Positions 1 through 64,000 of a stretch of 64,000 nt of DNA are shown one piece after another. The notes under the pieces are model-generated. The model ran no database searches. It was not told the origin of the DNA and was given only the letters and a program-made list of their open reading frames with translations. A program made the translations under genes and the position numbers. This DNA is from Roseomonas sp. (GTDB lineage: Bacteria > Pseudomonadota > Alphaproteobacteria > Acetobacterales > Acetobacteraceae). Each line of letters opens with the position of its first letter. The first letter of the stretch is position 1. Location: positions 62,001 to 126,000 of the forward strand of contig JADCGA010000010.1 of the NCBI GenBank assembly GCA_020249265.1, given 5' to 3'.

Positions 1-456
1 GCGCCAAGTGACAAGCTGCTGCGCGTGGAGGTGAAGGGCGACCGCGACCACAAACCCTATCCGGGCTTTCTGCCGCTTGTGCTTGCTGTGCTGGAAGCGG
101 AAGGCATGCTCCAGCGCAGCATCATCATCGCCTTTCATGGCGGCACCGCCGCGGCGGCGGCGCAGGAAAAGCGCCTGGCTGGTGCGGTATGGCTGGTGGA
201 TACGCCGATTCTTGCCAATCTGGGGCCTGATGCCTGCATGCCAGCTGCGCGTAGCCTTGGGGTGACGGGTTGCGAGTGTTCCATGGGCGATGTGACGCCG
301 GCTTTCATTGCGGCTGCCCGCCAAGCAGGGCTGACTACCGGTGTTTGGGCTGCCAATCACCGCGCGGAAATTGAAAAAGCGCTTGAGCTTGACGTGGATG
401 CTTTCGCCACCGATGACCCGCCGCTAGCGATTGAACTCCGGAAGGCGCGCGGTTGA
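1..456 (+). CDS. Glycerophosphodiester phosphodiesterase-family protein, C-terminal part
   Basis: The reading frame is open from the first base, so the N-terminus lies outside the window; about 151 residues are visible. The fragment has the look of the TIM-barrel GDPD family: an E-x-K element (VEVKGD) near the start, and near the end GVWAANHRAEIEKAL followed by DVDAFATDDP, which matches the family's C-terminal strand pattern (a turn to a helix, then a (V/I)D-x-(I/F)xTD-x-P end). The family cleaves glycerophosphodiesters to glycerol-3-phosphate and an alcohol. The catalytic histidines of the N-terminal half cannot be checked. Its TGA overlaps the ATG of the next gene by one base, so the two are probably co-translated. 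Family call is good, substrate unknown. Confidence 0.75.
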   Translation, partial: APSDKLLRVEVKGDRDHKPYPGFLPLVLAVLEAEGMLQRSIIIAFHGGTAAAAAQEKRLAGAVWLVDTPILANLGPDACMPAARSLGVTGCECSMGDVTPAFIAAARQAGLTTGVWAANHRAEIEKALELDVDAFATDDPPLAIELRKARG

Positions 457-1607
457 TGCGTATCGCGGCGCTTGATTTTCTCGGTGTGAATGTCACGCCT
501 AAGACCAATTGGTGCTTCGTGTTGCTGCGCCTGGAAGATGGCCGCACAGGCATTGGGGAAATCACGCTTTCGGATCATGAAGCGTTATTGGCGGTGGAAG
601 TCACGCGGCTGTCAGCCGCGCTGAAAGGCCAGGATGCCAGCGCGCGCAATCGGCTTGCGCGCGTCTTGCCCCATGCCCCGGCGGGGCTTGTCGCGCATGC
701 TGTGATTTCGGGGCTGGAACAGGCGCTGTGGGATGTGGCGAGCCAGGAAGCCGGGCGACCCATTCACACCATGTTGGGCGGCGCCTTGCGCGATGCTGTG
801 CCGCTTTATGCCAATATCAATCGCGGGGTGGCACCGCGCACGCCCGCGGGTTTTGCCGATGCGGCAAAGCGCGCGGTGGCGGCCGGCTTTCGCGCCGTGA
901 AACTCGCCCCTTTTGAGCCCATGGTCTGGGAAGATGCGGCCAACCCTACGCAACGCGCCGCCTATGCTGACGGTCTCGCGCGTATTGCCGCTGTGCGCGA
1001 TGCGGTGGGCAGTGCGATTGATGTCATGGTGGATGCGCATTGGCGCTTTTCACCAGGCGGCGCGGCAGGGCTGATCCGCGATGTTGCGCCCTTCAACCTG
1101 TTCTGGCTGGAATGCCCGGTGGCCGAGGCCAATCACGCGGCCATCGCGCGGTTGCGCAGCATGGCGAATGATCGCAGCATGCGGCTTGCGGGTGCGGAAA
1201 CGCTGGCCGGCCTTGGCGCCTATCGCCGTATCATTGAAGCGGGCTGTTATGATGTGCTGATGCCAGACATCAAATATGCCGGCGGGCATGAGGAAATTCG
1301 GCGCATCGCCGCACTCGCGCAAACTGCGGGTATTGAGATCGCGCCGCATAACCCAACCGGCCCAATCTGCCATGCGCATTCGGTGCATCTTTGCGCGACG
1401 CTTCCCAATCTTTTGCCGCTGGAAGTTCAATTCGGCGAAACGGAGCGTTTCTTCACCATGATCCATGGCCACGATCTGCGCTTTCAGCACGGTAGCGCCA
1501 GCCTGCCGCAAGCGCCGGGGCTTGGCGTGCAACTGGATGAAGCCAGCGCGCAGCTTTCACCCTGGCAGCCCATGGCGCAGCCCTGGCTGGACCCGAGGCT
1601 CGGCTGA
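456..1607 (+). CDS. Mandelate racemase/muconate lactonizing enzyme family protein (sugar-acid dehydratase-like)
   Basis: 383 residues, normal for the enolase superfamily. Three acidic metal ligands sit at the ends of barrel strands: D193 (MVDAHW), E219 (WLECPV) and E248 (AGAETL). A general-base candidate is H298 in APHNPTGPI, the pattern of the galactonate-dehydratase/mandelate-racemase branch; K149 (AVKLAP) lies at the second-strand position, but the second lysine of the usual KxK motif is missing. These enzymes abstract a proton alpha to a carboxylate, and dehydration of a sugar acid is the likeliest role. The ATG at 456 was preferred to a TTG one codon earlier because it gives the TGATG coupling with the previous stop. 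An EamA exporter follows with the same coupling. Confidence 0.85.
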   Translation: MRIAALDFLGVNVTPKTNWCFVLLRLEDGRTGIGEITLSDHEALLAVEVTRLSAALKGQDASARNRLARVLPHAPAGLVAHAVISGLEQALWDVASQEAGRPIHTMLGGALRDAVPLYANINRGVAPRTPAGFADAAKRAVAAGFRAVKLAPFEPMVWEDAANPTQRAAYADGLARIAAVRDAVGSAIDVMVDAHWRFSPGGAAGLIRDVAPFNLFWLECPVAEANHAAIARLRSMANDRSMRLAGAETLAGLGAYRRIIEAGCYDVLMPDIKYAGGHEEIRRIAALAQTAGIEIAPHNPTGPICHAHSVHLCATLPNLLPLEVQFGETERFFTMIHGHDLRFQHGSASLPQAPGLGVQLDEASAQLSPWQPMAQPWLDPRLG

Positions 1608-2512
1608 TGCCGCTTTGGGTCGCCGCCACCGTCACCGCCGCGCTGTTTCAAACCTGGCGCACGGCGCTTCAGCAAAGGCTGCGCGGGCAGCTTTCGGTCA
1701 ATGCGGCTGCCGTGGTGCGCTATCTTTATGGCGTGCCCGTCGGGCTGCTGCTGGTCGGGCTATATTTGCTGATTTTTGGCGGCGCGCTATCCACGCCAAC
1801 GCCGATGTTCTTCCTCTACGCTGCACTGGGTGGCCTTGGGCAGATCATCGGCACCAATCTGCTGATCATGTCCTTCGCGCATCGCGGCTTCGCGGTTGGC
1901 ACGGCTTACGCCAAGACCGAAGCGGTGCAAGCGGCCTTTCTGGCCCTGTTGCTGCTGGGTGAGAATTTCGCGCCACTCGCCTGGGCGGGCATTGCAGTCT
2001 CAGTCGGCGGCACGCTTTATCTTTCGCTCGCTGGCCGCGTTGGCTCATTGGGTGAGATGCTGCGCGCCACGGTGCAGCCCGCCGCCCTTTGCGGCCTTGG
2101 TGCAGGATTTGCCTTTGCGCTCTGCGCGCTGGCCATTCGCGCGGCGACGCAGGAATTGCAGGGGCCGGATGTGGTGCTGCGGGCGCTTGAAACCCTGGTG
2201 GTCATCAATGTCATGCAGACGATCATGCAGGGCGGTTGGCTGGTGCTGCGCGAACCCGCCAGTGTGCGCGCGGTTTTCTCCACCTGGCGATCTTCCGCTC
2301 AGGTGGGCGCGCTTTCTGCCTGTGGTTCGGCCTGCTGGTTCACCGGTTTTGCGCTGGCACCTGTCGCGCTGGTGCGCGCAGTGGGTCAGGTGGAAATCCT
2401 GTTCACCTTACTGTTCAGCAAGTTTTTCCTGAAGGAAAAGATGAAGCGCAGCGACATTATCGGTGCGCTTGCGGTGGTGGCTGGCGTGGTGCTGGTGCTG
2501 ATCGGGCGGTAG
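1607..2512 (+). CDS. EamA/DMT-family membrane transporter
   Basis: 301 residues, almost entirely hydrophobic, with about ten predicted membrane segments arranged as two EamA repeats; the second repeat starts around residue 150 after a short polar linker. The C-terminal segment ending in VVAGVVLVLIG, preceded by FFLKEKMKRSDIIGAL, is typical of the drug/metabolite transporter superfamily (the F-x-x-E re-entrant region before the last two helices). Such proteins usually export small metabolites or amino acids across the inner membrane. The start overlaps the preceding stop by one base, forming the third member of a co-translated trio with a GDPD-like and an enolase-superfamily enzyme, so a sugar-acid or polyol-derived substrate is possible but not shown. 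Confidence 0.8.
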   Translation: MPLWVAATVTAALFQTWRTALQQRLRGQLSVNAAAVVRYLYGVPVGLLLVGLYLLIFGGALSTPTPMFFLYAALGGLGQIIGTNLLIMSFAHRGFAVGTAYAKTEAVQAAFLALLLLGENFAPLAWAGIAVSVGGTLYLSLAGRVGSLGEMLRATVQPAALCGLGAGFAFALCALAIRAATQELQGPDVVLRALETLVVINVMQTIMQGGWLVLREPASVRAVFSTWRSSAQVGALSACGSACWFTGFALAPVALVRAVGQVEILFTLLFSKFFLKEKMKRSDIIGALAVVAGVVLVLIGR

Positions 2513-3532
2513 CTAACCGCCAAACATCCCCTGAATCGCCGCCTGATCCACCGCTGCAATGCTGGCGGGCTGCCATTGTGGCTTATGGTCCTTATCCACC
2601 AGCACGGCGCGCACGCCTTCGCGGAAATCTGGATGGTCATTCACCACCACGCGCGTCAGTTTCAATTCCATGGCGAGGCATCCGGCCAGATCACGCTTGG
2701 CCCCACGGGTCAGCAATTCATGCGTCACAAAAAGCGATGTTGGCGAGGCTTGGCGCAACACCCCAAGCTGTTCACGCGCCCAATCCGTACCCTCCGCTTC
2801 CAGCGCAGCCAGGATGGCGGGGATGGACCCCGCGCCAAAACAGCGATCAATCGTGGCGCGATGCGGCGCGAAGCTTGGCGCGGGCGCGGCCTCACAAAAG
2901 CTCGCCACGGCACTAATTTCGCCCGCAATCAGCGCAGCGCGCAAAGGCGGCAGTGCCTCACGCGTTGTGAAATGCGTGGCTAACCCCGCATGCACAGCAT
3001 CCGCGCCATTCAAGCGCGCGCCGGTCAGCGCCAGCCACATGCCAAGCGCACCAGGCAGGCGCGGCAGCGCGAATGAGGTGCCGACATCCGGGAAAAGCGC
3101 AATCGCAGTTTCAGGCATGGCGAACATGGCATGATTGGTGACGATGCGATGCGACCCATGCACGGAAACGCCAATGCCGCCCCCCATGCAAACGCCATCA
3201 ATCAGGCTGACCCAGGGCTTGCCGAAATCTGCAATGCCGGCATTCACGGCATATTCTTCCGAGAAAAACGCCTCCACCGCCGCGCGATCACCCGCAACGG
3301 CGGAAGCGCGCACGGCGCGCACATCGCCACCCGCGCAAAAAGCCCGCCCGCCCGCGCCTTCCAGCAGCACGAGCTTGACCGCAGCATCATCACGCCAATC
3401 GCGGATGGCGGCAGCGAAGCCCCTGATCATGTCCTGATTGAGCGCATTCAGCGCCTTGGGCCGGTTCATCAGAATGGTGCCGGCCGCGCCTTCACGCGCG
3501 GCAATCAGGCTGGCTTCAGGGGCTTCGGTCAT
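2513..3532 (-). CDS. 3-hydroxyisobutyryl-CoA hydrolase-like crotonase
   Basis: 339 residues, longer than ordinary enoyl-CoA hydratases (about 260) and the right size for 3-hydroxyisobutyryl-CoA hydrolase of valine breakdown. The oxyanion-hole segments are visible (GRAFCAGGDVRA and GVCMGGGIGV). The two residues expected in the hydrolase, Glu in FAMPET and Asp in LFPDVG, are both present, and the extra C-terminal domain is there. The ATG at 3532 is chosen; a GTG at 3544 overlaps the upstream stop (GTGA) and is an alternative, with GGAG 11 nt before the ATG. It is the last gene of a long minus-strand series, just behind an orphan Bug-type binding protein. Confidence 0.85.
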   Translation of the reverse strand: MTEAPEASLIAAREGAAGTILMNRPKALNALNQDMIRGFAAAIRDWRDDAAVKLVLLEGAGGRAFCAGGDVRAVRASAVAGDRAAVEAFFSEEYAVNAGIADFGKPWVSLIDGVCMGGGIGVSVHGSHRIVTNHAMFAMPETAIALFPDVGTSFALPRLPGALGMWLALTGARLNGADAVHAGLATHFTTREALPPLRAALIAGEISAVASFCEAAPAPSFAPHRATIDRCFGAGSIPAILAALEAEGTDWAREQLGVLRQASPTSLFVTHELLTRGAKRDLAGCLAMELKLTRVVVNDHPDFREGVRAVLVDKDHKPQWQPASIAAVDQAAIQGMFGG

Positions 3533-3540
3533 CGGTATTC

Positions 3541-4518
3541 TCACTCCGGCTTCAACTGCACACTCGCCACCAGTTCGCGGATTTTCGCGGCCTGGGCACG
3601 CACCATGGCGCCGAAGCTCTCTGAATCAGACCCTACGGCTTCCGCCCCCACCTCATCGCAGCGGCGGATGAAGTCGGGCTGCGCCGCAGCGGCGGCGATT
3701 TCGCGTTGCAGCCGCGCCATGATGGGTGCGGGCGTGCGCGCGGGCGCGAAAAATCCGTTCCAGCCTTCCAATTCCAAGGAAGCAAAACCCTGTTCACGCA
3801 CCGTCGGCACATCGGGCAATATCTTGGCGCGCTTCGATGCGGTGGTGGCAAGGCCCTTCAGCGCGCCGGCCCGTACATGGCCGAAGCAGGTGGAGATTTG
3901 ATCACCGCCGAATTGCACACGCCCCGCGATCAATTCCTGGATCATCGGCGCCGCGCCACGGAAGGGCACGTGCTCCATGGCAATGCCGGCGTCGCGCTTC
4001 AGCACTTCGCCCACCATATTCATGAAGGAACCAGGCCCCGTCGAGCCATAAAAGGGCGGAGAGCTTTGCGCCTTCGCCCAGGCAGTAAAGCCCCGTAGAT
4101 CCGTGACCGGTACGGTAGGATTGGCCAGGATCACCAGCGGCACATTGGCACCAAGCGACAGTGGCGCGAAATCCCGTTCAATATCATGCGGCGGGCGCCC
4201 CGCGAGTGTCATCGTTGCCGTCGTCGTCGGGAAGGTGATGTTGTGCATCAACAGCGTATAGCCATCGGGCGCCGCCTTCGCGACAACATCCGCCCCGATT
4301 GAACCACCGCCGCCGCCGCGATTTTCCACCACAACAGATTGACCCATTGTTTCGGTCATGCGCTGCGCGAAAAGCCGCGCAAGCAAATCCGTGGTGCCGC
4401 CGGCGGGGAAGGGGACAATGATGCGAATGGGCCGCGTTGGGAAATCCTGCGCGCGGAGCGTGGCCGGCGCCGCCAGCACGGTGCCAGCAATCAAGACATG
4501 ACGACGATTTAGTTTCAT
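3541..4518 (-). CDS. Tripartite tricarboxylate transporter (Bug/TctC) substrate-binding protein
   Basis: 325 residues. An N-terminal export signal (MKLNRRHVLIAG, then an AxA-type site before QDFPTRPI) has a twin arginine, so Tat export is possible. The family hallmarks follow: PIRIIVPFPAGG-TTD near the mature N-terminus, ENRGGGGGSIGAD, and APDGYTLL. These periplasmic proteins bind carboxylates and normally pass them to TctA/TctB membrane partners. No tctA or tctB is in the window, so this is an orphan binding protein, a common situation in Bug-rich bacteria. The start at 4518 was chosen for the signal peptide; a longer frame to 4623 would overlap the phosphomannomutase gene. Ligand unknown. 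Confidence 0.9.
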   Translation of the reverse strand: MKLNRRHVLIAGTVLAAPATLRAQDFPTRPIRIIVPFPAGGTTDLLARLFAQRMTETMGQSVVVENRGGGGGSIGADVVAKAAPDGYTLLMHNITFPTTTATMTLAGRPPHDIERDFAPLSLGANVPLVILANPTVPVTDLRGFTAWAKAQSSPPFYGSTGPGSFMNMVGEVLKRDAGIAMEHVPFRGAAPMIQELIAGRVQFGGDQISTCFGHVRAGALKGLATTASKRAKILPDVPTVREQGFASLELEGWNGFFAPARTPAPIMARLQREIAAAAAQPDFIRRCDEVGAEAVGSDSESFGAMVRAQAAKIRELVASVQLKPE

Positions 4519-4576
4519 CCCCGGTTCCTTCCCTTGTTCAAGTTGAAGGAACCGTAACCCGAAGTGGCGCCCCGCC

Positions 4577-5989
4577 TCAATGCCCCGCATTGGCGCCGGA
4601 GAAATCCGGCACGGCCAAGCCACTCGCGGTGATCTGATGCGCCAGATCGGCCTTCAGCCGTTCCAGCCCGGCTTCGCTGGAAGCCTCAACGCGGGCCACC
4701 AAAACGGCCTGGGTATTGGAAGCGCGCAGTAGCCACCAGCCATCATCGGTCAGCACGCGCACGCCATCCACATCCTGCACCTTGGCGCCGGCAGCGGCCA
4801 GGCGTTCCTTCACTTCGCGCACCACCTCAAACTTGCGCGCTTCCGTGCAATCAAACCGTAGTTCCGGCGTATTGATCACTTGCGGCAAAGCAGCGCGCAA
4901 CGCCGAAAGCGGCCCGGAAAGCCGCGCCACAATGCCAAGCAACCGCACGGCGGAATAAGGCGCATCATCAAAGCCGTACCACTTATCAGCAAAGAAGATA
5001 TGGCCCGACATTTCACCGGCCAACGGGCTGCCGGTTTCCGCCATCTTCGCCTTGATCAGCGAATGCCCGGTCTTCCACATCAAGGGCTTCCCGCCCGCCT
5101 TGGCGATTTCATCGAACAGAACTTGAGAAGCCTTCACATCCGCGATGATGGTCGCCCCGGGTTTCGCCTTCAGCACATCGCGCGCCAGCACGATCATCAA
5201 TTGATCGCCAAACAGCACATGGCCTTCATTGTCCACGATGCCGATGCGATCCCCATCGCCATCAAAGGCAATGCCAAGATCAGCACCTTCACGCGCAACG
5301 GCCGCGATCAATTGTTCCAGATTCTTCGGCACTGTTGGGTCGGGGTGGTGGTTCGGGAAGCGCCCATCCACATCGGCATTGATCACCATGTGATGCCCCG
5401 GCAGCCGCGCGGCCAGCGCCTTCGTGATCGGCCCCGCCGAGCCATTGCCGGGATCCCACACCACTTTCAGCGCGCGATCCCCGCCATCCCAATCCTGCAA
5501 AACGCGATCCGCATAGCGCGTAGCGATATCCACGGCGCGGTCGCTGCCGGCCGCCTCCGGCACCACATCTCCTTCGGCGGCCATGCGGCCAATTTGCTGA
5601 ATCTGCGCGCCGTAAAACGGCTTCTTGCCGATCATCATCTTGAAGCCGTTATAGTCGGGCGGGTTATGGCTGCCGGTCACCATCGCCGCGCCATCGGCTT
5701 CCAACGCATAGGCCGCGAAATACAACATCGGCGTCGCGCATAACCCAATCCGCACCACTTCCAACCCGCAAGCGCGCAAGCCCGCAACAAGCTGCGCTTC
5801 CATCTCGGGCGAATGCAGCCGGCCATCATAACCAACCGCCACGCGCGTGCCGCCGCCACGGCTCACAATACTGCCAAAGCAGCGGCCAATGGCGTAGGCA
5901 TCTTCCGGATTCAGGGTTTTGCCGACAATGCCGCGAATATCATATTCGCGCAGCACGGTTGGGTCGAAGCGATGATTGAATCCGGTCAT
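4577..5989 (-). CDS. Phosphomannomutase/phosphoglucomutase
   Basis: 470 residues, the standard length for bacterial PMM/PGM of the alpha-D-phosphohexomutase family. The phospho-acceptor serine is S107 in [11 protein letters not shown], the metal loop is DGDGDR (D243, D245, D247), the sugar-recognition loop is GEMSGH, and the phosphate loop near the C-terminus is [14 protein letters not shown]. It interconverts hexose 6- and 1-phosphates, feeding GDP-mannose or UDP-glucose synthesis in the cytoplasm. The gene for UDP-glucose dehydrogenase lies 11 bases upstream on the same strand, so the pair probably serves exopolysaccharide or LPS sugar supply. Names such as manB, algC or pgm could apply; substrate preference cannot be read from sequence. 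Confidence 0.95.
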
Positions 5990-6000
5990 GGTGCAGCTTC

Positions 6001-7305
6001 TCAGGGTCGGCCAATGGATGAATAGGTAAATCCGGCAGCGCGCATCGCCGCAGGTTCCCAGATATTGCGAAGATCGAGCACAATACGGCCCTTCATGGCG
6101 GATTTCAGGCGATCCGGCGCCAGCGCCCGAAATTCATTCCACTCCGTCAGTACCACCAGCGCATCGGCACCCGCTGCCGCATCCAGCGGGCTTTCGGCAT
6201 AATGCACCGCTTGCGGCAGCACCTGGCGGGCATGGCCGGGCTGCGGGTCGAAGGCGCGGAGAACCACTCCCGCCGCAGCCAGCTTGGGCAGGATGGCAAG
6301 GGATGGCGCATCGCGCATGTCATCGGTTTCGGGCTTGAAGGTCAGCCCTAGTACGGCCACCACCTTGCCCGCAGGGTTCGGGCCAAGGGCGGCCAGGATG
6401 CGGTCTGCCATTTGCGGCTTGCGCGCCTCATTCACCGCAATGGTTGCCTCCACAAGCCGCAGTGGCGCGCCGGCATCCTGCGCGGTATGGGCCAGGGCCA
6501 ATGTGTCCTTGGGGAAGCAGGAACCGCCATAGCCCGGGCCGGGATGGAGGAATTTACGCCCAATCCGCCCATCAAGACCCATGCCGCGCGCCACATCATG
6601 CACATCGGCGCCGACTTTTTCGCAAAGATCGGCGATTTCATTGATGAAGGTGATCTTGGTCGCAAGGAAGGCATTGGCGGCATATTTGATCAGCTCCGCC
6701 GTCTCAAGGCTGGTCGCCAAAACTGGCGTCTCAATCAGGTAAAGCGGCCGATAGAGCCGCTTCAGCACGGCGAGCCCCTGATCATCCTCAACCCCAATGA
6801 CCACGCGGTCCGGGCGCATGAAATCACCAATCGCGCTGCCTTCACGCAGGAATTCAGGGTTGGAGGCGACGCTGATGGCAAGGTCGGGCCGCACGCGCCG
6901 CACATTGGCGCGCACTTCCCGCCCGGTGCCAACCGGCACGGTGGATTTCGTCACCAAAACAAGCGGGCCGGTGGCGGCGCGCGCCACTTCCTCAGCCGCG
7001 GCATAAACATAGGAAAGGTCAGCATGCCCATCGCCGCGCCTGGTTGGCGTGCCGACCGCAAGGAAAACGGCATCCGCCCCGGCGATGGCGACGTTCAAAT
7101 CCGTGGTGAAGCCAAGCCGCCCGGCGGCGACATTTTCCGCGACCAGCTTATCCAGCCCCGGTTCATAGATTGGCATGCGCCCTTCATGCAGCGCGGTGAT
7201 CTTGGCGGGGTCCACATCCATCACCGTCACATCCACACCAAATTCCGCGAAGCAGGCGCCGGATACCAGGCCAACATAGCCGGCCCCGATCATGGCGATG
7301 CGCAT
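6001..7305 (-). CDS. ugd: UDP-glucose 6-dehydrogenase
   Basis: 434 residues. An N-terminal Rossmann motif ([10 protein letters not shown], residues 7-16) binds NAD, the central domain carries the catalytic thiol C263 in [10 protein letters not shown], and the C-terminal UDP-binding domain contains [16 protein letters not shown]. The enzyme oxidises UDP-glucose twice to UDP-glucuronate, a precursor for exopolysaccharide, LPS or aminoarabinose. The ATG at 7305 is preferred to an upstream in-frame start at 7338 because AAGGAG lies eight bases before it and the Rossmann strand begins directly. It lies between the truncated MprF-like gene and the phosphomannomutase gene, all on one strand. Confidence 0.95.
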
Positions 7306-7368
7306 GGTCTTCTCCTTAAAGCTGAAGCGGCCCTGCAATGGCGCGGCAAGCCATGGCTGGCAAGGGGT

Positions 7369-9324
7369 TCAAGCGACCTCTCCGCCACGGGGCAGCAGGG
7401 GGCGCAGGCTTTCCAGATCACGCTCGGCCCGGCAAACCAGATAGCGCGGCGCGGCGCCATCCGGGTCCAAAGGCAGCGCTGTCAGGCCGATATCGCTATA
7501 GATACGCAATAATTCAGGCCCAACACGCCAGAAGGCCGCGTCAACCCGCGCGGCTTCGCATAGGTCGCGGAAGCGCCAAATGGCGGAAACCCTGTCCCGC
7601 GCCTCACCCGCCGGATCGCCCAAGGCCAGCCAAACCCCATCCCGCTTCAGGAAGGCAAAACCCGCGCGGCCTGCCTCGCCAAACACCGCGCCATCGGCTG
7701 CGGTAAGCGCGGGCGCCATGGCGCCCAGGGCCAAAAGCTTCTCCTGCACCGGCGCAGTATAGGCCAGCACCGGCGGGCGCGCGGGCAGCAATAGCCGAAA
7801 CGCCGCGACCAGAAGCAGCAACGCGGCCAGCGCCACCGTAAAACGGAGCGAATCCGGCGCATCCGCCGCCAGCACCACCCCCCACCAGGATCGGTCGGCG
7901 AGGTTGCTCTGATAGGCCACAGTCGCAAGCGTCAGCCCGCAAATCGCACCGGCGGCGAGCGCGCCCAGGCCATCAGCCGAAATGGCTTCCCCGATCAGCC
8001 GTGCATGGCGATAAAAGGCGCCGCGCGCGGTCATCAGCAGCAGCGGCACCAGCAGAAAGGCCGCGATCAGCCACAAAGGCTCCCCGCGCAGCACCAGAAT
8101 CAGTGCGCCATTTGCCAGCAGAAAAAGCGAGGCCCACCAGGCCAGCACCAGCCGCCGCACCAGCCCGTAAGCTGCGGCAAGCAATAGGGAGCCAACCACG
8201 GAAGCGGCGAAATGGCTGGCGGCGTCTTCCAGGAAATCCGGCACGGGGCCAAGCAGGCTTGGCTTGGGCGGCAGGGCGCCGATGAAAATCAGCACCAGCG
8301 CGGCAAGGCCCGTGAGGCCCGCCAGCGCCGGCACTTCAAAGGAAATCGCTATGCCACGATCCGGCGCCAAGCGCGCGACCAGCTTGCGGCGCTGGCTGAC
8401 TTCAAACCCCGCGAATAGCGCGCCGGCCAGGAAAAGCGGGATGATGTAGTAAAACAGGCGAAACAGCAGCAAGGCGCCGACAATGGCGGGGGTGGGCATG
8501 AAGCCGGCCAGCGCAAACAAAATGGCGCCATCAAAAACACCAATGCCGCCCGGCACATTGGCCGCCAGCCCCGCCATATAGGCGGCGATATAAATGCCCA
8601 GAAAATGCAGAAAGCCGAGCCCTTCCGCCGGTGGCAGCAGGGCGTAGAAAATCATGGCGGTGACTGCGACATCGGCTGTGGCCAGCGTCACTTGGGCAAG
8701 CGCGATGCGAAAGCCGGGCAGGTCAATCTGATGCCCGAAAAGCCGGATATGCGGCACGAAGCGCGCCAGCACCACATAGGTGATCACAATCGCCCAGCAG
8801 AAAAATCCAAGCAGCGGCAGGACCCAGCGCGGCGCGCCCGGCCCCAGAAACGTCAGAAGGTCGGGTTCCAGCACCAGCACCAGCCCTGCAATGGCAAAGC
8901 CCCCCAGCCCGAAAGTAAGGGAGGTAATGGCAATCACCTTCGCAATGGCAACCGGCGCCAAGCCCCAGCTGGCGTAAAAGCGATAGCGCACCGCTGCCCC
9001 GGACACTGTCGCAAAGCCGATATTATTCGCCAGTGAATAGGCGCAGAAGGAAGCCAAAAAGGATCGCCGCCAGGAAACCGGATGGCCGGCATAGATGGAC
9101 CCCAACCGGTCATAGGCTGAAAGCAGCAAATAAGCGCCAATGGTGCAGCCTGCCGCAAGCCAAAGAGCGGCAGGCGGCGTGGCATGCAGCGCGGTTTGGA
9201 TATCCTGCCAGGAAAGCCCACGAAACTCGCGCTGCACCACGTAAAGCGCGCCCACCAGCAGCAACAGCCCGAAGCAGGTCGGGCCGAAACGCTTGAGCAG
9301 GGAAAGCGCGCCTTGTCGCTTCAC
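7369..9324 (-). CDS. MprF-like membrane protein with truncated lysyltransferase domain
   Basis: 651 residues; complete MprF proteins have about 840-870. The first roughly 500 residues form a polytopic membrane region: the UPF0104 flippase-type domain (residues 1-310), then a second hydrophobic block. From about residue 525 the cytosolic DUF2156 domain begins and is recognisable through [19 protein letters not shown] and [19 protein letters not shown], but the protein stops soon after. The second GNAT-like half, which carries the transferase site, is absent. Only 63 bases separate the stop from ugd, so no continuation exists downstream. The GTG start overlaps the lysS stop (GTGA), implying translational coupling. 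Probable role: handling of aminoacylated or other lipids; the ability to make lysyl-phosphatidylglycerol is doubtful. Confidence 0.8.
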
Positions 9325-10943
9325 GCCGGGGCGTTCTCCGCCCGTGCCAGCGCGGTTTCAATCAGGCCAATGGTGCCGGCCACGCCATAAAGCGCGATGA
9401 AGCCACCAAAGCGCGGGCCTTCTTCCTGGCCGAGCAGCACCTGATACAGCGCATTGAACCAGGCGCGAGACACGCCCATGCGCCCATCCTTGCCCGCTTC
9501 CAGGAAGGGCTCTTGGCGCCCGGCATCAAAGACCAAATCCTGCGCGACCTTAGCGCGTTCTTCTGGCGGCATGGCTTCCAGATCTGCCGCGCGGTCACGC
9601 AAGGCCACCATCAGCGCTGACAGTGCTTCCCGCTCAGCCTCGTTTGCGTTGCGGAAGCGCTTCGTGGGGGCGACGAAATCGCGGTAATAGGTCACTGCAT
9701 AGGAAACGAGTTTGCCAAGCAAAGGCTGCGTTACTGGTGTGGCGCCCGGCGCGTAGCGGGCAAGGAAACCCCAGAGCAAATCAGGATCATCCGCATTCAC
9801 CACACTCGCCAAATTCAGCAGCATGGTGAAGGAAACCGGCGGTTCCGGGTCATTCGGTGCGGCGCTGCGATGAATATGCCATGCCGGGTTGGCGGCATCC
9901 GGCGTGGTGCGGAGCCTGGTGCGGTGTTGCAGATATTCATCCACGGCGCGCGGGATTTGGTCGAAATAAAGCCGCTTGGCCCGCTGCGGCTGGTTAAACA
10001 TGAAAAGTGAAAGGCTTTCCGGCGGCGCATAGCGCAGCCATTCCTCGATCGTCAGGCCATTGCCCTTGGATTTGGAAATCTTCTGCCCCTGCTCATCCAG
10101 GAAATGCTCATAGGTGAAGCCCTCAGGCGGCGCGCCGCCCAGCACGCGACAAATCGCGGAAGAAAGCCGGACGCTATCAATCAAATCCTTGCCCGACATT
10201 TCATAATCCACGCCAAGCGCATACCAGCGCAAAGCCCAATCCGCCTTCCATTGCGCCTTGCAATGCCCGCCCGTGATGCGCGTGCCGTAACGCTCCCCGC
10301 TATCGGGATCGCGCCAGACCAGCATGTCCTGATCGGGGCGGATCTCCTCCATCGGCACCTGCATCACCACGCCGGTTTTCGGGTGAATGGGCAGGAAGGG
10401 CGAATAGGTGGCGCGGCGATCGGGGCCAAGCGTCGGCAGGATCACTTCCAGCACCTTGGCATGGTTTTCCGCCATCCTCAGCAGCGCCGCATCAAACTTG
10501 CCCGAACGATAGTAATCGGACGAAGACGCGAATTCATAATCAAAGCCGAAAGCATCCAGAAAGGCGCGCAGCCGCGCATTATTATGATGCCCAAAGCTTT
10601 CATGCGTGCCGAAAGGATCAGGAATGGCCGTCACAGGCCGCCCGATATGCGTGGCCAGCATGTCCTTATTCGGCACATTATCCGGCACCTTGCGCAGCCC
10701 ATCCATATCATCGCTGAAGGCGAGCAGGCGCGAAGGCATGCCCGTGAGCTGCGTAAAGGCATGCTTGATCCAGCTTGTGCGCGCCACTTCGCCGAAAGTG
10801 CCGATATGCGGCAGGCCGGAAGGGCCATAGCCGGTTTCAAACAAAGCCGCTTTTTTGCCGGAAGCGGCCAGGCGGGTCGCGACCTTGCGCGCCTCCTCAA
10901 AGGGCCAGGCCTTCACGGCGGAAAGATCAGCGGCGGCAGACAT
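9321..10943 (-). CDS. lysS: Lysine--tRNA ligase, class I
   Basis: 540 residues. This is the class I (archaeal-type) LysRS, not the class II enzyme: a Rossmann-type catalytic domain with HIGT at residues 46-49 and the KMSKS-equivalent KISKSKGN near residue 288, then an alpha-helical anticodon-binding C-terminus. It charges tRNA-Lys with lysine. Class I LysRS is known from archaea and many alphaproteobacteria. Its last four bases overlap the start of the MprF-like gene; a LysRS joined to MprF is known as the mycobacterial LysX fusion, but that uses a class II synthetase. The upstream gap of 146 bases to the divergent asd gene should hold its promoter. Confidence 0.95.
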
Positions 10944-11089
10944 TGGCGGTTTTTTTCCTTAAGCGTTGGAAGATCTGCTTATAGGCAGGGTGCGGGCAAG
11001 AGGCGAGGGCCGGCCCTTTCAGCCTGTTCCATCTTTGTGCTTTCTGCGTTAAACCGCCCGCTTCCAATCTTTACCACAGGAAAATTGAT

Positions 11090-12088
11090 ATGCGTGTCGG
11101 CGTGATTGGGGCCTCCGGTGCGGTGGGCCGCGAATTGGTGGATGTTCTGGGGCGTCGGGCCTTCCCGATGACCTCACTCAGGCTGTTTGCCTCTGCCCGT
11201 AGCGCCGGCACCAAGATCAAAACCCCGTTGGGTGAGGCGGAGATCGAGACCTTCAGTGATGCCGCCATGCGTGACCTTGATCTGGCGCTGCTCGCCGTCT
11301 CCGGCGATTTCGCCAAGGCTCATGCGCCGGCCATGGTGGCGGCTGGCGTGCATGTGGTGGATAATTCCTCGGCCTTTCGTTTGCAGGATGATGTGCCGCT
11401 GGTGGTGCCGGAGGTGAATGCCGGCGCCATCGGCCAAGCCAAGCTGATTGCCAACCCGAATTGCACCACGGCCATTCTGGTTGTGGCGCTTGAGCCGCTG
11501 CGCCAAGCTTTCGGCCTGAAGCGCGTGATTGTCTCGACCTACCAGGCTGCCTCCGGCGCCGGGGCGGAAGGCATGGCGGAGCTGGAACGCGAAACCCGCC
11601 GCGTGCTGGTGGATGGGGTGAAGGCCGGGCATGAGGTGTTCCGCTACCCGCTGCCCTTCAACGTGATTCCGCAGATCGATAGCTTTCAGCCCAATGGCTA
11701 TACGCGCGAAGAAATGAAGGTGGTGTGGGAAAGCCAGAAGATCATGGGTATGCCCGATCTGCCAATTTCCTGCACCGCCGTGCGTATCCCAACCTTCCGC
11801 GTGCATGCCGAAGCCGTGACGATTGAAACCGAACGCCCCGTAACGCCGGAAGCCGCGCGCGACGTGCTGCGCAAGGCCGCCGGCGTGAAGGTGGTGGATG
11901 ACCCTGAAGCGGGGCTTTACCCCATGCCGCTGACCGCGACGGGTCAGGATGATGTAGAAGCCGGGCGCATCCGCGCCAATCCGGTGTTTGGCGACCGGGG
12001 GCTCGATTTCTTCCTGTGCGGTGATCAATTGTTAAAGGGTGCCGCGCTGAACGCGGTGCAGATCGCCGAAAGGCTGCCCCGCGCCTAA
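11090..12088 (+). CDS. asd: Aspartate-semialdehyde dehydrogenase
   Basis: 332 residues, normal for the bacterial enzyme. NADP-binding GASGAVGRE lies at residues 7-15, the catalytic cysteine is C125 in NPNCTT, and a substrate-binding RIPTFRVH segment with the active-site histidine lies near residue 240. It reduces aspartyl phosphate to aspartate semialdehyde for lysine, threonine, methionine and diaminopimelate synthesis. AGGAAA stands nine bases before the ATG. The TAA stop lies in the loop of an 8-bp GC hairpin (12078-12096), just before the GNAT gene. lysS is divergent, so two lysine-related genes share the 146-base intergenic region. Confidence 0.95.
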   Translation: MRVGVIGASGAVGRELVDVLGRRAFPMTSLRLFASARSAGTKIKTPLGEAEIETFSDAAMRDLDLALLAVSGDFAKAHAPAMVAAGVHVVDNSSAFRLQDDVPLVVPEVNAGAIGQAKLIANPNCTTAILVVALEPLRQAFGLKRVIVSTYQAASGAGAEGMAELERETRRVLVDGVKAGHEVFRYPLPFNVIPQIDSFQPNGYTREEMKVVWESQKIMGMPDLPISCTAVRIPTFRVHAEAVTIETERPVTPEAARDVLRKAAGVKVVDDPEAGLYPMPLTATGQDDVEAGRIRANPVFGDRGLDFFLCGDQLLKGAALNAVQIAERLPRA

Positions 12089-12096
12089 GGCGCGGG
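12078..12096. other. Perfect hairpin with the asd stop codon as its loop
   Basis: CCCGCGCC and GGCGCGGG form a perfect 8-bp stem around TAA, which is the asd stop codon. There is no T-tract after it, so it is not a standard intrinsic terminator. It ends seven bases before the GTG of the GNAT gene and could reduce readthrough or influence initiation there. Confidence 0.6.
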
Positions 12097-12103
12097 TCAC
12101 CTT

Positions 12104-12589
12104 GTGATCGTGAACCGATCTAAGCAGGAAGGGTTTTCGATCCGCGCGGCACTGCCTTCTGATCTTGAGGGCTTGGCCGCGCTTTATCCGCATCTCAACC
12201 CATCCGATGAACCGATTTCGCGCGACCTGGCGACTGCCCGGCTGGACGCCATCAACCAGATTCCTGGCAGTATGGTTCTGCTTGGTCTGCTGCATGACGA
12301 GCTTGTCGCCTCCTGCACCTTGATCGTCATCCCGAATCTAACCCGCGGCGGAAAGCCTTACGCCTTGATCGAAAATGTTGTGACCCATGCCGGTTACCGG
12401 GGACGAGGTTATGGGACGAGCATCCTGCATGCCGCGGCGAAGGCCGCTTGGGATGCCGGGTGCTACAAGGTCATGCTGATGACCGGTTCAAAACAGCCAT
12501 CCACCCTAAAATTCTATGAGAATGCGGGCTTCGAGCAAACCAAGACTGGCTTTCAAATGCGTCGCATGGCTGCGCGACATGATGCTTAG
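12104..12589 (+). CDS. GNAT-family N-acetyltransferase
   Basis: 161 residues. The acetyl-CoA pyrophosphate loop is visible as VTHAGYRGRGYGTSIL (the Q/R-x-x-G-x-G/A motif as RGRGYG), preceded by a strand with ALIENVV and followed by a helix and the KVMLMTGSK strand, which is the usual GNAT order. Such enzymes transfer an acetyl group from acetyl-CoA to an amine; the acceptor here is unknown. GTG at 12104 is the likely start, with a second GTG two codons later possible. It is 15 bases after asd and 47 before a helicase gene on the same strand. Confidence 0.8.
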   Translation: MIVNRSKQEGFSIRAALPSDLEGLAALYPHLNPSDEPISRDLATARLDAINQIPGSMVLLGLLHDELVASCTLIVIPNLTRGGKPYALIENVVTHAGYRGRGYGTSILHAAAKAAWDAGCYKVMLMTGSKQPSTLKFYENAGFEQTKTGFQMRRMAARHDA

Positions 12590-12636
12590 GTTTTTGCTCA
12601 TCCGCCTTCCTGGGTGGGTCACGCCGCCTGAAGCGC

Positions 12637-15456
12637 ATGGCTGAAGGGCCAGTCGCGCCGCGCTTGCTGCTGCCGGATGTGCCTGCCCTGGTGGCGGGCC
12701 AGGGCCGCGCCGTGCTGCTGGACAGTGATGGCAGCATCGAAACCCTGCCGGCGCGCGCCGTGGCAGCGCGACTGGTGGATACCGCGCCGCTTTTGGTCCA
12801 TGCCCCGGCCATGGCGCGGCGGCTTGGCGTGCCGGGCATTGCCCCAGCGCATGATTTGCTTGAGCTTTTCGCCTTTGTGCTGCCCGCCGCATCCTGCGCG
12901 CCCACGCCGCGAGGCTTGGCTTTGGCGCTTGGCCTGCCCGTGCCGCGCGATGATGAAGCGGCTGTCGCGTTATTGCCCGATATCGCGACCGAATTGCTGC
13001 GGCGTCTGGCCGATGATCGCGCCGCGCCACTGAACCGCGATGCCGCAAGCCTTGCCGCGCGCATGGGCGAAGCAGGCTGGCCTTGGGCGCGTTCCGTTCT
13101 TGCTGCGCTTGGCGCACCGGCTGCGCGTTCGGGCATGGAAGGCTTGCGCGTCTGGCGCCGCTTGCCGGAATGGGCGGAAGCGGCACCCGCCAATCCGCCA
13201 TCCTCCTTCGGCATTGAACCGAATGAGGCGCGGGCACGGCTTGCGCAGATTCTGGGGGAAGGGGCGGAACAACGCCCGCAACAGGCGGATTACGCATCCG
13301 CTGCCGCCGCGGCTTTTGCGCCCCGTGAAGACCAGGGCGCGCCTGCCTTGGTGCTGGCGGAAGCCGGCACGGGCACGGGGAAAACCTTGGGCTATGTCGC
13401 GCCGGCCAGTCTTTGGGCGGAACGTAATGGCGCGCCTGTGTGGATTTCCACCTTTACCCGCAATCTGCAACGCCAGATTGATCAGGAAACCGCGCGGCTT
13501 TTCCCCGATCCGGAAGAACGCCGCCGCCGCGTGGTGCTGCGCAAGGGGCGAGAGAATTACCTTTGCCTATTGAACCTGGAAGATGCTTTGGGCTTTTCCG
13601 CCATGCCGGGGCAGGGGGTGGCTTTGGGCCTGGTGGCGCGCTGGGCGGTGGCGACGCGGGATGGCGATATTCTGGGGGGCGATTTTCCAGGCTGGATCAC
13701 GGAATTATTCGGTACGGCCAATATCATGCCACTCGCAGATCGGCGCGGGGAATGCATCCACGCCGGCTGCCCACATTATCGCAAATGCTTTGTGGAACAT
13801 TCCATTCGCCGCGCGGAAACTGCCTCCATCGTCATTGCCAATCACGCGCTGGTGATGATCCAGGCAGCACTCGGTGGCGGTGAGGATGGCCGCGCGCTGC
13901 GCTTGGTATTCGATGAAGGGCATCATCTATTCGACGCCGCCGATAGCGCCTTTTCCGCCGATCTGACCGGCGCCGAAATGGCGGAACTCCGCCGCTGGAT
14001 TTTGGGCGCAGAGGGTGGCCGTTCCCGCGCGCGTGGCCTCAAGCGCCGGTTGGAGGAATTGGTGGGTGATCGCCCGGAATTGCAGGCGCCGCTGGAAGCT
14101 GCCTTGCACGCCGCGCGCGCGCTGCCGGCGGGCGGCTGGTCTGGCCGTTTGGGCGAAGAAGCCGCCCCCGCCCTCGTGGCCGAACCCGCCAATCCGGCTG
14201 AGGGTTTTCTCCGCGCCGTGCGCCGCCAAGTGCGTGCGCGCAATGCTGAAGCCGAAGAAGCCGGGCATTACGATGCGGAATGTGATCTTTTCCCGCTCAA
14301 TGCCGATATGGCGGAAATCGCCGGCGCGCTTGAACGCGCGCTGCAACGCCTGGAAGCGCCCATCCGCCATTTGCGCGAAAAGCTGCTCGCACGCATGGAG
14401 GATGAAGCCGCCGAGATTGAAAGCGCTGACCGGCTGCGGATTGAGGCGATTTGCGGTTCCCTCGAACGCCGCGTGCTGATGCCGCTTGCCGCTTGGCGCG
14501 CCATGCTTGGGCGGATTGGTGGCGAAGAACCCGCACCGGGCGCGCGGCCCGATATGGTGGATTGGCTTTCGATCGAAAGGCGCGGCGGGCAGGATTTGGA
14601 TGCGGGCATGCATCGGCATTGGCTTGACCCGACCATCCCCTTCGCGATGCAGGTCGCCGCCCCGGCGCATGGCGTGCTGATCACCTCCGCCACTTTGCGC
14701 GATGCCGCCGAGGCTGATGAGGAAGACCCCGAAGCCGCCTGGCGCGAGGCGGAAGGCCGCACTGGTGCCGCGCATTTGCCGCTGCCCGCGATCCGTGCGG
14801 CGGTGGCTTCGCCCTTCGATTATGCAGCACGCACGCGCTGCATTGTGGTGACGGATGTAGCGCGCGAAAACACCGCGCAAATTGCCGGCGCCATGCGGGA
14901 TTTGTTTCTGGCAGCCGGCGGCGGCGCGCTTGGGCTTTTCACCGCCATTCGCCGCTTGCGCGATGTGCATGGCCGCATCGCGCCCGCCTTGGAAGAAGCC
15001 GGCCTGCCGCTTTACGCGCAGCATATTGACGCGATGGATAACGCGACTTTGGTGGATGTGTTTCGGGCCGAGGAAAATTCCTGCCTGCTTGGCACGGATG
15101 CCATGCGTGATGGCGTGGATGTGCCGGGCCGTTCCCTACGCTTGCTGGTGTTCGACCGTGTGCCCTGGCCGCGCCCGAGCATCCTCCACCGCGAACGCCG
15201 CCTCCATTTATCGGAAGGCAGGCCGAAGGAATATGATGATCGCATCACGCGCCATCGGCTGCGTCAGGCTTTTGGCCGCCTGATCCGCCGCGCGGATGAC
15301 AAGGGCGTTTTTGTGATGCTGGATCGGTCCTGCCCTTCGCGGCTGCTGGCCGGCCTGCCATCCGGCGTGCTGCTGCGCCGCATGGGGCTGGCCGATGCGG
15401 TGCGCGACGTGCGGGAGTTTTTAGGTCAGTCGGAATCCATTTCCGGCATGCGGTAG
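12637..15456 (+). CDS. DinG/XPD-like Fe-S ATP-dependent DNA helicase
   Basis: 939 residues. Walker A is GTGTGKT near residues 243-249 and the DEAH-type motif II is DEGHH from residue 426. Four cysteines between them (C310, C373, C378, C384; the last three as C-x4-C-x5-C) match the 4Fe-4S domain of XPD/DinG superfamily-2 helicases. The C-terminal helicase half contains LGTDAMRDGVDVPG and the motif VI segment RLRQAFGRLIRR. These unwind DNA 5' to 3', in repair of R-loops or recombination intermediates. The first 200 residues are an extra domain with no motif recognised here. The 3' end overlaps the convergent crotonase gene by 31 bases. Confidence 0.9.
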   Translation: MAEGPVAPRLLLPDVPALVAGQGRAVLLDSDGSIETLPARAVAARLVDTAPLLVHAPAMARRLGVPGIAPAHDLLELFAFVLPAASCAPTPRGLALALGLPVPRDDEAAVALLPDIATELLRRLADDRAAPLNRDAASLAARMGEAGWPWARSVLAALGAPAARSGMEGLRVWRRLPEWAEAAPANPPSSFGIEPNEARARLAQILGEGAEQRPQQADYASAAAAAFAPREDQGAPALVLAEAGTGTGKTLGYVAPASLWAERNGAPVWISTFTRNLQRQIDQETARLFPDPEERRRRVVLRKGRENYLCLLNLEDALGFSAMPGQGVALGLVARWAVATRDGDILGGDFPGWITELFGTANIMPLADRRGECIHAGCPHYRKCFVEHSIRRAETASIVIANHALVMIQAALGGGEDGRALRLVFDEGHHLFDAADSAFSADLTGAEMAELRRWILGAEGGRSRARGLKRRLEELVGDRPELQAPLEAALHAARALPAGGWSGRLGEEAAPALVAEPANPAEGFLRAVRRQVRARNAEAEEAGHYDAECDLFPLNADMAEIAGALERALQRLEAPIRHLREKLLARMEDEAAEIESADRLRIEAICGSLERRVLMPLAAWRAMLGRIGGEEPAPGARPDMVDWLSIERRGGQDLDAGMHRHWLDPTIPFAMQVAAPAHGVLITSATLRDAAEADEEDPEAAWREAEGRTGAAHLPLPAIRAAVASPFDYAARTRCIVVTDVARENTAQIAGAMRDLFLAAGGGALGLFTAIRRLRDVHGRIAPALEEAGLPLYAQHIDAMDNATLVDVFRAEENSCLLGTDAMRDGVDVPGRSLRLLVFDRVPWPRPSILHRERRLHLSEGRPKEYDDRITRHRLRQAFGRLIRRADDKGVFVMLDRSCPSRLLAGLPSGVLLRRMGLADAVRDVREFLGQSESISGMR

Positions 15457-16223
15457 CGATCCGCCGGATCAAGCCAGCCTTTGAAATTCGGCGCGCGTTT
15501 TTCGGCGAAGGCAGCGCGGCTTTCCAGCAGGTCGCTCTTGTCGCCATGCTCCTGCAGCTTGGCAGCCAGGGCTTGTTGCGCGGGCGTTGGTATGGGGCGC
15601 ATCCGGCGCATCATATGGATGGTATTGACCCGCGCGGCGGGCGGCAGGGTCAGCATGTGCCGCGCCATTTCAAGCGCCGTTTCCATCAGCGCTTCCGGCT
15701 CGACCAAGCGATTGACGAAGCCAAGCTGATAGAAGCGTTCAGCGGTGAAGCGAAAGCCAAGCGCCATTTCCATCGCAATGGGATAGGCAATGTTCGCGAG
15801 ATGCCCGTGATTATAGCCACCCAGCAGCCAGCGCTTTGCCTCAGACACTTCGAAAATCGCGGTATTGGCGGCCACGCGCAAATCAGTGCGCTCCACCAGC
15901 ATGAAGCCGCCGCCCATGGCAAAGCCATTCACTGCGGCGATGACAGGCTTTTCCAAGGTGCCGGCATTGAAGGGGTCTTCCATGTCAATGCGCCGCCCGC
16001 CGGGGCTTTTATCGGCGAGTGATTCCTTCATATCCTCACCGGCGCAAAAGCCGCGCCCAGTGCCGGTCAGGATCGCGACTTCCAAGTTCGGATCAGTGCG
16101 AAACGCGGTCCAGATGCGCGCCAATTCCAGGCGCATTTCATGGTTCAGCGCATTGAGCCTTTCGGGCCGGTTCATGCGCACCACCAGAATCTGCCCGTGG
16201 GTTTCGGTTTCAACAACGGCCAT
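15426..16223 (-). CDS. Enoyl-CoA hydratase/isomerase-family protein
   Basis: 265 residues with the crotonase fold: GRGFCAGEDMKE and NGFAMGGGFMLVE form the CoA-binding oxyanion hole. At the two positions that are catalytic glutamates in rat mitochondrial hydratase, the first is replaced (GGGFML instead of GGGCEL) and the second may be kept as Glu in EVSEAKRW. One acidic residue fits an isomerase or another crotonase activity better than a true hydratase. The ATG at 16223 follows GAGGGGAAAA; the frame extends to 16292 without need. It overlaps the helicase gene convergently and is divergent from an MBL hydrolase. Confidence 0.8.
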   Translation of the reverse strand: MAVVETETHGQILVVRMNRPERLNALNHEMRLELARIWTAFRTDPNLEVAILTGTGRGFCAGEDMKESLADKSPGGRRIDMEDPFNAGTLEKPVIAAVNGFAMGGGFMLVERTDLRVAANTAIFEVSEAKRWLLGGYNHGHLANIAYPIAMEMALGFRFTAERFYQLGFVNRLVEPEALMETALEMARHMLTLPPAARVNTIHMMRRMRPIPTPAQQALAAKLQEHGDKSDLLESRAAFAEKRAPNFKGWLDPADRYRMPEMDSD

Positions 16224-16344
16224 GTGATTTTCCCCTCGATCTTGGGCACATGATGGGCGGGGCGGGCGGCGCTGGGAAGGGGCATTTCCCAAGTCCGGCT
16301 TCCTGTTCTAGCCTTGGCGCATAACCCAACCAGGCAGGAAAACC

Positions 16345-17223
16345 ATGCGCAAGCTTACCATTGGCGATGTCACCATCACCAGCATCATCGAACGCGATGG
16401 CCCCTGGCGCGCGCCTGGGCAGATGTTCCCCAATGCGCCCGCAGATCAAATCGAAGCGACGCTGAAGGAAGTTGAACCCGAAACCTATGATGTCGCTTCC
16501 GGTAAGATGGTGATTACCTATCAAACCTATGTGGTGCGTACGCCGCGCCATACGATTCTGGTGGATACCTGCACCGGCGAAGACAAGGGCTACCCCGCGC
16601 CGATGGATTTCCCGAAGCAGCCTTGGCTTGATGGCCTGAAGAAAGAAGGGCTTTCCTTTGACGATATTGATTATGTGATGTGCACCCATTTGCATATTGA
16701 CCATTCCGGCTGGAATACCGTGCTGCGCGATGGCCGCTGGGTGCCGACCTTCCCGCGCGCCAAATACGTGTTCCACAAGCGCGAATATGCCGCGTGGGAG
16801 GCTTCAACCAAGGCCGGTGAAACCCGTCCGGGCGGCGGCGGTTCTGTCTTCACCATGAATTGCGAACCCGTGGTGGCGGCGGGGCAGGCGCTGCTGGTGG
16901 ATGATGATTTCAGCCTGGATGATTGTATCACCATCGAACCCACCCCCGGCCACACGCCTTGCCATTGCTGCGTGCATATCAATAGCCGCGGCCAGCATGC
17001 GGTGATCACGGGTGATCTGATGCATCACGCGCTGCAAATCCACCGGCCTTCTTGGTCCACCATGTTCTGCTGGGACCCGAATGCAGCCGCCGATAGCCGC
17101 ACGCGCTTTCTGGCGAATGTCGCTGATACGGATACCAAGCTGCTGCCGATCCATTTCCCCAATCCTTCTGTTGGGCGGGTGGAATCGAATGGTGATCGCT
17201 TCCGCTGGCGGTATGTGCGCTAA
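16345..17223 (+). CDS. MBL-fold metallo-hydrolase
   Basis: 292 residues. The zinc motif H-x-H-x-D-H appears as THLHIDHSGW, and later ligands follow in TPGHTPCHCCVH (H), ITGDLMHH (D) and LPIHFPNP (H), so both metal sites look complete. The family includes lactonases, thioesterases and other hydrolases; the sequence resembles the AHL-lactonase-like branch in motif spacing but the substrate cannot be assigned. No signal peptide is seen, so it should be cytoplasmic. A canonical hydratase gene follows 44 bases later on the same strand. Confidence 0.85.
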   Translation: MRKLTIGDVTITSIIERDGPWRAPGQMFPNAPADQIEATLKEVEPETYDVASGKMVITYQTYVVRTPRHTILVDTCTGEDKGYPAPMDFPKQPWLDGLKKEGLSFDDIDYVMCTHLHIDHSGWNTVLRDGRWVPTFPRAKYVFHKREYAAWEASTKAGETRPGGGGSVFTMNCEPVVAAGQALLVDDDFSLDDCITIEPTPGHTPCHCCVHINSRGQHAVITGDLMHHALQIHRPSWSTMFCWDPNAAADSRTRFLANVADTDTKLLPIHFPNPSVGRVESNGDRFRWRYVR

Positions 17224-17267
17224 CGCCCCGCGTTGCGTATCAAGGCCTTGTGCGCGGAAGCGGGGAA

Positions 17268-17999
17268 ATGACCGAAGCTGTCGTCTATCACTGCAAGGAT
17301 GGCCTTGCGCGCATTACGCTGAACCGGCCTGAGGCGCGCAATGCGCTGAATAGCACCATGTGTGAAGCGCTGGTGGCGGCCACGCGCCGCGCGCGGGAAG
17401 ATGGCGCGCGCTGCGTGCTGGTGCAGGCGATTGGCAGTGTGTTTTGCGCTGGAGCGGACCTCAAGGAACGGCAGGGCATGGGCGATGACGCGGTGCGCGC
17501 GCGGCGCCTGAAAGCCTTTGCCGCCTATGATGCTTTGGAACGCTTACCCATGCCGGCGATTGCCGTGGTGGAAGGCCCCGCTGTTGGTTCGGGCGTGGAA
17601 ATCGCCGCCGCTTGTGATTTCATCATCGCCACACCTGCCGCTTCCTTCCGCACCCCGGAAGCGCTCTGGGGCACGGTGGGCGCAACACAACGCCTGCCGC
17701 GCATCATCGGCAAAAGACTGGCCAAGGATTTGATGTTCACAGGCCGCGCGCTTGGCGCCGAAGAAGCCCGCGAAGCGGGGCTCGTTTCGCGTGTGGTGGC
17801 GCCCGATGCGCTGGCCGCCTGCATCGCGGAGGCCACCACCACCATCCTGAAGGCACCCCCCGCCGCCATGGCGCTCGCGAAGCGCTGCGTGGATGAAGGG
17901 CTGGAACGTGACCCGCGCGGCGCGCTTGCCACCGAAATCCTGGCCATCGAGGAAAGCCTGGCTGCCGCAGAATGGCGTAAGAAAATGCAGGATTTCTGA
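17268..17999 (+). CDS. Enoyl-CoA hydratase
   Basis: 243 residues, the most canonical crotonase in the window. GSVFCAGADLKE and GPAVGSGVEIAAACD form the oxyanion hole, and both catalytic glutamates are present: one in GVEIA and one in FRTPEALWG. It should hydrate trans-2-enoyl-CoA in fatty-acid or branched-chain acyl-CoA oxidation. The ATG at 17268 is preceded by GGAAGCGGGGA and is preferred to an in-frame start at 17250. The following 127 bases to the tRNA gene hold nothing recognised. Confidence 0.88.
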   Translation: MTEAVVYHCKDGLARITLNRPEARNALNSTMCEALVAATRRAREDGARCVLVQAIGSVFCAGADLKERQGMGDDAVRARRLKAFAAYDALERLPMPAIAVVEGPAVGSGVEIAAACDFIIATPAASFRTPEALWGTVGATQRLPRIIGKRLAKDLMFTGRALGAEEAREAGLVSRVVAPDALAACIAEATTTILKAPPAAMALAKRCVDEGLERDPRGALATEILAIEESLAAAEWRKKMQDF

Positions 18000-18126
18000 C
18001 GGATGCAGCCCGCCTGGGCAATGAGCGACGGCAAGACCTGGTCCCCGCGACAGATAAAAGCAGGCTGGACAGGGCAAAGCCGCTTCGCTAGGAAGTGCCT
18101 TCTGACCAAGCTTCGGCCATGTCAGG

Positions 18127-18202
18127 GCCCAGATAGCTCAGTTGGTAGAGCATGCGACTGAAAATCGCAGTGTCGCTGGTTCGATTCCGGCTCTGGGCAC
18201 CA
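18127..18202 (+). tRNA. tRNA-Phe (GAA)
   Basis: 76 nt with the CCA end encoded. Acceptor stem GCCCAGA pairs with TCTGGGC; the D-arm is GCTC...GAGC; the anticodon stem TGCGA/TCGCA encloses the loop CTGAAAA with anticodon GAA; the T-arm GCTGG/CCGGC encloses TTCGATT. Discriminator base A and CCA follow. Transcription probably ends in the TTTTCCCCC immediately after the gene. Confidence 0.97.
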
Positions 18203-18260
18203 TTTTCCCCCGCTATTCAAATCAAGAAACATCAGGCACGGGGTTTGCTTTTGCCGAAGC

Positions 18261-18276
18261 GGGGGCGCTGCCCCCG
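18261..18276. repeat. GC hairpin repeat, copy 1
   Basis: GGGGGCGCTGCCCCCG: a 6-bp stem (GGGGGC/GCCCCC) with loop GCT, located 70 bases before the NDH-2 start. A copy with one mismatch lies just after that gene (19686-19701), so the two bracket it. Probably a dispersed small palindrome. Confidence 0.6.
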
Positions 18277-18345
18277 AACCCTCGCCGGGGTCACAATGTT
18301 ACGCCGGGTCCCGCAACTATCGGCGACCCGGACCGGAGCGATAGC

Positions 18346-19677
18346 ATGAACCCCAGCCAAGGCACCAAGACGCCCCATCGCATTGTCGTGGTCGGAGGAG
18401 GGGCGGCGGGGCTGGAACTGGTGACCAGGCTCGGCCATCGCTATGCCCGCAGCGGCGCGGCTGAGGTCACGCTGGTGGAGCGCGCCCGCACCCATTTGTG
18501 GAAGCCCTTACTCCATGCCGTGGCCGCCGGCAGCTTGGATCGGGACCGGCATGAGCTTCATTACCTGCGCCAAGCCCATAACCACCACTTTACCTACCGC
18601 TTCGGCCCCATGACCGGCATTGACCGTGAGGCCCGAGAAGTCCTGGTGGGCGCCACCATTGACGATGAAGGCCGTCAGGTCACGCCACCAAGCCGCGTGC
18701 CCTATGACACGCTGGTGATCTGTATCGGCAGCGTCACCAATGATTTCGGCACGCCGGGTGCCGCCGAACACGCCGTGCCGCTGGAGAACGTGGCCCAGGC
18801 CAGCCGCTTCCATCGCCGCCTGGTCAATGCGTGCCTGCGCGCCAATAGCCAAGCCGAACCGGTGCGCCCGGGCCAGTTGCATGTCGCCATCATCGGCGCG
18901 GGGGCCACCGGCACGGAATTGGCCGCCGAACTACACCGCACGTTGCGCGCCGTTGTCGCCTATGGCTTGGACAACATTGACCCGGCGCGCGACGTCCGCA
19001 TCCGCCTGATTGAAGCGGCACCCCGCATCCTGCCGGCACTGCCCGAACGCATCTCGGCCGCCACCATGAAACTGCTGGAAGATCTGGGCGTTGAAGTGCT
19101 GGCTGGCCGCCGCGTGGCTGAAGTGCGCGCCGATGGCGTGGTGCTGGCCGATGGCGCGGTGATCCCCGGGGAGCTTGTGGTCTGGGCCGCCGGCGTCAAA
19201 GGCCCGGCTGTGCTCCGCAATATCGGCGGGCTTGAGACCACACCAAATGATCAACTGGTGGTGCGGCCCACGCTGCAAACCACGCGCGATCCTGACATTT
19301 TCGCGCTTGGCGATTGCGCCGCTTGCCCGCGGCCCGATGGCAAGGGCAACCTGCCACCCCGCGCCCAGGCGGCGCATCAGCAAGCGACGCATCTTTACCG
19401 GCAAATTGACCGCAAGCTGCGCGGGCTGGAAGTGGAGCCCTTTGCCTATCGCGATTTCGGGTCGCTGGTCTCGCTTGGCAAATACTCCACCGTCGGCAGC
19501 CTGATGGGCTTTCTGGTCGGGCGCAGCATGTTCATTGAAGGCTATTTCGCGCGGATGATGTATCGGTCACTTTATAAGATGCACCAGACGGCGCTGCATG
19601 GGCATGCGCCGGTACTATGGCGAACGCTGGTGGGGATGGTCGCGGATCGGGGGCAGCCGCAGGTGAAGCTGCATTGA
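18346..19677 (+). CDS. ndh: Type II NADH dehydrogenase (NDH-2)-like FAD oxidoreductase
   Basis: 443 residues, standard for NDH-2. The FAD-binding dinucleotide fold is VVVGGGAAGLE (GGGAAG at residues 17-22), the NAD(P)H-binding fold is IIGAGATGTELA near residue 183, and the FAD-contacting FALGDCAAC segment is near residue 322. The C-terminal part (SLGKYSTVGSLMGF and the last amphipathic helix) is the membrane-attachment region. It oxidises NADH and reduces ubiquinone without pumping protons. The start is the ATG at 18346 with GGAG eight bases before; the open frame upstream runs through the tRNA gene and is not coding. Confidence 0.92.
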   Translation: MNPSQGTKTPHRIVVVGGGAAGLELVTRLGHRYARSGAAEVTLVERARTHLWKPLLHAVAAGSLDRDRHELHYLRQAHNHHFTYRFGPMTGIDREAREVLVGATIDDEGRQVTPPSRVPYDTLVICIGSVTNDFGTPGAAEHAVPLENVAQASRFHRRLVNACLRANSQAEPVRPGQLHVAIIGAGATGTELAAELHRTLRAVVAYGLDNIDPARDVRIRLIEAAPRILPALPERISAATMKLLEDLGVEVLAGRRVAEVRADGVVLADGAVIPGELVVWAAGVKGPAVLRNIGGLETTPNDQLVVRPTLQTTRDPDIFALGDCAACPRPDGKGNLPPRAQAAHQQATHLYRQIDRKLRGLEVEPFAYRDFGSLVSLGKYSTVGSLMGFLVGRSMFIEGYFARMMYRSLYKMHQTALHGHAPVLWRTLVGMVADRGQPQVKLH

Positions 19678-19685
19678 CAAGAGAT

Positions 19686-19701
19686 GGGGGCGCTGCCTCC
19701 G
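19686..19701. repeat. GC hairpin repeat, copy 2
   Basis: GGGGGCGCTGCCTCCG, identical to the copy at 18261-18276 except one base, and starting eight bases after the NDH-2 stop codon. The mismatch weakens one stem pair. Confidence 0.55.
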
Positions 19702-19720
19702 TTTTGCTTCCCCAAAACAC

Positions 19721-19740
19721 CAAAAAGGGGCCAAAGCCCC
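19721..19740 (-). terminator. Intrinsic terminator of rpmJ
   Basis: Read on the minus strand: GGGGC, loop TTTG, GCCCC, then TTTTTG. A 5-bp GC stem with a T-tract, 47 bases after the rpmJ stop. It also faces the convergent NDH-2 gene and may work in both directions. Confidence 0.7.
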
Positions 19741-19786
19741 CTCCCAAACGCCCAACGCTATTTCGCAGGCCGAAGCCCGCGCGACA

Positions 19787-19912
19787 TCAGCCCTGGCGGG
19801 CCTTCAGCCGCGGGTTCTTCTTGTTGATCACGTAAACGCGACCGCGGCGGCGCACCACAACGCAGTTTTTGTCTCGAATCTTGGCGGTCTTGAGTGAGTT
19901 ACGGATTTTCAT
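19787..19912 (-). CDS. rpmJ: 50S ribosomal protein L36 (zinc-free form)
   Basis: 41 residues, starting [16 protein letters not shown] and ending NPRLKARQG. It is highly basic ([15 protein letters not shown]), and is the alphaproteobacterial L36 without the CxxC/CxxxxH zinc ribbon; a single cysteine, C17, remains. It is a late-assembling component of the large subunit. AAAGG lies eight bases before the ATG. It stands alone, with its own terminator at 19721-19740, and is not part of a ribosomal operon here. Confidence 0.95.
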
Positions 19913-19990
19913 TGGTCAAACCTTTCGAAGGGGCGGTGTCTAAGCAAGGCAGGGGGCCAAGTCAACCCATGGCAACCCATCACAGCCTTT

Positions 19991-20054
19991 AGAGCGTTTG
20001 TTTGATCGCATTTTCCGAGCCGCCAAGTGATCCCACTTGGCTTGAAAATGCTCT
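19991..20054. repeat. REP-like palindromic element
   Basis: A 64-nt imperfect palindrome. Outer arms AGAGC/GCTCT, then GCATTTTC/GAAAATGC (8 of 8), then CCAAGTG/CACTTGG (7 of 7) around a 4-nt loop; the two sides differ by bulges. It runs into the stop codon of the acyl-CoA dehydrogenase gene. It resembles dispersed intergenic palindromes of alphaproteobacteria, but no full second copy was seen here. Confidence 0.65.
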
Positions 20055-21270
20055 ATTCAGCGGCGCGGCGTTCTTCTTCCATGATGCGGAGAAACCCATC
20101 CCGCGTCTGGGGCAGTTTCCGGCCCATGATCTGTTCGGCCACCTGGGTACGCAGCACTTGGGCCGTCCCGCCGGCAATGGCGAACATGCGCGCATCGCGC
20201 AAATAGCGCTCCATCGGGTTATCGCGCGAATACCCCGCCGCGCCCCAAACCTGCAAAGCCTGGTTGGTCACCCTGATCGCCATCTCGCCGGCCAGCACCT
20301 TGGCTTGGGCGGCGGCCAGGCGATCCGGAAAGCCATTCGGCCCCGCGCTTTTCGCCGCGCGCCAAACCAAGGCGCGGGCGGCCTCAACCTCAATGGACAT
20401 ATCAGCCAGCATCCAGGCGAGCCCCTGGAATTCGCCAATGGGCCGTCCGAATTGGCGGCGGGTTTGGGCGCGGTCCAAGGCATGTTCATAAGCCCCAGCG
20501 GCGAGCCCCAGGGCAACGGTCGCAGCCCCCACGCGCTGGCCATTATAGGCATCAATCAGCCGGCCAAAGCCGCGCGCCCAACCACCGGGCGGGCGCAGCA
20601 CCATGCTATCGGGCACTTCCAGCCCGGCGATTTCCGTCTCGGCTTCCGGCATGCCGCATAGCCCGAGGGAGGGGATGCGCTTGAAGCTAATGCCAGGCGG
20701 CGGGCCATCGCCGTGGCGGACCACCAGAAAGCCGCCAATGCCCTGATCGCGCCCATCCTCAATCACCCGGGCGAAAATCAGGTGTAGCCGAGAAACGCCG
20801 CCGCCGGTGATCCAGGTCTTGCGGCCATTGATCACCCAAATATCGCCATGGCGTACCGCGCGCGTGGTCATTTCGGTGGCCGCCGAACCTGCTTCCGGTT
20901 CCGTGATCAGAATGGCGGGCTTGTCACCTGCCAGCACCAGGTCAGCGGCGGCGCGCTTCTGCGCATCCGTCCCATAGGCCATGATGGCACCAATGGCGCC
21001 CATATTCGCTTCCACGGCGATGCGGCCACACACCGCACAGGCTTTGGAGAATTCCTCAATCACCAGGGTAGCGTCGAAGTAATCGCCCCCCGGCCCGCCC
21101 CAAGCGCGCGGTACGGTAAGGCCGGTGAAGCCGGCTTCCGCCATGCGCCGCACCATGGGCCAGGGATAGGCGCCGGAGCGATCCGTCTCGGCAGCCTGCG
21201 CCGCCGCCTCACGCGCCAATTCGCGCGCCCGGTCGCGCAGCCTTGCCTGTTCTGGGGTCAAGCCATCCAT
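20053..21270 (-). CDS. Acyl-CoA dehydrogenase-fold flavoprotein, possibly desulfinase-type
   Basis: 405 residues with the three ACAD domains; FAD-binding segments include TEPEAGSAA (near 124) and INGRKTWITGG (near 148). The C-terminal position that is Glu in MCAD is Gly (AIAGGTAQVLR), and the alternative isovaleryl-CoA dehydrogenase position is Gln245 (AYNGQRVGAA), so neither usual catalytic base is present. R83 in CGRIAVE and Q245 fall where Arg84 and Gln246 are reported (from memory) in 3-sulfinopropionyl-CoA desulfinase of Advenella. It may therefore be a desulfinase or another non-oxidising ACAD homologue rather than a dehydrogenase. The DUF533 gene lies four bases upstream. Fold certain, reaction not. 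Confidence 0.8.
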   Translation of the reverse strand: MDGLTPEQARLRDRARELAREAAAQAAETDRSGAYPWPMVRRMAEAGFTGLTVPRAWGGPGGDYFDATLVIEEFSKACAVCGRIAVEANMGAIGAIMAYGTDAQKRAAADLVLAGDKPAILITEPEAGSAATEMTTRAVRHGDIWVINGRKTWITGGGVSRLHLIFARVIEDGRDQGIGGFLVVRHGDGPPPGISFKRIPSLGLCGMPEAETEIAGLEVPDSMVLRPPGGWARGFGRLIDAYNGQRVGAATVALGLAAGAYEHALDRAQTRRQFGRPIGEFQGLAWMLADMSIEVEAARALVWRAAKSAGPNGFPDRLAAAQAKVLAGEMAIRVTNQALQVWGAAGYSRDNPMERYLRDARMFAIAGGTAQVLRTQVAEQIMGRKLPQTRDGFLRIMEEERRAAE

Positions 21271-21274
21271 GATT

Positions 21275-22066
21275 TCAGCCCTGTTTCAAGCGCGCTTCGA
21301 TTGCCGCCGCGGCGGCACGGTCCAGTTTCAACGCCTTGGCAAATTCATCAAGCCAGGCGCGTTCGGCGGCGGCGACATCCCCCGCCCCCACCACGGCGGC
21401 GGCATAAAGCTGCGCAGCCAGCATTGGGTCGCTCGCCTGCTTGGCAAGCGCGGCGGGGCTTTGCGGCTTGTCGAAATCCGCCAGCACCGCATCGCGCGCC
21501 TTGGCACTCAGCCCCGCGCCATCCAATTGGGCGGCGATGCGGCCGCGTTCTTCGGCATCTATCGCGCCATCGGCCTTGGCGGCAGCGATCATGACGCGCA
21601 GCATCAACAGCGCTTCGGCGCTTTCGGCGCTGGGTTCTTCTTCCGCTTCGGCAGCGACGGGCGCCCAGGGATCGGCGGCGGGTTTGGTGGCGCCGGGCGC
21701 ATGCTTCAACCCGCCCTGGCTTGGGGTTTTCTTGATAGGCGGGCGCGCGCCCGCACCCGCGCCCTGGCCTGGGGCTTTTTTCAGCGGGGTAGCGCTGCCA
21801 CCGGCCGTTGCTGGCCCGTTCCAATCGAAACCGCTGCCGCCCTTGCCTTGCTGCGTGGGCCTTGGTTGCGGCGCAGGGGCGGGCGCCGGCGCTTGGCTCC
21901 GCCGCAGCGCTTCAATCGCAACGCCGGCAAGCCCCGCCAGCGCGCGACCAAGCTGCGCGTTGCCGGCTGGCATGCGGGTGCGCGGAAGGCCTTGGCTGCG
22001 GCGCCTTGGTGCCGCGCCCCCCGACAAAACCGCCCCAATCACGCTGCCGAGATCGAAACCTGCCAT
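21275..22066 (-). CDS. DUF533 (YebE-like, TerB-fold) protein
   Basis: 263 residues. The N-terminus (MAGFDLGSVIGAVLSGG) is a short hydrophobic segment, followed by an Ala/Pro/Gly-rich low-complexity linker to about residue 140. The C-terminal 115 residues match the DUF533/TerB helical bundle: LMLRVMIAAAKADGAIDAEERGRI carries the acidic D-G-x-I-D-x-x-E motif, and KQASDPMLAAQLYAAAVVGAGD follows. Function of YebE-type proteins is not established; metal binding by the acidic motif is known in TerB relatives. Cotranscription with the downstream ACAD gene is likely because only four bases separate them. Confidence 0.8.
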   Translation of the reverse strand: MAGFDLGSVIGAVLSGGAAPRRRSQGLPRTRMPAGNAQLGRALAGLAGVAIEALRRSQAPAPAPAPQPRPTQQGKGGSGFDWNGPATAGGSATPLKKAPGQGAGAGARPPIKKTPSQGGLKHAPGATKPAADPWAPVAAEAEEEPSAESAEALLMLRVMIAAAKADGAIDAEERGRIAAQLDGAGLSAKARDAVLADFDKPQSPAALAKQASDPMLAAQLYAAAVVGAGDVAAAERAWLDEFAKALKLDRAAAAAIEARLKQG

Positions 22067-22091
22067 TGGCGCTTCTCCTTCAGGGATAGCG

Positions 22092-22997
22092 TTATAGTTC
22101 TTGCATCACCGCGGCAATGGCCGGTGCCAGGGCGCGAAATTCCTCGGCCCTTGGGCTGCGCGCGCGCCAGGCAAGGCCGATACGGCGGCTCATGCCATTC
22201 TCCAGCGGCCGCGTCACCAACCCAGTGCCTGCCAAGACTGCCCCCGCCACTGCCAGGCGCGGCAGCAGCGTGATCCCAAGCCCGCTGGCGGCCATTTGCA
22301 CCAGCGTATGGAGCGAGGTGGCCGAGAATTCCTCGGCGGTCAGCGCCCCCGATAGCCCGCAAGCGGCCAGCGCATGATCGCGCAGGCAATGGCCATCCTG
22401 CAGCAGCAGCAGTTTTTCATCCATCAGGGCGCGCGGGGCGATGCTGGTGCGCTCGGCCAGCGCATGATCCGCCGAGCAGGCCAGCAGAAACGGGTCTTCG
22501 GCAATGCTCAGCGTCTCCGCCGCCCCGCAATCACAGGGCAGCGCCAGCAGCAGCAAATCAAGCCGCCCGGATTCGAGCGCTTCAACCAGCCTTTCGGTCA
22601 AATCCTCACGCAGCCAGGGGCGGAGACGCGGGAAGTCGGCCCGCAGCCTTGGCATCAGGCGTGGCAGCAAAAAGGGGCTGATGGTTGGGATCACGCCAAG
22701 GCGGATTGGCCCGGAAAGAGGTTCCCGCGCAGCGCTGGCGGTTTCCACGCAGCTATTGAGCGCGGCCAGCGCCACACGCGCGCGTTGGATGAGTTCCGCC
22801 CCGAGCGGTGTGAAGACCGGTTTTTTTGCGCCGCTCCGTTCCAGAATGGCGGCATCCAATTGGCGTTCAAGCGCGATCATGCCGGCGGAAAGCGTGGATT
22901 GCGTGACACCGCAGGCCGAAGCGGCGCGGCCGAAATGTTCATATTCGGCCAGCGCCACAAGGTAGCGAAGCTGCTGAGGGGTGGGCAGCGCGATCAT
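22092..22997 (-). CDS. oxyR: Hydrogen peroxide-sensing LysR regulator OxyR
   Basis: 301 residues (E. coli 305). The N-terminal winged helix contains FGRAASACGVTQSTLSAGM. The redox pair is present with exact spacing: C204 in DGHCLRDH and C213 nine residues later, equal to Cys199 and Cys208 of E. coli. LLLLQDGHCLRDHAL is diagnostic for OxyR rather than other LysR proteins. Peroxide oxidises the pair to a disulfide, switching DNA binding at peroxidase genes. No catalase or peroxiredoxin gene is adjacent; a small secreted protein gene lies upstream and DUF533 lies downstream, all on the same strand. Confidence 0.92.
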   Translation of the reverse strand: MIALPTPQQLRYLVALAEYEHFGRAASACGVTQSTLSAGMIALERQLDAAILERSGAKKPVFTPLGAELIQRARVALAALNSCVETASAAREPLSGPIRLGVIPTISPFLLPRLMPRLRADFPRLRPWLREDLTERLVEALESGRLDLLLLALPCDCGAAETLSIAEDPFLLACSADHALAERTSIAPRALMDEKLLLLQDGHCLRDHALAACGLSGALTAEEFSATSLHTLVQMAASGLGITLLPRLAVAGAVLAGTGLVTRPLENGMSRRIGLAWRARSPRAEEFRALAPAIAAVMQEL

Positions 22998-23023
22998 CTA
23001 ATATTCCAACAATACAACAAAAA

Positions 23024-23041
23024 ACCCTCAGGGAGAAGGGC
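23024..23041 (-). terminator. Possible weak terminator after the small secreted protein gene
   Basis: On the minus strand CCCT, an 8-nt loop and AGGG are followed by six T. The stem is only four pairs, so efficiency is doubtful; it lies between the small secreted protein gene and oxyR. Confidence 0.35.
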
Positions 23042-23059
23042 CGCCGCCTTCGGCGCGGT

Positions 23060-23419
23060 TCAGCGACGGGTCCAGCGCTCCTGGCCAAGCTTGGTCCCGC
23101 CGGCATAAGTCCAAATACCGGACCAGACACCATTTTCGTTCACGAGAAGGGCAAGCCCCATGTCGTTGCCAGACCGGTAGCTGACACTGATGAAGGTCTC
23201 ATCACCGATCCCGGTGCCGAGATAACGCTGCCCGTCAATCAGCCAGGTGACGCGGAAGGTGTCGCCAGTCGGCACCACTTCGACCGTGCCACGATAGGAA
23301 GCTCCATCTGGGCCGCGACCTTCCACATTATAGCTACCCGCGACGCTTTTCTGCGCTTCGGCACCACTCGCCAGGGCAGCGAGGATGGGCAGCGCAAGCA
23401 GCAGGCGTTTCTTGATCAT
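23060..23419 (-). CDS. Small secreted protein of unknown function
   Basis: 119 residues. A clear Sec signal (MIKKRLLLALPILAALASGAEA, cleavage after AEA) leads to a mature domain of about 97 residues rich in alternating strands: GSYNVEGRGPDGASYRGTVEV, FRVTWLIDGQRYLGTGI, FISVSYRSG and GVWSGIWTYAG. The pattern suggests a small periplasmic beta-sandwich or barrel similar to conserved alphaproteobacterial secreted proteins sometimes labelled fibronectin-binding; that label is not supported by anything seen here. An imperfect operator-like palindrome lies in its upstream region (23438-23453). Confidence 0.75.
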   Translation of the reverse strand: MIKKRLLLALPILAALASGAEAQKSVAGSYNVEGRGPDGASYRGTVEVVPTGDTFRVTWLIDGQRYLGTGIGDETFISVSYRSGNDMGLALLVNENGVWSGIWTYAGGTKLGQERWTRR

Positions 23420-23437
23420 AGGGATGTTCCTTTCTTG

Positions 23438-23453
23438 TTATCCCGAGAGATAA
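23438..23453. promoter_or_regulatory. Operator-like palindrome TTATC-N6-GATAA
   Basis: Perfect 5-bp arms TTATC and GATAA separated by CCGAGA, 19 bases upstream of the small secreted protein start. Position suits a repressor site; the regulator is unknown. Confidence 0.4.
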
Positions 23454-23461
23454 TCACCACG

Positions 23462-23479
23462 GCTGCTGGGACCAGCAGC
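23462..23479. other. Perfect 8-bp hairpin
   Basis: GCTGCTGG and CCAGCAGC flank GA. It lies 63 bases after the stop of the DadA-like gene and 43 bases upstream of the small secreted gene. There is no T-tract on either strand, so it may be a Rho-type mRNA end or a regulatory structure. Confidence 0.4.
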
Positions 23480-23541
23480 GAAAAGAGCATTTTCTTCCTG
23501 GATTGATAACTGATTCGCAGCCCTTGGCGAAGCGTCCCGAT

Positions 23542-24783
23542 TCAATAACGCGCGGGGCGATAGGGGGTGGGGTCAATGAAGGGCGCTTCGCCCATCATCA
23601 TCTCCGCCATCAGGCGCCCGGTGGTGGGGCCAAGCGTGAAGCCCTGATGCGCATGGCCAAAGGCGCACCAGGCGCCGGCCTGGCCGGGCAGGGGGCCGAT
23701 GATCGGCAGCATATCCGGCGTGCAGGGGCGCACCCCAAGCCAGGGGTCGTCTTCAACCGCCTCGGCCAGCGGCAGCAGGCCGCGCGCAATGGGTTCGGCG
23801 CGGGCTAATTGCACCGGTGTTTTCGGCGCATCATCAGGGGCAAATTCCGCACCGGTGGTCAGCCTGACGCCGGCGCGCATTGGCACCAGCACAAAGCCGC
23901 TATCGGCATCCATGAAGCCGTGATTGAGCACCGCATTGCCCTGCATGCGGTAATGGCGGTGATAGCCGCGCTTGCCGAAAAGCGGCGGCGCATAGCCGAA
24001 GCGTTGCGTGAGTTTCGCGGAAACGGAACCAAGCGCAATCACCACCTGTTCCGCATCCCGCGCGCCATCGCTGCTTTGCACACGCCAGCCAGCGCCTTGG
24101 CGCGCGAGGGACATCGCATCGCCGCGCAGGATTTCACCACCCGCTTCGGTGAAGCGCCGCGCATAAAACAGCGTGAGTGCTTGCGGATCACTCACGGAAA
24201 GCGGATCGGTCCAATGAATGGCGCCAAGGCGCTTTACCAGCAAATGCGGTTCCGCCGCCGCGATGCCCGCTTCATCCAGCAGCGCGTAATTCACGCCATG
24301 CGCGCGCTTCAGCATTTCGGCCTCGGCAATGGCGGCGTTCAATGCTGGCTGCTTGTTGTAAAGCCGCATCCAACCAATTGGGCGCAGCAATGCTTCCGCC
24401 TCGGTCCCGCGTGTGAGGGCCACATGTTCGTCAATGCAGGTCACGATCAGCCGCGCATAGGCTTCCGCAATGGGCCGATAGCGTGATGGCGCCGAATGCC
24501 ACCAATATTTGAACAATGGCCCCGCCAGGCTGAGCAAGGCCGAGGGATGATAGGAAGCATCCACCGATCGGTTCTGCGCCATGCGCCATAGCGTTGCGAT
24601 ATCACGCGGGAAGGGGTGGGGATGCACCGCTTCGCGCTGGATCAAGCCGGCATTGCCGAAGGAAGCACCTTCCCCCGGCGGTGCACGGTCCAGCAGCACA
24701 ACCTGCGCGCCGCGGCGCTGCAAATGCAGCGCGATGGAAACGCCGACCATGCCGGCGCCGAGCACGATCACAGATCGCGACAT
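23542..24783 (-). CDS. D-amino acid dehydrogenase-like FAD oxidoreductase (DadA family)
   Basis: 413 residues. The N-terminal FAD fold is SVIVLGAGMVGVSIALHL followed by the acidic end VVLLDR, then GEGASFGNAGLI, which is typical of DadA (the SFGNAG segment). Near the C-terminus GVRPCTPDMLPIIGPLPG and CAFGHAHQGFTLGPTTGRLMAE form the FAD/substrate-binding end. DadA enzymes deaminate D-amino acids at the membrane and pass electrons to quinone. A cupin and a broken glutathione transferase gene lie upstream on the same strand; no racemase gene is near. Substrate could be another imino or amino acid. Confidence 0.88.
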   Translation of the reverse strand: MSRSVIVLGAGMVGVSIALHLQRRGAQVVLLDRAPPGEGASFGNAGLIQREAVHPHPFPRDIATLWRMAQNRSVDASYHPSALLSLAGPLFKYWWHSAPSRYRPIAEAYARLIVTCIDEHVALTRGTEAEALLRPIGWMRLYNKQPALNAAIAEAEMLKRAHGVNYALLDEAGIAAAEPHLLVKRLGAIHWTDPLSVSDPQALTLFYARRFTEAGGEILRGDAMSLARQGAGWRVQSSDGARDAEQVVIALGSVSAKLTQRFGYAPPLFGKRGYHRHYRMQGNAVLNHGFMDADSGFVLVPMRAGVRLTTGAEFAPDDAPKTPVQLARAEPIARGLLPLAEAVEDDPWLGVRPCTPDMLPIIGPLPGQAGAWCAFGHAHQGFTLGPTTGRLMAEMMMGEAPFIDPTPYRPARY

Positions 24784-24822
24784 GATGCTTCTTCCTGTCT
24801 CACGCGCCCCGGCGCGCCGGCT

Positions 24823-25191
24823 TTATACGTCCTTGGTTTCGAATTCCGCCGGACCCGTGATTTCGATCAATTCCAGATCTTCCGAATGAGCGACTTCACG
24901 ATGCTTCACCAAGGGCGGCTGATAGCAGCTATCACCGGCGCGGAATTCCTTCACGCCGATATCCTCATATTCAAAGCGCACCCAGCCCTTCAACACGAAG
25001 AACATCTGGAATTTCAGATTATGGGTGTGCCATTGCCCTGTGGCATGAGCACCCGGGATGGCGCGAATGACATGCGCGCCGAAGGCGCCGCCAGTGGCGC
25101 CATTGATGCCAAGATCACGATATTCGAAAAACGGGCGAAGCCCGCGCATGAATTCGGAAGATTCGGCATGGCTGGTCGTGGTGGTGGTCAT
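24823..25191 (-). CDS. Cupin-domain protein
   Basis: 122 residues forming a single small beta-barrel. The metal-site motif 1 is degenerate but readable as GAHATGQWHTHNLKFQMFFVLKG, with histidines in WHTH and a Gln where Glu is usual; motif 2 appears as GDSCYQPPLVKH. Such proteins often bind a divalent metal and a small ligand, or act as isomerases or dioxygenases. The ATG at 25191 follows AAGGGAG and gives MTTTTTSH; a start six codons earlier is less likely. The stop of the broken GST gene is 14 bases upstream, so the two were probably cotranscribed. Confidence 0.8.
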   Translation of the reverse strand: MTTTTTSHAESSEFMRGLRPFFEYRDLGINGATGGAFGAHVIRAIPGAHATGQWHTHNLKFQMFFVLKGWVRFEYEDIGVKEFRAGDSCYQPPLVKHREVAHSEDLELIEITGPAEFETKDV

Positions 25192-25205
25192 GGTGTTTTC
25201 TCCCT

Positions 25206-25832
25206 TCAAGACAATGGCAGCGCGACATGGCGCGTAAAGCCCGGGCGTGTCAGCAGCGTATCATAAAGCGCGCGCAGATTGGGCAGGCTTGGGCGTTCAA
25301 TCGGCAGCACATGCCAGCGATGCACCCAACAGCCGAGTGCGATATCCGCCAGCGTCAGATCATCGCCACAGAGAAAGCGCTGCCCTTCAAGCTGTTTTTC
25401 GATAATGCACCAAAGCCGCCCCGCATCTTCCCGCGCCTTGGCTTCCGCCTTCCAATCGCGTTCCGGTTCCGGCAGGCGGACATGGGTGAAGAAGATCGTC
25501 ACCATCGGCGCGGTCAGGTGGCCGAGCGTCCAATCCATCCAGGTTTCCACGGCCGCCCTTTGGCGCGCATCGCGCGGGTAGATTGGGCTATCCGGTGCTT
25601 CGGTATTACACAAAAAGCGGCAGATCGTATTGCTCTCCCACAGCGCCCAGCCATCTTCTTCCTGCAAGGTCGGCACCAGGCCCATGGGGTTCATGGCGCG
25701 TTATTCGGGTTCCTTGGTGCGGCCAAAGGCGCCGCCGGCATCTATCCGTTCATAGGAAAGGCCGAGCTCCTCCATCAGCCACAGCACCTTCATCACATTG
25801 CTGGAACTGGTCCGGCCCCAAAGATTGCGCAT
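25206..25832 (-). pseudogene. Glutathione S-transferase gene interrupted by one in-frame stop
   Basis: Read through, the frame gives about 208 residues, the normal GST length. The first 43 codons encode the thioredoxin-fold start (TSSSNVMKVLWLMEELGLSYE and DAGGAFGRTKEPE); then TAA at 25701-25703; then RAMNPMGLVPTLQEEDGWALWES, the cis-proline loop and glutathione-binding E-S. Homologues normally have Tyr where the stop lies (P-E-Y-x-A-M-N-P), so a single TAC/TAT to TAA change explains it. The C-terminal helical domain is intact (CGDDLTLADIALGCW, with the usual N-capping Asp). A 162-residue product could start at ATG 25694, but would lack the first betas and the catalytic serine region. A sequencing error is the main alternative. 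Confidence 0.85.
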
Positions 25833-25921
25833 CGCTCATCTCCATCACATAGACTGAGCCTAAAGCCCCCCGCGTGATGGGTCCAGTTGCAAGCGGCGCC
25901 GTGGCGCGCAATCTGTTTCCC

Positions 25922-26398
25922 ATGAAGCGCGCTTTGATCATCTTGGCCCTGGCCGCCGCCGCCCCGCTTTTGGCCCAAGCCAGCGAAACCTGGCTGTGGC
26001 TGGCGCCGTGCGAGCTTTGCCTGTGGCAGCGCTGGCCTTATTGGATCGCGGCGGGCTTCGCGGCGCTGGCGCTGCTTCTGCCCCGCTTCGGCGCGCCGTT
26101 GCTGGCTCTGGCTGGCTTGGCCGCTTTGGCTTCCGGGCTTTTGGGCGGGTTTCATCTGGGGGTGGAGCAAGGCTTCTGGCCATCGCCGCTTGCTGGCTGC
26201 AAGGCGCCCACCAGCGGGGGGGCAATGAGCATCGAGGAAATGCTGAAGAGCCTGGCCCCGACCCCAAATAAGCCCTGCGATGCGCCGGCTTTTCTCATCC
26301 CCGGCCTTCCCATTTCAATGGCGGGGATGAATATGGTGTATGGTTTGGGCTTGGGGGCGTTCTCCCTCGGCCTCGCCCGGCAAGGAGCCAGAGCATGA
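25922..26398 (+). CDS. dsbB: Disulfide bond formation protein B
   Basis: 158 residues with four membrane segments. The quinone-linked CxxC is C30-E-L-C33 in APCELCLWQRWPYW, an almost invariant DsbB sequence, and the second periplasmic pair is C93 (LAGCKAP) and C119 (NKPCDAP). DsbB reoxidises DsbA and passes electrons to ubiquinone in the inner membrane. The ATG at 25922 directly precedes the first hydrophobic helix; an in-frame GTG at 25874 would add 16 residues without support. Its last four bases (ATGA) overlap coq7, which makes ubiquinone. Confidence 0.93.
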   Translation: MKRALIILALAAAAPLLAQASETWLWLAPCELCLWQRWPYWIAAGFAALALLLPRFGAPLLALAGLAALASGLLGGFHLGVEQGFWPSPLAGCKAPTSGGAMSIEEMLKSLAPTPNKPCDAPAFLIPGLPISMAGMNMVYGLGLGAFSLGLARQGARA

Positions 26399-26949
26399 AT
26401 CAGAAAACCGCCGAATACCGCCTGCCCGGTGACCCCACGGCGCGTGAGGTGGTGGAACGCACCATCCGCGTGGATCATGCCGGCGAATATGGCGCCAAGC
26501 GCATTTATGAAGGCCAGCTTGCCGTGCTGGGCCGCACCAAATACGGCCCGCTGATTGAACATATGAAGGCGCAGGAACAGGTCCATTTGGACACATTCTC
26601 GCGCCTGATTGGCGAACGCCGTGTGCGCCCCACGGCCTTGCTGCCCTTTTGGCATGTGGCGGGTTTCGCGCTGGGTGCCGCCACCGCTTTGCTTGGCCAT
26701 CGCGGCGCCATGGCCTGCACGGTTGCGGTGGAAGAAGCGATTGATGAGCATTATCGCGCCCAGGAAGGCATTCTTGGCGATGATGAGGCGGCGCTGCGCG
26801 CAGATATCGCCCGCTTCCGCGCCGAGGAATTGGAACATCGCGACACGGGCCTGGAGCATGAGGCGGAACAGGCGCCGGCCTATCGGCTACTGAGCGCCGC
26901 AATCAAAACCGGCTGCAAACTCGCCATCAAAGTCAGTGAGCGCGTGTGA
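26395..26949 (+). CDS. coq7: Demethoxyubiquinone hydroxylase (COQ7 family)
   Basis: 184 residues, the ferritin-like di-iron fold of COQ7. Iron ligands are visible as E31 (DHAGEYGA), E61 and H64 (EQVHLD), E113 (VEEAIDEHY), and E145 and H148 (EELEHRD), the full set. It hydroxylates 5-demethoxyubiquinol in aerobic ubiquinone synthesis at the membrane. It overlaps dsbB by four bases upstream and the lipoprotein gene by one base downstream, so the three form one tight operon. An ordinary, complete enzyme. Confidence 0.93.
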   Translation: MNQKTAEYRLPGDPTAREVVERTIRVDHAGEYGAKRIYEGQLAVLGRTKYGPLIEHMKAQEQVHLDTFSRLIGERRVRPTALLPFWHVAGFALGAATALLGHRGAMACTVAVEEAIDEHYRAQEGILGDDEAALRADIARFRAEELEHRDTGLEHEAEQAPAYRLLSAAIKTGCKLAIKVSERV

Positions 26950-27716
26950 TGCGCGGTGCGGCGCTTGCCCTGCTATGTGCTTCGTTGGTGCTGGGCTGCG
27001 CTCAGCAGACGTTGCCGCCAGAGGCGCAGCCCGTTTCATCTGCGCCGGTCCCTGATGTGCAGGTGACCCAGCTTTACCCGACTAACATGCCTGGACCGCC
27101 GGGACCGGGGGGCGTTGAACTCCCCTATTCGATACCAACGGAAAGAACCAAGGCGGTGGCGGCGCGGCTGCCGCTGCGCGTTGGCCCTTGGGTGCGCGCC
27201 GTGGGCCCACCGGATGAAAGTGTTATCGCGCGCAATGGCCTGACCCAGCTTTATGTGCGCTACACCATCCCGGGCAATGCAAGCTGGGCGACGGTTGGGG
27301 TGAATGATCACGGCATGGTGCTGCCGGATGGCTTGGCCTCACCGGCTGTCGCCGCCGGCTTCAATGCCAGCAAGGCAACGGTGCGTACCTATGCGCCTGG
27401 CAATGTGGCGCGCATGCGCATGGTATGGATTCCCGATGCGCCTTCTCAGCGCTGCGTCACCGGGCGCAGCGTCGCGCAAGGGCAGGGCCTGCTGCATGTG
27501 GCGTGTTCGACTGGCGTTGCCGGCCAGGAATTGCGCGTGCGCGCGACCGCCGCCTTTCGCCCGGGTGATTCCGGGCGGCTTTTCGAGTTGGAAGGCGAAG
27601 TCGCGCGGCTGATCGCCGAAGTGACCCGCGCTGCCGCCGGGCTTCAGCCAAACCCAGGTGTGCGGTCAGACGGGCGCGTTTTTATTCCGCGCTTCGGTAC
27701 TGAAGCCGCGTTGTAA
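26949..27716 (+). CDS. Putative lipoprotein of unknown function
   Basis: 255 residues. The N-terminus MRGAALALLCASLVLGCAQQ is a lipoprotein signal with lipobox LVLGC, so the mature protein should be lipidated on Cys. A Pro-rich linker (about residues 22-45, PTNMPGPPGPGG) precedes a beta-rich domain from about residue 60 to 255 with no catalytic motif recognised. The ATG at 26949 overlaps the coq7 stop (TGATG), so the protein is made with DsbB and COQ7; a role in the envelope is likely, but the function is unknown. Two cysteines in the mature domain (QRCVT and HVACS) could form a disulfide, fitting the dsbB context. Confidence 0.7.
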   Translation: MRGAALALLCASLVLGCAQQTLPPEAQPVSSAPVPDVQVTQLYPTNMPGPPGPGGVELPYSIPTERTKAVAARLPLRVGPWVRAVGPPDESVIARNGLTQLYVRYTIPGNASWATVGVNDHGMVLPDGLASPAVAAGFNASKATVRTYAPGNVARMRMVWIPDAPSQRCVTGRSVAQGQGLLHVACSTGVAGQELRVRATAAFRPGDSGRLFELEGEVARLIAEVTRAAAGLQPNPGVRSDGRVFIPRFGTEAAL

Positions 27717-27725
27717 GCGGCGTAT

Positions 27726-28361
27726 TCAAGCGCCGCGCTGCATCAGCGCCGCCACATCGCGGTCCCGCGCATCTTCGCTAATGCCCAGGCCTTCGACCAC
27801 GCCATGCCGGTCCTGTTCGGGCCGGTTCTGGCTGAGCTTGCGCTTGCCGATCAGGGTTTCAATTTCCAAGCGCAGCCCGACAATCCCTTTAAGCTGCGAC
27901 GCGATGAAGGCTTCCGGCGCATCATCCACTGCCCAGGGCTTGGTGCGCGGGGCTTCGTGGTGGTTGGTCAGCCGATCCACCAGCGCATGCAGCCGCGCGG
28001 CATCTTCAAACACCTCAATCGCGCCGATGGCATGCACAGCCACGTAATTCCAGGTCGGCACGACCTTCCCGTGTTCCTGTTTGGAGGTATAGAAGGACGG
28101 AGAGACATAGGCTTCCGGCCCCATGAAAATCGCACGCGCGCGCCCGGCGCTGGCAAGGCCGCGCCAATGCGCGTTGGCCTTGGCCAAATGCCCGTAAAGC
28201 GTGCCATGCGGGCCTTCATCAGCCACGAATTGCAGCGGCAAATGGGTCGCTTCCGGCACGCCATCCGCCCCCGCGCTCACCAGAATAGCCAGCCGCGCCT
28301 CATGCAGGATGGCATGCAGGATTTCTGGCCGATCTTCGCGGAACGCAGGCGGGTTATACAT
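27726..28361 (-). CDS. PaiB-like FMN-binding protein
   Basis: 211 residues. The start MYNPPAFREDRPEILHAIL and central HLPLQFVADEG, LYGHLAKANAHW and EHGKVVPTWNYVAVHA segments are characteristic of the PaiB family (FMN-binding split-barrel), annotated as a negative regulator of sporulation and protease genes in Bacillus, although many members are simply flavin or heme-utilisation-type proteins. DNA binding is not evident from sequence. It is divergent from the amidase gene, with about 60 bases between, and its stop is nine bases from the convergent lipoprotein gene. Confidence 0.85.
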   Translation of the reverse strand: MYNPPAFREDRPEILHAILHEARLAILVSAGADGVPEATHLPLQFVADEGPHGTLYGHLAKANAHWRGLASAGRARAIFMGPEAYVSPSFYTSKQEHGKVVPTWNYVAVHAIGAIEVFEDAARLHALVDRLTNHHEAPRTKPWAVDDAPEAFIASQLKGIVGLRLEIETLIGKRKLSQNRPEQDRHGVVEGLGISEDARDRDVAALMQRGA

Positions 28362-28421
28362 GCTGGGTCTTCTCCTGGCGTGGTTTATTGGTAGCCTGTT
28401 CCATCATTGGGGGAAAGCCGC

Positions 28422-29882
28422 ATGTCCGAAGAACTGATCCGCATGAGCGCGACCGAAGCCGCCGCCAAGTTGAAGGCGCGCGAGATCTCACCGCTTGACC
28501 TGATTGACGCGGCAGAAGCGCGCATCGCGGCGGTGGATGGCGATGTGAATGCGCTGCCCACACTTTGCCTGGACCGCGCACGCGACCATGCCCGCGCACT
28601 GATGGCGGGTAAGCGGCGCGAAGCGGAAGGGGAAGCCGGCTGGCTTGGCGGCATCCCAGTCGCCATCAAGGATCTGGCGGAAGTGGCCGGCGTGCGCACC
28701 ACCTATGGCAGCCCGATCTTCGCCGATTACGTACCGCAGGAAAGCCACCCCTTGGTGGAGCGCATCGAACGCAAGGGCGGCATTGTCATTGCCAAATCCA
28801 ATACACCGGAATTCGGCGCGGGGGGTTCCACTTTCAACGAAGTATTCGGGCGCACGCGCAATCCTTGGAACACATCGCTCACCTGCGGCGGTTCCACCGG
28901 GGGCGGTGCGGTTGCCTTGGCGACTGGCCAGGTGTGGCTCTCGCATGGGTCGGATCATGGAGGGTCTTTGCGCCGGCCCGCGACCTATTGTTCCGTGGTG
29001 GGGCTACGGCCTTCGCCGGGGCGCGTTAGTCGTGGGACGGCGGATGACCTTTATTCGCCGCTGTCGGTGAATGGTCCGATGGCGCGCAATATCCCTGATC
29101 TGGCGCTGTTTCTGGACAGCATGGCGGGCTGGGATTTGGCTGATCCGCTGACTTGGGAAGCCCCCGCACGCCCCTATGTGGCGGCAGTTGCGGCAGCCGA
29201 GGCCGAGGCACCGAAGCGCATTGCCTTCACCGCTCGTTTCGGTGGCGCCATTTCGATGGATCGGGAGACTGAGGCAATTTGCGCGCGCGAAGTGCGCCGC
29301 TTCGAAGCGCTTGGCGCGGTGGTGGAAGAAGCGCATCCCGAGATTGGCGAATTGAATGAGGCGTTTCTGGTGCTGCGTAGCCAGCATTTTGTGGTGGACC
29401 GCGAAAAAATGCTGCTGGAGCATCGCGATAAGCTGAAGCCCGACATCATCTGGCAAACCGAACGCGGCTTGCAGGAAACCGCATCGCGGCTTGCTTGGGC
29501 GGAACATGAACGCCGACGCTTCTTCATCAGCATGCGCGATCTGTTCAGGCGCTATGATGTGCTGATCACGCCGGGCGCGGCCACGCCTGCCTTTGATGTG
29601 ATGCTGCGCGCGCCAGAGAGCATCGGCGGCAAGAAGCTGGACAACTACATGGGCGGTTCTCTGATCAATGCCTTCGCCACGCTGGCGGGCTGCCCCGCGG
29701 TCGCGGTGCCTTGCGGCTTTGATCAATATGGCAGGCCGGTTGGGCTGCATATTGTCGCTCCGCCACGCCAGGATTCGCGCGCTTTGCAGGTGGCGGCGCT
29801 GTTTGAGAAAATGACTGGTCTCGACAAGTTTTTGCCGATTGCACCACGGCCCGGCAGCGTGCCGCCGGCTGAGGGAGGATGA
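28422..29882 (+). CDS. Amidase signature-family hydrolase
   Basis: 486 residues. The Ser-cisSer-Lys triad is complete: Lys in GIPVAIKDLAE, cis-Ser in CGGSTGGGAVALATG, and nucleophile Ser in DHGGSLRRPA. The second serine of the usual GGSSGG is Thr here. The family hydrolyses amide bonds of many small amides, and GatA is a relative; the absence of gatC/gatB neighbours and the lack of full GatA sequence features argue for a catabolic amidase. The ATG at 28422 gives MSEELIRMSATEAA; a TTG at 28407 is a weaker alternative. It ends 24 bases before the convergent ligase stop. Confidence 0.9.
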   Translation: MSEELIRMSATEAAAKLKAREISPLDLIDAAEARIAAVDGDVNALPTLCLDRARDHARALMAGKRREAEGEAGWLGGIPVAIKDLAEVAGVRTTYGSPIFADYVPQESHPLVERIERKGGIVIAKSNTPEFGAGGSTFNEVFGRTRNPWNTSLTCGGSTGGGAVALATGQVWLSHGSDHGGSLRRPATYCSVVGLRPSPGRVSRGTADDLYSPLSVNGPMARNIPDLALFLDSMAGWDLADPLTWEAPARPYVAAVAAAEAEAPKRIAFTARFGGAISMDRETEAICAREVRRFEALGAVVEEAHPEIGELNEAFLVLRSQHFVVDREKMLLEHRDKLKPDIIWQTERGLQETASRLAWAEHERRRFFISMRDLFRRYDVLITPGAATPAFDVMLRAPESIGGKKLDNYMGGSLINAFATLAGCPAVAVPCGFDQYGRPVGLHIVAPPRQDSRALQVAALFEKMTGLDKFLPIAPRPGSVPPAEGG

Positions 29883-29906
29883 TCGTGCAGCGCTGAAGGG
29901 GAGGAT

Positions 29907-31511
29907 TCAGTCTTGATCTGGCGCTGAAGCGCCATCCCCAATCAAGCCCAGCACAGTTTCCAGCCGATCCGCTTCCTCGGCCGGCTTGTCCCGCCTGATG
30001 CGCGCTATGCGCGGAAAGCGCAGCGCGACGCCCGATTTATGCCGGCTGCTGCGCTGCGCGGCATCAAAGGCCACCTCCAACACCAGCGCCTTTTCCACTT
30101 CCCGCACTGGGCCGAAGCGATCCACCGTGTGATTTCTGATCCAGCGATCAAGCCAGGCTAATTCCTCATCCGTATAGCCCGAATAAGCCTTGCCGATCGG
30201 CACCAATTCGCCGTCTTCCCGCCAGACGCCGAAAGTGTAATCAGAATAGAAGCTGCTGCGCTTGCCATGACCACGCTGCGCATACATCAGCACCGTATCA
30301 AGCGTGAGCGGTGCCCGCTTCCATTTCCACCATTGGCCCTTCACGCGCCCGGGCAAATAGGGACCATCGGCGCGCTTCAGCATAAGGCCTTCAATCGCCG
30401 CATCGCGCGCGCCTTCGCGTAAGCTTTGTAATTCCGCGATATTGTTGAAGGAGATGATGTCGGAAAGATCCATCCGCGGCGGTTGCCGGCGTTGATACCA
30501 GGCCTCCAGCCGTACGCGACGTTCGGAAAAGGGCAGGGGGCGCAAATCCTCAGTGCCATCGAACAGAATATCGTAGAGCCGCACGCCCACAGGAAAGTCG
30601 CGCTGCATCTTGGCGGTGACGGTCTTGCGGTTCAGCCTTTGCTGAACATCGGCAAAGGGCGCCACCACGCCATCGCGCAGCACCAGCAATTCGCCATCCA
30701 GCACAGCGTGGAAATCAAGGGCTGAGACGATTTCGGGAAAGCTTGCGGAGATATCTTCGGCACCCCGGCTCCAAACCCTGGCACCGCCAGGCCCTGCCGT
30801 GACTTGCACGCGAATGCCATCCCATTTCCATTCCGCGCAATAGGCGGCGGAATCAAGCGCGGCGATATCCGCATCCTCCAAGGGGTGCGCCAGCATCAGC
30901 GGGCGGAAGATGGGTGCCGCGCGCGGGTCCGGCTGCGGGGCGCGGCCCTCAAGCCAGGCGAAAAGAGCTTCATAGGGCGCGGGGATGGCGTGCCAGGCTT
31001 CCTCAATCGCCTCCACCGCCTGGCCCGACCATTCGGCGAGTGCCACACGCGCAAGCCGGGCCGAAACACCAACGCGCAGGCCGCCGGTGAGCAGCTTGAT
31101 CAGCGCGAGCCGCCCGCTGGCATCGAGCGTATCCAGCCAGCCCGCAATCAACGCCGGGACCTCGGATTTGGGCGTGGTTTCCAAGGCGGCGATAATGTCT
31201 GACAGCGCAGGGGGCGGCGCATTCACGCCGGCGCGTTTTGGCCAGATGAGTGCAATGGTCTCCGCCAGATCGCCGACATAATCATAGGAAAGCCGGAACA
31301 ATTCGGGGTCCACCCGCGCCATGGTGATTTCCCTGAGCATCGCGGGCTTGGCGGTGGCAAGCTTCAGACTTTCCGTGATGGCGGCCAGGCCCAGGCCGCG
31401 TTCGGGGTCTGGCTGCCCCGCGAACCATTGGCCAAGAAGTGCCAGCTTGGCGTTCCGTCCCGGCGAAAACACCAGCCTTTCCAGTAACTCAGCGAAGGCG
31501 GGCAGGCTCAT
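29907..31511 (-). CDS. ATP-dependent DNA ligase (ligase-associated cluster)
   Basis: 534 residues. Motif I with the adenylated lysine is EWKWDGIRVQV near residue 228; other nucleotidyltransferase motifs include RVWSRGAEDIS, HAVLDGELLVLRD, EGLMLKRADGPYL and WWKWKRAPLTLD (motif V). An N-terminal DNA-binding helical domain of about 200 residues and a C-terminal OB domain complete the enzyme. It seals nicks using ATP. It belongs to the known bacterial cluster of ATP-ligase, MBL exonuclease, Lhr-core helicase and metallophosphoesterase, all four of which are present here. Here a glycosyltransferase-like gene on the opposite strand separates it from the exonuclease. Confidence 0.93.
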   Translation of the reverse strand: MSLPAFAELLERLVFSPGRNAKLALLGQWFAGQPDPERGLGLAAITESLKLATAKPAMLREITMARVDPELFRLSYDYVGDLAETIALIWPKRAGVNAPPPALSDIIAALETTPKSEVPALIAGWLDTLDASGRLALIKLLTGGLRVGVSARLARVALAEWSGQAVEAIEEAWHAIPAPYEALFAWLEGRAPQPDPRAAPIFRPLMLAHPLEDADIAALDSAAYCAEWKWDGIRVQVTAGPGGARVWSRGAEDISASFPEIVSALDFHAVLDGELLVLRDGVVAPFADVQQRLNRKTVTAKMQRDFPVGVRLYDILFDGTEDLRPLPFSERRVRLEAWYQRRQPPRMDLSDIISFNNIAELQSLREGARDAAIEGLMLKRADGPYLPGRVKGQWWKWKRAPLTLDTVLMYAQRGHGKRSSFYSDYTFGVWREDGELVPIGKAYSGYTDEELAWLDRWIRNHTVDRFGPVREVEKALVLEVAFDAAQRSSRHKSGVALRFPRIARIRRDKPAEEADRLETVLGLIGDGASAPDQD

Positions 31512-31564
31512 GATACCGCCCAGCGCAGGCTCATCTTGCGCAATTCCGTTGCAGGGATGATTTT

Positions 31565-32350
31565 GTGCGGATGATCCCAGCGCAGCAACCGATAGATGCC
31601 GGCCAACCCCTTCCTGGGCCGCTTTTCAGTGTTTGCACGCTGGTCACGCGCCAGGCTGAATACGCAGCCATGCTGGAAAGCTTTGAGGCGCGCGGCTTCA
31701 CGCCGGACAGGGCCGAATTCCTCTACCTGGACAATGCCAAGGGTCACCAATGGGATGCCTTCCGGGGCATCAGGCGTTTCTTGAGCCTCGCGCGCGGTAC
31801 TTATGTGATTCTTTGCCATCAGGATATCCGGCTGCTCAGCGATGATATCGAAACGCTCTGCGCCCGCCTTGCGGCGTTGGATGTGCTTGATGCGGATTGG
31901 GCGCTGGCCGGCAATGCAGGGGCCACACAGGATGGCAGCCTTGTTATCCGCATTTCCGATCCGCATGGCGAAGACCAGCGCCGCGGTGCCTTTCCCGCGC
32001 GCGTGGTCAGCCTGGATGAGAATTTCATCATCATCCGCCGTGATGCGCTGGTAAGTGTTTCCGCGGCGGCTTCCGGCTTTCACCTCTACGGCACCGATAT
32101 GTGCCTGCAAGCGCGTTGCGCCGGGCGCAGCGCCTGGGTGATTGATTTCCATTTGCGGCATTTGAGCGCGGGGAAGGTTGACGCCAGCTTTCATCAGGCG
32201 CAGCAGCGGCTTGAAGCGCATTACGATAAGGTGCTCAGCTTGCCCTGGCATTTTCGCACCACGTGCACAAAGATGATCCTGGGCGGCGGCGGGCTGCGCC
32301 GCTGGCTCGCGCGTCGGAAATTGGCGCGGCGTCTGCAAGGAACGCAGTGA
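31565..32350 (+). CDS. Glycosyltransferase-like protein (GT-A type, uncertain)
   Basis: 261 residues, no signal or membrane segment. LFSVCTLVTRQAEYAAMLESFEARGF begins a nucleotide-sugar-type alpha/beta fold, and YVILCHQDIRLLSDD has the (C/H)-Q-D motif seen in several GT2-like transferases where D is the metal ligand. WALAGNAGATQDG, DENFIIIRRDAL and GFHLYGTDMCL resemble the acceptor half of such proteins. The RBS (AGGGA seven bases before the GTG at 31565) decides the start; an ATG two codons later is possible. It is transcribed opposite to both neighbours and inserted within the ligase cluster. Donor and acceptor unknown. Confidence 0.6.
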   Translation: MRMIPAQQPIDAGQPLPGPLFSVCTLVTRQAEYAAMLESFEARGFTPDRAEFLYLDNAKGHQWDAFRGIRRFLSLARGTYVILCHQDIRLLSDDIETLCARLAALDVLDADWALAGNAGATQDGSLVIRISDPHGEDQRRGAFPARVVSLDENFIIIRRDALVSVSAAASGFHLYGTDMCLQARCAGRSAWVIDFHLRHLSAGKVDASFHQAQQRLEAHYDKVLSLPWHFRTTCTKMILGGGGLRRWLARRKLARRLQGTQ

Positions 32351-32359
32351 TACTTTCGA

Positions 32360-33397
32360 TCAATCACTGGCTTCCTCATCTTCCTCACCGCGCCCAATCA
32401 GGTTCAAGGCGCGCCCCCTGATCCCCTGCAGCCCCAGCGCATGGATCAGCGCGTCTTCGCGCCCATGCGTCACCCAAACCTCGCCTGCGCCGGTCTCCGC
32501 GCAGGTAGCCAGCAGTTCATCCCAATCGGCGTGATCGGAAATCACCAGCGGCAATTCCACGCCGCCCTGGCGTGCGCGTTGCCGCACGCCCATCCAGCCG
32601 GAAGCATTGGCGACGACCGGCTCAGCGAGCCGCCTTGCCCAGCGATCAGCAATGGCGGAAGGCGGCGCCAGCACAATCGCGCCCTTCAGTGCATCCTTGC
32701 TCGCGACAGTTCCGGGAAGCAGCGGGCCGAGTGCCACGCCCAATTCCTCATAAACAGCACAAAGCCCCTGATGCGCGCCATGCAGATGGATGGGCTGATC
32801 ATACCCAACCGCGCGCAACATCCGGATCAGGCGCTGGCATTTGCCGAGCGAATAGCAGCCAATCACATGGGTGCGTTCGGGAAATAACGCCGCCGAGCGC
32901 AACAACCGCGCAATCTCCCCCATCGCATCGGGGTGACGAAAAACGGGCAGGGCGAAGGTCGCTTCCGTAATGAAGACATCGCAGCGCTCAACTTCAAAAG
33001 GCGCGCAGCTTGTATCGGCGCGGCGCTTGTAATCGCCCGAGACCACCACGCGGCTGCCCTGCCATTCCAGCGCGATCTGCGCCGAGCCCAGCACATGCCC
33101 GGCAGGGCGCAGCCAGAGCTTCACGCCATTGATGGCAATCACCTCCCCATAGCGCAGCGCCTGTTGGGTGGCCCCCGCACGGCCTTCGCCTAAGCGCGCG
33201 GTCATAATCGCGAGTGTCTCCGGCGTCGCCAGCACCGCCAAATGGCCGGGGCGCGCATGATCCGAATGGCCATGGCTGATCACGGCGCGATCCACGGCGC
33301 GGAGCGGGTCAATGAAAAACCCACCCGGTTCGCAGAACAATCCCGCCGGTGTCACTTTAAGCCAGGTCTCGGGATGGGGGGCGGTTGTGAAGGCCAT
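32360..33397 (-). CDS. Ligase-associated MBL-fold DNA exonuclease
   Basis: 345 residues. H-x-H-x-D-H is ISHGHSDHARPG; further metal ligands include AGHVLGS and VSGDYKRR, and the C-terminal SDHADWDEL and VTHGREDAL match the beta-CASP/SNM1-like arrangement of this family. Known homologues are metal-dependent DNA exonucleases of the Lhr-core/ligase cluster in alphaproteobacteria and Pseudomonas. It acts in cytoplasmic DNA repair. The gene is divergent from the helicase (49 bases apart) and separated from the ligase by the glycosyltransferase-like gene. Confidence 0.9.
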   Translation of the reverse strand: MAFTTAPHPETWLKVTPAGLFCEPGGFFIDPLRAVDRAVISHGHSDHARPGHLAVLATPETLAIMTARLGEGRAGATQQALRYGEVIAINGVKLWLRPAGHVLGSAQIALEWQGSRVVVSGDYKRRADTSCAPFEVERCDVFITEATFALPVFRHPDAMGEIARLLRSAALFPERTHVIGCYSLGKCQRLIRMLRAVGYDQPIHLHGAHQGLCAVYEELGVALGPLLPGTVASKDALKGAIVLAPPSAIADRWARRLAEPVVANASGWMGVRQRARQGGVELPLVISDHADWDELLATCAETGAGEVWVTHGREDALIHALGLQGIRGRALNLIGRGEEDEEASD

Positions 33398-33446
33398 GCG
33401 GTTCCGGTCTTGCCTCAGGGGCGTGTCACGCCATAGATAGCGCCAA

Positions 33447-35981
33447 ATGCGAACATTACCAGAACCTTTTGCCGGATGGTTTGCGGCGCGTGGCTGGCAG
33501 CCGCGGGCGCATCAGCTTGATGTTCTGGCGGCGGTGGCGGGCGGTGATCATGCGCTGCTGGTGGCGCCCACCGGCGGCGGCAAGACTTTGGCTGGTTTTT
33601 TGCCGACGCTGCTGGATTTGGCCGCCACCCCGCGCGAAGGCTTGCACACGCTTTACATCTCGCCGCTCAAGGCGCTGGCGGTGGATATTGCGCGCAATCT
33701 GATGGCGCCGATTGAAGACATGGCGCTGCCCATGCGCGTGGAAACCCGCACCGGCGATACACCCGCCAATCGCCGCGCCCGGCAACGCGCCGCACCGCCG
33801 CATATTCTGCTGACCACGCCGGAAAGCCTGACGCTACTGCTCTCCCAGCCCGAGGCGCGCGAATTTTTCGCCGGCCTCGGCGGCATCATCATTGATGAAA
33901 TCCACGCTTTGGCGGGCACCAAGCGCGGTGATCAATTGGCGTTGTGCCTTTCGCGCCTTGCCGTGCTGGCGCCGGGTGCCAAGCGCATCGGGCTTTCCGC
34001 CACTGTGGCCGTACCCGATGCCTTGCGCGCCTGGTTGGCACCGGATGCAAAGCCAGGGTCGGTCCGGCTGATCACGGCGGAAGCGGGTGCCGCGCCAGTA
34101 TTTGATTTGCAATTGCCCGAAGGCCATCTGCCCTGGGGCGGGCATATGGGCCTTGCTTCCATGCCGGAAGTCTATCGCCGCATTGAAGCCGCGCGGGTCA
34201 CGATTGTCTTCGTCAATACCCGCGCGCAAGCAGAGCTTTGCTTCGCAGCACTTTGGCGGCTGAATGAAGCCGCACTGCCCATCGCGCTGCATCATGGCAG
34301 CCTTGAAATTGAACAGCGCCGCAAGGTGGAAGCGGCCATGGCAGCGGGCAAGCTGCGCGCGGTGGTGGCAACTGCCTCGCTCGATCTCGGTATTGATTGG
34401 GGGGATGTGGATCAGGTGATCCAGATTGGTGCGCCCAAAGGTGTCGCGCGGTTGTTGCAGCGTGTGGGCCGCGCCAATCACCGGATGGATGAGCCCTCTC
34501 ACGCCGTGCTGGTCCCGGCCAATCGGTTTGAGGTGATTGAATGCGTCGCTGCCATGGAAGCCGCCGCCGCGGGCGAATTGGATGGCGACCCGCCACGCCC
34601 AGGTGGGCTTGATGTGCTGGCCCAGCATGTGCTGGCCATGGCCTGCCATGCGCCCTTTCATCCGGATGCGCTTTATGCCGAGGTGATCCGCGCCGCGCCC
34701 TATGCCGCACTCACGCGGCGCGATTTCGATGATGTGGCGCGCTTTGTTGAAGATGGCGGTTATGCGCTGGCATCTTACGATCGCTTCCGCCGCTTGTTCC
34801 GCGATTCCGAAGGAAGGCTGCATATCCGCGATGCGCGCGTAGCACGGCAATTTCGCCTGAACCTTGGCACCATAGTCGAAACCCCCATGATCAAGGTGCG
34901 GTTTCGCGGTGGCGGCACTTTGGGTGAGGTTGAGGAATGGTTCGTCTCCACACTCGCGCCCGGCGATTGTTTTTTATTCGCGGGTCAGGTGGTGCGTTAT
35001 GAACGGCTTGATCCGGCAGCGGTGATTGTGAGCCCCGGCGGAGGCGATGAACCGCGCGTGCCGGTTTATGCCGGCAGCCGCATGCCGCTCACCACCTGGC
35101 TCGCCGCACGCGTGCGCGCCATTTTGCATGATCCTTCGCGCTGGGCGCATTTGCCCGCGCCCGTGCAGGAATGGCTCAGGCTGCAAAGCCTGCGGAGTGA
35201 ATTGCCGCCGCGCGACGGGCTTTTGGTTGAAACCTTTCCGCGCGGCGGGCGCTGGTTTCTGGTGGCCTATACGTTTGAAGGACGCTTGGCGCATCAGACA
35301 CTCGGGCTTTTGGTGACGAAGCGCATGGAAAAGCTTGGCATGGGGCCGCTTGGTTATGTTGGCACGGATTATGTGCTGGCCATCTGGTCCGCCTTTGAAC
35401 CGCGCCATGTGGAACAGCTTTTCGCTGAGGATGTTTTGGGTGATGAGATGGAAGAATGGCTCGCGGAATCTTCCATGCTGCGGCGGAGTTTCCGCAACAT
35501 CGCGACTATTGCTGGCTTGCTTGAAAAACACCATCCGGGGCTCGCGAAATCGGGCCGGCAAATGACGATGAATGCTGATTTGATCTATGATGTTTTGCGC
35601 CGACATGAACCGGACCATATTCTGCTCCGCGCCACGCGCGAAGAAGCCGCGCGGGGTCTGACCGATGTAGCGCGCATCGCTTCCCTTTTGGCGCGCATTC
35701 AGGGGCGCATCACGCATCGGGCGCTCTCGCGTGTTTCGCCGCTGGCAGTGCCGGCGCTGATTGAAGAAGGCCGCGAATGGGTGGCCGGCGGCGCGGAAGA
35801 TGCGCTGCTTGCGGAAGCCGCCGCGCTGGTCGCGGAAGCAACGGATGGCGCCGAAGAATTTGGTGAGACGCTCGCCGAGATGACTGATGGCATCACCACG
35901 CGCGGAGCCTCTGCCCACTCAAGGCCGCGCGAGGCGCGAAAGTCGCGCTTCATCCGTTCAGCCCCAAGGCGCGCCTCATGA
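33447..35981 (+). CDS. Lhr-core-like DEXH helicase (ligase-associated)
   Basis: 844 residues. Walker A is APTGGGKT around residue 40, motif II is DEIH near residue 149, and motif VI is LLQRVGRANHR. After the RecA domains, a winged helix and beta-barrel region (GLDVLAQHVLAMACH through FRGGGTLGEVEEWFVSTL) is present, as in the 850-residue Lhr-core rather than the 1,500-residue full Lhr. It translocates 3' to 5' on single-stranded DNA and unwinds RNA:DNA hybrids. Its stop overlaps the start of the metallophosphoesterase gene by four bases (ATGA), so these two are coupled. Confidence 0.93.
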   Translation: MRTLPEPFAGWFAARGWQPRAHQLDVLAAVAGGDHALLVAPTGGGKTLAGFLPTLLDLAATPREGLHTLYISPLKALAVDIARNLMAPIEDMALPMRVETRTGDTPANRRARQRAAPPHILLTTPESLTLLLSQPEAREFFAGLGGIIIDEIHALAGTKRGDQLALCLSRLAVLAPGAKRIGLSATVAVPDALRAWLAPDAKPGSVRLITAEAGAAPVFDLQLPEGHLPWGGHMGLASMPEVYRRIEAARVTIVFVNTRAQAELCFAALWRLNEAALPIALHHGSLEIEQRRKVEAAMAAGKLRAVVATASLDLGIDWGDVDQVIQIGAPKGVARLLQRVGRANHRMDEPSHAVLVPANRFEVIECVAAMEAAAAGELDGDPPRPGGLDVLAQHVLAMACHAPFHPDALYAEVIRAAPYAALTRRDFDDVARFVEDGGYALASYDRFRRLFRDSEGRLHIRDARVARQFRLNLGTIVETPMIKVRFRGGGTLGEVEEWFVSTLAPGDCFLFAGQVVRYERLDPAAVIVSPGGGDEPRVPVYAGSRMPLTTWLAARVRAILHDPSRWAHLPAPVQEWLRLQSLRSELPPRDGLLVETFPRGGRWFLVAYTFEGRLAHQTLGLLVTKRMEKLGMGPLGYVGTDYVLAIWSAFEPRHVEQLFAEDVLGDEMEEWLAESSMLRRSFRNIATIAGLLEKHHPGLAKSGRQMTMNADLIYDVLRRHEPDHILLRATREEAARGLTDVARIASLLARIQGRITHRALSRVSPLAVPALIEEGREWVAGGAEDALLAEAAALVAEATDGAEEFGETLAEMTDGITTRGASAHSRPREARKSRFIRSAPRRAS

Positions 35982-36688
35982 ATGCCGCGCCGCTGCATAT
36001 GGGCGCGGAACGCGTCATGCTGGACCCCGCCGGTGTGCTGCATTGGCCAGCGCAAAAGCTGCTATGTGTCGCGGATTTGCATCTGGAAAAGGCGAGTGCC
36101 TTTGCCCGCGCCGGCTATTTCCTGCCGCCCTATGATACGCGCGAAACTCTCGCGCGGCTGGCTTTGCTGATCCGGCGCTACAACCCGGCGCGCTTGGTTT
36201 TCCTCGGCGATAGCTTCCATGACGCCAATGGTGCGGCGCGGTTGGATGCTGCGGATCGCGCGGCGCTGCTCAAGATTCTGCATGGGCTGGATCCCGTTTG
36301 GGTGCTGGGCAATCACGACCCCGCGCCGCCGTGTGACTTGCCCGGTCAGGCGGTGGCAGAATGGCGCCAAGGCCCCATCATTTTCCGCCATATCCCAAGC
36401 CCCTTTTCGCGCCAGGCGCCGCCGGAAATCGCCGGGCATTTGCACCCCAAGGCCACGGCGCCTACGCGCGCCGGCGGCATTTCCCGCCCCTGCTTTGTGG
36501 CCAATCCGCGCCGCGTGGTGATGCCGGCCTTTGGCGCCTTCACGGGTGGGCTTTGCGTGACCGATCCCGCCATTGCCAGGCTTTTCCCGCAAGGCGGGCG
36601 CGCCTTTCTGTTGGGGGAGGAACGGCTTTATTCCTTCCCATTGGCGGCTGGTCGAGGGCATGGCGCACCGCCGCAACAGGGCGCATGA
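35978..36688 (+). CDS. pdeM: Ligase-associated metallophosphoesterase (PdeM-like)
   Basis: 236 residues. Calcineurin-type metal motifs: DLHLEKA (D-x-H), LGDSFHD (GD), LGNHD (GNH[D]) and GHLHPK (GHxH); a further RHIPSPF segment lies near it. Family members are Mn-dependent phosphodiesterases or DNA endonucleases associated with Lhr-core and ATP-ligase. Overlap with the helicase gene indicates co-translation. No signal peptide; cytoplasmic DNA repair is expected. With the ligase and exonuclease nearby, the set of four is complete. Confidence 0.9.
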   Translation: MNAAPLHMGAERVMLDPAGVLHWPAQKLLCVADLHLEKASAFARAGYFLPPYDTRETLARLALLIRRYNPARLVFLGDSFHDANGAARLDAADRAALLKILHGLDPVWVLGNHDPAPPCDLPGQAVAEWRQGPIIFRHIPSPFSRQAPPEIAGHLHPKATAPTRAGGISRPCFVANPRRVVMPAFGAFTGGLCVTDPAIARLFPQGGRAFLLGEERLYSFPLAAGRGHGAPPQQGA

Positions 36689-36708
36689 TGTTGCCGGAGG
36701 AACCAGCC

Positions 36709-37521
36709 ATGCCCGATGCCCTGCCCATTGCCGAAACACCCGCGCTTGATGCCAAGGCCATTGCCGAATTGGCGCGGCAATTGATTGAATTGCTGCGTAT
36801 TCGCACTTTTCCCTTCGGCATGAAGCTGTTTGATGATGCCGAGGAAATGGCGAAAATCCCTGGGCTCCGACGCCCGACCGAGGGCAAGAAATTTTCCACC
36901 TGCCAATTGGTCACACAGGCGCGCATCGCGGGCTTCACCATGGGCATCACGGAAGAAAACGTGCCCGGCTTCAGCAATTGCGGTGGTGTGATCGGGTTGA
37001 ATGAACCCTCAGAACTTTACCTCTCGGGCCGTAAATTCGAAGGCGTGTGGTTCGAAAACCGCGAAGCCGGGCGGCTCCATCAGGCGCAAATGCCGCGCGT
37101 GCCGGCGCGCTATAAGGGGTTGGTGGTGTCGCCCCTACGCGCCGCGCGGCTTGATCCACCGGATATCTGCCTGTTCTACGCCAATCCCGCGCAAATGATC
37201 CTGTTCATCAACGGGCTGCAATGGAAGAATTACAAGCGCTATGATTTCTCCATCACTGGGGAAAGCGCCTGCGCCGATTCCTGGGGCCGCGCCTTGCGTG
37301 ACCGCACTGTCTGCCTTTCCATCCCCTGCTATGCGGAACGCCGTTATGGCGGTGTGGCCGATGATGAAATGCTGATGGCCTGCCCGCCAGAGGATTTGGC
37401 CCGCGCCGTGGAAGGCTTGCTCGGCCTTTCCAAGGCGGGGCTGCGCTACCCCATCATGCCCTATGGCCCGCAGGCCGATCCCGCGGATGGCATGGCGAAA
37501 TCCTATGCGGGCAAAAGCTAA
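36709..37521 (+). CDS. DUF169-family protein
   Basis: 270 residues. The family pattern is visible: PFGMKLFDDAEEM, GKKFSTCQLVTQAR, AGFTMGITEENVPGF, ADSWGRALRDRTVCLSIPCYAERR and the C-terminal RYPIMPYG. At least six cysteines are spread over it, which would allow metal or cofactor binding, but no known cluster motif is present. Function of DUF169 is not established. GGAGG eight bases before the ATG at 36709 decides the start; the open frame running upstream through pdeM is not coding. It starts 20 bases after pdeM and converges with a DHA2 transporter, overlapping by four bases. Confidence 0.75.
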   Translation: MPDALPIAETPALDAKAIAELARQLIELLRIRTFPFGMKLFDDAEEMAKIPGLRRPTEGKKFSTCQLVTQARIAGFTMGITEENVPGFSNCGGVIGLNEPSELYLSGRKFEGVWFENREAGRLHQAQMPRVPARYKGLVVSPLRAARLDPPDICLFYANPAQMILFINGLQWKNYKRYDFSITGESACADSWGRALRDRTVCLSIPCYAERRYGGVADDEMLMACPPEDLARAVEGLLGLSKAGLRYPIMPYGPQADPADGMAKSYAGKS

Positions 37522-39038
37522 GCCAGCCGCTTCGCCTTTTGCATGAAGAAGGCCAGCGGCACGCTGGCCGCCGCCGTTGCCGCCATCAGATAGAAGGCGT
37601 TCACATAGCCGATCATCGCTGCCTGGCGCTGAATTTCCCCCGCCAGGCGGAACAGGCCGGATGCGCTTTCCAGATCCCAACTCGCTGGGAAATTCGGCAG
37701 GCTCAGCAGCTTGTTGTAGGGGGTGACGAATTCCCCAAGCCGAGCGTAATTTTCGCTGGTGGAACGGATCAGCATCATCACCGCGATGGAAATGAACAGG
37801 CTCGATCCGAAATTGCGCATGAGCGTGAAAATGGCTGAGCCTTCGGTCACCTGATGCGCGGGCAAGGTGGAAAACGCCATGACCGTCATGGGCGTGAAGG
37901 CGATGGATTGGCCGAAACCTTGCAGCAGATGTGACCAGAAGATTTGGCTTTCGGTAACATTGATGTCGAATTGCGCCATCCAGAATCCTGATAACGCCTG
38001 GAAGAACAACCCAAGCCCAATGGTGAAGCGCGGCGCCCAACGGGTCAGTTGCACCACCACCAGAAAGGCCACCCAATTGCCCATGCCGCGCGCCGCGATC
38101 AGGATACTCACCGCATTATCCGGATAGCCGCGCAAATCATGCAGCATGGTCGGGAATAGCGTGAGGCTCGTGAAGGCCAGCATCCCCATCACAAAGGCAA
38201 TCGCCGTGCCGATGGCAAAATTGCGGTCCAGGAACAAGCGCGGATTAAGAAAAGGCGCCGATGCCGTCAGGCAATGGGCGACGAAGATATAGAAGCTGAT
38301 GGCGCCAATCACGGCGCAGGCGATCATTTCCGGCGCTTCGAACCAATCGAGCCTCTGGCCACGATCCAGGATCAACTGGATGCAGATGATGGCGATGGAA
38401 AGCGCCAGAAAGCCCGTCCAATCAAAGGAAATCGGCCGGCGTTCGGTGCGATCAGACAGCGCAAACCAGATGCAGATCAGCGTTGCGATGCCCGGCGGCA
38501 CAATCATGAAAAACGCTGCACGCCAATTCCAGGCCTCGGTCGCCATGGCCCCCAGGATCGGGCCCAGCACCGGGCCAAACACCGCGCCCACGCCCCAGAT
38601 CACAATCGCGGTCGGTTGCAAATGCCGTGGGAAGGACGCCAGCAATATCGCCTGCCCCATGGGCATGATCGGCGCGCCAAAAGCACCCTGACCAATCCGC
38701 GCCAGGATCAGCATATCAAGGCTGGTCGCCAAGCCGCACAGCAGCGAACAGATGGTGAAGCCAAGCACCGTGCCGAACATCAGATTGCGCCAGCCAAGCC
38801 GACTCGCGAGCCATCCCGTTACCGGTGTGGCCACCGCCGTCGCCACAAGGTTGAGCGTGATAACCCAGGAGATTTCATCCTGCGTGGCCGAAAGCGCGCC
38901 CCGCATATCCGGCAGCACAAGATTGGCCAGCGTGATGGTCATGCCGAATAGAAGATTGGCCAATTGCACCATCAGCAGGATCAGCCATTGCCGGCCACTG
39001 ATGCTGAATATGCCGCCTTGCGGCGCTGCCTCGCTCAT
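37518..39038 (-). CDS. DHA2-family MFS efflux transporter (EmrB/QacA-like)
   Basis: 506 residues with about 14 hydrophobic segments, the DHA2 count. Motif A appears as GWLASRLGWRNLMF; motif C (WGVGAVFGPVLGPILGA) in helix 5 identifies an antiporter-type drug exporter, and DEISWVITLNLVATA is the typical helix-2 start of EmrB proteins. It should export hydrophobic compounds in exchange for protons at the inner membrane. No membrane-fusion partner (emrA) or regulator is adjacent. The 15-base palindrome 39051-39065 lies just upstream. Confidence 0.9.
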   Translation of the reverse strand: MSEAAPQGGIFSISGRQWLILLMVQLANLLFGMTITLANLVLPDMRGALSATQDEISWVITLNLVATAVATPVTGWLASRLGWRNLMFGTVLGFTICSLLCGLATSLDMLILARIGQGAFGAPIMPMGQAILLASFPRHLQPTAIVIWGVGAVFGPVLGPILGAMATEAWNWRAAFFMIVPPGIATLICIWFALSDRTERRPISFDWTGFLALSIAIICIQLILDRGQRLDWFEAPEMIACAVIGAISFYIFVAHCLTASAPFLNPRLFLDRNFAIGTAIAFVMGMLAFTSLTLFPTMLHDLRGYPDNAVSILIAARGMGNWVAFLVVVQLTRWAPRFTIGLGLFFQALSGFWMAQFDINVTESQIFWSHLLQGFGQSIAFTPMTVMAFSTLPAHQVTEGSAIFTLMRNFGSSLFISIAVMMLIRSTSENYARLGEFVTPYNKLLSLPNFPASWDLESASGLFRLAGEIQRQAAMIGYVNAFYLMAATAAASVPLAFFMQKAKRLA

Positions 39039-39050
39039 TCCCGTCCCGGT

Positions 39051-39065
39051 TTCCCCCTAAGGGAA
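39051..39065. promoter_or_regulatory. Small palindrome upstream of the DHA2 gene
   Basis: TTCCC and GGGAA separated by CCTAA, 12 bases before the DHA2 start codon. Could be an operator; it is short and GC-rich, so chance is possible. Confidence 0.3.
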
Positions 39066-39115
39066 GCCTAGGCTGGATTAGGCGCCGCCGTCACCCAGGA
39101 ACTGGGCAGGTCAGG

Positions 39116-39943
39116 TCAGGCGGTGATCAGGCGGCGGCGGATGCGCCCGGAAATCCAGTCAATTGCGGCGACCGTCAGGATCATCAGGATGATGATGAAG
39201 GCCACCTCATCCCAATGGCGCACACGAATACGCTCGGCGATTTGCAGCCCGATCCCGCCCGCGCCCACCACGCCAAGGATGGAAGCGGAACGCGTATTGC
39301 TCTCAAAGAAATACAGCGCCTGAGCCAGCATGACGGGTGCCACCTGCGGCAGAATCCCGAAGCGGATACCAAGCAGGCGCCCGGCGCCGGCGGCTGTCAC
39401 ACCCTCTGCCTGGCGCTTTTCGGCATTCTCGATGGCTTCCGCATAAAGCTTCGACAGGATCCCGATATCTGACACGAAAATCGCGAGCACCCCTGCGAGG
39501 GGACCTAACCCCACCGCGCGCACGAAAGCCAGCGCCCAGATCAATTGATCCACGCCGCGCATACCATCCAGCACGCGCCGGAAGGAAAAGCGCAGCAGCG
39601 TGACCGTCACCACATTGCGTGCGCCCATAAAGCCCAGCGGAATGGCGAAGATGGCAGCCAGGAAAGTGCCGAGGAACGCCATGGCGACACTCTCCGCCAT
39701 GCCCTTCATGATTTCGACCCAAAGCTCCCCGGGGGAAGGTGGGATCATCAGCACAAGAATCTTGCCAAGCCCGCTCAGGCCATTCCAAAGCCGCGTCGGC
39801 GAGAAATCAAAATACCAGAGCGTGCCAACAAACCAAACCAGGAACAGCGCCAGGCCCAGAAAGCGCAAGCCCAGCCGGAAAGGCCCAGGCCCGAAGGCGT
39901 CCGGCATGCGCGTGCGCCAAGTGGTGATGCTGCTCTCGCTCAT
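39116..39943 (-). CDS. phnE: Phosphonate/phosphite-type ABC transporter permease (PhnE, second)
   Basis: 275 residues with about six membrane segments. The EAA-type loop that contacts the ATPase is visible in the GVTAAGAGRLLGIRFGILPQVAPVMLAQALYFFE region. Sequence such as NTRSASILGVVGAGGIGLQIAERI is characteristic of PhnE. It is the second permease subunit; tandem phnE genes are common in Pho-controlled importers. It starts before the end of the first permease (four-base ATGA overlap) and is the last gene of the operon. Confidence 0.92.
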   Translation of the reverse strand: MSESSITTWRTRMPDAFGPGPFRLGLRFLGLALFLVWFVGTLWYFDFSPTRLWNGLSGLGKILVLMIPPSPGELWVEIMKGMAESVAMAFLGTFLAAIFAIPLGFMGARNVVTVTLLRFSFRRVLDGMRGVDQLIWALAFVRAVGLGPLAGVLAIFVSDIGILSKLYAEAIENAEKRQAEGVTAAGAGRLLGIRFGILPQVAPVMLAQALYFFESNTRSASILGVVGAGGIGLQIAERIRVRHWDEVAFIIILMILTVAAIDWISGRIRRRLITA

Positions 39944-40842
39944 CGCGCAGCCTCCAGCCGGCCAATCGCGGCGTGGCGCAGCTTTTCGGAGAGCAGGTCA
40001 ACACAGGCAACCGTCAGGATGATCAGCAGGATGATGGCGCTGATTTCCTCATAATAATTGAAGGAGATCACCTTATAGAGCTCCTCACCAATGCCGCCGG
40101 CGCCGACAAAGCCGATCACGCTGGCGGAGCGGATATTCACTTCAAAACGCAGCAGCAGATAGGACAGGATATTGGGCAGCACTTGCGGCAGAATGGCAAA
40201 ACGGCAGGCGGCAAACCAACTGCCACCGGCGGAGGTCACACCATCCCAGGGCTTCATATCGGCATTCTCAATCGCCTCGGCAAACAGCTTGCCATTGGCG
40301 CCGGCGCTATGCAGCGCAATCGCCAAAATGCCCGCCAACGCACCAACGCCAAAGGCCCAGACGAAAATCAGCGCATAGACGATTTCGGGAATGGTGCGCA
40401 GCGCCTCCAGAAAGCGGCGCGTGAGGTTATAGACAAGACCTGAAGGCGCGATATTGCGCGCGGCAGGAAACGCCAGCAGCAGTGAAACCGCCGAACCCAG
40501 CAGCGTAGCCAATGCCGCCATATTCGCGGTTTCCAGAATCAATAGCGCCCATTCCGGCAGGCGATAGAACCAGAAGGCTATGGAGCCCTCGGTCTCCGCA
40601 CTCGCAAACAGCGCATCCCAGCGCAAATCGGGCAGGATGCGGGTGAAATATTCAAAAATACGCGGCAGCCCGGCCCATAATGTCGCCGGATGCGCCTCAC
40701 TGACCCAGGCAGCAACAATCAGGCACACCAATACCACCGCAGCGCCCAAAAGCGCGGCATTGCGCTTTTGGCGGCGCGCCGCCTGAAAGGCTTCCTCCCC
40801 GCGGATTACCGCGGGAAGGCTGGTGGCATAGGCTTCTTGCAT
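39940..40842 (-). CDS. phnE: Phosphonate/phosphite-type ABC transporter permease (PhnE, first)
   Basis: 300 residues: an N-terminal cytoplasmic tail of about 20 residues, then six membrane segments. The coupling loop reads GVTSAGGSWFAACRFAILPQVLPNILSYLLLRFE, and NIRSASVIGFVGAGGIGEELYKVI is the PhnE signature near the C-terminus. Together with the next gene it forms the heterodimeric membrane channel. It starts two bases after phnD and overlaps the second permease by four, so all are co-translated. Confidence 0.92.
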   Translation of the reverse strand: MQEAYATSLPAVIRGEEAFQAARRQKRNAALLGAAVVLVCLIVAAWVSEAHPATLWAGLPRIFEYFTRILPDLRWDALFASAETEGSIAFWFYRLPEWALLILETANMAALATLLGSAVSLLLAFPAARNIAPSGLVYNLTRRFLEALRTIPEIVYALIFVWAFGVGALAGILAIALHSAGANGKLFAEAIENADMKPWDGVTSAGGSWFAACRFAILPQVLPNILSYLLLRFEVNIRSASVIGFVGAGGIGEELYKVISFNYYEEISAIILLIILTVACVDLLSEKLRHAAIGRLEAAR

Positions 40843-40844
40843 AC

Positions 40845-41843
40845 TCAGGAACGGCGACGACGCGCTGCGGCTTCCTCACGGCGGATTTCCACGATCAGGT
40901 CGTAATCCTGGTGCCGCACTTCACGATAGCCTGTGCCAGCACCGCGTTCGATTTGCCGGTAGATGTCCGGATGCGCCTTGGGCAATGCAAGATGGAAACG
41001 CTTGAAATCTTCCTTGAATTCCGCAGGAAGATCAGTCCGCGCTGAGATCGGACCATTCACAATGGGTTCGGACCGCCAGATGATCCGCAGATCGCCCATG
41101 TTCAGCATGCCCTTGTCCACCATGGCGCGCAGATTGCCACGGCTGAAGCCTTGTGCCTGATCACCCTGGCCGGATGCCCAAGTCACGGCGGCATCATATT
41201 GGCGCTGCAACACCGCAACCACGCCCTGTTCATGCCCGCCGGCGAAACCGGTGCGGGAGAAATAGGCATTGCCATCCACCGCAATACCGCCACGACGCAG
41301 CGCGAAGCGCGGGATCAGATAGCCTGAAGTGGAATTGGCATCCGCCCAGGCGAGCGACTTGCCGCGCATCTGTTCCAGGGTTGTAATGCCTGAATCGGCG
41401 CGCACCACCATCACCGCGATGTAGGAAATGGAGCCATCCGATTCCTGGGCGGTCAGCAGCGGCTCAACCCCGCCATTGGTATCAAGCCAGGCGCCGGCAT
41501 AGCCGGAAGGACCAAGGGACGCGACTTCAATCTGCTTTGCACTAAAGGCTTGCAGCACACCGGCATAGTCAGACGCTGGGAACAGCCTCACCGGCACGCC
41601 AAAGGTGCGTTCCAGCAATTCGCGATAGGCACCGAAACGGCCCATGCGATCAGCTTCATTCTCACCGCCCAGCAGCCCAACGTGAAGTTGCGGCACTTGT
41701 TCTGCCCAAGGGCGGCGACCCGGTGCGGGGAAGCCATCGGCGAAGGTTTCAGTGCGCCGCGGGTTCCAGGCTTGTGCCTTGGCAAGGCTTGGCAGCAGGG
41801 CAGCGCCGGCGGCAAGCGTGGCCAGCGAACGACGGGTGATCAT
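40845..41843 (-). CDS. phnD: Phosphonate/phosphite-type ABC transporter binding protein (PhnD)
   Basis: 332 residues. Signal peptide MITRRSLATLAAGAALLPSLAKA carries a twin arginine, so Tat export is possible. The mature part has PhnD features: HVGLLGGENEADRMGRFGAYRELLER, ASLGPSGYAGAW, GKSLAWADANSTSGYLIPRFALRR and the ligand-loop region GGHEQGVVAVLQRQYDAAV. It should bind phosphonate, phosphite or phosphate in the periplasm; the ligand cannot be read from sequence. ATPase gene phnC is 29 bases upstream. Confidence 0.92.
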   Translation of the reverse strand: MITRRSLATLAAGAALLPSLAKAQAWNPRRTETFADGFPAPGRRPWAEQVPQLHVGLLGGENEADRMGRFGAYRELLERTFGVPVRLFPASDYAGVLQAFSAKQIEVASLGPSGYAGAWLDTNGGVEPLLTAQESDGSISYIAVMVVRADSGITTLEQMRGKSLAWADANSTSGYLIPRFALRRGGIAVDGNAYFSRTGFAGGHEQGVVAVLQRQYDAAVTWASGQGDQAQGFSRGNLRAMVDKGMLNMGDLRIIWRSEPIVNGPISARTDLPAEFKEDFKRFHLALPKAHPDIYRQIERGAGTGYREVRHQDYDLIVEIRREEAAARRRRS

Positions 41844-41872
41844 CTCGCAATCTCCTGTTGGGGGGATAGGGT

Positions 41873-42670
41873 TCAGGCCACCGCAAGCTGATGCGGTGTG
41901 GCGCCGACAGCCAGCGCGGCTTCTTCGGCGAATTCTTCTTCGGTCACGCCGTAAACTTCGCGGATGCGGGCGGCGGTGAGCTCCGCGGGCGGGCCATCAA
42001 ACACCACGCGCCCGGCATTCAGCGCGACAATGCGGTCGCAATAACTCCGCGCCGTGGTCAGATCATGCAGATTGACCAGCACGGTCAGGCCATCGCGGTT
42101 AACATCGCGCAGCGCATCCATCACAATTTTCGAATTGCGCGGGTCGAGCGAGGCAATCGGCTCATCGGCCAGGATCAGGCGCGGGTTCTGCATCAACGCG
42201 CGTGCAATCGCGACACGCTGCTGCTGCCCGCCAGAAAGTGTATCCGCGCGTTGCAGCGCGGCCTCGGCCAGGTCAAACCGATCAAGCGCAGTCAGCGCCA
42301 TGGCGCGTTCTTCGGCCGTGAACATTTTGAACATGGAAGACAGCATGGGCCGCTGATTGAGCCGCCCGACCAGCACATTGGTCAGCACATCCAGCCTTTG
42401 CACCAGATTGAATTGCTGGAAGATCATGGCGGAACGCATGCGCCAATCGCGCAAGGCCCGGCCCTTCAGTTGCGTCACATCCTGGCCATCGAAGATGATG
42501 CGCCCTTCGCTGGGCTCCGTCAGGCGATTGATCATGCGGAGCAGCGTGGATTTCCCCGCGCCAGAACGCCCGATCACGCCCACCATCTGCCCGGCTGGGA
42601 TAGACAGGCTGACGCCATCAACCGCCGTCTTGGCGCCAAAGCGCCGCGTCAGACGTTCAATTTCCAGCAT
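41873..42670 (-). CDS. phnC: Phosphonate/phosphite-type ABC transporter ATPase (PhnC)
   Basis: 265 residues. Walker A is GRSGAGKST, the ABC signature is LSGGQQQR, Walker B is LILADEP, and the H-loop histidine is in VNLHDL. The start [12 protein letters not shown] at 42670 is preferred to an ATG six codons upstream (42688): a start at 42670 has a GGGG element eight bases before, and the Pho-box promoter upstream puts the likely transcription start close to 42688. It energises import by the two PhnE subunits. First gene of phnC-phnD-phnE-phnE. Confidence 0.93.
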
Positions 42671-42710
42671 GGAGACCCCGCTTTTCATGAGCGCGGCCTA
42701 GCAATGCTGT

Positions 42711-42728
42711 GTGACAGGTAAATGACAG
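42711..42728 (-). promoter_or_regulatory. Pho box (PhoB-binding site) of the phn operon
   Basis: On the minus strand CTGTCAT TTAC CTGTCAC: two 7-bp direct repeats 11 nt apart with an A/T-rich spacer, a close match to the PHO consensus. A weaker third repeat (CCTTCAT) lies 11 nt further upstream at 42733-42739. The site ends 40 bases before the phnC ATG, suitable for a PhoB-activated promoter replacing the -35 box. The divergent Bug gene starts 84 bases away on the other side. Confidence 0.85.
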
Positions 42729-42812
42729 TCTGATGAAGGATCGGAGTCCTCGCCGGGCTTGATCCCACGCCCCGCCTGAAGCAGCCTGCCGGTAACAACT
42801 GGGAGGAACCCC

Positions 42813-43781
42813 ATGCAAAGACGCGCCCTGCTTGCCGCCACCCTTGCCGCGTCGGCCTTACCCCATGCGCTGCGCGCCCAGGAAACCTGGCCCAATCGCA
42901 GTGTTTCTGTGCTGCTGGGCTACCCGCCGGGCGGGGTCACGGATTTTGGCGCGCGTGGCGTTGTGGACCGCATGAGCAGGGAATTGGGCCAGACTTTGGT
43001 GGTGGATAATCGCCCAGGTGCTGCGACGGCTGTCGCGAATAACGCCGCCGCCCAGGCGCGGCCAGATGGCTATACGCTGCTGATGGGCACCTCGACGCTC
43101 GCTATCAACCCCGCGCTGCAACCCAATCTGCAACCGCGCGATCCGGTGGCGGCGCTGACGCCGATTGGCACCGTGTTCCGCTCCGCCTTCATTCTCCATG
43201 TGCATCCATCATTGCCGGTGCGCAGCACGGCGGAGCTGATTGCCTATGCCAAGGCCAATCCCGGCCGCGTGAATTTCAGCTCCTCCGGCACTGGCGCGGT
43301 GAACCATTTGTGCCTGGAATTGTTCCGCGCGCGCGCGCGGATTGATGTGGTGCATGTGCCCTATCGTGGCGGTGCGGCGGCCTTGATTGACCTTCGGCAA
43401 AACCGCGTGCAGGCCATGTTCAGCGCGGTGCAGGAAGCCCTGCCGGCGGTGCGGGAAGGGGCGACGCGCGCACTTGCTATCTCCTCCAAGGAAAGATTGG
43501 CGCTACTGCCGGATTTGCCGCCTGTCGCCGATGCGCTGCCTGGCTTCAACGGCGTTTTCTGGCAGGGGCTGTTCGGCCCGGCGGGCTTGCCTGCGCCGAT
43601 TGTGGCGCGCGCCGCGCAAGCCTTGGCGGTGGCGACGCGGGACCCTGATTTAATCGCGCGCATGGGTGAACAGGGCGTGGTGCTGGAAACCGGTGGACCT
43701 GAGGTTTTGGCGCGCACCCTTGCCGAAGAATTGGTCATGTGGGGCGATCTGATCCGCAGCCAGAACATCAAGGTTGAATAA
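42813..43781 (+). CDS. Tripartite tricarboxylate transporter (Bug/TctC) substrate-binding protein
   Basis: 322 residues. Signal peptide MQRRALLAATLAASALPHALRA, then the family features SVSVLLGYPPGGVTDFGARG, VVDNRPGAATAV and ARPDGYTLLMG; HVPYRGGAAALIDLRQNRVQAMF follows later. As with the copy at 3541-4518 no TctA/TctB genes are nearby. GGGAGGAA stands five bases before the ATG. Divergent from phnC, so the Pho box between them could influence it; a 6-bp hairpin follows its stop. Ligand unknown. Confidence 0.9.
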   Translation: MQRRALLAATLAASALPHALRAQETWPNRSVSVLLGYPPGGVTDFGARGVVDRMSRELGQTLVVDNRPGAATAVANNAAAQARPDGYTLLMGTSTLAINPALQPNLQPRDPVAALTPIGTVFRSAFILHVHPSLPVRSTAELIAYAKANPGRVNFSSSGTGAVNHLCLELFRARARIDVVHVPYRGGAAALIDLRQNRVQAMFSAVQEALPAVREGATRALAISSKERLALLPDLPPVADALPGFNGVFWQGLFGPAGLPAPIVARAAQALAVATRDPDLIARMGEQGVVLETGGPEVLARTLAEELVMWGDLIRSQNIKVE

Positions 43782-43782
43782 T

Positions 43783-43797
43783 CGGGGCTTGGCCCCG
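43783..43797 (+). terminator. Hairpin after the Bug gene, no T-tract
   Basis: CGGGGC and GCCCCG with loop TTG form a perfect 6-bp stem, starting one base after the stop codon. No run of T follows, so termination efficiency is doubtful. Confidence 0.4.
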
Positions 43798-43862
43798 GCC
43801 CAATCCTTGCTACGCTTGACGCAAGGCAGCGCCCCCGCGCTGCCATGGACGGGAGACTGAAC

Positions 43863-45482
43863 ATGAACTGGAAAAACCGCCTTTGGGGCGCGGCGCTGTC
43901 CGCTGCCCTGATGGCCATGGGCATTGCGGGCGCCGAAGCGCAGCAGCAGCCCAAGACGCTGCGCATCGGCATGACGGCGGCGGATGTGCCGACCACCTCA
44001 GGCATGCCCAATAACGGCTTCGAAGGCATGCGCTTTTTGGGCTATACCGCCTTTGAAGCGCTGACCGCGTGGGATTTGTCCCGTGCTGATCAGGTGGCTG
44101 GGCTGCGCCCCGGGCTTGCTGAATCATGGGTTCAGGATCCGGCCAATCCGCGTGTTTGGCGCTTCACGCTGCGCCGTGGCGTGACCTTCCATGATGGCAC
44201 GCCCTTCAATGCAGATGCGGTGCTGTGGAACTTCGACCGTTTCTTCAAGAATGATAGCCCGCAGTTTGACGCGACAGGCAGCGCGATCACGCGCGGGCGC
44301 ATCCCCGTGCTGGAATCCTATCGCAAGGTGGATGACTTCACTTTCGAGACCACCACAACGCGCCCGGTTTCCTATTGGCCGTATCTGATCGTTTATGTGC
44401 TGATGACCTCGCCCAATTCATTCGAACAAGGCGGGCGGGATTGGGCGCGTGTGGCAGCGCTGCCGCCGGCGGGCACCGGCCCCTTCCGGCTTTCGCGCTT
44501 TGTGCCGCGCCAATCGGCGGAATTGACGCGCAACGCGACCTATTGGGATGAGGCGCGGCGACCAAAGCTTGATCGCGTGATCCTGCTGCCCATGCCGGAA
44601 GCCAATACGCGGCTTGCCGCGCTGCGTTCCGGCCAGGTGGATTGGATTGAAGTGCCGCCGCCCGATGCGCTGCAATCGCTCCGTCAGGCGGGCTTCAATA
44701 TTGTCACGAATTCCTACCCGCATGTCTGGCCCTGGGTCTTCGCGGCAGGCCGCGCCAATAGCCCGGTTGCGGATATTCGCGTGCGCCAGGGGCTGAATTA
44801 CTGCTTTGACCGCGGAGGCATGGTACAATTGCTGAATGGCATTGCCGAACCTTCCGTGGGTTTTTTCAAGGCAAATGATCCGAATTTCGGCAACCCGACC
44901 CATCGCTACAGGCTGGACCCCGCCCGGGGCCGCGCCTTGCTGGCAGAGGCGGGCTATAATGCGCAGCGCCCGCTGCGGCTGAAAATCGCCATTTCCTCAT
45001 CCGGTTCCGGCCAGATGCTGCCGCTGCCGATGAATGAATTCATGCAGCAATCGCTCAAGGAAAATTGCGGCGTTGAAGTCACTTTCGACGTGGTGGAATG
45101 GAATACGCTTTTGGGTGCGCAGCGCGTGGCGCCGGATCAGCCACAATGGCTGGGCGCGGATGCCACCAATACCAGCCTGGTTTCCTCAGACCCATCGCAA
45201 ATGGCGCGCTGGTTCCTTTCCGCCAATTTCTCCCCGCGCGGGTCTAATTCTGGCCATTGGAAAGATGAGGCGTTTGATGCGGCCTTCCAGGAATTGGAAA
45301 CCGCGACCGATCCGGCACGCATCCAGGCGCTGCTGAAGACCGCGCATGAAAGGCTGGTGGATAGCGCGCCTTGGCTTTGGATTGTGCATGATTTGAACCC
45401 CCGCGCCATGAGCCGGCGCGTGACGGGCTTCACCTCGGCCCAATCATGGTTCCAGGATCTGACGACGGTGGATTTGCGCTGA
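43863..45482 (+). CDS. ABC transporter substrate-binding protein, family 5 (peptide/opine-like)
   Basis: 539 residues. Signal peptide MNWKNRLWGAALSAALMAMGIAGAEA, then the family-5 features: LRIGMTAADVPTTSG, LAESWVQDPANPRVWRFTLRRGVTFHDGTPFNADAV, and GTGPFRLSRFVPRQSAEL. These periplasmic proteins bind peptides, nickel chelates or other small solutes. The dpp/opp permease and ATPase genes normally next to it are missing; an MFS gene converges on it instead. The ATG at 43863 follows GGGAG eight bases upstream and is preferred to the in-frame start at 43845. A strong terminator ends the gene. Ligand unknown. Confidence 0.9.
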   Translation: MNWKNRLWGAALSAALMAMGIAGAEAQQQPKTLRIGMTAADVPTTSGMPNNGFEGMRFLGYTAFEALTAWDLSRADQVAGLRPGLAESWVQDPANPRVWRFTLRRGVTFHDGTPFNADAVLWNFDRFFKNDSPQFDATGSAITRGRIPVLESYRKVDDFTFETTTTRPVSYWPYLIVYVLMTSPNSFEQGGRDWARVAALPPAGTGPFRLSRFVPRQSAELTRNATYWDEARRPKLDRVILLPMPEANTRLAALRSGQVDWIEVPPPDALQSLRQAGFNIVTNSYPHVWPWVFAAGRANSPVADIRVRQGLNYCFDRGGMVQLLNGIAEPSVGFFKANDPNFGNPTHRYRLDPARGRALLAEAGYNAQRPLRLKIAISSSGSGQMLPLPMNEFMQQSLKENCGVEVTFDVVEWNTLLGAQRVAPDQPQWLGADATNTSLVSSDPSQMARWFLSANFSPRGSNSGHWKDEAFDAAFQELETATDPARIQALLKTAHERLVDSAPWLWIVHDLNPRAMSRRVTGFTSAQSWFQDLTTVDLR

Positions 45483-45514
45483 ACGCCGCACGCTTTTGTG
45501 AATCGTATTGAAGG

Positions 45515-45542
45515 AAAGGGGCGGGCCTGTACCGCCCCTTTT
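45515..45542 (+). terminator. Strong intrinsic terminator
   Basis: AAAGGGGCGG, loop GCCTGTA, CCGCCCC then TTTT, 33 bases after the family-5 binding protein stop; the A-tract before the stem lets it act in both directions between two convergent genes. Confidence 0.85.
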
Positions 45543-45551
45543 CTGCTTTAT

Positions 45552-46721
45552 TCAAACACTGAGCAGCCGTCGGCTCCAGACCATCAAACCGAGTGTCGCA
45601 ATCGCCGCCACAATGAATACTGCCGCATAGCCGGACATATGCAGGATGGAGCCAAATACCAGCGCGCCGATGCTCTGGCCAAAAAATAGCGCCATGGCGA
45701 AGGCCGCCACCGCCGTGCCGCGCGCTTCCGGCAGCGCCTCAGTCGCGCGCGCCTGCAAGACGCCATGCAGCATGTAGAAAGCAAGACCGAGCCAGAATTG
45801 CATGGCCGCCACCACAAGGCCATTCGGGGCGAAGGCTGTCCCCACCAGCCCGGCGGCCAGCAGCACGCCGCCCAAGGTCAGCAGGCGCTTTTCGCCAAAG
45901 CGCGCCACCAGGCTTTTCGCAAGCCGCGTATAGGTGAAGGCACCAAGCCCGAAGCCCGCCACCACCAGGCCCGCCATGGCCGGCGAATAGCCGAAACGCT
46001 CGATCAACAGTGACCCCGTCAGCGGAAAAGCGCCACCAAACAGCGCCGCGCCATCAATGAAGGCGGCCACTATCAGGCGCTGCCCGGCGGGGCGCGAAAA
46101 CAGAGTCAGATAGGGCCGGAAGCTTGCGCGGAAGCCAAGCCCGGACTCGGATGGTTCCAGCCGAAACAAGTCTGACCCCAACCGCCGCCCCAGCAGCACC
46201 GAGACCACCAGCGCCAGCAAGGCCAGCACCAGGAAGGAAGCACGCCAGCCGGCCAAGTCCGCCAGCACGCCGGAAAGCGGCCCCACCAGCAATTGTGCCA
46301 TCACCATGCCGGTCAGGAAGCGCCCGATGGTTGCCTGCCTCTCGGCATAGGGCACTGCATCGCCAATCCAGGCGAGTGCGAGGGGAATCACCGCCCCCGC
46401 CAGCAAGCCCGTGAGCGTGCGCAGCGCCACCATGGCCGAGAGGTCCCAGGCCAGCGTGCAGGCCGCGAGACCAAAGCCATAAAGCAGCAAGGCAAACCAG
46501 GCGACGCGGAGTTTCCCGTACCGATCGCCAAGCGGCCCGATCACCAATTGCCCGGCACCATAAGCAATCGAAAACCCCGCCAGCACTGGCGCCGCACCCG
46601 CCACCGTTACGCCGAAATCCGAAGCGAGCATTGGCAGCAACGGATCGAGCATGCGTATCCCGCCCCCGGTCGCGAAAGCGGCCAGGGCGAGTAGCGGCAG
46701 GATGGAAAGATCGGTCTTCAA
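45552..46721 (-). CDS. MFS transporter
   Basis: 389 residues, about 12 membrane segments. Motif A-like GPLGDRYGKLRVAWF between helices 2 and 3 and the LRTLTGLLAGAVIPLALAWIGDAVPYAERQA region in helix 4-5 are typical of the YajR/sugar-efflux branch of MFS. It probably exports small molecules. The start is TTG at 46721 with no clear RBS; MLDPLLPM at residue 24 could be a later start, though it would remove part of the first helix, so the TTG is favoured. It converges with the family-5 binding protein gene. Confidence 0.82.
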   Translation of the reverse strand: MKTDLSILPLLALAAFATGGGIRMLDPLLPMLASDFGVTVAGAAPVLAGFSIAYGAGQLVIGPLGDRYGKLRVAWFALLLYGFGLAACTLAWDLSAMVALRTLTGLLAGAVIPLALAWIGDAVPYAERQATIGRFLTGMVMAQLLVGPLSGVLADLAGWRASFLVLALLALVVSVLLGRRLGSDLFRLEPSESGLGFRASFRPYLTLFSRPAGQRLIVAAFIDGAALFGGAFPLTGSLLIERFGYSPAMAGLVVAGFGLGAFTYTRLAKSLVARFGEKRLLTLGGVLLAAGLVGTAFAPNGLVVAAMQFWLGLAFYMLHGVLQARATEALPEARGTAVAAFAMALFFGQSIGALVFGSILHMSGYAAVFIVAAIATLGLMVWSRRLLSV

Positions 46722-46771
46722 GCCCCCGGAATGGGCGCCGGGGGCCTGGCGGTCAAGTCAGCAGTGCCGCG

Positions 46772-47944
46772 TCAAATCGCCCGCGCGGCGCGGAGCGCGG
46801 CGATTTCTTTGGCGCTGAAGCCAAATTCGCTTAAGATCTGATCAGTATGCTCACCGCGTTCCGGGGTTGGGGTGCGCGCGCAGGCAACGCCGGCAATTTG
46901 CATCGGCGCCCGCACCAAACTGATTTCGCCAAGGGCGGGATGGGCCACCGGCATCGCCATGCCCAGATGCTTCACCTGCGTATCGGCGAAAACCTGATCC
47001 ATGGTGTAAACCGGGCCGCTCGGCACGCCGGCCTTGTTCAGCCCTTCCACCCATTCGGCGGTGGTTTTTTCGATCAGGCGTGATTGCAACAGCGCATTGG
47101 TCTTGTCGCGATTGGCGTGGCGCGATTTGTCGGTGGCGAAGGCGGGGTCCTTGGCTTCTTCCTGAATGCCAAGCGTCGCCACAATCCGATCCCACATCTG
47201 CTGCCCGCCGCCAGCCAAATTCATCAGCCCATCCTTGGTGCGGAACAGGCCTGTCGGCGTCGTGGTCGGGTGGTCATTGCCGGCCTGGCCGGGGATATCG
47301 CCCTTCATGGTCCAGCGTGTGGCCTGGAAATCCATCATGGCGATCATGGCTTCCAAAAGGCTGGTATGCACCCAGCGGCCCTTGCCCGTTGTTTCGCGTT
47401 CCAGCAGCGCCACCAGAATGCCGATCGCGGTGTACAGCCCCGCCGTCAAATCCGCGACGGGGATGCCAGCCCGCACCGGGCCTTGGCCGGGTAGGCCTGT
47501 CACGCTCATGATCCCACCCATGCCTTGCGCGATCTGGTCAAAGCCCGGGCGCTTGGCATAGGGACCATCCTGACCAAAGCCAGAAATCGAGCCCAGCACA
47601 ATGCGCGGGTTCACCGCCGATAGCGCGGCGAAATCAATCCCCAAGCGTTCCTTCACATCCGGGCGGTAATTCTCCACGACAACATCGGCCTTCGCGACCA
47701 AGCGATGAAAGGCGGCCAGCCCCTCGGGCGCCTTCAAATTCAGCGTCATGCCGCGCTTGTTCCGATGAGTGTTTTGGAAATCCGGGCCATGGCGTTCCCC
47801 GCCCATGCCCTTGCCGGTATCAACCTCATCGGTCGCTTCCACCTTGATCACATTGGCCCCCCAATCGGCGAGCTGACGCACGCAGGTGGGGCCGGAACGC
47901 ACGCGCGTCAGGTCAAGCACGGTGAAGCGGGAAAGCGGCATCAT
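46772..47944 (-). CDS. CaiB/BaiF family III CoA-transferase
   Basis: 390 residues. LDLTRVRSGPTCVRQLADWGANVIKVE is the N-terminal nucleotide/CoA fold and the catalytic aspartate is in GIPVADLTAGLYTA, as in formyl-CoA transferase. The YRPDVKERLGIDF and NPRIVLGSISGFGQDGPYAKRPGFD segments are conserved. It transfers CoA between carboxylic acids through a mixed anhydride. GGAG eight bases before the ATG decides the start (47944), with a second ATG directly after. The crotonase gene is divergent 123 bases away, so the two probably act on one pathway. Substrate unknown. Confidence 0.92.
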   Translation of the reverse strand: MMPLSRFTVLDLTRVRSGPTCVRQLADWGANVIKVEATDEVDTGKGMGGERHGPDFQNTHRNKRGMTLNLKAPEGLAAFHRLVAKADVVVENYRPDVKERLGIDFAALSAVNPRIVLGSISGFGQDGPYAKRPGFDQIAQGMGGIMSVTGLPGQGPVRAGIPVADLTAGLYTAIGILVALLERETTGKGRWVHTSLLEAMIAMMDFQATRWTMKGDIPGQAGNDHPTTTPTGLFRTKDGLMNLAGGGQQMWDRIVATLGIQEEAKDPAFATDKSRHANRDKTNALLQSRLIEKTTAEWVEGLNKAGVPSGPVYTMDQVFADTQVKHLGMAMPVAHPALGEISLVRAPMQIAGVACARTPTPERGEHTDQILSEFGFSAKEIAALRAARAI

Positions 47945-48067
47945 GGCGGTGTCTCCATCGGAATTCGGCGCCTTGTTGGCATTCTGTCTGGCCCTCGGCA
48001 AGGGAGCGGGTTGACGCGCCAGCGCCGCACGCTACCCATGCGCATCCCAAAGCCGAGGAACCTGACC

Positions 48068-48850
48068 ATGACCGAAGACCTGCTGCACGAAATCCGCGAA
48101 GGCGGCATTGCCTGGACCACCTTCAACCGCCCGCAAGCGCGCAATGCCATGACTTTCGCCATGTATGCGCGCCTGGCTGAATTGGCCGATGAAATCAGCG
48201 CTGATCCCGCGATTCGCGTCTGGGTTATCATGGGCGCCGGCGGCAAGGCTTTCGCGTCTGGCACCGATATTTCCCAATTCCGCGAATTCCGCACTGCCGA
48301 GGATGCGCTGAACTACGAAGCGCGCATTGATAAGGTGCTGGGCGCGCTGGAGAGCTGCACCAAGCCCGTGATCGCGGCCATTACCGGCGCCTGCACCGGC
48401 GGTGGGCTTGGCATTGCCGGCTGCTGCGATATCCGCATTGCCGATAAGGGTGCCCGCTTCGGCCTGCCGATTGCGAAGACGCTCGGCAATATCCTCAACA
48501 TGCATAATTTCGCGCGCTTCTATGCGCTGGTTGGTCCCGCCGCCGTGACGGAAATGATCATGACCGCGCGGCTGTTCAGCGCCGATGATGCGAAGCATAT
48601 CGGCCTGATTTCCGAAATGCTGGAAACACCTGATGATGTGGCGGCGCGCGCCATGGAATTGGCGACCAATATCTCGGGCCTCGCGCCGCTCACGCTGCGC
48701 GCCACCAAGGAAGCGATCCGCCGGCTTCGCAAGGCAACCAGCGACGTTGAGGGTGATGATCTGGTGACCATGTGCTTTACCAGCGCCGATTTCCAGGAAG
48801 GGGTCAGCGCCTTCCTGAACAAGCGCGCGCCGCAATTCACTGGTCGGTAA
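48068..48850 (+). CDS. Enoyl-CoA hydratase/isomerase-family protein lacking both catalytic glutamates
   Basis: 260 residues with the crotonase fold. The oxyanion-hole segment is AFASGTDISQF (canonical FCAGAD), and the second is GACTGGGLGIAGCCD. The two glutamates of hydratase are both replaced: Gly in GGGLGIA and Ile in FGLPIAK. True hydration is therefore unlikely; isomerase, hydrolase or decarboxylase-like chemistry is possible. The ATG at 48068 follows GAGGAA; an open frame further upstream is antisense to the CoA-transferase gene and not coding. Divergent from a family III CoA-transferase, suggesting a shared CoA-thioester pathway. Confidence 0.85.
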   Translation: MTEDLLHEIREGGIAWTTFNRPQARNAMTFAMYARLAELADEISADPAIRVWVIMGAGGKAFASGTDISQFREFRTAEDALNYEARIDKVLGALESCTKPVIAAITGACTGGGLGIAGCCDIRIADKGARFGLPIAKTLGNILNMHNFARFYALVGPAAVTEMIMTARLFSADDAKHIGLISEMLETPDDVAARAMELATNISGLAPLTLRATKEAIRRLRKATSDVEGDDLVTMCFTSADFQEGVSAFLNKRAPQFTGR

Positions 48851-49149
48851 ACTCGGCAAACCTGTGCTTCGTGCCGCGGGCTCTGGGCGGCGGCATGGGC
48901 CGCATCAGAGCGTCGGGCGATCATCAGGCTGGATTGATCGGCTTTGACATGATGTGCGGCGTCAGATTGCGCGGGACCCAGGTTTGTCACCTGGGCCGTG
49001 CCCTCAGGCGCGGAAATGGCACGTCAGTGACCCGAAATACCAAGGGATGACCATCATTCATGGTCAAGCCGCGCGAGGATTTGCTTTAAATCAACAATTC
49101 GATAGGTTCGATTGATCAGGTTTCCGAAGCAGCAAGATAGGGAAACGCC
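48851..49149 (+). promoter_or_regulatory. 299-bp regulatory region before the decarboxylase gene
   Basis: No gene was recognised. It contains a 7-bp stem hairpin (48977-48995: CCCAGGT, TTGTC, ACCTGGG), a perfect inverted repeat TGACCAT-CATTC-ATGGTCA (49048-49066), a direct repeat TTCGAT at 49098-49103 and 49107-49112, and an ATCAA/TTGAT inverted pair (49090-49116). A TTGACA at 48944-48949 has no good -10 partner. The arrangement suggests a regulated promoter upstream of the decarboxylase and AspT pair. Confidence 0.5.
49048..49066. promoter_or_regulatory. Operator-like perfect inverted repeat
   Basis: TGACCAT, CATTC, ATGGTCA: perfect 7-bp arms with a 5-nt spacer, 83 bases before the decarboxylase ATG. 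Could bind a dimeric regulator or form a hairpin in the leader; the regulator is unknown. Confidence 0.5.
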
Positions 49150-51861
49150 ATGACAACCGAACCCGTGCAGATTGATCGCTTTATCATGATCCATGCTGGC
49201 CGAAATGATGCCTGGCGTGATCTGACCCATGCCGCCGAAGCCTGGAGCCGCGGCAATGCCGACCGCAAGGCGGTTGAAGAAAAGCTCGCCCGGCTGCTCC
49301 CCACCGAGGAATTCTTCGCCTATCCGAGCCATGGCTTGCTCGCGGGCTTGCAGGAACGCGTGGCGCGCGATGATGCCTCAGGCGCTGTCGCATTGCTGCG
49401 GCGCATTTCCGGCGCCCTTTTGACCCGCGCCTATCGGGAACGCCCAGGCGAATGGGACGTGCATCATGATTCGCCGGCAAATGAAGTCGCCGATATCCTG
49501 CCGCCAACCATGGCTGATCATGGCCATCACCGCCCGTATTTTGAGGTACTTGTGGTGTCAAACCAGCCGGCGGAACGCTGGCCCGTTTTGGCCGACGAAT
49601 TGCACAAGCTGCGCCGGCCTGAGGACCGCTTTGTCTATGAGGCGGTTTTTGTTGGCTCCTTCGAAGACGCTTTTTGTGCCGCAGCGGCGAACCCCGCCTT
49701 CGCAGCCGTGATTTTGGTGGAAGGCTTCCCGTATCGTTCGCGCCATGAAGCTTCGGTGCTGCGTTCCCTCACGGCGTCTCTGGTGGAACCGGCAACGCCC
49801 GAGGATGCGGCGCTCAAGCTTTCGGCAACGCTGAAGCGCTTGCGGCCTGAATTGGACATCTATCTGATGTCCGACAGTGAGGTTGAAAGCCTGGCGGGTG
49901 ATCCCGCCACTGGCAATATCCGCCGCATATTCTACGGCGTTGAGGAATTGCTCGAACAGCATTTGGCCATTCTGGAAGGCGTGCAGGAACGCTTTGAGAC
50001 ACCCTTCTTCGACAATCTGAAAAAATACGCCATGCGGCCCATTGGCACTTTCCACGCGCTGCCGATTGCGCGCGGGAAATCCGTGTTCCGGTCCGATTGG
50101 ATCCGCGACATGGGCGAATTCTACGGCATCAACCTGTTCCTGGCCGAAAGCAGCGCAACAACGGGCGGCCTGGACAGCCTTTTGGAACCGACCGGCAATA
50201 TCAAACGCGCGCAAGAAATGGCGGCGCGGGCCTTTGGCGCCGACCACGTGTTTTTCGTGACCAATGGCACCTCCACGTCCAACAAGATGGCGGTGCAGGC
50301 GCTGACTGCGCCGGGCGATGTGATCATTGTTGATCGCAACTGCCACAAATCCCATCATTACGGCATGGTGCTGACTGGCGCGCAGCCCTTCTATGTCGAA
50401 GCCTATCCGCTGACGCAGTATTCCATGTATGGCGCAGTGCCGCTTGCCACCATCAAGCGCGCCATGCTGGCGCTAAAGGCAGAGGGGCGACTTGATCGGC
50501 TGAAAATGCTTGATCTGACGAACTGCACCTTTGATGGCCATATGTATAATGTGCGCCGCGTGATGGAAGAATGCCTAGCAATCAAGCCTGATCTGGTGTT
50601 CTTGTGGGATGAGGCATGGTCCGGCTTTGCGCGGTTTTCGCCCTTGCTCCGTCCCAGAACCGCAATGGGCGCGGCCGCTGAAATTGAAGCCTGGATGCGA
50701 GACCCCGCATCGGTCACGGCCTATGAAAAGCAAATGGCCGCGCTTGGTGAGGCGCCATCCGATGAAACCCTGCTGGCAACGCGCCTTATCCCTGACCCGC
50801 GCAAGGTGAGGCTCCGTGTCTATCAGACGAATTCAACCCATAAATCCATGTCATCCATCCGTCAGGGCTCCATGCTGCTGGTGAAGGATGTTGATTTCCA
50901 CACAGTTGAGGCGCAGTTCCACGAAGCGGTCTTCACCCATGCCTCCACCAGCCCCAATCAGCAATTGATCGCAAGCCTTGATGTCGCGCGCCGGCAGATG
51001 GAGCTTGAAGGTTATGGGCTGGTGATGAATGCGATTGAAATCGCACTCAAGATCCGCGGCATGGTCAATAACCATCCGCTGATCTCGAAATACTTCCGCA
51101 TTCTTGGCGCGGATGAGATGATCCCCGCCGCCTATCGCCAATCCGGCTTCGTGGATTACCTCACGCCTGGGATTACGTGGGCAAACATCGTTCACGCCAT
51201 GATGGAAGATGAATTCTATCTTGATCCGACGCGCATGACGCTGGTCTGCGGTACTGCCGGCTATGACGGCACGCAGTTCAAGGGCATGCTTTCAGACAAA
51301 TACAACATCCAATTGAACAAGACATCGCGCAATTCGGTGCTGTTGCAGACCAATATCAACAATACCCGCAGCGATGCCGCGCACCTGATCCGTGTGCTGC
51401 TTGAAATCTGCCAGGAAATCGAAAAGCGCCTTGCGATTGACGGGCCGGATGCGCGTGCCGCCTTCGATGCGCGCGTAAAGTCGCTGATGACCGATGTACC
51501 GGATTTGCCGAATTTCAGTCATTTCCACGCGGCCTTCCGAGGTGATGCGGGGGCGACAACACCCGAAGGCGACATGAGAACCGCCTTCTTCGGCGCTTAT
51601 CACGCGGATCAATGCGAATATGTGCCCCTGTTCGGCGCGGAATGCGACAAGCGCCTGAAGGATGGGCCTGAGATGATCTCGGCCAATTTCGTCATTCCCT
51701 ATCCGCCTGGCTTCCCGATCATGGTGCCGGGCCAGGTGTTGACGCAGGAAACGATTGATTTCATGCGCAAGCTCGATGTCAAGGAAATCCATGGCTATGA
51801 ACGTGAACGCGGGCTGAAGCTGTTGCGCGCAGATGCCGTTGGCGCTGCAAAGCGGCGCTGA
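49150..51861 (+). CDS. Orn/Lys/Arg decarboxylase-family PLP enzyme (long form)
   Basis: 903 residues, longer than LdcI/AdiA-type enzymes (about 710-750). The first 240 residues form a wing-like alpha/beta domain (FEVLVVSNQPAERWPVLADEL). The PLP fold-type I core starts near 310: HHYGMVLTGA after NCHKS, the cofactor Asp in FLWDEAWS, and the Schiff-base lysine K565 in NSTHKSMSS, all as in the ornithine/lysine/arginine decarboxylases. The C-terminal domain ends in PGFPIMVPGQVL, like family members. It should decarboxylate a basic or acidic amino acid, consuming a proton. The RBS GATAGGGAAA precedes the ATG. The AspT-like antiporter follows 13 bases later, so the pair may exchange substrate and amine. 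Confidence 0.88.
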   Translation: MTTEPVQIDRFIMIHAGRNDAWRDLTHAAEAWSRGNADRKAVEEKLARLLPTEEFFAYPSHGLLAGLQERVARDDASGAVALLRRISGALLTRAYRERPGEWDVHHDSPANEVADILPPTMADHGHHRPYFEVLVVSNQPAERWPVLADELHKLRRPEDRFVYEAVFVGSFEDAFCAAAANPAFAAVILVEGFPYRSRHEASVLRSLTASLVEPATPEDAALKLSATLKRLRPELDIYLMSDSEVESLAGDPATGNIRRIFYGVEELLEQHLAILEGVQERFETPFFDNLKKYAMRPIGTFHALPIARGKSVFRSDWIRDMGEFYGINLFLAESSATTGGLDSLLEPTGNIKRAQEMAARAFGADHVFFVTNGTSTSNKMAVQALTAPGDVIIVDRNCHKSHHYGMVLTGAQPFYVEAYPLTQYSMYGAVPLATIKRAMLALKAEGRLDRLKMLDLTNCTFDGHMYNVRRVMEECLAIKPDLVFLWDEAWSGFARFSPLLRPRTAMGAAAEIEAWMRDPASVTAYEKQMAALGEAPSDETLLATRLIPDPRKVRLRVYQTNSTHKSMSSIRQGSMLLVKDVDFHTVEAQFHEAVFTHASTSPNQQLIASLDVARRQMELEGYGLVMNAIEIALKIRGMVNNHPLISKYFRILGADEMIPAAYRQSGFVDYLTPGITWANIVHAMMEDEFYLDPTRMTLVCGTAGYDGTQFKGMLSDKYNIQLNKTSRNSVLLQTNINNTRSDAAHLIRVLLEICQEIEKRLAIDGPDARAAFDARVKSLMTDVPDLPNFSHFHAAFRGDAGATTPEGDMRTAFFGAYHADQCEYVPLFGAECDKRLKDGPEMISANFVIPYPPGFPIMVPGQVLTQETIDFMRKLDVKEIHGYERERGLKLLRADAVGAAKRR

Positions 51862-51873
51862 GGAGGACGCCAG

Positions 51874-53577
51874 ATGTTGCAGGAATTCTTCAATTTTCTG
51901 GCAATCAATCCCTTCATCCTGCTGTTCCTGACGGTGGGTCTTGCCGTTTGGCTCGGGCGGCAGAATGTGGCGGGTTACGGGCTTGGCATGGTGGCTTCGG
52001 CCATTATCGTCGGCAGCGGACTTTCCGTCTGGGCTTCGGTCTATGGGGAAAAGCTTGCACTCGATAATTTCACCAAAAGCCTGTTCTATTATCTGTTTAT
52101 GTATGGTGTCGGGCTGAGGGTTGGCCCATCCTTCGTGAATAGTCTTGGCGGCGATGGCATCAAGTTCACCGGGCTTGCCATTGTGTCCTGCCTATGTGGC
52201 CTGCTGATTGTCGTGCTTGGTGTGCAGATCATGGAATTGCCACCCGGCACAGCGGGCGGCATCCTTGCCGGTTCGCAGACCATGTCGGCGGCGATTGGTT
52301 CCGCTGAACAGGCTGTGACGTCTGGTGCATTGACGCTGCCGCAGGGCACTTCGCCGGAAGATGTCAGCGCTATGATCGCGTTGTCCTATGGCATCACCTA
52401 TCTTTGGGGCACGGTTGGCATCATCCTGATCACGAAATACTTGCCGACGTGGTGGGGGATTGATGCACGCGCGGCGGCGCGTGCCTATGAAAAGGAACAT
52501 GGCGTTGCAAGTGGTGATGCCCCGGCGCTTTCCGGGTGGACCGCCGGAAGCTTGCGCGCCTATCGGCTGGAAAATCCCGGCTGGGTTGGCCGCACCATGG
52601 CCGATATGCTGCGCGAGAATCCTGAATACCGCTTCGTCAATATCGTGCGTGATGGCGCCGCACTTGGCGCGCGGGAAGATTTGCCGCTGGCGCTGGGTGA
52701 CATTATCGCGCTTGGCGGCACATTAACCGGCCTTACTGACAAGATGGGACTGATCGGGCCGGAAGTTGCAGATCGCGCCGCGCTCGATTTGCCGCTTGAT
52801 CGTGCTGAAATCCTGGTGACCAATCGCGACACCTTGAAGAAAACGCGCGAGGAATGGCGCGCTCTGCCGGGCGCCAATGAAGTCCAGGTGCTTTCCATTG
52901 AACGCTCCGGCGTGCCCATTCCGATCGGCAAGAACACCACGCTTCAGCGGCTGGATGTTGTCACGATTGTCGGGTTGAAAAGCGCGGTCGAGAAAATCGG
53001 CGAGGCCTTTGGTCGTGTCATTCGCCCTTCGACAGGCACGGATCTTCTGACACTTTCGCTCGGCATGATTCTTGGGTTTCTGATCGGCGCGATTGAGTTC
53101 CCCGCCTTCGGGTCAAAGGTTGGCCTTGGCAATGCAGGTGGCCTGCTTGTCGCGGGCGTCATTGTCTCCTCGCTCACCTCGCGGTTGCGCTTTTTTGGCA
53201 ATACGCCGGCGGCGGCGCGCAATATCCTGGAAGATCTTGGCCTTGTGGTTTTTGTCGCGATCGTCGGCATCAATGCGGGCAATTCTCTATTGGCGCAGCT
53301 TACGGGGATGCTGGCCCTCAAGATTTTTGTGTTGGGCTTCATCGCTTGCAGCCTGCCGCCCATTCTGGTCTGGGTGCTTGGGCTTTACGTCTTCAAGTTC
53401 AATCCGGCGGTGCTGATGGGTGGTGTGGCCGGCGCGCGCAGCCATTCCGGCCCATGCCGGGAAGCTGCGGTGGAAATCGGGTCCAATGTGCCCTGGATCG
53501 GCTTTCCGGTGGCCTATGCTGTGTCTGGCGTCTTGCTTACGGTGTTTGGCTATTTCGCCATGGTTCTGGCGAATTGA
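51874..53577 (+). CDS. AspT/YidE-type amino acid antiporter
   Basis: 567 residues. Five membrane segments, then two soluble TrkA-C-like domains (about residues 210-380), then five further membrane segments: the aspartate:alanine exchanger layout. AGGILAGSQTMSAAIGSAEQAV and, in the second half, VGLGNAGGLLVAGVIVSSL are the repeat signatures. AspT proteins exchange aspartate for alanine and support decarboxylation-driven proton motive force. Here the partner is an Orn/Lys/Arg-type decarboxylase, so exchange of a different amino acid for its amine is the likely adaptation. It follows the decarboxylase by 12 bases in an operon. Substrate unproven. Confidence 0.88.
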   Translation: MLQEFFNFLAINPFILLFLTVGLAVWLGRQNVAGYGLGMVASAIIVGSGLSVWASVYGEKLALDNFTKSLFYYLFMYGVGLRVGPSFVNSLGGDGIKFTGLAIVSCLCGLLIVVLGVQIMELPPGTAGGILAGSQTMSAAIGSAEQAVTSGALTLPQGTSPEDVSAMIALSYGITYLWGTVGIILITKYLPTWWGIDARAAARAYEKEHGVASGDAPALSGWTAGSLRAYRLENPGWVGRTMADMLRENPEYRFVNIVRDGAALGAREDLPLALGDIIALGGTLTGLTDKMGLIGPEVADRAALDLPLDRAEILVTNRDTLKKTREEWRALPGANEVQVLSIERSGVPIPIGKNTTLQRLDVVTIVGLKSAVEKIGEAFGRVIRPSTGTDLLTLSLGMILGFLIGAIEFPAFGSKVGLGNAGGLLVAGVIVSSLTSRLRFFGNTPAAARNILEDLGLVVFVAIVGINAGNSLLAQLTGMLALKIFVLGFIACSLPPILVWVLGLYVFKFNPAVLMGGVAGARSHSGPCREAAVEIGSNVPWIGFPVAYAVSGVLLTVFGYFAMVLAN

Positions 53578-53587
53578 GGTTCTCCGC

Positions 53588-54778
53588 TCAAGCGCTCGTC
53601 GACAGAATGGCGGGCGCCAGGGCGGCGGATTTAGCGGCAGCGTGGGATGGGTTGCGGAAACGCAACTCCCCTCCCGCCACAGCATCGGGTGGCGCCAGGC
53701 CGAAAAGCTCCGCGCGGGAAGAACAGGCCGCCGCTACCACACGTCGCGCGGCGTGGCCCGCCAGAAAGCGCCGCACCGCACCTTCCAGCGCCAATTCATC
53801 GCGAAGGCTCCGCCATTCGGCGCGGTCCATGTCTTCGATGAAGACTGAAACAATGCCCGGTTTGGCACCCGAAAGCCGTTCTGCCGCGGCACCCGACATG
53901 CGCGCGGCCACCGCATCGGAAATACTGTTTTCCTGACCGGCGCGCGCCGCCAGCACAAAGACCGATCCGCCGGCAGGATCGCCGGTTACGGCCAAATGCG
54001 CCTCTGGTCCGAATTGCTGACGGAGCCGCCCGGGCAGCGGATCAGCCTGCGCGCCCGCCAGCACCAGCGGGTCCAATTTCAGCACCGCATCGGCGCTGCT
54101 ATCCTGGCGCTTTTCGGCGGCCAGCATGGCCATGATGCGGCGCTGCAATTCCACTGCCTTGTCGGGGCCCGAAAGCCCATCCGGCAGGGTCATGCGCAGC
54201 ACATAGCGGCCGGGATGCGCGGCCAGCCAGGTTTGCAATTCGGGATTCACGCTATCCATCAGCGCATACCAATGCCCGCGCTGCACAGGCCGGCCTTCCT
54301 CGGCGGAGATCGTCTCGCACACCACTTCCGCGACAGCGCCGCCACGGCTGATGGTCAGATCATGTGCGCTGCCTTCCGCAAGGCCGGTGAAGCGCACCTC
54401 AAAACCCTGGGCGCGGTAAAGCTCCGCGCTGCGCAGCAAATGGAACAAGGGGATCAGCGTGGCTTCGCCGGAAAGCCCCTGGGTGATGGCCGCGCGCAGC
54501 TTCTCGCGGCGCGCTTCCGGCAAGCCCTTCGCGAGGCGCACCGCTTCCGCCGCAAAGCCAAGCGCGCGGCGTTCCGCACTGCCCTGCGCCGTGCCGCGTG
54601 CCGCGCGTGCCAGGGCAAATTCCAAAGCATGGCGGTGTTGCATGGCGCGCCCTTGAAAAGCGCCGGATTGCGCTCGCCGGCCCAAATCCGCGAGTCGCTT
54701 TGTCCAAAGATCAGCCCCGACCAGCCGCAGAAAATCCGGCATCGCCTTGGGATCGGCAGGGGTTTCGGTAAGCAGCAT
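53588..54778 (-). CDS. Unrecognised protein with possible decayed nuclease-like core
   Basis: 396 residues, no signal or membrane helix. The first 120 residues are helical and Ala/Arg-rich. A central segment reads GFEVRFTGLAEGSAHDLTIS, then AEVVCETISAEEGRP. This spacing (D, then strand with E-x-x-C-E-T) resembles PD-(D/E)XK proteins of the type DxxI...V-E-x-K-T-I-S, but the usual Lys is missing, so it may be an inactive relative. The remaining 200 residues carry no motif seen here. The ATG at 54778 (AAGG nine bases before) is preferred to a GTG at 54820. Upstream repeats at 54813-54946 and hairpins suggest its own regulated promoter. Confidence 0.5.
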   Translation of the reverse strand: MLLTETPADPKAMPDFLRLVGADLWTKRLADLGRRAQSGAFQGRAMQHRHALEFALARAARGTAQGSAERRALGFAAEAVRLAKGLPEARREKLRAAITQGLSGEATLIPLFHLLRSAELYRAQGFEVRFTGLAEGSAHDLTISRGGAVAEVVCETISAEEGRPVQRGHWYALMDSVNPELQTWLAAHPGRYVLRMTLPDGLSGPDKAVELQRRIMAMLAAEKRQDSSADAVLKLDPLVLAGAQADPLPGRLRQQFGPEAHLAVTGDPAGGSVFVLAARAGQENSISDAVAARMSGAAAERLSGAKPGIVSVFIEDMDRAEWRSLRDELALEGAVRRFLAGHAARRVVAAACSSRAELFGLAPPDAVAGGELRFRNPSHAAAKSAALAPAILSTSA

Positions 54779-54812
54779 GGCAAGCACCTTTGGTGCGCAG
54801 AGCCTAAATCCT

Positions 54813-54843
54813 GGCTTCACGCGGAAACGCGTTATGCGAAGCC
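54813..54843. other. Nested stem-loop upstream of the unrecognised gene
   Basis: Outer arms GGCTTC/GAAGCC and inner ACGCG/CGCGT enclose the loop GAAA; a five-base bulge sits on the right side. It starts 34 bases before the ATG at 54778 and could be a leader structure or an operator. Confidence 0.4.
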
Positions 54844-54902
54844 AAGCCCACCTCGGGTCACGTCAGCGCAAGCGCTGCACGTTCGGTCTTTATGCCGGTA
54901 GG

Positions 54903-54946
54903 AAGCAGATAACGCGCTGCCCCCGGGGGGCGTCAAGCAGATAACG
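54903..54946. promoter_or_regulatory. Direct repeat AAGCAGATAACG, two copies 32 nt apart
   Basis: Perfect 12-bp copies at 54903-54914 and 54935-54946, with a GC palindrome (GCCCCCGGGGGGC) between. It lies between the dsbD stop and the unrecognised gene start on the same strand. Possible tandem regulator sites. Confidence 0.45.
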
Positions 54947-56980
54947 TCACGGCACGGCAATTTGGCTCAGCACCATGGCCTCGGTCAGCACTTCGGGCAG
55001 GATCACCGCCTCCCCACCGCCCGGCGGCCAGAAAAGATATAGCGGTACGCCTTCCCGCCCATGGGTGCGGAGCAAGGCGGTGATGGCCGGATCGCCGCGC
55101 GTCCAATCCGCCTTCAAATAAACAATGCCGCGCGTCGCCATGGCCGCCTGCACGGCATCGCGCCTGAGCGCGAGCCGTTCATTCACCTGGCAGGTGATGC
55201 ACCAGGCCGCGGTGACATTCAGGAAAACGCCCTTGCCTTGGGCGCGCAGCGCCTCGACCCGCGTAGGGCTCCAGCTTTCGGCAATATCGCTGGCGCCGGG
55301 GGGCGGCGGGGCGGCGGTCAGGCCAAAGGGCAGCGCCAGCAGCAGGGCCAGCGCGGCCAAAACCGGGCCAAGCCCGCGCTGTCCTGCACGTTGCGCCCGG
55401 CCAAAGACCCAGGCGGCAAGGCCAAGGCCAAGCCCGCCCGCCAGCGCCAGCACGACGCCAAGCCACCCGCTTTGCGCCCAAAGCACCCAAACCAGCCAAA
55501 GCGCCGCGCCATACATAGGCCAGGCCATGATGCGCCGCAGCTTTTCCATCCAAGGGCCGGGCCGGGGCAGCAGCCGCGTGAGGCCGGGGGCCAGCGCCAG
55601 GATCAGTGTCGGTGCCGCAAGCCCAAGGCCAAGTGTTGCAAACACCGCAAGGGTTGCCGGCGCCGGCATCACCAAAGCCGCGCCAATCGCCGCCGCCATA
55701 AAGGGCGCCGTGCAGGGGCTTGCCACCAACACGGCCAGCGCGCCGGTTGCGAAACTGCCCAGGAATCCGCCGCGTGCCGCGATATGCCCGCCCGCGCCAA
55801 TCGGCCCGCCAAGCGCGAAAACGCCCGATAGGTTCAGCCCGACGGCCAGCATCAGCCATGCAATCGCCAGCACAAACACTGGTGAGGTGAATTGAAAGCC
55901 CCAGCCAAGCGCCATCCCCGCGCCGCGCAGTGCCAGCAAAAGCCCGGCCAGCGCCGTGAAGCTCACCACCGCGCCGGCGGTATAGGCCGCGGCTTCCAGC
56001 CTGACCGCGCCCCGCGCCGCGCCACCCAGCCGCGCCAAGGCCATGGCCTTCATGGCGAGCACCGGGAAGACGCAGGGCATAAGGTTCAGGATCACGCCGC
56101 CGATCAGGGCAAAAATCAGCGCCTGCCACAGCGGCAAGAAACCCGCGCCCGCCAATAACGGGGTCGCGACTTCATAGCCTAGCCGCCGCCCGCCCTGATC
56201 AGTCAGCAGCAGCACGCCTTCAAGCGTGGAGACTTTCTCCGGACGCTCGGCCCGCTTCAGCGTCAGTTCCAGCCAATCCGCGCCATGGCTGAGGCGTTGA
56301 GGGGCAGCGTGATCCAAAAGCCCGCCGGTGCCTGGGAGGAACAGCGCTTCCTTCAGGCTTTCGCGCCCAAGGCCAGGGCCAGTCAGGCGTAACCGCAGCG
56401 CATCGCCCTGAATGCTCGCGCTGGCCTGCCAGGGTGAAGGCCGCGGCAGGGCAGCGGCAGCGGCGGCGAAAAGCGGTGCCAGATCGGGGTTCTTCTGGGC
56501 TTCAGCAACAACCGGCAGATCAAGCCGAAAACTGCCTTCTTCCGGGATGCAGACATCATCGCAGACAAGCCAAGTCGCCGCCGCCGTGATGCTGAAGACC
56601 TCTCCTGCACGCAAGCTGGCGGGCGGCGTGATCTGCATCGGCAGAACCACTTCGCCGTAATAGCCAAAACTCATCAGCGGGCCAAAGGGAATCGCCTGCG
56701 GGGTTGGCCAGGCGATGGGGCCGGCGGTACTACCCTCCGGCAGGGTGAGGTTGATTTCGGTGGGCGCGCCGGCATCCCCGGCATGGCGCCAATAGCTATG
56801 CCAGCGCGGCGCCAGCCGGATGCGCAGCCCAAGCTGAAATGCTTTCCCTGGAGCGATTGCCAGATGATCCACAACCAGTGTCACCCGCGCGCGGGGCGAT
56901 TCCTGCGCCGTGCTTTCCAACGCGCGCGCCGGCATCCAGGGCAGCATCAATAGGGCGAACAGGGCAACCAGGAAACGCAT
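54947..56980 (-). CDS. Thiol:disulfide interchange protein DsbD-like (ScsB-type)
   Basis: 677 residues. Signal peptide (MRFLVALFALLMLPWMPARA), then a periplasmic N-terminal domain with a CxxxC pair (WLVCDDVCIP). The membrane region begins near residue 290, and its two redox cysteines are in NLMPCVFPV and ASPCTAPFM. The C-terminal thioredoxin domain carries CITC (AAWCITCQVNE). Electrons pass from cytoplasmic thioredoxin through the membrane cysteines to periplasmic substrates, opposing DsbB. The total layout is the DsbD one, with the CxxxC at the N-terminus typical of ScsB-type members. A small Cys-rich secreted gene is divergent, 100 bases away. Confidence 0.92.
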   Translation of the reverse strand: MRFLVALFALLMLPWMPARALESTAQESPRARVTLVVDHLAIAPGKAFQLGLRIRLAPRWHSYWRHAGDAGAPTEINLTLPEGSTAGPIAWPTPQAIPFGPLMSFGYYGEVVLPMQITPPASLRAGEVFSITAAATWLVCDDVCIPEEGSFRLDLPVVAEAQKNPDLAPLFAAAAAALPRPSPWQASASIQGDALRLRLTGPGLGRESLKEALFLPGTGGLLDHAAPQRLSHGADWLELTLKRAERPEKVSTLEGVLLLTDQGGRRLGYEVATPLLAGAGFLPLWQALIFALIGGVILNLMPCVFPVLAMKAMALARLGGAARGAVRLEAAAYTAGAVVSFTALAGLLLALRGAGMALGWGFQFTSPVFVLAIAWLMLAVGLNLSGVFALGGPIGAGGHIAARGGFLGSFATGALAVLVASPCTAPFMAAAIGAALVMPAPATLAVFATLGLGLAAPTLILALAPGLTRLLPRPGPWMEKLRRIMAWPMYGAALWLVWVLWAQSGWLGVVLALAGGLGLGLAAWVFGRAQRAGQRGLGPVLAALALLLALPFGLTAAPPPPGASDIAESWSPTRVEALRAQGKGVFLNVTAAWCITCQVNERLALRRDAVQAAMATRGIVYLKADWTRGDPAITALLRTHGREGVPLYLFWPPGGGEAVILPEVLTEAMVLSQIAVP

Positions 56981-57028
56981 AACCCATAAAGGGGCGCAAA
57001 ACCGCCCTGGTTCAAGTCCAGAAATGTC

Positions 57029-57048
57029 ACTAACCTGACGTTGTTAGT
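57029..57048. promoter_or_regulatory. Operator-like inverted repeat ACTAAC-N8-GTTAGT
   Basis: Perfect 6-bp arms separated by CTGACGTT, in the divergent region between dsbD and the small secreted protein, 33 bases before its ATG. TetR-like size and position; an additional GTTAAC lies at 57054-57059. The regulator is unknown. Confidence 0.55.
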
Positions 57049-57080
57049 AAAGCGTTAACCTTTACCGGTGAGGCTGCAGA

Positions 57081-57419
57081 ATGCGCAAAATCATCTTCGC
57101 TGCCTTTCTGCTGCTCTCCTGGCCTCTTGCGGCGCAGGAACCGCCGCAATGCACCGAAGCCCGCGAAGGGCAATTGGCTTGCATGGCCGGCAAGCAATGC
57201 GCCTGCCGCTTCATCCCTGGCGGTAGCATGACCGGGCGGCCGGATCGCTTCGCCTGGGATTGCGGCATCAATCGCCCGAATTGCCCGCCCGATCCGAATA
57301 TTGTGCAGCAGCCGGGCTATGCGCCGCCGATTGGCGGGGTTTGGGTCAATCCGCCGAATTTCCCGCCGGGGCCGGGGCCTGGTCCCATGCCGCCCCGCCC
57401 AGGGCCGGGGCCGCGCTGA
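57081..57419 (+). CDS. Small secreted Cys/Pro-rich protein
   Basis: 112 residues. Signal peptide MRKIIFAAFLLLSWPLAAQ, then about 45 residues with six cysteines (ending at RPNC), followed by a Pro/Gly-rich tail (PGPGPGPMPPRPGPGP). Six cysteines suit three disulfides in a periplasmic or surface protein, and the divergent dsbD gene could supply redox control. No known family recognised. GTGAGG stands nine bases before the ATG. An inverted repeat and the dsbD divergent promoter region lie upstream; a 70-base gap to hrpB follows. Confidence 0.65.
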   Translation: MRKIIFAAFLLLSWPLAAQEPPQCTEAREGQLACMAGKQCACRFIPGGSMTGRPDRFAWDCGINRPNCPPDPNIVQQPGYAPPIGGVWVNPPNFPPGPGPGPMPPRPGPGPR

Positions 57420-57489
57420 CGCAAGCCGCTTGATTGCGCGCCGCCGGCGCGTCACATGGGTAGGGATATCTGGATAATTTTCCCCACCC

Positions 57490-59952
57490 ATGCTCCCCGA
57501 ATTGCCCGTTACCGAAGCGCTGCCGGCGCTGCGCGCTGCCCTTAGCACCGCGTCAAACGCCGTACTGATCGCGCCGCCGGGTGCGGGCAAGACCACCATC
57601 GTGCCGCTCGCGCTGATGGAAGAAGCCTGGGCCGCCGAAGGGCGCATTCTGGTGTTGGAACCGCGCCGTGTGGCCGCCCGCGCTGCCGCGCGCCGCATGG
57701 CGTCCCTGCTGGGGGAAGACCAACCGGGCGGCACGATTGGGCTTTCCACGCGCCTTGATCGGCAATTCTCCGACCGCACGCGGGTTGAGGTAGTGACCGA
57801 AGGCCTGCTGGTGCGCCGCCTGCAAACCGATCCCGGGCTTGAAGGTGTGGCGGCGATTTTCTTCGACGAAGCGCATGAACGCAATTTGGACACTGATTTG
57901 GCGCTGGCCCTCGCGCTTGATCTGCAACGCGCTCTCCGCCCTGAATTGCGCCTGCTGGCCATGTCCGCCACTTTGGATGGCGCGAGCTTCGCCGCGTTGA
58001 TGGCCGAGGCAGGCGCCCCCGCCCCGGTGATTGAAAGCCTGGGCCGTGCCTATCCGGTCGAAATCCGCCACCGCGCGCGGGATTTGCGCGACCCGCGCGA
58101 TTTGCCCGAAGCCATGGCAAGCGCGATCCGAGAGGCGTTAGTCGCGCATCCCGGCGATGTGCTGGCCTTCCTGCCGGGCTGGGGAGAAATCCGCCGCACC
58201 GCCGAAAGGCTTGGCGGCATTGATACGCTGGTGCTGCCATTGCATGGCGAATTGCCGCCCGCTGAACAGGACCGCGCGCTCACCCCCGCGCCGGATGGGC
58301 AGCGTAAGGTGGTGCTCGCGACCTCGATTGCCGAAACATCGCTGACCGTGCCGGGGGTGCGGATTGTGGTGGATGGCGGCTATCGCCGCGCGCCCAGGCT
58401 GGATGCCGCAAGCGGGCTTTCGCGCCTGGTGACCTTGCGGATTGGCAAGGCAGCAGCCGAACAACGCGCGGGCCGCGCGGGGCGCACCGCGCCAGGGGTC
58501 GCGATAAGGCTCTGGACGGAAGCGCTGCATCGCGGCCTGCCGCAAGCGGATCGGCCTGAAATCCTGGAAGCAGAGCTTTCGGGCTTGGCGCTGGATTGCG
58601 CCGCCTGGGGGGCAGAGCCCGGCGCCTTGGCCTTTCTGGATACGCCCCCCGCCGGGACACTGGCCGCAGCCCGCGGCTTGCTGCGGGATTTGGATGCCTT
58701 GGATAAGGCCGGCCGCATCACGGAAATGGGACGCCGCATGGCGCGGATGGGCACGCACCCAAGGCTTGCCCGCATGATGCTCGCGGCGGAAGGCAGTGCT
58801 GAGAAGGCCCTCGCCGCTGAACTCGCGGCATTGCTGGAAGAACGCGACCCTTTGCGCGGGCGGGAAGCGCCGGCGGATATCGGCTTGCGCCTTGATCTGC
58901 TGGCTGGCGGAGATCACGCGGCGGCGGATCGCGGCACCGTGCAGCGCATTCGCCGCGCCGCCAGCCTGCATCGGCGCCGGCTTGGCATTGGCAATGGCGT
59001 CGCCGCCGAAGGCGATGCTGGCGCCTTGCTGGCGGCTGGGTTTCCGGACCGGATCGCCGCCAGGCGCGGCGCCATGGACGGCGCGTTTCGTTTGGCCTCG
59101 GGCCAAGGGGTGCGCATCACGGGCGTTGATCCCTTGGCCAAGGCGCCTTTGCTGGCCGTGGCTGATCTGGAAATCGCGGGGACCGAGGCGCGCATCCGCA
59201 TGGCAGCCCCCATTGAACGCGCCGTGCTGGAAGCCCGCTTCCCCGAAAGGCTGCATCGTGAGGAAGGTGCCGCTTTTGATGCGCGCAGCGGTGCGGTGCT
59301 CGCGCGTCGGCGGCTTCGCTTTGGCCCCTTGGTCTTGGAAGAAGCGCCGCTGCCGCAAGCGGACCCGGCGGCGATGGCGGCGGCGCTCACTGAAGCCGTG
59401 GCGTCGCGCGGCTTGCGAGACCTGCCCTGGAATGAAGCAGCGCGGCAAACCCGTGCGCGGATTGGCTGGATGCGGCAGGTGGAAGGCGATCCCTGGCCTG
59501 ATTGCTCCGATGAAATGCTGGTCGCCTCTGCCCAGGCATGGCTGGCGCCGCATCTCTCGGGCCTGATGCGGTTGCAGGAATTGGCGGGGCTTGATCTTGC
59601 CCAGATCCTGCTTGGCTTGTTGCCGTGGGAGGCGCGCCGCAGCCTGGACCAGGCCCTGCCCGCGCGGCTTGCGCTGCCCGCCGGGCGGAGTGCCGCGATT
59701 GATTACGCACGGGAAGTGCCAACCCTTGAAGCCCGCGCGCAGCATCTATTTGGCCTGCCGGGGCTGCCCTTGCTCGCCGCCGGGCGCGTGCCGTTGCAGG
59801 TGGCACTGCTTTCGCCAGCCGGGCGGCCCATTGCCATCACGGGTGACTTGGCCGCGTTTTGGGCGGGAAGCTGGAGCGAGGTGCGGAAAGAAATGCGTGG
59901 GCGCTATCCGAAACATGCTTGGCCGGAAAATCCCGCTGCGCCGCAAGGTTGA
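57490..59952 (+). CDS. hrpB: ATP-dependent helicase HrpB
   Basis: 820 residues, standard for HrpB. Walker A is PPGAGKTT at residues 29-36, motif II is DEAH near 126 in FFDEAHERN, SAT is motif III (AMSATLDG), and motif VI is EQRAGRAGRTAPG. The C-terminal part contains the HrpB-specific domains (ALALDLQRALRPEL earlier, and the C-terminal OB-like segment ending YPKHAWPENPAA). A DEAH-box RNA-helicase-like NTPase; the physiological role in bacteria is not fixed. It is followed 40 bases later by the HtrA protease on the same strand. Confidence 0.94.
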   Translation: MLPELPVTEALPALRAALSTASNAVLIAPPGAGKTTIVPLALMEEAWAAEGRILVLEPRRVAARAAARRMASLLGEDQPGGTIGLSTRLDRQFSDRTRVEVVTEGLLVRRLQTDPGLEGVAAIFFDEAHERNLDTDLALALALDLQRALRPELRLLAMSATLDGASFAALMAEAGAPAPVIESLGRAYPVEIRHRARDLRDPRDLPEAMASAIREALVAHPGDVLAFLPGWGEIRRTAERLGGIDTLVLPLHGELPPAEQDRALTPAPDGQRKVVLATSIAETSLTVPGVRIVVDGGYRRAPRLDAASGLSRLVTLRIGKAAAEQRAGRAGRTAPGVAIRLWTEALHRGLPQADRPEILEAELSGLALDCAAWGAEPGALAFLDTPPAGTLAAARGLLRDLDALDKAGRITEMGRRMARMGTHPRLARMMLAAEGSAEKALAAELAALLEERDPLRGREAPADIGLRLDLLAGGDHAAADRGTVQRIRRAASLHRRRLGIGNGVAAEGDAGALLAAGFPDRIAARRGAMDGAFRLASGQGVRITGVDPLAKAPLLAVADLEIAGTEARIRMAAPIERAVLEARFPERLHREEGAAFDARSGAVLARRRLRFGPLVLEEAPLPQADPAAMAAALTEAVASRGLRDLPWNEAARQTRARIGWMRQVEGDPWPDCSDEMLVASAQAWLAPHLSGLMRLQELAGLDLAQILLGLLPWEARRSLDQALPARLALPAGRSAAIDYAREVPTLEARAQHLFGLPGLPLLAAGRVPLQVALLSPAGRPIAITGDLAAFWAGSWSEVRKEMRGRYPKHAWPENPAAPQG

Positions 59953-59992
59953 AGCAAAACCGGAAGCGGCGCATTTATGCGGGATCATGACC

Positions 59993-61045
59993 ATGCCTGA
60001 CCCCAAGCTTTCGCGTCGCGCCGCGCTTTTCCTGCCTGCTGCCCTTGGTGCCTGCGGGCCTGCCATTGCGCAGCGCGGCCTGCCGGATTTTGCTGATCTC
60101 GCGCAAAGCGTGATCCCGGCAGTGGTCAGCATTCAGGTCACAACGCGCGAAGGCGTGCCGCCCGAATGGCGCAACCAGCCGCGGGAACGCAACCAGCGCG
60201 ACTCTTCCCGCCGCCGGGGGCCGATCATCCAGGGCGCTGGGTCCGGTTTTATCATTGAACCTTCGGGCATCATCGTGACCAATGCGCATGTGCTTGGCGA
60301 AGCCGCGAATGTGCTGGTCGGTCTGTTTGATGGGTCGGAGTACCCGGCGACTATCATGGGCATTGATGAATTGACCGATATCGCCTTGCTCAAGATCGAA
60401 GCGCGAAGGCCCCTATCGGCGGTCTCCCTTGGTCATTCTCGGCAGATGCGCGTTGGGCAATGGGTACTGGCGGCGGGCAATCCCTTCGGGCTTGGCGGGT
60501 CGGTCACCTCCGGCATCATCTCGGCCATTGGGCGCGATATCCGCCTTGGCCCCTTTGATGATTTCATCCAGACCGATGCGCCGATCAATCCGGGCAATTC
60601 CGGCGGGCCGCTGTTCAACATGGCCGGCGAAGTGATTGGCATCACGACGCTGATCTTCTCCCCGAGCGGTGCATCGGCAGGGATCGGCTTTGCCGTGCCA
60701 TCCGATCTGGCGCGCCCGGTGATTGAACAATTGCTGCGCGGTGGGCGGGTTGAACGCGGCTGGCTTGGCGTGTCTGTCGGCGATGTGGAGGCCGCGCCAG
60801 GTCGCCCGCCGCGCGGTGGTGCGCAAGTACTGGGGGTGGAGCGTGGCAGCCCCGCCGCCCGTTCGGGCCTGCGCCAGGGCGATGTCATCACCGCATTGGA
60901 TGGCGCGCGCATCAGCAATAATCGCGATCTGGTGCGCGGCATTTCCGCCATCCCGCCCGGGCAGAATGTGCGGCTTTCCCTGCTGCGGGAAGGGCGCGTG
61001 CTGGAAATCACCGTCCAGGTCGGGCTTCGGCCAGGGCCCGGCTGA
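59993..61045 (+). CDS. HtrA/Deg-type periplasmic serine protease
   Basis: 350 residues. N-terminus KLSRRAALFLPAALGAC, a twin-arginine-containing signal. The trypsin-like domain has the complete triad: H99 (NAHVLG), D129 (TDIALLK) and S203 (NPGNSGGP). One PDZ domain follows from about residue 245 (GVSVGDVE... VLGVERGSPAARSGLRQGDVI). It degrades or refolds misfolded envelope proteins. The ATG at 59993 is preferred to one two codons earlier because GGGA lies eight bases upstream. An OmpR/EnvZ-type pair follows, the usual setting for envelope stress control; the frame extending upstream into hrpB is not coding. Confidence 0.93.
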   Translation: MPDPKLSRRAALFLPAALGACGPAIAQRGLPDFADLAQSVIPAVVSIQVTTREGVPPEWRNQPRERNQRDSSRRRGPIIQGAGSGFIIEPSGIIVTNAHVLGEAANVLVGLFDGSEYPATIMGIDELTDIALLKIEARRPLSAVSLGHSRQMRVGQWVLAAGNPFGLGGSVTSGIISAIGRDIRLGPFDDFIQTDAPINPGNSGGPLFNMAGEVIGITTLIFSPSGASAGIGFAVPSDLARPVIEQLLRGGRVERGWLGVSVGDVEAAPGRPPRGGAQVLGVERGSPAARSGLRQGDVITALDGARISNNRDLVRGISAIPPGQNVRLSLLREGRVLEITVQVGLRPGPG

Positions 61046-61126
61046 AGCCGTTCTTTGAATAATTCAAGGAAGCAGCGTAGCCTTGGGCTCCTAGGGAATC
61101 GCCACTGTTGCTGGAGTTAGCCTGTC

Positions 61127-61807
61127 ATGCAAATCCTGCTTGTCGAGGATGATGCCGAGGTCGCCCGTTTTGTGAAAAAAGGCCTGCAGGAGGCTGGCCA
61201 TATTGTCGAACATGTCGCCAATGGGCGCGACGGGCTGTTCATGGCTGCCTCAGAACCCTTTGATTTGCTGATCCTGGATCGCATGCTGCCGGGTGGCGTG
61301 GATGGCCTGAGGATCGTTGAAACCCTGCGGAGCCAAGGCAACAAGACCCCCGTTTTGTTCCTGACGGCGCTTGGCGCGGTGGATGAACGTGTCAAAGGCC
61401 TCAAGGCCGGCGGCGATGATTATCTGGTGAAACCTTTCGCCTTTGCGGAATTGCTGGCGCGCATTGAAGCGCTGGCGCGCCGGCCCGCCATGGAAGTCCC
61501 GGCGACGAAATTGACGGTTGCGGATCTTGAAATTGACCTGCTGTCCCGCACCGTCATGCGGGGCGGCAAGCGGATTGAGGTGCAGCCGCGCGAATTTCGC
61601 CTGCTTGAGCATCTGATGCGCCATGCCGGCCAGGTGGTGACACGCACCATGCTGCTTGAGAAAGTTTGGGATTATCACTTCGATCCGCAGACAAATGTGA
61701 TTGATGTCCATGTCTCCCGCCTCAGGCAGAAGGTGGATCGCGGCTTTGACCTGCCCTTGATCCATACCGTGCGCAATGCGGGCTATATGATCCGCGCAGA
61801 CGCCTGA
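61127..61807 (+). CDS. OmpR-family response regulator
   Basis: 226 residues. Receiver domain with acidic pocket D8, D9 and phospho-acceptor D51 (LILDRMLPG), switch Thr in VLFLTALGA, and K in LVKPFAFAE. C-terminal winged helix (EFRLLEHLMRHAGQVVTRTML, then VIDVHVSRLRQKVD) binds DNA. A partner kinase follows six bases later, so the pair is one operon; htrA is 81 bases upstream, suggesting a possible link to envelope stress. A short palindrome TTGAA-TAA-TTCAA lies in that gap (61055-61067). Confidence 0.95.
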   Translation: MQILLVEDDAEVARFVKKGLQEAGHIVEHVANGRDGLFMAASEPFDLLILDRMLPGGVDGLRIVETLRSQGNKTPVLFLTALGAVDERVKGLKAGGDDYLVKPFAFAELLARIEALARRPAMEVPATKLTVADLEIDLLSRTVMRGGKRIEVQPREFRLLEHLMRHAGQVVTRTMLLEKVWDYHFDPQTNVIDVHVSRLRQKVDRGFDLPLIHTVRNAGYMIRADA

Positions 61808-61813
61808 GATTGC

Positions 61814-63229
61814 ATGGCTGCGCCGGCTGAGGATAGGGGCGGCTGGGGCGATATTGGCGCCTATCTGAAAAGTGCCGGCTTTCGCTTTGCAGCGCTTTTC
61901 GCCTTCCTGTTCCTTGCGGCGATTCTGGGCTTTGCGCTCATGCTCTGGTGGGGCACGGCGGGTACGCTTTCCCGCCAGATTGATGATGCGATCCGCGCCG
62001 ATGCCATTGGCTTGCAGGAAGCCTGGCGCGGCGGTGGGCCCATAGCGGTGAAGGAAGCGATTGGCGAAAGATTGGCCGTGGATATTGATGACCACGCCAT
62101 CTATCTGCTGATGGATGGTGCAGGAAATCGCCTGGCCGGAAATTTGGATCGCTGGCCGGGGGCGGCTGAAGCACCGGGTTCCTGGTCTGCCGATACGGTG
62201 CGCCGCGATGGGATCGAGGTACCGGCGCGCCTGCATCGCGTGCCGCTTGATCAGGACCATCGCCTGCTGGTCGGGCGCGATGCGACGGACCGCGAAAAAC
62301 TGCGCTCTCTGCTCTCGGAAGCCTTGCTCTGGTCCTGCGCGGTGGCGGTTGCCTTTGCGCTGGCTGGCGCGGCGGCGCTGCGGCGCGCCCTGGTGGATCG
62401 GCTGCGTGCGGCTTCAGCCACCGCCGGCGCCATTGCCGCTGGTGATCTTTCCCGCCGCGTGCCGCTTTCGACGCAGCGCGATGAGTTTGATCAATTGGGG
62501 GAAAGCATGAATGCCATGCTGGATCGGATTGATCAGCTGATGGCCGGCATCAAGGGCGTTTCGGATTCCATCGCGCATGATTTGCGCACGCCGATTGCGC
62601 GCGCGCGCATGCGGCTTGAAGGCGCGCTGCTGCGCGCCCCCGATGAGGAAAGCCTGCGCGCCGCCATGGAAACCACGGTGGCCGATTTGGATGGCATCAG
62701 CCGCGTCTTTCAGGCCCTGCTCCGCATTGCCGAGGCCGAGGCCGGGGCGCGGCGCGCGGCCTTCGCGCCCTTCGATCTGGCGGTGGTGCTGGCCGATGCG
62801 GCTGAGGTCTATGGCGCGCTGGCTGAAGAAAGCGGCCAGCATCTGGCAACATCCTGGCCGGAGACACTCACCATGATGGGTGATCGCGATATGGTGTTGC
62901 AGGCCATCGTCAATCTTCTGGACAATGCGGTGAAATTCACCCCCGAAGGTGGCACGATCCGCCTGAGCGCCAGCGCCCCTGCGCGCGGCAAGCGTGAGAT
63001 CATGGTGCAGGATGAAGGCCCAGGTCTGGCGCCCGAGGATCGCGCCCGTGCCGGTGAGCGCTTCTTCCGCGCCGATCCATCCCGCGCCTTGCCCGGTTCG
63101 GGCCTGGGGCTTTCCCTGGTGAAGGCCGTCGCCGCGCTGCATGGCGGCGAATTGCGCCTTGGGGATGCGCAGCCTGGTGCCGCAAGGCCGGGTCTGGAGG
63201 CGCGGCTGGTGCTCAGTTCCCGCGCATGA
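61814..63229 (+). CDS. Sensor histidine kinase (HAMP, HisKA, HATPase)
   Basis: 471 residues. Two membrane helices (about 24-45 and 168-190) flank a periplasmic domain of some 120 residues. HAMP follows, then the dimerisation domain with phospho-accepting H255 (SIAHDLRTPIAR), and the catalytic domain with N-box (IVNLLDNAVKF), DEGPG (G1) and GSGLGLSLV (G2). It phosphorylates the neighbouring OmpR-type regulator. The periplasmic sensor domain is not recognised. Located directly after the regulator gene. Confidence 0.95.
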   Translation: MAAPAEDRGGWGDIGAYLKSAGFRFAALFAFLFLAAILGFALMLWWGTAGTLSRQIDDAIRADAIGLQEAWRGGGPIAVKEAIGERLAVDIDDHAIYLLMDGAGNRLAGNLDRWPGAAEAPGSWSADTVRRDGIEVPARLHRVPLDQDHRLLVGRDATDREKLRSLLSEALLWSCAVAVAFALAGAAALRRALVDRLRAASATAGAIAAGDLSRRVPLSTQRDEFDQLGESMNAMLDRIDQLMAGIKGVSDSIAHDLRTPIARARMRLEGALLRAPDEESLRAAMETTVADLDGISRVFQALLRIAEAEAGARRAAFAPFDLAVVLADAAEVYGALAEESGQHLATSWPETLTMMGDRDMVLQAIVNLLDNAVKFTPEGGTIRLSASAPARGKREIMVQDEGPGLAPEDRARAGERFFRADPSRALPGSGLGLSLVKAVAALHGGELRLGDAQPGAARPGLEARLVLSSRA

Positions 63230-63286
63230 CGCGGGCTTCATGCGCCCGACATCACCCGGCAGGGCAAGACTGCCTATGAACCGCGC

Positions 63287-63541
63287 ATGCCTTGGGTTCT
63301 TGCCCTTTTGCTGTTGGCGCCATCGTCGGCCCTGGCGCAACAAGAAGCGCCGCGGCTGATGTCCGATTCGCGGGAATATTGCGCCGAGCTTTCAAACCGC
63401 TTCGCCGCGCTGGAAAGCGGGGCGCCGGCACTTTTGCGCGCCTTGGCGGATGAGGGGCGGCAGCTTTGCCTGGAGGGGCAGACGCGTATCGGCATCGCCA
63501 AGCTGCGCCGCGCGCTGAAGGAAGCGCAGCGCGGGGAATAG
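63287..63541 (+). CDS. Small secreted protein of unknown function
   Basis: 84 residues. A signal peptide MPWVLALLLLAPSSALAQ is followed by about 65 residues, mostly helical, with two cysteines (EYCAELS and QLCLEGQ) 37 residues apart and a repeat-like helix pattern (ALLRALADEGRQLCLEGQTRIGIAKLRRAL) that could be one TPR-like unit. Function unknown. Its frame starts 57 bases after the kinase gene and the aminotransferase follows 56 bases later. Confidence 0.65.
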   Translation: MPWVLALLLLAPSSALAQQEAPRLMSDSREYCAELSNRFAALESGAPALLRALADEGRQLCLEGQTRIGIAKLRRALKEAQRGE

Positions 63542-63597
63542 GGCAGCGCATCATTGGCCCCATGGACGCCGCCCGCCTGTGATGGTTCCCTGCACCG

Positions 63598-64000
63598 ATG
63601 GATTTGCCCCTTTCCCCCCGCATCCGTGCCACCGGCGCCCCGCCCATTCCCGCTGTGCGCGGCTGGGCCGCCCGCTACCAGGGCGGCGCCGGGCCGGTTC
63701 TGGATATGACCCAGGCCGTGCCAGGCTATCCGCCGCATGCGGATTTGCTGACGCGCCTTGCTGCTGCTGCGGGGGATGCGACATCCGCCGGCTATGGCCC
63801 GATTGAAGGCGAAGCCGCCTTGCGGGAGGCCTTGGCCGCCGATATGGCGCGCGCCTATGCAGCGCGGATTGGCGCCGCCGATATCGCCATCACCGCCGGC
63901 GGCAATCTGGCCTTCACGCTTGCCATGATGACACTCGCCGCCAGCGGTGATGCGGTGATGCTGCCCGCACCCTGGTATTTCAACCACCGCATGGCCCTGG
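63598..64000 (+). CDS. Aminotransferase class I/II-type PLP enzyme, N-terminal part
   Basis: The first 134 codons lie in the window; the C-terminal rest is beyond its end, so the PLP lysine cannot be checked. MDLPLSPRIRATGAPPIP is followed by the usual aminotransferase N-terminal arm and ITAGGNLAFTLAMMTLAASGDAVMLPAPWYFNH, the cofactor-phosphate loop and the following aromatic loop of fold-type I enzymes. Class I/II aminotransferases or related C-C/C-N lyases are possible. No operon relation is evident. Confidence 0.75.
   Translation, partial: MDLPLSPRIRATGAPPIPAVRGWAARYQGGAGPVLDMTQAVPGYPPHADLLTRLAAAAGDATSAGYGPIEGEAALREALAADMARAYAARIGAADIAITAGGNLAFTLAMMTLAASGDAVMLPAPWYFNHRMAL

Follow-up and report, generated by a model that had tools for sequence, protein, structure and literature searches.

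The lysK and mprF-like genes

The window, a 64,000-nucleotide stretch of a Roseomonas sp. contig (family Acetobacteraceae), carries lysK, a gene for a class I lysyl-tRNA synthetase (LysRS), followed by a gene for a short MprF-like protein (Table 1). The lysK product matches PF01921 (class I LysRS, Pfam) with 403 bits and the NCBIfam bacterial class I model NF001968 with 788 bits (cut-off 648); its score against TIGR00467 is 136, below the cut-off of that model (147.55). The original prediction that the stop codon of the synthetase gene overlaps the GTG start of the mprF-like gene is confirmed, as both reading frames were recovered with a 4-nt overlap (GTGA) that contains the TGA of lysK. A promoter scan returned 0 hits (1.1 expected), and 10 terminator-like sites were found (6.7 expected). 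In a plasmid search of 331 records, every best place had less than 60% identity, and there was no close copy in the best 15 of the 331.

Table 1. Features of the lysK and mprF-like gene pair, with positions in the window
Feature	Position	Strand	Basis
lysK, class I lysyl-tRNA synthetase, 540 aa	9321..10943	-	PF01921, NF001968
Short MprF-like protein, 651 aa, GTG start	7369..9324	-	Pfam, NCBIfam
Putative lipid-transport subdomain 1, residues 12-315 (D218, P258, D265, R289, Y292)	8380..9291	-	PF03706, residue counts, sole remaining part in two genera
Second membrane subdomain (TM9-14 by analogy with MprF), residues 316-517, with R439	7774..8379	-	NF033480 alignment
Single GNAT fold (GNAT1), residues 518-651; 544, 618 and 621 substituted; GNAT2 absent	7372..7773	-	PF09924, AlphaFold2 model, Foldseek
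Predicted closing strand of GNAT1, residues 628-631, in the conserved tail (11 protein letters)	7432..7443	-	Prediction; tail conservation
UDP-glucose dehydrogenase-like gene (ugd), downstream, outside the conserved pair	6001..7305	-	Likely ATG at 7305

The MprF-like protein matches PF03706 (LPG_synthase_TM) over residues 19-299 with 50.7 bits (cut-off 33.4) and PF09924 with 38.2 bits (cut-off 27.5), the latter match being partial and limited to profile positions 25-99 of 298. The bifunctional MprF model NF033480 aligns over profile positions 5-623 of 841 with 345.7 bits, which is under its 600-bit equivalog cut-off, and the complete tandem-GNAT synthase domain of a bifunctional MprF is absent. 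By sequence, the MprFs of P. aeruginosa, R. etli, and R. tropici come closest among solved structures, with a match that extends to residue ~623. This is the one MprF-like protein in the genome, and a genome-wide profile search found no second PF09924 match, which argues against a missing synthase half encoded elsewhere. A frameshift or assembly error is ruled out, as relatives stop at the same place and the likely start of the next gene follows only 63 nt after the mprF stop, so that there is no out-of-frame room for the missing ~200 residues. A nearby GNAT gene (12104-12589) is not the missing half either, as it lies on the opposite strand and encodes an Acetyltransf_1 protein. The shared end point of relatives and the recurrent pairing with lysK show that the short form is not a chance product.

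Domain organization and loss of the catalytic residues

The original prediction held that the DUF2156 domain is cut and lacks its tandem GNAT half. The partial PF09924 match bears this out, as does the finding that no Pfam or NCBIfam profile matches beyond residue ~620; the image of a ragged cut does not hold, as the retained C-terminal part is predicted to form one complete GNAT fold with its own last strand. The AlphaFold2 model of residues 518-651 (pLDDT 88.3, pTM 0.83) includes this closing strand and a last helix. In a Foldseek search with GNAT1, most rows align with the first fold of MprF synthases over 74-75 columns at 0.8-1.1 Å, and alignments that reach 103-113 columns fit at 2.1-4.7 Å. 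Since the fit worsens beyond 74-75 columns, the closing strand rests on the prediction. The model of the whole protein is of moderate quality (pLDDT 78.8, pTM 0.58), with pLDDT values below 50 at the cavity motifs 101-106 and 258-260, and its top Foldseek matches are the cryo-EM structures of MprF (TM-scores 0.44-0.52).

The catalytic residues of the synthase can be followed in the alignment of short and full-length forms. In S. aureus MprF, exchange of K547, K621, E624, D731, R734, or K806 is reported to abolish the synthesis of Lys-PG (excerpts of PMC2774229). The first three of these residues were mapped to positions 544, 618, and 621 of the window protein by motif and equal spacing (74, 77) rather than by alignment to the S. 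aureus sequence. At these positions full-length proteins have K (24/24 rows), K (23/24), and E (23/24), while the same residues occur in 0, 2, and 21 of 113 short rows, which include some genomes twice and are not independent. The window protein itself has Asp, Pro, and Pro at the three positions, and the equivalents of D731, R734, and K806 would lie, by position, beyond its end. All six essential residues are consequently missing, three by substitution and three with the absent fold. Since GNAT2 is absent, no lysyl transfer is expected by the known mechanism, and the original prediction that this protein probably does not transfer lysine stands.

Positions conserved in at least 90% of full-length rows were scored as kept when at least 90% of short rows have the same residue (D for E counting as lost). 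By this measure, 23 of 28 positions are kept in subdomain 1; the counts for TM9-14 and the C-terminal part are 7 of 22 and 7 of 30, respectively.

Pairing with lysK

The pairing with lysK was assessed in 130 genomes that have the gene, with one locus per genome and the window's own included. Three contigs begin too near the gene to be judged. In all 127 of the remaining loci, representing 65 genera, the gene is preceded on its own strand by a class I lysK no more than 700 nt away. None of the 128 lysK-linked genes with a visible end is longer than 735 aa (an approximate count), so that the full-length relatives in the same gene that would point to a local frameshift were not found. Among public contigs of less than 80% identity, which were found with the window protein and therefore represent its closer relatives, lysK is upstream in 55/55, ugd is within 500 nt downstream in 4/52, and asd is on the opposite strand upstream in 20/48 (in the upstream stretch available), indicating that the lysK pair outlasts the local gene order. 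The spacing between the two genes is short, being -4 in 51 and -1 in 8 of 70 public loci; in 95 loci of the genome set the genes overlap in 49, lie within 30 nt in 75, and are more than 100 nt apart in four. These two locus sets share genomes, and the start codon nearest to that of the window protein was picked by script.

The original prediction likened the pair to LysX, in which a LysRS would feed a lysyl transferase. The link to lysK does not follow this pattern. Of 24 full-length MprF genes read for neighbors, none is beside lysK (0/6 full-length paralogues in the family, one of these with only 0.65 kb upstream, and 0/18 genes from other families of alphaproteobacteria). The analogy is not supported, as the lysK link accompanies the form that is unable to transfer lysine.

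Conservation of the membrane part and selection

The structure of R. tropici MprF places D234, E280, Y303, R304, and Y307 at a LysPG-holding cavity or its gate. P273 belongs to the gate loop, and R456 is one of the residues in contact with GNAT1 (D604, E611, D635, R639) (excerpts of PMC8131360). When mapped by motif, spacing, and predicted secondary structure, D234, P273, E280, R304, and Y307 correspond to D218, P258, D265, R289, and Y292 in the window protein. D234, P273, R304, and Y307 are thus kept, while E280 is replaced by Asp and Y303 by Phe. In 131 short forms, position 218 is Asp in 123 and Glu in 8, position 265 is Asp in 128 and Glu in 3, and P258, F288, R289, and Y292 are each present in 131/131. 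Eleven further trimmed forms, described below, have D, P, D, F, R, and Y at these six positions without exception. N101 (N117 in R. tropici) is Asn in 5 of the 11 trimmed forms and lost in 6. The putative docking arginine R439 (R456 in R. tropici) is Arg in 113/113 short and 24/24 full-length rows, and D587 (113/113) and D611 (106/113) are also well conserved in the short rows; the equivalents of D604 and R639 are not kept in the short forms.

The mprF-like gene is family-wide and under purifying selection. For 12 close relatives (66 pairs, ratio of means), NG86 dN/dS is 0.066 in the transport subdomain, 0.095 in TM9-14, 0.044 in GNAT1, and 0.091 in the tail. In a wider set of 15 genus members (105 pairs, 102 usable for the tail), the values are 0.212, 0.360, 0.148, and 0.289, respectively, which are rough since dS is high. 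GNAT1 is the most constrained region, and TM9-14 has the highest dN/dS of the three domains. GNAT1 is strongly constrained in the short forms, yet dispensable in two genera.

Distribution and apparent stages of loss

A search with the window protein (E ≤ 0.001) found a relative, not necessarily of the short form, in 276 of the 299 family genomes and in 96 of the 102 genera. In a draw of 150 genomes from the order, all of them listed under the same family, 148 match. A search with PF09924 gave matches in 171 of 200 family genomes. Among the matches listed, which place complete ones first, a complete or near-complete domain occurs in 12 of these 200 genomes, each of which has a second match and one of which (G064) appears broken. 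Across the class, PF09924 matches in 38 of 385 genomes, and the first ~100 profile positions alone are found in four Acetobacteraceae genomes and in one genome of another family (G360). Weak partial PF09924 matches of other shapes occur in G444, G475, G491, and G650. The short form is consequently the usual Acetobacteraceae form, and is neither a local frameshift nor a decaying remnant. One genome of the window's genus (G031) has an early stop in its mprF-like gene, and a stop also lies within the matches in G164, G244, and G337.

Twenty of the 23 family genomes without a match were searched for class I lysK. Ten of these (five g78, four g121, and G081) have lysK followed by unrelated genes with no MprF relative there, indicating that the mprF-like gene is not essential family-wide. 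In G060, G202, and G307 the contig ends or only lysK itself was located. Seven genomes (72-98% complete) also have no strong lysK match, as would be expected if the pair fell in an assembly gap or if a different LysRS were used.

Two genera have gone further. Among the matches listed, the genes of g114 (5/5 genomes) and g93 (6/6) all stop behind the transport subdomain, at a length of 313-324 aa, and these trimmed genes directly follow lysK. PF03706 gives 47.0 bits for one trimmed form (L313, over the cut-off) and 27.7 bits for another (L329, under it). A short-form profile found nothing convincing in the 0.2-3.1 kb downstream of the trimmed genes (best E 0.41). In three of the five g114 loci, pairwise alignment continues some 9-20 residues beyond the stop, suggesting that the trimming in g114 may be recent. 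Each genus forms its own clade (support 0.999 and 1.0). As the two clades are not sister to one another, the tree suggests two losses, with weak support (0.395) at a node above.

In a tree of 603 columns, a clade (0.952) unites 41 of the 131 short proteins, and its sister (support 1.0) is L231, a 790-aa protein of G360, a genome of another family. L231 has Asp, Pro, and Ala at the three catalytic positions, and its second half has no Pfam match. No lysK was found in the 7.5 kb read around this gene. Two of four neighbors scanned have a Pfam match (a D-Ala-D-Ala ligase and a chemotaxis-signalling protein with a cNMP domain) and give no functional clue. Proteins of this type are rare, with matches in 2 of 9 genomes of that family. 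In a tree of subdomain 1, the lysK-linked clade remains intact (0.946), and its sister is a group of 19 full-length-type sequences rather than L231 alone. The lysK-linked clade thus appears, from sequence, to be related to full-length MprFs as a descendant would be. The proteins can be arranged in an apparent series that runs from a complete synthase through a dead synthase whose second half is degenerate and a single GNAT to the transport subdomain by itself. Catalysis would have been lost first and the second fold later, and the linkage to lysK would have arisen in the Acetobacteraceae.

Proposed function

We consider it probable that the mprF-like gene encodes a former aminoacyl-lipid synthase that now acts as a lipid flippase or scramblase, is co-expressed with LysRS, and makes no lysyl-lipid itself. 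The synthase would have been switched off by the loss of GNAT fold 2 and the replacement of the catalytic residues of fold 1, and GNAT1 may still dock to the membrane part, serving as a cap with a structural or regulatory role. Putative translational coupling to lysK would provide a steady protein level alongside a housekeeping synthetase. The protein could then carry lipids that other enzymes have synthesized from one leaflet of the inner membrane to the other, with ornithine lipid, or PG and PE in bulk, as candidate cargo. A flippase paired with LysRS, one of the roles given in the original prediction, is regarded as probable.

Studies of other MprFs bear on this proposal in both directions. 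In excerpts of PMC2774229, supplying the synthase in trans lets a 14-TM piece of S. aureus MprF increase Lys-PG in the outer leaflet; the same piece alone gave no peptide resistance, which counts against the flippase reading. For the scrambling of many lipids in vitro, PaMprF needs no energy source (excerpts of PMC11980842). Taken together, a separable membrane part and scrambling by PaMprF make lipid movement without synthesis the likeliest function. According to the same excerpts (PMC11980842), scrambling by PaMprF in vitro was no slower when the cavity was obstructed, and the authors raise the possibility that the cavity site passes PG to the synthase. Consequently, conserved cavity residues do not prove flipping. 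The series described above retains most of the LysPG cavity without the synthase, which favors transport over substrate hand-off as the role of the cavity.

With regard to cargo, PF13444 enzymes were found in 40/40 family genomes tested, including 11 in which no mprF-like gene was found, so that co-occurrence does not single out ornithine lipid. PF13444 also matches in E. coli. The PF13444 protein of the window genome is OlsB-like and scores below the OlsB cut-offs (265 vs 320, 263 vs 350). We know of no ornithine lipid transporter. Several Roseomonas-type genera are listed as having an unidentified aminolipid (excerpts of PMC8414978), and this lipid together with the PF13444 enzyme makes ornithine lipid a candidate cargo, but no more. 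A tentative and rather doubtful extension is that the lysK-flippase unit serves the whole family as a dedicated aminolipid transporter (e.g., of ornithine lipid), or that it is LysRS-coupled, with envelope lipid distribution following the supply of lysyl-tRNA.

Other explanations of the locus start from its ancestry. The original prediction had also envisaged a remnant of a former LPG synthase. In this reading the gene would be decaying and would persist only through the lysK operon; descent from MprF, the further losses in two genera (with alignments slightly past the stop in three g114 loci), the genomes without the gene, and the stops in G031, G164, G244, and G337 can all be read in this way. 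The ancestry is upheld by the descendant-like relation to full-length MprFs, but decay is very unlikely for a gene that is present in nearly all genera sampled, is under purifying selection in every part, and has a conserved tail, conserved putative transport residues, and a GNAT1 that is predicted to be complete. It is more improbable still that lysyl-lipid continues to be made, by a single-GNAT homodimer or with a GNAT protein encoded elsewhere, using lysyl-tRNA from the adjacent LysRS. The lysK pairing and the existence of MprF dimers (excerpts of PMC8131360) would suit such an arrangement, which is opposed by the absence of all six essential residues and of any other PF09924 match in the genome, by the rarity of the complete domain among the family matches listed (12/200), and by the GNAT-less forms, which keep their lysK pairing.

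The constancy of the pairing itself invites two further readings. A membrane protein that tethers or regulates LysRS at the membrane, with lipid transport secondary or lost, would explain why lysK is the most constant feature of the locus although lysine transfer is gone. This is distinctly unlikely, as even the smallest forms conserve most cavity residues, these small forms have no cytoplasmic domain with which LysRS would naturally make contact, and ten genomes have lysK without the gene. Alternatively, as a sub-case of the flippase reading, the protein may be a housekeeping lipid scramblase like E. coli YbhN, for which the lysK link means steady expression only. Unfused transport domains such as YbhN exist (excerpts of PMC11980842), and the small forms share their make-up; this sub-case is nonetheless unlikely, as the lysK pairing far outlasts other local gene order and most members retain a conserved GNAT1. 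The reading preferred here is still that of a synthase-derived lipid flippase or scramblase.

Comparison with known systems and significance

The closest known systems are MprF/LpiA proteins (R. tropici 7duw, P. aeruginosa 9goe, and S. aureus), which share the membrane part, the first GNAT fold, and the same cavity residues with the window protein (25-32% identity, Foldseek). In contrast to these 840-872 aa proteins, the lysK-linked short forms (643-735 aa, an approximate count) have neither the second GNAT fold nor the catalytic residues and lie directly behind lysK. LysX of Mycobacterium, an MprF-LysRS fusion, likewise pairs a lysyl-tRNA synthetase with an MprF-type protein. Its fused LysRS is of class II, whereas the window has separate reading frames, a class I synthetase, and no transferase that is expected to work; the window protein scores only 14.7 bits against the LysX model NF002821. 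Stand-alone LPG_synthase_TM proteins of the YbhN type have a transport domain without an enzyme, which is the make-up of the 313-324 aa forms. The window form differs in that it keeps TM9-14 and one GNAT fold and is linked to lysK. Another MprF-family variant of unusual make-up is LysX2 of M. tuberculosis, which retains a synthase-like domain of 343 aa, predicted to have four TM segments (excerpts of PMC8974105), a loss opposite to that of the window protein. Among the matches listed in a search of open-licence literature, there was no account of a lysK and short MprF pair in the Acetobacteraceae.

The cytoplasmic lipid cavity of MprF has been assigned a role in transport (excerpts of PMC8131360) and, as a suggestion, a role in handing PG to the synthase (excerpts of PMC11980842). 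Proteins that bear the cavity and have no synthase offer a direct test of these two views. The short form looks like a natural, widely conserved separation of the two functions of MprF. To annotate these genes as lysyl-PG synthases would be an error across nearly all of the Acetobacteraceae, for which the short MprF-like protein is instead a candidate lipid transporter.

Relatives and Reduced Forms

On the long alignment, the sister of the short clade is an MprF relative encoded outside the Acetobacteraceae (locus L231), a protein in which the catalytic residues have been lost and the second half has diverged. Matches occur in only two of the nine genomes from the family to which its genome belongs. 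Within the Acetobacteraceae, 12 of 200 genomes contain a full-length-type MprF plus another match (L131–L142; L233, L235–L240), and lysK adjoins an intact full-length-type MprF in none of the six family neighbourhoods read. The full-length-type MprF of genome G064 looks broken.

Small-genome members encode proteins of 652–709 aa, for which the match to the window protein ends at residue 314 (G124, L328) or at residue 588 (G087 and G173; L326 and L327). Class I lysK is followed by unrelated genes, with no MprF relative at this position, in G081 and in members of genera g78 and g121, ten genomes in all (L286–L295). In genome G031 (L013), mprF carries an in-frame TAG after approximately 155 codons, and the matches of G164, G244, and G337 each contain one stop; these four interrupted copies are possibly pseudogenes or the result of sequence errors.

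Features of the window and its relatives
Feature	Location	Strand	Remarks
Tail motif of short MprF-like protein	window 7408-7440	-	11 residues
UDP-glucose dehydrogenase ORF	window 6001-7338	-	downstream of mprF-like gene; listed start TTG at 7338
MprF relative	L231:2616-4988	-	790 aa; genome G360, another alphaproteobacterial family
Trimmed MprF-like genes, genus g114	L313, L315, L316, L320, L323		313-324 aa; transport subdomain alone; lysK upstream
Trimmed MprF-like genes, genus g93	L329-L334		313-324 aa; transport subdomain alone; lysK upstream

Tail Motif and Downstream Gene

For the UDP-glucose dehydrogenase ORF, an ATG at 7305, located behind AAGGAGA, is a likelier start than the listed TTG. 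The tail motif of the short protein resembles the LRYALNRAERDG-like stretch that opens the second half of full-length MprF; this likeness may be a trace left by an internal deletion, or may be due to chance.
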